DNA of 20,123 nucleotides from a virus: positions 8,440-28,562 of IMG/VR virus record IMGVR_UViG_3300030104_004174. One strand, written 5' to 3'. The position numbers were made by a program, and so were the translations under genes. The notes below the pieces were generated by a model that did not search any database, had not been told where the DNA came from, and was given only the letters and a program-made list of their open reading frames with translations. Within the stretch, counting starts at the first letter, position 1, and each line of letters opens with the position of its first letter. This document shows positions 1 to 20,123 of this stretch, piece by piece.

Positions 1-63
1 GTTTCCGCTCTTCCAGATATTACTAACGATTTATCTAGTGAAGCTGGTGATGGACCTTTCTAG
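1..63 (+). CDS. C-terminal fragment of an upstream phage gene (possibly portal protein)
   Basis: Frame 1 is open from the window edge to a TAG at 61-63 and gives 20 residues ending in EAGDGPF. Too little is visible to recognise a family. The portal suggestion rests only on synteny: in lambda-type head operons the portal gene directly precedes protease, scaffold, decoration and capsid genes, and that order follows here. The immediately following intrinsic terminator shows that this gene closes a transcription unit. It could equally be another head or packaging protein. Confidence 0.5.
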   Translation, partial: VSALPDITNDLSSEAGDGPF

Positions 64-92
64 TAAGAACATTTAGTTCTGTTATTTATTTT

Positions 93-132
93 AAACCCCC
101 AATTTACTTGGGGGTTTTCTTTTATTTTTTTT
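93..132 (+). terminator. Rho-independent terminator
   Basis: An 8-bp perfect stem, AAACCCCC (93-100) paired with GGGGGTTT (110-117), encloses a 9-nt loop and is followed by a long T-rich tract to about position 132. It lies 30 bases after the stop of the upstream gene and before the next gene, so it separates that gene from the capsid unit. Confidence 0.9.
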
Positions 133-159
133 TAAATTTTAAAAAAATACGTGTATAAT
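131..159 (+). promoter_or_regulatory. Possible promoter for the head-gene unit
   Basis: A perfect -10-like hexamer TATAAT lies at 154-159, just after the terminator and 12 bases before the ATG at 172. No convincing TTGACA-like -35 box is seen; the upstream stretch is only A/T. The position (terminator, then TATAAT, then the first gene) is the main support. The very short leader would leave little room for a ribosome site. A similar GTATAA element follows the second terminator at 4013-4018. Confidence 0.4.
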
Positions 160-171
160 AAATTAGGCTAT

Positions 172-603
172 ATGAAACATTTAGAAGTTGAATTTTATTG
201 CAGTGGTCAAGCCCAATCTCTTGATGAAGATTTTAAAGCGATAGAGTTCTCCTCTAAAATGGTTGAGGCGTTAAAAAGCAAAGTTAGAGACCACAATTTA
301 AAGAACGACAAAAACATAACTTTGGACACTCTGAAAGCAACTTTCACCAACGCGTTAACCGAAACATTTGATTCTTCTTTGGCTTTAGCAAAAGTTAATA
401 TGTTTTTAAATTCTTCTAGCGCAGGCTACATAGATGACGGAGATTATTTCGAGCCTTCTATGGAAGAAATAAAAGAAGCGGAACGAGAGATTAAAAAATA
501 TGGCTTAGAAAATTATAATTTCCGCGATACAGAAGATTTATATCTACAGACCGATAAAGAAATGAGAGCAGATGCTCAAAGGTGGCTAGATAGCTTAGAT
601 TAA
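172..603 (+). CDS. Hypothetical acidic phage protein, 143 aa
   Basis: I do not recognise a family. The protein is soluble-looking, without membrane segment or signal peptide. It is rich in Glu, Asp and Lys and probably mostly helical, with a charged C-terminal stretch (roughly residues 100-143) full of E/K/R patterns and ending in RWLDSLD. I start it at the ATG at 172. A GTG at 151 would add seven residues, but it sits against the TATAAT element and has no ribosome-binding site. Even 172 has only a weak AGG a few bases upstream. The gene follows a terminator and ends 8 bases before the protease-scaffold start, so it is the first gene of the head operon. It may act in head assembly or capsid vertex formation, but that is inference from position only. 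Confidence 0.75.
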   Translation: MKHLEVEFYCSGQAQSLDEDFKAIEFSSKMVEALKSKVRDHNLKNDKNITLDTLKATFTNALTETFDSSLALAKVNMFLNSSSAGYIDDGDYFEPSMEEIKEAEREIKKYGLENYNFRDTEDLYLQTDKEMRADAQRWLDSLD

Positions 604-611
604 AAAATATC

Positions 612-2072
612 ATGAAATATACAACAATATTTAGTTCAGAACTAAAACCTGTAATCTCTGAAGAAAGAGATAAGTATTTAGCTTTAGCCTCTGCTGTTGA
701 AGTTGCTCAATTTTTACCAGAAATAGATGCCGAGAAGAACGTTGACTTACTTCCTGTAGCTTTTAATGCGTTTGTTGCTAATAGAGTTAATAAGAATGGC
801 GATGTGGTTGATACAGATACAGCTATGGCATTCTATAAAGATTTCAAAAATAAACCAATTAATATTGAGCATAACAGAGATAGAGTTATTGGTACTATTT
901 TAACAGCTGGATTTTCTGAGTTCGGCTCCGACAAGCCCTTGACTGAAGAACAAGTAAAGGAAATGAATGGACCTTTCAATGTAACTCTAGGAGGAGTTAT
1001 ATGGAAGATAGTTAATAAACAAATTTCAAACTTAATAGAAAGCTCAGGTGATCCAACTAGCGAAGACTATATGAAGATTAGTGCTAGCTGGGAATTGGGC
1101 TTTAGTGAATATAATTTAGTGCTTTTAGAAGGAAGTGATAAGAACATAGAGAATGGGCTCATCGTTGATAACGAAGAAGAAGTAACCTCTATGGAAAAAG
1201 ATCTAAAAGCTCTTGGAGGAGAAGGAAAAACCAAAGATGGTATGTTCGTTTATAGAAAAGTTATAGGTAACGTAGTGCCATTAGGTATAGGTCTTACTGA
1301 GACTCCAGCTGCCGATGTTAAGGGCGTAGCAACAAAAGACACGGTTAAAGCAGAAGAAGAAAATTTTGCTGAGGTAGAAGAAACTTCACAAAAACAACAA
1401 AATATTGTAATAAATCAAAACGAGGATATAGCTATGAAAATAGAAAGTATTAAAGATATCACTGATGAGTCTTTGAAGCAACTTTCTGCCTCGGCTGTTT
1501 CCGATTATATAGAATCGGAACTCAAGGAAGCTTCTGAGAGGTTTTCAGCCGAAAAACACGCAGCAGAAAAAGCTCTCAACGAAGCACAGGAGAAATTGGA
1601 GTCTGTTTCTACAGACAGCGACAACATCAAAGCTGAACTTGATTCCGTCAGAGAAGAACTTAGTTCTTTGAAGGCTGAAAAAGAGCAGAGACAAGCCGAA
1701 GAGTTATTCAATCAAAGAATGGCGTCTTTGGACGAATCTTACGTTCTTGAAGACGAGGATCGTAAAGTTTTAGCTTCACAAATCAAAGAACTCAACGAAG
1801 AGGGATGGGAATCCTTCTCCTCTAACGTTAAGGTTCTTCTACGGGACAAGTCCAGAGAGGTCTTGGCAAAGAAAGAAGAAGAGAAAGCTGAAGAAGTCGT
1901 AGAGACTACTAATGCTTCCGAAGAAACTTCTGAAAACATTGTTGAGGATGCCCTTGACAGAGGTGAAGCTACTGCAGAAGTAGTTCCTGCTTCTACAGAG
2001 GCTTCTGAGTTGTCTACTTATGACAAATTTAAAGACGCTTTCAGCGTCGAACAGTTCGATATTAAATTCTAA
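612..2072 (+). CDS. Prohead protease-scaffold fusion protein, 486 aa
   Basis: The N-terminal part (about residues 40-235) looks like a phage prohead maturation protease. It has the segment PINIEHNRDRVIG, with a candidate catalytic His at residue 87, and KISASWELGF, with candidate Ser at 157 or 159; this His...Ser spacing suits the HK97/T4 gp21-like serine proteases. An acidic Glu-rich linker (about 240-270) leads to a charged coiled-coil region (about 300-370), a second acidic stretch and a short C-terminal tail (STYDKFKDAF...), which is how scaffolding proteins are built. Such proteins form the inner core of the procapsid and are then degraded by the protease. The fusion parallels lambda C/Nu3. 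There is no clear Shine-Dalgarno before 612. The gene directly precedes the decoration and capsid genes. The protease assignment comes from motif and synteny reading, not from a profile search. Confidence 0.85.
   Translation: MKYTTIFSSELKPVISEERDKYLALASAVEVAQFLPEIDAEKNVDLLPVAFNAFVANRVNKNGDVVDTDTAMAFYKDFKNKPINIEHNRDRVIGTILTAGFSEFGSDKPLTEEQVKEMNGPFNVTLGGVIWKIVNKQISNLIESSGDPTSEDYMKISASWELGFSEYNLVLLEGSDKNIENGLIVDNEEEVTSMEKDLKALGGEGKTKDGMFVYRKVIGNVVPLGIGLTETPAADVKGVATKDTVKAEEENFAEVEETSQKQQNIVINQNEDIAMKIESIKDITDESLKQLSASAVSDYIESELKEASERFSAEKHAAEKALNEAQEKLESVSTDSDNIKAELDSVREELSSLKAEKEQRQAEELFNQRMASLDESYVLEDEDRKVLASQIKELNEEGWESFSSNVKVLLRDKSREVLAKKEEEKAEEVVETTNASEETSENIVEDALDRGEATAEVVPASTEASELSTYDKFKDAFSVEQFDIKF
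1422..1436 (+). promoter_or_regulatory. Internal ribosome-binding site and start codon for scaffold
   Basis: GAGG followed by an 8-base spacer and ATG inside the protease-scaffold gene. The surrounding codons are A-rich, which would keep the site open. It marks the protease/scaffold domain boundary. Confidence 0.5.
1434..2072 (+). CDS. Putative separate scaffold from internal in-frame start, 212 aa
   Basis: An ATG at 1434 is in frame with the gene at 612 (codon 275) and is preceded by GAGG at 1422-1425 with an 8-base spacer, a better ribosome site than the upstream start has. It lies exactly where the protease part and acidic linker end. The product would begin MKIESIKDITDESLKQL and hold the coiled coil plus the C-terminal tail, so it would be a free scaffolding protein. 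Lambda Nu3, made from inside gene C, is the classic precedent. It is inferred; no experiment is visible in sequence. If it is not used, the scaffold exists only as the fused form. Confidence 0.55.
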   Translation: MKIESIKDITDESLKQLSASAVSDYIESELKEASERFSAEKHAAEKALNEAQEKLESVSTDSDNIKAELDSVREELSSLKAEKEQRQAEELFNQRMASLDESYVLEDEDRKVLASQIKELNEEGWESFSSNVKVLLRDKSREVLAKKEEEKAEEVVETTNASEETSENIVEDALDRGEATAEVVPASTEASELSTYDKFKDAFSVEQFDIKF

Positions 2073-2090
2073 TTAGGAGATTAAAATATT

Positions 2091-2732
2091 ATGGCAGCGT
2101 TTGTAAAAAACACACAACGGCTAAAGCCTTTTAGGCAACACGCCGAGACGGACGTCGTAAATCTTTTTAGCCTTCAGGACGATGACGGAGACGTGATCGC
2201 TTCTTATGCAGATCTTAAAGCCGATGGCGCTAAGATCAATAAGGGGCTTCTTGTTTCTGTTAAAGGCCATGGCTGGAAAAATTCTGACGATCCAGTAGGT
2301 AAGACAGGTATCGGTAATCCCGGTGCTTCTTATAATAACACGGTATCATTCCGTTATGGCACAACTGCGACAGTAGAGCCTTTTAAGAGTGGTGAGCAAC
2401 CTCTCGGTGTTACACTTAATGATGTAGCCGAGGTTGATGAGAACGGCGAAAAGCTGATCTACAACCCTCGTAAGGCAGCTGAAATGCAGGCTGTGGTGAG
2501 TGGTCAGGCAGTTCCTGTCTTGACTAAGGGTATTGTACTTTACAGTGGTAACTTGACCAGTGGCGGCGCTAACGCTGTTACTGCAGGTTCTGCAATCTAT
2601 GCTGATAACACTAACGGCGGAGAGCTTAGCTCTTCTGCTACCTCTGATGGAAGTGTTGCTCAGCCTCAGATTGGTACCGCGCTTGGCTCTGTAGATGCAG
2701 ATGGTTTCATTCTGTTGAAGATTGATCTATAA
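2091..2732 (+). CDS. Putative head decoration / capsid-stabilising protein, 213 aa
   Basis: A soluble, Gly/Ala/Ser-rich protein with no signal peptide or membrane segment. The middle and C-terminal parts are likely beta-rich (VSFRYGTTATV, VPVLTKGIVLYSG, and a final GFILLKIDL). Its place between the scaffold and the major capsid protein is that of lambda gpD and similar decoration proteins, which bind the expanded shell and stabilise it against DNA pressure. That placement is the main argument, since I do not see a diagnostic motif. An AGGAGA at 2075-2080, 10 bases before the ATG, gives a good ribosome site, consistent with high expression. At 213 aa it is longer than lambda D (110 aa). It could instead be a minor head protein. 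Confidence 0.6.
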   Translation: MAAFVKNTQRLKPFRQHAETDVVNLFSLQDDDGDVIASYADLKADGAKINKGLLVSVKGHGWKNSDDPVGKTGIGNPGASYNNTVSFRYGTTATVEPFKSGEQPLGVTLNDVAEVDENGEKLIYNPRKAAEMQAVVSGQAVPVLTKGIVLYSGNLTSGGANAVTAGSAIYADNTNGGELSSSATSDGSVAQPQIGTALGSVDADGFILLKIDL

Positions 2733-2753
2733 TTCGAAAGGAGATTTAAGAAA

Positions 2754-3929
2754 ATGAGACTTAAGTTAAAAAACACTCCAGAACAAGTTGAGCTTATTAA
2801 AGCCATGGGTTCTAAAAACCAGCTTGTTGCTCGTGAAGCATCTGAAGCTTTCGCGGCTTTTCTAGGCCCGGTAATCCAAAGAGTTTTGCAGCAAGCTGCA
2901 ACAGCAGGAGCGATCTATACAGACGCCCCTTTCAATCAAGACGAAGGCGCTAGCTATCCGTTGGACTTATATTATAATGAGACCAATGACGGTTATGTAA
3001 GCACTTGGTCACAGAGCGTTGCTGGTGGTCTTCCGACCTCACAGGATGTATCTGCGATTCAAGAGCTGAAAATTGCTACGTATCGCTTGGACAGTGCTGT
3101 TTCTATCACGAAGAAATACGCAAGACAGGCTAGACTCGACGTAGTCAGCAAATTAGTAGAGCGCATGTCTCAAGAAGTTTTAGTTAAACAAGAGACAAAC
3201 GCTTGGGCAGTTGCTTTGAACGCTTTGGCTAACGCAAGTACATCTAGCGTTACAGCTTCTAGCGTAGGCATTACAGGCCTCAAGGCTGGTTCTCACGTTA
3301 TTCCTGCCGCCACTGAAAGTACTTTCCAGTTGGCCGACTTGAATAAATTGATGACTCTTAATAAGAGAATTAATCAGTCATGGGCCGGAGGTACTCCAGA
3401 TGCAGCTTATAGCGCAGGTATTACTGACCTTTATGTCAGCCCAGAGATCAAAGAGCAGATTCGCGCTTTCGCTTATCAGCCAATGAACACTCGTGCTGGT
3501 TCTACAGGTTCCGGATCTGATACAAGCACATCTATTGCTCTGCCAGATAGCATCAGAACTGATGTGTTCAATCAGGCAGGTATGCAGGAGATCTACGGTG
3601 TTAACATCGTTGAGCTTAATGAGCTTGGTATCGGCCAGAAATACAACACTCTCTTTGATGAGTTTGATTCTGGTAGTATCGGTCCTAACGCTTCTAGTGG
3701 TGCTCACGCTGCTAGTTTGGCTGCTGACGATGAGCTTCTTGTTGGTGTTGACAATAGCAAGGGTGCTTTTGTTCGCGCTATAGCACAAGATTCTGATACT
3801 GGTGACACATTCACAACTCAGCCAGATGATCAGTTCACTCAACGTAACGAGAGAATTGGTTTCTACGGCTCTTTGGAAGAAGGTCGCGTTTGTATCGATG
3901 CTCGCGCTATCGTAGGCTTGATTGTCTAA
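2754..3929 (+). CDS. Major capsid protein (HK97-fold, probable), 391 aa
   Basis: Size, position after scaffold and decoration genes, and a very strong ribosome site (AAAGGAGA at 2737-2744) all point to the major capsid protein. The N-terminal ~55 residues are helical and charged. Then comes a loop rich in Gly/Tyr/Asp (about 65-90), a strand segment around LKIATYRLDSAVSITKKYA, a long helix (ARLDVVSKLVERMSQEVLVKQ) that looks like the spine helix of the HK97 fold, and a C-terminal region ending in GRVCIDARAIVGLIV. Hundreds of copies would form the shell. It is the last gene before a strong terminator, as is common for capsid genes. I see no clear cleavage site in the N-terminus; the family name cannot be fixed without a profile search. 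Confidence 0.85.
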   Translation: MRLKLKNTPEQVELIKAMGSKNQLVAREASEAFAAFLGPVIQRVLQQAATAGAIYTDAPFNQDEGASYPLDLYYNETNDGYVSTWSQSVAGGLPTSQDVSAIQELKIATYRLDSAVSITKKYARQARLDVVSKLVERMSQEVLVKQETNAWAVALNALANASTSSVTASSVGITGLKAGSHVIPAATESTFQLADLNKLMTLNKRINQSWAGGTPDAAYSAGITDLYVSPEIKEQIRAFAYQPMNTRAGSTGSGSDTSTSIALPDSIRTDVFNQAGMQEIYGVNIVELNELGIGQKYNTLFDEFDSGSIGPNASSGAHAASLAADDELLVGVDNSKGAFVRAIAQDSDTGDTFTTQPDDQFTQRNERIGFYGSLEEGRVCIDARAIVGLIV

Positions 3930-3952
3930 TAATAATTAGACACTATACATTT

Positions 3953-3990
3953 AAGCCCCCTTTTCGGAGGGGGCTTTTTTGTTCTTTTTT
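3953..3990 (+). terminator. Rho-independent terminator after the capsid gene
   Basis: The stem AAGCCCCC (3953-3960) pairs with GGGGGCTT (3969-3976), extendable inwards by a T-A and a T-G pair to a TTCG tetraloop. A T-rich tract runs to about 3990. It lies 24 bases after the capsid stop and closes the head-gene unit. Confidence 0.92.
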
Positions 3991-4003
3991 TGGGGTGTTT
4001 TGT

Positions 4004-4028
4004 GTAAACTATGTATAACGGATAAAGG
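4004..4028 (+). promoter_or_regulatory. Possible promoter for the fibre-gene unit
   Basis: After the second terminator there is a -10-like TATAAC at 4014-4019, then an AAAGGA ribosome site at 4024-4029 and the ATG at 4037. No good -35 box is visible. The arrangement repeats that of the first terminator (stem, T tract, then GTATAA, then the first gene), which is the best support for it. Confidence 0.35.
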
Positions 4029-4036
4029 AATAAGTT

Positions 4037-4420
4037 ATGGCAGCAAAAAGAAAAACACCCAATAAATCAAAGAAAACATCCCCTAAAAAAATCATGCAGA
4101 CTCATGCTATGGAGGAAAAGCAAGAGTTTGAAAAGACAACTTTAGATCAGATTTGGGGAGACGAAGGTAATTCTAAATATGGAACTTTAGACGAGTCAAC
4201 GTACACGACTCAGATCAAAGCCATGAATAAAAGCGATTTGCATTCTCACGCTATAAAGCTTGGTATTTTGCCTGTTGAGAACAGAGAGCTTTTAACTAAT
4301 AGACTTTTAAGAGAGTTTAAAAAACACGTACTATCTTTCAGAAAACCTAAGCAAACATCAGCTAAGAAACCTCAAGACGTTTCTCAAGCAGTAAAGTCTA
4401 TATTGGCACAGGGAAGATAA
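4037..4420 (+). CDS. Small basic protein with SAP/HeH-like helical segment, 127 aa
   Basis: The first ~20 residues are very basic (AAKRKTPNKSKKTSPKK) and the C-terminal ~30 are basic too, so nucleic-acid or capsid-surface binding is plausible. Residues 61-97 (MNKSDLHSHAIKLGILP followed by NRELLTNRLLREF) have the helix-extended loop-helix pattern seen in SAP and Rho-N/HeH domains. These short motifs often bind DNA and are found in several phage head-completion or structural proteins. No enzymatic motif is present. An AAAGGA site 7 bases before the ATG supports the start. It is the first gene after the capsid terminator and is followed by fibre genes. A role in head completion or DNA packaging is inferred only. 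Confidence 0.65.
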   Translation: MAAKRKTPNKSKKTSPKKIMQTHAMEEKQEFEKTTLDQIWGDEGNSKYGTLDESTYTTQIKAMNKSDLHSHAIKLGILPVENRELLTNRLLREFKKHVLSFRKPKQTSAKKPQDVSQAVKSILAQGR

Positions 4421-4440
4421 GGTAAATTGATTATGCCTTT

Positions 4441-5283
4441 ATGTTCTCCATTAAGACAGGCCAGATAGACTTAGAAGGTTTAAAAAAGTTTTTTTTAACA
4501 CCTTTAGATACCAGCTTATCAGGTAGCTCTAATAATACTTCAGGGTTTTACCCTTATACCGGTAACCCGGCTCAATTTATATCTACTGGGGATGTCCACA
4601 CTATAAGTGGGCATATCTCTGGATATATAGATTCAGTAAGCGGAGTTCTTAGAGCTGATTTGAATTCTTCTGGAGTAGACCTTAGTGGTTATACTACTAC
4701 CGTCAATACAACTCTTAAGTCAGACATAGTAGAAATTAGTGGAGACATCAGAGAGGTAAGCGGAGACTTAAGGTTCATTAGCGGTAGATTAACCGGAGCA
4801 GAAAATGATATAGATACAGTTAGTGGTAATCTAGCTACTTCTGGTGAGTCTTTAAGTGTTTTAATAACAGGAGGAGTTGGTACAGGTCTAAGCGGATTTC
4901 TTACTGGGCACGTTAGAGATACAAGCGGCGAACTAAATACCAAAATAACTAATTTAGACACCTCTCTTAAGGCTCATATTTCTTCTGATTACTTAAGTAA
5001 AAAAGACGTAAATTCTGACGTCTCAGGAACTCTTCATTACGAAAAAACCCCACACCTAAATAAAGGTTTATACATTGATAAAGTTACTAATCAAGCCAGC
5101 GTAAGCGCTATTCAAAGCGGCTCTATTATGTACAATATGGTAGAAGGACATACAGAGGGAGGAGTAAACTACGAGGTAATGACAAACTATATGAGAATGC
5201 CTCATAGTGGCCAATCTGATCCTTACGAGAATATAATAGTAAATTCTGTAATGTATAAAGCTAGCGACAACATAATAACCTAA
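4441..5283 (+). CDS. Putative fibre protein with SG-heptad repeats, 280 aa
   Basis: Residues ~50-170 are dominated by short repeats with Ser-Gly caps. At 99-119 they form a clean seven-residue period (ISGDIRE, VSGDLRF, ISGRLTG), as in thin trimeric fibre shafts or coiled coils. A further unit, ENDIDTVSGNLATSGE, closely resembles units in the two giant fibres downstream. The N-terminus (SIKTGQIDLEGLKKFF) is probably the virion-attachment part. The C-terminal ~90 residues are a non-repetitive globular tip. There are no cysteines. The chosen ATG at 4441 lacks a properly spaced ribosome site; the nearest AAGG is 18 bases away and better suits an ATG at 4433 in another frame that ends after 11 codons. 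The next gene begins one base after this stop, so the two are probably translationally coupled. Confidence 0.7.
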   Translation: MFSIKTGQIDLEGLKKFFLTPLDTSLSGSSNNTSGFYPYTGNPAQFISTGDVHTISGHISGYIDSVSGVLRADLNSSGVDLSGYTTTVNTTLKSDIVEISGDIREVSGDLRFISGRLTGAENDIDTVSGNLATSGESLSVLITGGVGTGLSGFLTGHVRDTSGELNTKITNLDTSLKAHISSDYLSKKDVNSDVSGTLHYEKTPHLNKGLYIDKVTNQASVSAIQSGSIMYNMVEGHTEGGVNYEVMTNYMRMPHSGQSDPYENIIVNSVMYKASDNIIT

Positions 5284-5284
5284 G

Positions 5285-7219
5285 ATGGCTGCGTATAATG
5301 GAACAAGAAGGAAATTAACAGATAGTTTAGTTTTATATACTAACGAACTATCTAAAAAAAGTTTTGCCGGTGAGCCTTCTACAAACTTAATAGAAACAGC
5401 TGATGTAGATAGTGACTTTGATATGTTGGGGGGTTATGATTTTTTCAGAATATACAAAGATAAAGATCCTAATCAACAAGGTATGTTTAAGTCTCTTGCT
5501 CCCGGAAACATAACAGATAATGATGTAGTATACAAAGTTTCTTATAGTGATAGTATTTTTGCAAACCCAGCCTTAGGGCAGGGATGGTCTAACATACCTT
5601 TAAACATAGGATCCGAATATACTCTATCTGTAGATGTTTTTATTTCTGAGTCTCACGTTCACACAGGTATAGATAAAACTGGGGTAGTAAGAGTTTCTGC
5701 TAATAATTACCCTTCCATATGGGGGCTTTATGATTATTCTAAAAAAGGAACTTGGCAATCTATACAACTATTAATAAAACCAACTTTGCTTAAAGAGACG
5801 CCAATGTCCTCAGGTAATACAGGAATAGGCTACACTGGCTCTACAGGCACCATACAGTCTTATATTAATTATAGAGTCAAGATGCATCCAAAGGGTAATT
5901 ATCCATTTCAAAGCGGAAATGACGCTAAAGCAGGAAAGCATGGGTATATACTTTTCAAAAACTTACAATTAGAGAAAAATAAAAAGGCTTACTCTGGGTC
6001 AACTCACAAAACTAATTTTATAGCAGGTAGACCAGCTCAAAGCGCAAGTTCTGTTGCTCATTCTTCTAGAAGCTCTGCTTCTGGATTAAAAGACCTAAGT
6101 AATAATAATAATTCTTTTAATTTAGGTTCGGTTGCTTTTGGAGACGATAACACACCAGTCTACTCTAATAAAGGAGCATTTGGGGCTTTCGTTGATTTAG
6201 GTTTAAAGCAAGGTGAAACAGGAGCTTCTTCATCTTTGTCTTTAGGGTCAACAACAAAAAAGACTTATGATTTTTGGGTTAACTTAACTTCTGTTGGTAA
6301 TGAGTATTCTACTTTATTTTATAGTGACGTAACAGAAAATTCCAAGTTCGTGTCTGATGCTGATGTTTCAAAAAAACAACATATTTACATATTTAATAAT
6401 AGAGTATTTTGTGATTTCTATAATGCTAATTCTTTGTCTACTAGTGCTTTTACAAAAGAGGCGGTCATCTTAAACAATACTATTCACAATATTTCTGTTG
6501 TAATTGACTCAAGTTCAGCAACTAATAAAATAAGAATATATGTGGACAGTAAAGAAAAAACTATAGAAAGATTATCAGACCTAAAGCCTCCTTCTAATTT
6601 AATAGTTAAATCTTTTCAGGCTACAACTACTTCGTCAAAAGCATTTAAGTCTGGGTCAACAGTAAATTACAAAATAGCTTCTTTTAATGAGACTGGTGAA
6701 TCTAGGTCTACTAGTTTGAAAAAAGTTTTAATTAGAAATGTAAATTCTGCTGTTAGCTTAAATTGGTCAAACGCGGTAGACGCAACAAGTTTTAAAATTT
6801 ACAGATCAATAAATGCATTAGGTAGGTTTGATAATGTATCTTTATTAACTGAAATGTCTAACCCTTTCTTTGGCGGTAAAAGCTCAGATAGTATTTCTTT
6901 TGTAGATGATAACTCAAGTATATTATCAAGCGGCGCACCGAAAGACGCAAATGACTACGAAAAATACTCATTAAAAAATACCAATTTTTATGATGGAACA
7001 GATTTAAAAGCTACTATAGGTTCTTACCCTATTAATAATTATACAAGTGGAAAGAATTATGCAGAAGGAAAAATATATAAAGTATCTGTGTATAAAAAAG
7101 CATTAAATAAAAATCAAATTTTACACAACTATTTGCAAGGAGCAGAGGATTTTGATACAACTAATAACGCAGCAATAAATGTGTCTACTAGCGCTTCTAG
7201 TAGTTCAGGAGGATATTAA
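5285..7219 (+). CDS. Multidomain lectin-like virion adhesin (CBM-like, LamG-like, FN3-like), 644 aa
   Basis: Residues 8-27 (RRKLTDSLVLYTNELSKKSF) look like the first strands of a LamG/concanavalin-type lectin. Residues ~34-240 look like a carbohydrate-binding module (YTLSVDVFIS, KKGTWQSIQLLIKP, LFKNLQLEKNKKAYSG). Residues ~262-432 return to LamG (LKDLSNNNNSFNLG, NKIRIYVDSKEKT). Residues ~434-545 resemble a fibronectin type III domain (PPSNLIVKSFQA, VNYKIASFNETGES, SFKIYRS). Residues ~565-617 give the usual LamG ending (GKIYKVSVYKKALNKNQILHNYL region). So the lectin may be interrupted by two inserted domains. The Ser-rich end (STSASSSSGGY) is probably flexible. The protein likely binds host surface sugars or decorates the virion. 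No ribosome site is seen; it starts one base after the previous stop. Confidence 0.75.
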   Translation: MAAYNGTRRKLTDSLVLYTNELSKKSFAGEPSTNLIETADVDSDFDMLGGYDFFRIYKDKDPNQQGMFKSLAPGNITDNDVVYKVSYSDSIFANPALGQGWSNIPLNIGSEYTLSVDVFISESHVHTGIDKTGVVRVSANNYPSIWGLYDYSKKGTWQSIQLLIKPTLLKETPMSSGNTGIGYTGSTGTIQSYINYRVKMHPKGNYPFQSGNDAKAGKHGYILFKNLQLEKNKKAYSGSTHKTNFIAGRPAQSASSVAHSSRSSASGLKDLSNNNNSFNLGSVAFGDDNTPVYSNKGAFGAFVDLGLKQGETGASSSLSLGSTTKKTYDFWVNLTSVGNEYSTLFYSDVTENSKFVSDADVSKKQHIYIFNNRVFCDFYNANSLSTSAFTKEAVILNNTIHNISVVIDSSSATNKIRIYVDSKEKTIERLSDLKPPSNLIVKSFQATTTSSKAFKSGSTVNYKIASFNETGESRSTSLKKVLIRNVNSAVSLNWSNAVDATSFKIYRSINALGRFDNVSLLTEMSNPFFGGKSSDSISFVDDNSSILSSGAPKDANDYEKYSLKNTNFYDGTDLKATIGSYPINNYTSGKNYAEGKIYKVSVYKKALNKNQILHNYLQGAEDFDTTNNAAINVSTSASSSSGGY

Positions 7220-7221
7220 AG

Positions 7222-8055
7222 ATGTCAAGCAAAGTAAATTACGGAAGATACAGAGTAAACACAGACGGACTTGTGTTTAGAGTAGACGGTTATAGCCAAA
7301 GAAGTTACAGTCACAACACAGAAAATTGGAAAGATTTATCTCCGAGTGGCCTCGATGTTAAATTAACCGATTCAGGTCTTTATGACGACACAAGTGGATA
7401 CTACAAGTTTAGAAACCCTAATAACGCAACAAATAAGTATGCTGCAGTATCTGGAGCTAATTTTTCAGGACTAAGATCTTTAGGCGTCTTAAAAGATGAC
7501 GACTCTAGTTTTACAATTGAAGCCTTCTTTGAAATAAAGGTTTCTGGAGAGAATTCTCCTCCTGATGACGGGGCTGTGATATTTGGTAATACAGATGCTA
7601 ACAAAAGCGGTTTCTCTTATGGCTTGATAGCTAAAACTGGTAACGGAGGCGAGATTAGCGGTATCAATGCTTTTATTGCGTCAAACAAAGTAGACCAAAG
7701 TTTAAATCATCCTTGGACAGGTGTCGAGGTTGTTCTTTCGGATGTTAATGATCCTTCTATCTCTGGTTCTGATTTTAGACATGCCGCCATGACGTATGAT
7801 AGTTCAAATGGTAGAATGATTGGTTATTTAGATGGAGTTGCTAAAGGGACAGGTACTTTTCCTTCTACAAATACTTCAGGATTTCATGACGGAACAGTCA
7901 ATGGAGTTTATCAACAATTTTATATAGGTGGGAATTTAGACTCAGGTTTAAATACAAATATAGGTATGGTCGGTTGCTACAACAGAGCTTTGTCTAGTGG
8001 AGAAGTTATAGGCAACTGCAAAGCTGTCAAACATAGATATGGGCAAGGGTATTAA
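7222..8055 (+). CDS. LamG/concanavalin A-like lectin virion protein, 277 aa
   Basis: A single LamG-like jelly-roll spans most of the protein. The start DGLVFRVDGYSQRSY...WKDLSPSG, the central SSFTIEAFFEIKV, the segment FRHAAMTYDSSNGRMIGYLDG, and the ending IGMVGCYNRALSSGEVIGNC are typical of the family. Such domains bind carbohydrates or act as structural modules on fibres and capsids. Its N-terminus resembles that of the 644-aa protein just upstream, which suggests the two are diverged relatives. A strong AGGAGGA ribosome site at 7207-7213 lies inside the end of the upstream gene, and only 2 bases separate the genes, so they are one operon. Only two cysteines are present, both near the C-terminus. 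Confidence 0.8.
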   Translation: MSSKVNYGRYRVNTDGLVFRVDGYSQRSYSHNTENWKDLSPSGLDVKLTDSGLYDDTSGYYKFRNPNNATNKYAAVSGANFSGLRSLGVLKDDDSSFTIEAFFEIKVSGENSPPDDGAVIFGNTDANKSGFSYGLIAKTGNGGEISGINAFIASNKVDQSLNHPWTGVEVVLSDVNDPSISGSDFRHAAMTYDSSNGRMIGYLDGVAKGTGTFPSTNTSGFHDGTVNGVYQQFYIGGNLDSGLNTNIGMVGCYNRALSSGEVIGNCKAVKHRYGQGY

Positions 8056-8073
8056 GTGTAATTTATAAAGTAT

Positions 8074-11000
8074 ATGGCTGTTAAAAGGTATGTTGGCGAT
8101 AAAATCGTCGGTTTAAATAGTGAGAAAGCCGCTGTTCTAGACACGGTTTCTGATGGTGCTTTGTATTATACTAATGACTCGCCTTACGTTGTTTACTTAA
8201 AAAAAGACGGAGCTTGGCAACAAATATCAAGTAGTGCAGGAGGAGGCTCAGAGCTTACAAATAGTGGGCAAATCTTGCATCGTGACATTCATGTTGTAAG
8301 CGGAGACGTTGCTCTTAATACTGCTGACATTGATATTGTCAGTGGTGATCTTCTGAATACAGGTCAAATTTTACATCGTGACATTCATGTTGTAAGCGGA
8401 GACGTTGCTCTTAATACTGCTGACATTGATATTGTCAGTGGTAGAATAGATAGCAACGATACAGATATAACTAGCCTAACCACTAACCTTGACACTACAG
8501 GAAATCTTTTGCATCGTGATGTTCATGTTGTAAGCGGAAGAATAGCTACTGACAGCACTCTAGGTAATGTAAAATTTGCATGCAACTGTAGTCAAAGTAC
8601 AGCACCTAATATCTTTACAGATACCACGGACAGAAGTTACGCTGTAACACCAAATTCGACAAACCAAATGGTGGTTAATGTTCCTTGGATAGATTCAACA
8701 GCCAACCTTAACACTACAGGAAATCTTTTACATCGTGATGTTCATGTTGTAAGTGGTAGAATAGATAGCAACGATACAGATATAACTAACCTAACCACTA
8801 ACCTTGACACTACAGGAAATCTTTTGCATCGTGATGTTCATGTCGTTAGTGGGGTAGCGCACGGAAAAGCTTCTGACGTTTTTAAAACTATTTCTGTGCA
8901 AAACGAAGACGATGTAATAGCGGCAGGAGCTACTGACACTCTAACTTTTGTGGCCGGTAGTAATACAACTATAAGCACTGACTGTAGTAATCAAACAATC
9001 ACAATTAATTCGGCTGGAGCTGCGGGTGGTGAAGCTAATGTTCAATCCGATTGGACGCAGAGCTCAAATACTTCAGACGCTTTTATATTAAATAAGCCCG
9101 GCATATTAGGGGTCTCATCTAACTACGCAGCAGGAAGCCTTCTTCCAGCTGGCGCTTCAGTTCATGGTGGTAATTTTTTAAGAAAAGATGGGTCTTGGGC
9201 AATCCCTTTTACTTTAAGCGCAGCTACTAATTCTGCTCTTGGTGGGATTAAGCTGGTAAGCTGCACAGAGCAAACAGTTGCCTCAGAAAGCGTTTCGAGT
9301 ACAGCTAATAGATCTTACGCTGTTCAGCTTGACTCTTCTAATCAAGCTGTTGTTAACGTTCCTTGGTCAGATACAAATACTTGGCAACAGGTATCGGCAA
9401 GCCATCCGGGATACGTAGCACAATTACCTGCTAGTCATGGAGGTAAGTTTTTAAAGGCAGATGGTAGTTGGGAAGTGCCAGCTTATGATACAACAAATAC
9501 TACCTACACTGTTTCTATACCAAACTCTACGACCAAGTTGAGGTTAGCTGGCAGTGACTCTACTACAGATGATATTGAGTTTGTAGGAGCTGGTCTTATT
9601 TCAGTTGCCCGGACTAATGACTCTAAGTTCACTATATCGACTACGGCAACGAATAACGCAGGTACAGTTACATCTGTTACTGGAGGTACAGGTTTGTCTG
9701 GTACTGTTACTGGTACCGGTTCTTTAAGTTTAGATACAGCAACGTCTACTGCTCTTGGCGGAATAAAGGTTGGCAGCCGTCTAACTATAACCAACGGAGT
9801 ACTCTCTGCTGATTTACAAACTGACAACAATACAACTTACGGCGTGTCTGCAGTCGACGATTCGGGTATAAAACTTAGACTAACAGATTCAGGCAGCACG
9901 ACAGATGATGTTAAGTTTGCGGCAGGTAATTTACTTGGTGTTGCTAAGGTTAGCAGTGAGGACACTATTTGTTTTACTACTACGGCTACAGCTAACGATA
10001 CAGACGCTAACTTAAAGAACAGAGCAAACCATACTGGTAGCCAAGCCGCGTCTACGATTTCTGACTTTGATGCCGAAGTAGCTAATAACACTACCGTTGC
10101 AGCTCACACAACAAAACTAGCGGGGATTGAGGACGGGGCTACAGCAGATCAAACCGCTTCGGAGATATGTTCCGCTGCAGGTATAACTTCGGCTTTAGGT
10201 ACGAACGCTTTTAACAGTACGGCTTTTACTACTTGCGAAGGTACAGTCGAAAGTGTTTCTGCAGGAACAGGGTTGACAGCTGGAGGTACCGCTGTAGATC
10301 CTTCTCTTTCTCTTAACAAAGCAACGTCTACTGCTCTTGGGGGAATAAAAGTTAGTACCGGTCTGACTATAAATGCAAGTACTGGGGCGCTTTCCGTTAC
10401 TGTTCCGACTGCCAATAATTTCACTAATGATAATAAAACTAAATTAGACAATATTGAGGTTGGGGCAACAGCAGATCTAACCGCTACAGAGATATGCGCT
10501 TTAGCAGGAATAACAGGTAATATACAGTCCAATGCCTATACCAGTACCACAATTCCAACTGATAACAATCAATTAGCGAACGGATGCGGTTATACTACTA
10601 ATATAGGTACAGTTACACCTAGCAGTTCGGATACTTTCACCAATAAAAGTGGTAATATAAGTCAGTGGACTAACGACGCTAATTATAGTACTACTGTAGG
10701 TACAGTCACGGCTGTTACAGCTGCTAGCCCATTGACGGCTACTACGGGAGCTACCCCACAAATAAGTTTACCCGTTAGCGCTTGTGTTACTATAAATAAT
10801 TTAAATACGTGTGGTGCTGATAATTGTCTTAAAACTACCATATTGTGTAGTGCTTTTGTTTGTAATTCAATACTTATTAATTCTGGTCTTTTTCATGGTG
10901 GAGCTTATACCTTCACTGGTAATATAAATACTAGTGGAACTTTAAACCATGGAACAAATCACTGGATTAAAACTAACATGTTATGCACATGTGGTACAAA

Positions 11001-14000
11001 CGCTTGTATTGTATCAGATGGCGGAAGTGGATTAATAAAGGGTTGTTTTTCTGGAGACGGTTCTGCTATTACTAATTTAGATATTGGAGCATCTGATTTA
11101 CCTAATATTGCTAAATGCGAAGGAACAGTCACTTCTGTAGGGGTGGGAGCAGGTTTATGTTTGCATTCTACTGCTAATTCTTTTACAGTATCTGATACTA
11201 TATGCAATACTGATAAAGGCTCAAGTCAAAATATATTTAAAAATATAGGAGCATATAATGGAGCAACACTAATAGGAACTGTTACTGCTGCTGCTAATAA
11301 TGATACTGTATGTTTTGTTCAAGGTTCTAATATAACACTCACTCATGCTACAGATAAGATAACAATAGCCGCAGATAATACTACTTATAATCAAGCTACT
11401 GACTCAGCTCTTGGACTAGTAAAACTTTCAGGAACCCCCGCTGATAATGTAACAGACACAGCAATAACTTCCAACTATATTTTTGACAATCTTAAAACAG
11501 CGGTTCCAGCAAATGCTGTATTTACTGACACATGTTACAGTCAAGCTAATAGCTCAACGTTGGGTCTGGTTAAGATTTCAGATTCAGCTAGTAATAATGC
11601 TAGCGATACAGCGATATCAGCTGATTGGGCTTATGAAACACTTACTATTCCAAGCTTAAATATTTTAGGTAATAATACTGGAAGTGCTGCAGAAGCTTCT
11701 GGCTTAACATGCGCTCAAGTCTTGAACTTACTAGGAGTCGCAGCTGGAGCTACAGCATGCGAAGGTACAGTTACCTCTGTTTCCGGAGGTACAGGTTTAT
11801 CTGGTACTGTTACTGGTACCGGTTCTTTGGCTTTGAATCAAGCAACAACTGGCGCTCTTGGTGGAATAATAGTCGGGACCGGTCTAAGCGTAAATAGCGG
11901 TACTGTATCTGTTGCTGTTCCAACCGCTAACGATTTTACTACTACCCTTAAGAATAAATTGGATGGTATATGTGCTGGAGCTACAGTTGGTTTTACCACA
12001 AATGGTGCTGCGGGTTATGTTTGTCCTGCAAGCACTTGCACTAACTTTTGCGCTTCGGATATTAAGGCAAATAAATACTTAGGGTGTGGAAATAACAATT
12101 GCGTTGATGTTACCACAGTAAAAGCTTCTACTCTAGTAGATGTCTCTTCAGGTACCTTGAGCGCTTCTTGTATTGACGTAGGTACCCAAACTGCAACGGG
12201 AGCGATAACAGGTTTAAAATTATGCGGAGCAGGTACTGGTAATTGCGTAGAAGCTTTTTGTGGTAAATTCACATTTCTTAGTACTGTTTTTTCAATGACT
12301 GCTCTTCAGTTATGCGCTACCGGTCCTAATAATTGCGTAGAAGCTTCTTGTCTCAAAGGAGACTATGATGCGGCTGATTTAACAGGAACTATTGATGCCG
12401 CTCGCTTGCCAGATACAGCCAAGTGTCAAGGGGATATTACTGAGGTGACTGCGGGTACTGGCCTAACGGGAGGAGGCTCTACAGGAAACATTAGCGTTTG
12501 TCTTGATTTAGGTGACATAAATGACTCCACAACAAATAGCGATGGAGCTTGTTTTGCTGTTGTGAATTCGTCTAACGTACAAAAGCTTCTTGCAAAAGGT
12601 TCTATTAACATTTCTGGATTTAATAATGATTCTAATTTTACTAGCAACACAGGTACACTTACTAGCTCTTCTAACTTAAACGCTAGTAGATTAGCTTCTG
12701 GAACTGTTGATGCTGCTCGGTTGCCAATCGCCTCTACTAGTTGTCTTGGCGGTGTGAAATTCGGATGCGAATGCACCCAAACTACGGCAGCTAACGTCTT
12801 TACTGAGTGCGCGAATAGAAGTTACGCAGTAACACCAAATTCAACAAACCAGATGCTGGTTAATGTTCCTTGGACAGACACTAACACTTTTAGAAATGTA
12901 ACTGCGGGTGGGAATACTCTTGGCTCTAATGAGTCTTTAGATTTTATTGCGGGAACAAGAATAAATATTACGGAAAGTGGTGGAAACGTTACTATATCAA
13001 CTACAGCAACAAATAACTTAGGCACAGTGACTTCTGTTACAGCAGGAAACGGTCTTTCAGGAGGAACAATTACGGGCTCAGGGACCATATCTTTACCTGC
13101 TACTGGTCCGGGGGCGGCTACGTATGGTTCTACTGCCACTAATTGTAAAATTAATACAATCACTTTAGATGCATACGGTAGGGTTACAGCTTTGACATGC
13201 GGTACTGTATCTGGCGGAACTGGTGGCGGTTGCGGTTGTGTATTGGATAAAGAAGCAAATTCTACCGGTCATGATATGGCTGTATACCGGCCAGAAACTA
13301 CCGATGCTGCTGACTCCATAGGGTGTGTATCAAAAGTAAGATGGAACTCTTCAACGGAAACTTTGACTATAGGGTCAACAACCTCCAATACAGTTGGTGA
13401 ACTTTATGTTTGCGGGAGAGGCTCAGCTTCTAATTGTTGGCAGGTTGGTAGCGTAAAAATGTCCAGCGGTGCACTTTCGCATACTTCTAGCCATTTTTGT
13501 TTAACTAGCGACTCTAATCAGGGTTTTCTAAATTTGTATAACGCTACTTGTTCTGGGCATCCTAGTATTTCACAAGGGGGTATATTGTACACAACAGGGC
13601 AGTACGAAAAACCACATTGGAGAAATTCTTCTGGATGTTACGAAATATACATGACGTCAGTATCTGATTATAGATTTAAACAAAATTTACGTTGCTGGTC
13701 ATCTATATGCTGCACTACAGACGTAGTCAAGAATGTTCCTGTTTATAGTTTTAACTGGAATTCAGAAGGTTTAAAAGCTAATATTTTTGATTCTTCAAGT
13801 ACTGAAAGAATAGGCTTTTTAGCTCACGAAGTAAAAGAAAAAGTTACAGCAAATAATCTAGTTACTGCGGATAAAGACGGAACTCAAGCGGATGGTAAGA
13901 TTATACCCCAAACAATAAATCATATAGAGATGATTCCAATACTTTGGTCAGCTCTACAAGAAACTATTAAAAAAGTAGAAGATTTAGAAGAAAGAGTAAA

Positions 14001-14019
14001 AACTCTTGAATCCAGTTAA
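8074..14019 (+). CDS. Giant cysteine-rich tail-fibre-like protein with C-terminal Peptidase_S74 chaperone domain, 1981 aa
   Basis: The N-terminus (KRYVGDKIVGLNSEKAAV, DGALYYTNDSPYVVYLKKDGAW) resembles attachment domains of marine phage fibres. Residues 68-260 hold five LHRD(I/V)HVVSG units. Then follow fibre modules known from T4-like marine phages: VQSDWTQSSNTSDAFILNKP, three 40-residue copies ending VNVPW, and several GTVTSVxxGTGLSG/ALGGIKV units. The C-terminal ~118 residues match Peptidase_S74 (intramolecular chaperone): S1864-D-Y-R-F-K1869 fits the Ser-Lys dyad spacing, followed by GFLAHEV and a terminal coiled coil (KKVEDLEERVKTLE). In that family the domain guides trimer folding and then cuts itself off. 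By hand count there are about 58 cysteines, which is very unusual for a fibre. No Shine-Dalgarno is seen before 8074. It is probably a trimeric host-binding fibre. Confidence 0.88.
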   Translation: MAVKRYVGDKIVGLNSEKAAVLDTVSDGALYYTNDSPYVVYLKKDGAWQQISSSAGGGSELTNSGQILHRDIHVVSGDVALNTADIDIVSGDLLNTGQILHRDIHVVSGDVALNTADIDIVSGRIDSNDTDITSLTTNLDTTGNLLHRDVHVVSGRIATDSTLGNVKFACNCSQSTAPNIFTDTTDRSYAVTPNSTNQMVVNVPWIDSTANLNTTGNLLHRDVHVVSGRIDSNDTDITNLTTNLDTTGNLLHRDVHVVSGVAHGKASDVFKTISVQNEDDVIAAGATDTLTFVAGSNTTISTDCSNQTITINSAGAAGGEANVQSDWTQSSNTSDAFILNKPGILGVSSNYAAGSLLPAGASVHGGNFLRKDGSWAIPFTLSAATNSALGGIKLVSCTEQTVASESVSSTANRSYAVQLDSSNQAVVNVPWSDTNTWQQVSASHPGYVAQLPASHGGKFLKADGSWEVPAYDTTNTTYTVSIPNSTTKLRLAGSDSTTDDIEFVGAGLISVARTNDSKFTISTTATNNAGTVTSVTGGTGLSGTVTGTGSLSLDTATSTALGGIKVGSRLTITNGVLSADLQTDNNTTYGVSAVDDSGIKLRLTDSGSTTDDVKFAAGNLLGVAKVSSEDTICFTTTATANDTDANLKNRANHTGSQAASTISDFDAEVANNTTVAAHTTKLAGIEDGATADQTASEICSAAGITSALGTNAFNSTAFTTCEGTVESVSAGTGLTAGGTAVDPSLSLNKATSTALGGIKVSTGLTINASTGALSVTVPTANNFTNDNKTKLDNIEVGATADLTATEICALAGITGNIQSNAYTSTTIPTDNNQLANGCGYTTNIGTVTPSSSDTFTNKSGNISQWTNDANYSTTVGTVTAVTAASPLTATTGATPQISLPVSACVTINNLNTCGADNCLKTTILCSAFVCNSILINSGLFHGGAYTFTGNINTSGTLNHGTNHWIKTNMLCTCGTNACIVSDGGSGLIKGCFSGDGSAITNLDIGASDLPNIAKCEGTVTSVGVGAGLCLHSTANSFTVSDTICNTDKGSSQNIFKNIGAYNGATLIGTVTAAANNDTVCFVQGSNITLTHATDKITIAADNTTYNQATDSALGLVKLSGTPADNVTDTAITSNYIFDNLKTAVPANAVFTDTCYSQANSSTLGLVKISDSASNNASDTAISADWAYETLTIPSLNILGNNTGSAAEASGLTCAQVLNLLGVAAGATACEGTVTSVSGGTGLSGTVTGTGSLALNQATTGALGGIIVGTGLSVNSGTVSVAVPTANDFTTTLKNKLDGICAGATVGFTTNGAAGYVCPASTCTNFCASDIKANKYLGCGNNNCVDVTTVKASTLVDVSSGTLSASCIDVGTQTATGAITGLKLCGAGTGNCVEAFCGKFTFLSTVFSMTALQLCATGPNNCVEASCLKGDYDAADLTGTIDAARLPDTAKCQGDITEVTAGTGLTGGGSTGNISVCLDLGDINDSTTNSDGACFAVVNSSNVQKLLAKGSINISGFNNDSNFTSNTGTLTSSSNLNASRLASGTVDAARLPIASTSCLGGVKFGCECTQTTAANVFTECANRSYAVTPNSTNQMLVNVPWTDTNTFRNVTAGGNTLGSNESLDFIAGTRINITESGGNVTISTTATNNLGTVTSVTAGNGLSGGTITGSGTISLPATGPGAATYGSTATNCKINTITLDAYGRVTALTCGTVSGGTGGGCGCVLDKEANSTGHDMAVYRPETTDAADSIGCVSKVRWNSSTETLTIGSTTSNTVGELYVCGRGSASNCWQVGSVKMSSGALSHTSSHFCLTSDSNQGFLNLYNATCSGHPSISQGGILYTTGQYEKPHWRNSSGCYEIYMTSVSDYRFKQNLRCWSSICCTTDVVKNVPVYSFNWNSEGLKANIFDSSSTERIGFLAHEVKEKVTANNLVTADKDGTQADGKIIPQTINHIEMIPILWSALQETIKKVEDLEERVKTLESS
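8278..8442 (+). repeat. In-frame 96-bp tandem duplication in the S74 fibre gene
   Basis: The stretch from CATCGTGACATTC at 8278 to CAGTGGT at 8346 recurs at 8374-8442, with an offset of 96 bases (32 codons). No mismatch is seen over the 69 bases compared. The intervening bases are also related at protein level (TGQILHRD in both). Near-identity implies recent duplication or conversion. Confidence 0.9.
8443..8528 (+). repeat. Near-identical 86-bp direct repeat, copy 1 (copy 2 at 8758-8843)
   Basis: Starts at AGAATAGATAGCAACGAT and encodes RIDSNDTDIT plus the following LHRDVHV unit. The second copy lies 315 bases (105 codons) downstream with a single difference (CTAGCC against CTAACC). Between the copies sits a 40-codon VNVPW module, so the pair flanks an inserted or exchangeable block. 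Confidence 0.9.
8569..8688 (+). repeat. 40-codon VNVPW module, copy 1 of 3 in the S74 fibre
   Basis: Encodes a block from VKFACNCSQ to NVPW. Other copies lie at 9247-9366 (IKLVSCTEQ...) and 12754-12873 (VKFGCECTQ...), each exactly 40 codons. Copies 1 and 3 differ much in the first half but are nearly identical over the second half. This block is a common fibre module in T4-like marine phages. Confidence 0.85.
8758..8843 (+). repeat. Near-identical 86-bp direct repeat, copy 2
   Basis: Matches 8443-8528 with one difference. After this copy the DNA diverges at once (GTCGTTAGTGG against GTTGTAAGCGG) although the protein stays the same, which marks a recombination edge. Confidence 0.88.
9247..9366 (+). 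repeat. 40-codon VNVPW module, copy 2 of 3 in the S74 fibre
   Basis: Same length as the copies at 8569 and 12754, with the shared elements NRSYAV and VVNVPW. It carries one cysteine (VSCTEQ) where the other copies carry two or three. Confidence 0.85.
9661..9771 (+). repeat. Dispersed ~111-bp fibre repeat, copy 1 (copy 2 at 11764-11874)
   Basis: Encodes GTVTSVTGGTGLSGTVTGTGSLSL followed by ALGGI. The second copy, 2103 bases (701 codons) downstream, shares long identical runs, including the stretch around CTGGTACTGTTACTGGTACCGG. A more diverged relative starts near 10239. These units were probably spread by recombination inside the gene. Confidence 0.85.
11764..11874 (+). repeat. Dispersed ~111-bp fibre repeat, copy 2
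   Basis: Matches 9661-9771 closely through the GTGLSGTVTGTGSL part and diverges after it, before meeting again at the ALGGI codons. Confidence 0.85.
12754..12873 (+). repeat. 40-codon VNVPW module, copy 3 of 3 in the S74 fibre
   Basis: Encodes VKFGCECTQTT...NRSYAV...LVNVPW. Its second half is almost the same DNA as copy 1, 4185 bases upstream, while the first half differs at many bases; this patchy pattern suggests gene conversion. Confidence 0.85.
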
Positions 14020-14063
14020 TTAATTAACCCTTTTGGCCTTTATTTTAGTGTAATACTCTCGAG

Positions 14064-14432
14064 ATGTCTAGTAGTTATAATTTTTCAGTCACGCAGGGTT
14101 CAGAGGTTAATGTTAGACTTACCATTACTAATGATGGCTCTGCTGTAAATTTGAGCGGTTATAACGTAAGAGGTAAGGTAAAAGGAAAATACGGAAACAC
14201 TGGAGCTTTAATAGATTTAGACCCAACTATAGTAACAGGTACCAACGGTACTTTGTATCCAAGTGGTTATGTAGATATTTACCTAAGCGGATCCCAAACT
14301 GCAGGTTTGCCTGTAATGGAGGCTGTTTATGACCTAGAAAGGTTTACGACAGGGACTCTAGGGGAAGAGACATCTGTAATAAAGATGCTGGCTGGTAAAT
14401 TTACCATTAATCCCGAGGTAACAAATATTTAA
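14064..14432 (+). CDS. Small virion protein with BppU-N-like pattern, 122 aa
   Basis: The layout is NFSVTQGSEVNVRLTITNDGSAVNLSGYNV near the start, a loop with Gly/Thr/Asn, GYVDIYLSGSQTAGLP, then EAVYDLERF and a closing VIKMLAGKFTINPEVTNI. This all-beta pattern resembles small virion proteins of T4-like cyanophages and the N-terminal domain of siphophage baseplate proteins such as BppU, which sit at fibre attachment points. It lies 44 bases after the S74 fibre and 17 bases before the next giant fibre, so it may link a fibre to the virion. No convincing Shine-Dalgarno precedes the ATG. No cysteines are present. Function is inferred from pattern and position. Confidence 0.7.
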   Translation: MSSSYNFSVTQGSEVNVRLTITNDGSAVNLSGYNVRGKVKGKYGNTGALIDLDPTIVTGTNGTLYPSGYVDIYLSGSQTAGLPVMEAVYDLERFTTGTLGEETSVIKMLAGKFTINPEVTNI

Positions 14433-14449
14433 TACTATAGATTAGGTTT

Positions 14450-17400
14450 ATGGCTCATCAAGATAAAGTCACTGTAGAACTGAATACGCCTAAAGTTACA
14501 ACTAAGGTTGTAAACGTAAGCGATACTACTGTTCCTGCTTCAACTGTTAACTTCGTAGGTCCTCAAGGCCCTGCAGGTCCCGCAGGTCCTGCTTTGATAT
14601 TCTCAGGTCAAGCTGATAACAGAGTGCTGACTTCTCATGCTTCTGGCACTAATTCTGTCACTGCCGAGGCTGGCTTTTTAGTAGATGATTCTGGTCACGT
14701 ATTTATACAAAACGACCTAACTGTATCTGGAGATTTAAATGTTAGCGGAGACTTTACTTTAGGCGATTCCACTACAGATAGTATTACCACAAAAGGTGAT
14801 CTTTTCGTAGAAGATGATGCTTTTTTCGCGGATGCAGTACATATAACCGGTAATTTAACTGTTGATGGAACAGCTTCCGCGGCTAATCCTACTCAAAATG
14901 GGCATTTAACTACAAAATCTTATGTAGATTCAGCAGACTCTTCTGTTAACTCAAATCTAGCAACTTCTGGAACAAATCTACAAACAGAAATTAGAAATAC
15001 AGGAGAATTATTAAAGGCTGATATAACTAGTATAAGTGGGAATGTAGTACACACAACAGGAGTACAAACTAATATACTAGGAAATAAAACTTTTTCTAAT
15101 GATGTTAATGTTTTAGGTAATTTATCTGTTAGTGGCAATTTTACTCTTGGTGATGAAACTACTGACAAGATAACAACAAGAGGCGATTTATATGTAGATG
15201 ATGATGCCTTTTTTGGTGATGATGTTACAGTAACAGGAAATTTAAATACTAGAAATATTTATCCAAGTACTAGCGGAACTCATGATATAGGTAGCGCTTC
15301 TTTAAAATATAATAATATTTATGCCAAAACTGGGCACTTTGATGGAAACACTATAAATCTTGGTCTTGATGGAGCAAGAATAACCACATCTAATGATGGA
15401 GTAATAAATCTTGTCTCTGAAGATGGAACCGTATCAGAAGGATTAAAAGAAAACCCAAGTATAAAAGGTAACTTGTTTGTAGAAAGTGGTGTTAATGTTA
15501 CTGGAGATGTTGTAGTTAGAGGAGACTTGAGTGTTACAGGGAGCTTTGCTGTAGATGCTGCCCCGACTCAAAATCAGCACGTAACCAATAAGCTTTATGT
15601 AGATTCTGCTAATTCTACTATAAACACTAATATTGCTTCTACGGGTTCTATTCTGCATAGAGATATTCATGTTTTAAGTGGGGACATTGCTCTTAATACA
15701 GCAGACATAGACAGCTTAAGCGGAACAATACTTAGTAATTATAATAATATATCCCAAAACGCAGCAAACTTAAATACTACCGGTTCTTTCCTACATAGAG
15801 ACATACATGCAATTAGCGGTAATCTAAACTCAGATGTATCATCTATAAGCGGAAGAGTAGCAGCTAATGAAACTGATGTAGATTCTCTAAGTGGTTCTTT
15901 AAACACAACTAATAGCAATTTACAAACAACAGGGCAAAATTTACAGAGCCAGATAACCAGCAATGACGGAGACATCTCTACCCTTACTTCCAATTTAGCT
16001 TCTTCTGGCTCGAATTTAGAAACTCAGATAAGAAACAGCGGAGCAAGCCTACAAACAGACATTAGAGACTTTAGCGGAGACGCTGTATTTACAACCGGAA
16101 TCCAAACCGTACAAGGAGCAAAAACTTTCTCAGATGATCTAACTGTACTAGGCAACTTGGGTGTTAGCGGTAAATTTATATTAGGAGATGAGACTACAGA
16201 CAGCATAACAGCAAGAGGAGATTTATTTGTAGATGACGACGCTTCTTTCGGAGATGACGTAACGGTAAGTGGAGATTTATTTGTAGAAGGAGGGTTGTAT
16301 CCCGGTAACCCTAGTCAAGGTTCTCATGCAGCTACTAAATCTTATACTGATGCAGCCGACAACAGTTTATCTACTAGGCTGGGAACCTCTGGAACTAATA
16401 TATTAAGTGAGGTATCTGATTTAAGTGGAAGCCTTAGCACTACTGGTCAAAGTTTACGTTCTGATGTGGTCGGATTAAGCGGTCAAGTTGTATTTAATAC
16501 GGGAGACCAGAATATATCAGGAGTAAAGAGCTTTGCTAGTAACGTCACTGTAGGGGGAGACTTAACAGTACAGGGAACTACATTTACTGTCGATACTTCT
16601 AATGTTTTAATAGAAGATCCAATTTTATATTTAGGTAAAAACCAAACTGGTACTCCTACTGTTGATGCCGGTTTTGTTGCAGAAAGAGGCAGTAGCACAA
16701 ATGTAGGTTTCATATGGGACGAGTCAGAGGATCATTTCGCTACAATAAACACAACAGAAATAGCAGATGATAACAACATAACTATCGCTAGTTACGCTGA
16801 TTTTAAAGCCAATGATATAGCAGCTACTAATGTAAATACAACAAATTTAACTTCTACTAATGGAGCTTTAACTTGGAGCAGAAATTCTTCTAATACTGCT
16901 GCAACAATTACTCAAGCTGGCTCGGGGGATATTTTAAATCTAATAGATGGAAGCACAGAAGTATTAACTGTTCTTGACGGAGGCAGCGTAGGTATTGGAG
17001 TTGCTTCTCCGGGAGCTAAACTTGAAGTTGGTGGGGATATAAGATTTGGATCTACAGGAGCTTTAGAGTGGGCTGGAAATTCAAGTTCAATAAATGGTGA
17101 TTCTTCTAGCCAGCATTTAGCATTTAAAACAAACAATTTAGAAAGATTAAGAATTATAGCTGATGGTAATGTTGGTTTAGGGACAGACTCACCTTCTGCA
17201 AATTTACATATTTCAAAAGATGCTCCAGAATTAAGACTTCAAGGAACAGGATCTTCTGGAACAAAAACTAATAAAATTACTTTCTATAATGCTGGAGGAG
17301 GCTTAAGAACTGAAATTAAGCAAGATTATTATGGTGGGTCAACTGATTTAAAAATATCAAATTATGATGGAGATATTTTATTGGACCCTTCTACTTCGAA

Positions 17401-20123
17401 AGTCGGTTTGGGCACCACTAACCCCGCAGCTAATTTTCATGTTTCAGCGGCAGCTTCTCCTATATTAAGGGTTCAGGATTCAACAAGTAACGCAATCATA
17501 GATCTTCAAGCTCAAGATTCTCTTGTTTTATTAGGTTCTTCTTCTGATCATCCTTTAGTTATAAGAACAGACTCCACTGAGAGAGTTAGAATAACTAACA
17601 CAGGTAACATCGGTATAGGTACAACAGCGCCTTCTGTTAAGCTTCATATAGTATCTACTGATGCAATAAAAGTACCAGTCGGAACTACCGCACAAAGGCC
17701 AACTGCTGCGGACGGAATGATTCGCTTCAACTCTACTACAAGTAAGTATGAAGGCTACCGTGACAGCTCTTGGAAAGAACTTGGTGGGGGAATAATTGAT
17801 CTTGACGAAGACACTTACATTTCAACCGAAAAGACTTCTGATGATGATACATTATTTTTCTATACTTCTGGAATAGAAAGAGCCAAGATAAACAAAGATG
17901 GATCTACTCATATTAAAGGAGACTTGTTTGTTTCTGGTGCAGCTTCGGGTATCGACCCAACACAAAATGGACATTTTACCACAAAATCTTACGTTGACTC
18001 TGCTGATTCTGAATTAGCTGCGGATATAGATATAGTAAGCGGTTTAGTTATTAGTAACGATTCAGATCTTTCTACTGTAACATCAAATCTTGCGACTACA
18101 GGATCTAACCTACATCGTGATATTCATGCGGTTAGCGGAGATGTTGTCCTTAACGCTGCTGACGTAGATTCTTTAAGCGGCAGCTTAAATACTACGAATA
18201 CTAATCTTGCGACTACAGGATCTAATCTGCATCGTGATATTCATGCGGTTAGTGGAGATGTCGCATTAAATACAGCAGACATAGATAGCTTGAGCGGAAC
18301 GATGCTCAGTAATTACAGCAACATATCTCAAAATAGCGCTAACTTGGCAACCACAGGCTCTAATCTACATAGAGACATTCATGCAGTTAGTGGTGATGTT
18401 GTCCTTAACTCTGCTGACATAGATTCCTTGAGTGGTAGCTTAAATACCACAAATACTAATCTTGCAACTACGGGCTCTAATTTACATCGAGATGTTCACG
18501 CTGTTAGCGGTAGTTTAAATACTACGAATTCTAATATTGTTACTACTGGAGCTAATCTACAGTCTCAGATTAGTTCTAATGATTCAGAAATACTCAGCTT
18601 ACAGTCAGACGTAAATAATCTTAGCGGAGACGCTGTTTTACTAGCAGGAAATCAAACTATAGCAGGAGTCAAGACTTTTTCCAATAACGCTATCTTTAAT
18701 GGGAACTTAACTGTCAACGGTACAACAATGACAGTCGATACTTCAAACGTACTTGTTGAAGATCCTGTTTTATTGTTAGCTAAAAACCAAGCTGGCTCTG
18801 CTTCTCTTGATGCTGGGTTTATTGCTGAAAGAGGAGACGATACAAACGTAGGATTTATATGGGACGAAAGCGATGACCACTTTGCGGTAGTCAATACTAC
18901 AGAAGCCGCGGCTGACGCAGATATAACTATAGCAAGTTACGCAAACTTTAAAGCTAACTTAGGGGTCTTTTCTTCTAATGTTACTTCTTTGGGTAGTGTT
19001 GGGGTAGGCACAGCTTCACCTACTGCTAAACTAGAAGTTACCACGGGCAACATACGACTTAGCAACGATTATTATGTAGAGTGGGGAGGTACAAACGCGA
19101 GGATAGGTGGCAGCAATGCGGGTGACTACGTGTTTTTCTCCACGGGAAATACAGACCGTATGCGGATTGTTTCCAGCGGCAGCGTTGGGATAGGAACAAA
19201 TTCACCTTCTAATACATTAGATATTAATGGCGGACTTGAGGTAAACGGCGAATCATATATCAGGAGCACAAGTAATGTAGGTTTAAGAATACAAACAACC
19301 GACCAAGGCATAACTAACAGCGATGGACTAAGATTAGGATTGAATGGTAGTCATGCTTTCCTTTGGGTTTACGAGAACAAGCCTCTCGCTTTAGCTACTA
19401 ATGGCACCGAACGAGCAACTATATTAGGCAACGGTAACTTTGGTATAGGAACAACTAGTCCCGATTCAAATTTAGACATTGAAGGCACAGGTAGTCCAGA
19501 GCTTAGAGTTACAGATACTACAAATACAGTTGGAGCTTACATACAAAGCAACAACACTAAAACAATTTTTGGTTCAAGAACAAATCACCCTGTTCAAATA
19601 GAGCAAAATGCAGGAGCGGCTTTATATATAGATACTTCTAAAAATGTTGGTATCGGCACGACAAGTCCAGAATCTTACACTAATTATAAAGCTGTTACTA
19701 TCTCTGACTCAACAGGAGGACAAATTTACTTTAAATCAACGACTAGTTCTGTAACCGCTTATGCAGGTGCGGACAGTAACGGAGCTTATTTTGCCGCCAA
19801 GACTAACCACCCATTAAGATTAAGAACTAATAACACTGATAAGTTGTTCATAGCAACGGATGGCAACGTTGGTATAGGGACTACAACCCCGGGATCTAAG
19901 CTGCATGTTGTTGGTGAAATATTTGCTGCTACAGGTTCAACAAGTGTCCGCACTTTAAGTGGTATACTCAAAGCTGATACTATAGAGAACAGCGCTGGGG
20001 CTTCTAATTTAAAGCTACAGACTGAAGCTGGCGGGAATAAACATATCGAGATAACACCTAATGGTACAGGTAATGTTGGTATAGGAACAAATGCACCAGC
20101 TACAACACTTGAGGCAAGTGGTA
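14450..20123 (+). CDS. Giant modular tail-fibre-like protein, partial at 3' end (at least 1891 aa)
   Basis: The frame opened by ATG at 14450 (weak TTAGG upstream) runs without a stop to the window edge. Residues 1-36 are a probable attachment segment, and 37-48 are a short collagen-like GPQGPAGPAGPA. Three LGDxTTDxIT(T/A)xGDL(F/Y)V units start at residues 104, 233 and 578. TKSYVDSAD-type units begin at 146, 371, 620 and 1169. LHRDIHxxSG coil units lie at ~400-460 and ~1215-1365. Paired TVDTSNVL(I/V)EDP...WDES(E/D)DHF modules start at 713 and 1428. Ten (V/I/F)G(I/L/V)GTxxP units occur between 846 and 1890, and a QRPTAADGMIRFNSTTSKYEGY segment near 1080. Such arrays are known from marine phage fibres. 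I see no cysteine in the translated part. An S74 or receptor-binding tip may lie beyond the window. Confidence 0.88.
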   Translation, partial: MAHQDKVTVELNTPKVTTKVVNVSDTTVPASTVNFVGPQGPAGPAGPALIFSGQADNRVLTSHASGTNSVTAEAGFLVDDSGHVFIQNDLTVSGDLNVSGDFTLGDSTTDSITTKGDLFVEDDAFFADAVHITGNLTVDGTASAANPTQNGHLTTKSYVDSADSSVNSNLATSGTNLQTEIRNTGELLKADITSISGNVVHTTGVQTNILGNKTFSNDVNVLGNLSVSGNFTLGDETTDKITTRGDLYVDDDAFFGDDVTVTGNLNTRNIYPSTSGTHDIGSASLKYNNIYAKTGHFDGNTINLGLDGARITTSNDGVINLVSEDGTVSEGLKENPSIKGNLFVESGVNVTGDVVVRGDLSVTGSFAVDAAPTQNQHVTNKLYVDSANSTINTNIASTGSILHRDIHVLSGDIALNTADIDSLSGTILSNYNNISQNAANLNTTGSFLHRDIHAISGNLNSDVSSISGRVAANETDVDSLSGSLNTTNSNLQTTGQNLQSQITSNDGDISTLTSNLASSGSNLETQIRNSGASLQTDIRDFSGDAVFTTGIQTVQGAKTFSDDLTVLGNLGVSGKFILGDETTDSITARGDLFVDDDASFGDDVTVSGDLFVEGGLYPGNPSQGSHAATKSYTDAADNSLSTRLGTSGTNILSEVSDLSGSLSTTGQSLRSDVVGLSGQVVFNTGDQNISGVKSFASNVTVGGDLTVQGTTFTVDTSNVLIEDPILYLGKNQTGTPTVDAGFVAERGSSTNVGFIWDESEDHFATINTTEIADDNNITIASYADFKANDIAATNVNTTNLTSTNGALTWSRNSSNTAATITQAGSGDILNLIDGSTEVLTVLDGGSVGIGVASPGAKLEVGGDIRFGSTGALEWAGNSSSINGDSSSQHLAFKTNNLERLRIIADGNVGLGTDSPSANLHISKDAPELRLQGTGSSGTKTNKITFYNAGGGLRTEIKQDYYGGSTDLKISNYDGDILLDPSTSKVGLGTTNPAANFHVSAAASPILRVQDSTSNAIIDLQAQDSLVLLGSSSDHPLVIRTDSTERVRITNTGNIGIGTTAPSVKLHIVSTDAIKVPVGTTAQRPTAADGMIRFNSTTSKYEGYRDSSWKELGGGIIDLDEDTYISTEKTSDDDTLFFYTSGIERAKINKDGSTHIKGDLFVSGAASGIDPTQNGHFTTKSYVDSADSELAADIDIVSGLVISNDSDLSTVTSNLATTGSNLHRDIHAVSGDVVLNAADVDSLSGSLNTTNTNLATTGSNLHRDIHAVSGDVALNTADIDSLSGTMLSNYSNISQNSANLATTGSNLHRDIHAVSGDVVLNSADIDSLSGSLNTTNTNLATTGSNLHRDVHAVSGSLNTTNSNIVTTGANLQSQISSNDSEILSLQSDVNNLSGDAVLLAGNQTIAGVKTFSNNAIFNGNLTVNGTTMTVDTSNVLVEDPVLLLAKNQAGSASLDAGFIAERGDDTNVGFIWDESDDHFAVVNTTEAAADADITIASYANFKANLGVFSSNVTSLGSVGVGTASPTAKLEVTTGNIRLSNDYYVEWGGTNARIGGSNAGDYVFFSTGNTDRMRIVSSGSVGIGTNSPSNTLDINGGLEVNGESYIRSTSNVGLRIQTTDQGITNSDGLRLGLNGSHAFLWVYENKPLALATNGTERATILGNGNFGIGTTSPDSNLDIEGTGSPELRVTDTTNTVGAYIQSNNTKTIFGSRTNHPVQIEQNAGAALYIDTSKNVGIGTTSPESYTNYKAVTISDSTGGQIYFKSTTSSVTAYAGADSNGAYFAAKTNHPLRLRTNNTDKLFIATDGNVGIGTTTPGSKLHVVGEIFAATGSTSVRTLSGILKADTIENSAGASNLKLQTEAGGNKHIEITPNGTGNVGIGTNAPATTLEASG
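14558..14593 (+). repeat. Short collagen-like (Gly-Pro-X)4 segment
   Basis: Encodes GPQGPAGPAGPA, residues 37-48 of the giant fibre. Four Gly-X-Y triplets are too few for a stable triple helix alone, but they suit a trimeric joint between the attachment part and the shaft. Such segments are common in phage fibres. Confidence 0.85.
16586..16765 (+). repeat. TVDTSNV module, copy 1 (copy 2 begins at 18731)
   Basis: Encodes TVDTSNVLIEDP, then DAGFVAERG and GFIWDESEDHF. The copy at 18731-18904 keeps these protein motifs while many third codon positions differ, so the two copies are old or were acquired separately. Confidence 0.8.
16985..17653 (+). repeat. First array of GIGTxxP fibre repeats (4 units)
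   Basis: Units start at 16985 (SVGIGVASPGAKLEV), 17171 (VGLGTDSPSANLHI), 17402 (VGLGTTNPAANFHV) and 17609 (IGIGTTAPSVKLHI), 62 to 77 codons apart, with variable sequence in between. They follow the first TVDTSNV module. Confidence 0.85.
18086..18532 (+). repeat. Array of LATTGSNLHRD(I/V)HAVSG units in the giant fibre
   Basis: Four units begin at 18086, 18203, 18341 and 18458, giving spacings of 117, 138 and 117 bases (39, 46 and 39 codons). Units 1 and 3 end in SGSLNTTNT and unit 2 in SGTMLSNYSNISQNSA; unit 4 is shorter. Related units occur at about 15640-15835 of the same gene and at 8275-8850 in the S74 fibre. Confidence 0.88.
18998..20116 (+). repeat. Second array of GIGTxxP fibre repeats (6 units, may continue)
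   Basis: Units start at 18998, 19184, 19439, 19646, 19868 and 20075 (for example VGIGTNSPSNTLDI, FGIGTTSPDSNLDI, VGIGTTTPGSKLHV), 62 to 85 codons apart. They follow the second TVDTSNV module, so the order of the first array is repeated. The last unit reaches almost to the window edge. Confidence 0.85.

Follow-up and report, generated by a model that had tools for sequence, protein, structure and literature searches.

The window analysed here is a stretch of 20,123 nucleotides (G000:8440-28562). It belongs to a virus record of 28,562 bases (IMGVR_UViG_3300030104_004174) which carries terminase, portal, tubulin-like, prohead, capsid and fibre genes but does not include the tail and baseplate genes of the phage. 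The features of its S74 fibre gene and of the next giant fibre are listed in Table 1. By its C-terminal domain the product of the former is classed as an S74 fibre: a scan of the last 125 aa (residues 1857–1981) gave PF13884 at 23.8 bits against a gathering score of 22, and a scan of the whole protein gave 17.4 bits, below the cut-off. The spacing of S1864 and K1869 and their position at the domain start match the Ser/Lys autocleavage dyad described for S74 domains (PMC3742443), and the motif SDYRxKxNL is present in all four members of the Cys-rich family described below. If the domain is cut off at S1864, 55 of the 58 Cys would remain in the virion. A segment of the CWSxxCC type (CW or SW, then CC) was found in the S74 domain of all four members and is lacking in ordinary S74 domains.

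Table 1. Features of the S74 fibre gene and of the giant fibre gene downstream (positions are those of the window).
Feature	Window position	Strand	Fibre residues	Remarks
Giant S74 fibre gene	8074..14019	+		1981 aa, 58 Cys; from ORF, Cys count and PF13884 at C-terminus
Proximal part	8074..10770	+	1-899	LHRD[VI]HVVSG shaft repeats; marine fibre modules of ordinary type; 9 Cys (1.0%)
Cys-rich distal part	10771..13662	+	900-1863	46 Cys (4.8%), no CxxC
S74 (endosialidase-type) intramolecular chaperone domain	13663..14016	+	1864-1981	Begins S1864-D-Y-R-F-K1869; 3 Cys (CWSSICC)
VNVPW module copy a	8557..8688	+		Cys 170, 172 at usual Ser/Asp and Thr sites
VNVPW module copy b	9235..9366	+		One Cys (397), between usual Ser/Asp and Thr sites
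VNVPW module copy c	12742..12873	+		Four Cys: 1557, 1565, 1567, 1579
Cys 699 (ATADQTASEIC)	10168..10170	+	699	Lys/Arg in ordinary GATADQT..EI[KR] units
Cys 808 (ATADLTATEIC)	10495..10497	+	808	Second copy of Lys/Arg to Cys replacement
Cys 1300 (KLDGICAGAT)	11971..11973	+	1300	Glu in ordinary units
Module-junction Cys (TTCEGTVESV)	10234..10236	+	721	
Module-junction Cys (AKCEGTVTSV)	11116..11118	+	1015	
Module-junction Cys (TACEGTVTSV)	11758..11760	+	1229	
Module-junction Cys (AKCQGDITEV)	12424..12426	+	1451	
CxxxxxNCVxAxC unit 1	12223-12261	+	1384-1396	CGAGTGNCVEAFC (C-x6-C-x4-C)
CxxxxxNCVxAxC unit 2	12313-12351	+	1414-1426	CATGPNNCVEASC (C-x6-C-x4-C)
FACNC			168-172	
ILCSAFVC			923-930	
CTCGTNAC			971-978	
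FGCEC			1563-1567	
GGGCGCV			1717-1723	
Next giant fibre	14450..20122	+		0 Cys over 1891 aa; ORF continues past the window end; internal negative control

The S74 end matched 25 phage records, and a profile hit (E 9.5e-5) was obtained to the distal subunit of the Salmonella phage S16 long tail fibre (6f45). With this fibre, the endosialidase tailspikes and the cyanophage S74 fibres the window fibre shares the C-terminal S74 domain, the Ser...Lys spacing and the long modular build. The repeat TGxxLHRD[VI]H[VA][VI]SG is common to its proximal shaft (window ~8260-8860) and to the next giant fibre (14450-20122), and LHRD-type repeats give regularly spaced His in what appears to be a trimeric coiled shaft.

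The gene occupies a variable slot (window 8056-14063) between the genes at 7222-8055 and 14064-14432, which holds the Cys-rich S74 fibre here and in contig L001. In near relatives whose contigs reach it the slot contains glycosyltransferase-type or other enzyme genes; where the capsid protein is 82–95% identical these are glycosyltransferases with an FkbM methyltransferase or a carbamoyltransferase, a swap of fibre for surface-sugar enzymes. In about 12 close relatives (MCP-linked loci) the slot holds large Cys-rich ORFs, which were considered as candidate fibres and rejected, as they contained GT9/GT1/GT2, carbamoyltransferase and FkbM methyltransferase domains; the Cys-rich fibre is thus not clade-wide. 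The available contigs of 17 nearer relatives (capsid protein 82–95% identical) showed no S74 end. Upstream of the window, between the portal and prohead genes, lies a gene for a tubulin/FtsZ-family GTPase (L003:6684-7835, 383 aa, PF00091 with E 1e-11, PF13809), and near relatives whose contigs cover this region have an ORF of similar size after the portal gene.

Cysteine content and distribution

A script count gave exactly 58 Cys in 1981 aa (2.93%), encoded by 32 TGT and 26 TGC codons, in agreement with the figure of about 58 obtained by hand in the original prediction. The claims that the giant fibre downstream is Cys-free and that the other structural proteins have zero to two Cys were borne out as well: the former has none as far as its ORF, open at the window end, can be read, and the candidate structural genes in the window gave counts of 0, 0, 1, 0, 0, 1, 2 and 0. 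The excess in the S74 fibre is real and beyond chance, the probability of at least 58 Cys in 1981 residues being 7e-45 at the pooled rate of 76 module-sharing fibre ORFs (0.21%) and 7e-11 at a generic 1.1% Cys, values meaningful only as orders of magnitude since residues are taken as independent. Reassignment of TGY codons was dropped as an explanation, because Cys use is normal in enzymes encoded on the contig (12 in the terminase) while other virion proteins do without it.

The trait is not general to S74 fibres. Eighteen S74 or module-bearing fibres, eleven of them in deposited phage records and the remaining seven in other S74 contigs, contained 0–1% Cys (pooled 0.39%), whereas the window fibre has 2.9% overall, 4.8% in its distal half and the additional CWSxxCC segment. 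All the Cys motifs quoted in the original prediction are present (Table 1), and only the placing of GGGCGCV just before the end had to be corrected, the motif lying about 260 residues from the C-terminus. Alignment showed the C-x6-C-x4-C spacing of the two CxxxxxNCVxAxC units again once in L084 and twice in L001.

No CxxC was found in the whole 1981 aa, and hence no CxxC-type zinc, Fe-S or thioredoxin-like site; the four family members have 0, 0, 1 and 2 CxxC, with about 8 expected in sum. The window fibre contains four CxC. About a third of its Cys (21/58) have no second Cys within 15 residues. A spacing of 5 between Cys was enriched (8 vs. 2.4, z 3.7; weak in the relatives), in part because units are duplicated. 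The 964 residues of the Cys-rich half include few His (10), none of them in an HxH.

Among 153 non-redundant Cys of the family, hydrophobic residues occurred at ±1 with a frequency of 0.379, as compared with 0.231 for nearby small or polar residues, and at ±2 with 0.167, as compared with 0.265, an alternation reached in none of 2000 permutations. The pattern suggests that the Cys lie on the outward face of strands whose other face is buried, and not at the trimer axis. Together with the absence of CxxC and the isolation of 21 of the 58 Cys, it speaks against the predicted binding of metal ions along the axis. AlphaFold monomer models reached pLDDT 44.8 for the S74 end and 33.0 for the distal block and were used neither for geometry nor for fold search.

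Family members and ordinary relatives

The Cys-rich trait was found in three further IMG/VR contigs, L001, L084 and L085. The four members are uncultured contigs, none known to be complete. L001 is syntenic with the window (major capsid protein 97% identical), and its fibre has 52 Cys in 1957 aa. The fibres of L084 (44 Cys in 2443 aa) and L085 (25 Cys in 2112 aa), located through their S74 end, have long collagen-like shafts with PF01391 hits that are almost free of Cys; 40 of the 44 and 21 of the 25 Cys, respectively, are located beyond residue 1700, most of them ahead of the S74 domain. The Cys-rich tip therefore sits on two types of shaft across the four contigs. The L084 and L085 genes (L084:1038-8366 and L085:2043-8378), whose very long shafts are of the GSSGTSG type, are placed upstream of the portal gene, a genome position other than that of the window fibre.

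Residues 1213–1610 of the window fibre and the L084 tip share 17 of 21 Cys and are 83.6% identical across the 336 residues aligned. The distal sequence of L085 used as query retrieved only L085 itself, and a degenerate DNA pattern of the S74-domain segment W..xCC..T[ND]V returned L084 and L085 again and one chance match (L100). The family is probably larger than four, since searches with peptide patterns miss diverged members. In cellular genomes no Cys-rich S74 relative was found, and a single ordinary module was seen in a Prevotella MAG.

Two further ORFs were noted. The unrelated L075:12098-21136 (3013 aa, its frame still open where the locus stops) combines GYQG collagen-like repeats with 69 Cys (2.3%); the capsid protein of the phage that carries it is 57% identical. 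L093:3-560 is a short S74 ORF in which poly-Pro and a Lys/Ser/Gly stretch are followed by an ordinary S74 domain; six Cys (CGGCGNSSRGGC, CCQQC) precede this domain.

Ordinary marine fibres contain the same modules (GTVTSV, GIEAGATADQT..EIK, ...YAVQLNSSDQMVVNVPWTD), recognisable residue by residue, but with Thr, Ser, Lys or Glu where the Cys-rich family has Cys. A search with one fibre module gave 80 loci, in 77 of which the ORF could be assigned; the median Cys content of these ORFs was 0.13% (90th percentile 0.70%), and without the family member the remaining 76 ORFs contained 135 Cys in 63,131 residues (0.21%). None of 96 distinct ordinary copies of the VNVPW module has Cys. The sites of window Cys 1567 and 1579, which are Cys in L084 too, carry Thr in 92 and 94 copies, respectively, and the site of Cys 1565 carries Ser in 64 and Asp in 24. 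In 22 distinct ordinary units, cyanophage and roseophage fibres included, the site of Cys 1300 is always Glu, and that of Cys 699/808 is Lys or Arg in all but one. The residue before xGTVTSV is Cys at none of 19 ordinary junctions, as compared with 4 of 8 in the window, 5 of 8 in L001 and 3 of 3 in L084. The Ser and Thr given for these sites in the original prediction were thus confirmed, and the replaced residues extended to Lys, Glu and Asp. Wherever ordinary copies could be aligned (T/S/D, K and E sites), Cys is the derived state.

Turnover of the cysteines

In the central block, in which window and L001 are 75% identical, 8 Cys are shared, 6 are found only in the window and 9 only in L001. 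In VNVPW copy b, for example, L001 has Asp at the site of window Cys 397 and carries a Cys at another site of the module. Cys number is thus retained while the sites shift. The expectation that Cys would be conserved in homologues held for the block shared with L084 and failed for the central block of L001, where only 8 of 23 positions are kept, so that a fixed lattice of pairs is unsupported.

Every such Cys difference in this block involves two or three base changes, mostly imposed by the residues replaced (T, N, D, A, K, V, I, L, G). An exotic mutational origin (a diversity-generating retroelement or codon-wise replacement) was considered and rejected, because control genes of the same pair behaved similarly (multi-base codons 0.36–0.67) and the replaced amino acids themselves require at least two base changes. 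Of nine window-only Cys, seven have a partner-only Cys at a distance of at most 8 columns (P 0.0014 under a uniform and 0.011 under a local null), for instance at 1154/1149, 991/989 and 913/911 (window/L001); Lys behaved similarly in this test (P 0.06). In this small sample the clustering of lineage-specific Cys near each other is suggestive. For the same pair, dN/dS was 0.4–0.8 in the shared Cys-rich central and distal blocks as compared with 0.01–0.27 in other genes and fibre blocks, a rise that may be due in part to recombination, the blocks concerned having low dS.

Possible function of the Cys-rich tip

Phage fibres normally avoid Cys, being folded in a reducing cytoplasm and working outside it. 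The explanation that we tentatively favour is that the distal half forms an S74-matured receptor-binding tip rich in surface thiols, which disulfides would most likely lock once the virion is released. The long fibre, like other S74 fibres, would trimerise, and its C-terminal chaperone would be cut off at S1864. The distal half presumably touches the host and would consist of ordinary beta-structured modules, as in many marine phage fibres, with Cys placed at outward strand positions, module junctions and turns. Folding and trimerisation would proceed in the host cytoplasm with the thiols reduced, and partial oxidation after lysis would produce intra- and inter-chain disulfides, the exposed tip becoming a covalently stitched trimer. 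Since Cys is nearly absent from the proximal shaft and from the remaining virion proteins sequenced, cross-linking would be limited to the fibre and would not involve baseplate or capsid, and Cys density could be kept while positions move because many pairs would be redundant. A disulfide-stitched tip would account for the confinement of Cys to the exposed half, their outward positions, their redundancy and turnover, and the lack of partner Cys in the rest of the sequenced virion proteins. It explains the isolated Cys poorly, and isolated thiols or threefold sites fit these at least as well; moreover, the 55 Cys of the mature chain, an odd number, could not all be paired.

By chemistry, the nearest analogues are the Agrobacterium phages Milano, with 2.1% Cys in its structural proteins (PMC10811340), and 7-7-1, with 2.58% Cys in four capsid proteins (PMC12796354), both of which have virion disulfides. 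The likeness lies in virion proteins unusually rich in Cys. In those phages Cys richness and mutual cross-linking extend to nearly all parts of the tail or capsid, and the sheath Cys are conserved across the clade, whereas the window phage has one Cys-rich fibre, the other virion proteins sequenced (head-side and fibre genes) having 0–2 Cys; among these genes on the contig, Cys richness across sheath, baseplate and capsid was not seen. The low conservation of Cys between window and L001, unlike that of the Milano sheath, weakens the disulfide reading.

The main rival holds that the distal thiols bind soft or borderline metals (Cu, Zn, Cd, Hg or possibly Fe) at Cys sites of surface or threefold type, which would serve as structural cross-links or allow metal-uptake receptors to be exploited. 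It would be the thiolate counterpart of the iron-loaded fibres with HxH-coordinated iron, such as T4 gp37 and gp12 of alterophage R22Y (PMC11705849), a likeness in idea only (ligand residues along a trimeric fibre), since these use His while the window fibre has Cys, outward to judge from the sequence pattern. In a trimer, each isolated Cys would contribute a layer of three thiols, and the repeated C-x6-C-x4-C units and the four CxC are plausible ligand sets; however, the want of CxxC in the window fibre and its rarity in the family, the apparently outward and not axial position of the Cys, the few His and the turnover of Cys positions make metal binding unlikely, if not greatly so. The original interpretation, regular Cys pairs in a trimeric shaft that bind metal along the axis or form disulfides once the virion has left the cell, thus stands in part: the fibre-specific excess, the three further contigs and the replacement of Ser and Thr agree with it, and axial metal is not supported.

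That the Cys have no special function, being tolerated passengers of a Cys-rich module pool which arose once in the phage family and was spread by recombination, appears quite unlikely. Only four contigs are concerned, all with related S74 ends, the low dS (0.25) of the block shared by window and L084 points to spread by recombination, and single Cys positions are not strongly kept. Passengers would be expected to erode, yet window and L001 have 58 and 52 Cys, many of them lineage-specific and each two or three base changes away; Cys is derived at several sites that are T/S/D, K or E in ordinary copies, and the distal sequence of L085 is unrelated yet Cys-rich. Direct action of free thiols, by thiol-disulfide exchange with host surface proteins at adsorption or through covalent decoration such as S-glycosylation, would suit the outward positions, the isolated Cys, the local turnover at constant density and the glycosyltransferases found in the same slot of close relatives. 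We regard it as distinctly improbable, given that in those relatives the enzymes stand in place of the fibre and not beside it, that a dedicated S-modifying enzyme was not identified, and that no acceptor can be assigned to the glycosyltransferase-like genes upstream in L084 and L085.

The window fibre is a Cys-rich variant of the known S74 kind, known from four uncultured contigs, and no description of a Cys-rich fibre of this type was found in the open-access literature searched. In a wider reading, which we consider possible while inclining to doubt, these fibres would represent a marine class in which directional gain of surface Cys in ordinary modules has led to a redox-armoured or metal-loaded tip, matured after cell exit, with selection acting on thiol density and not on fixed pairs. 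If this is true, the fibre would be a natural model of post-release oxidative hardening, or of thiolate metal binding, at a host-recognition tip, and would indicate that selection can act on the density of a chemical property while single residues turn over.
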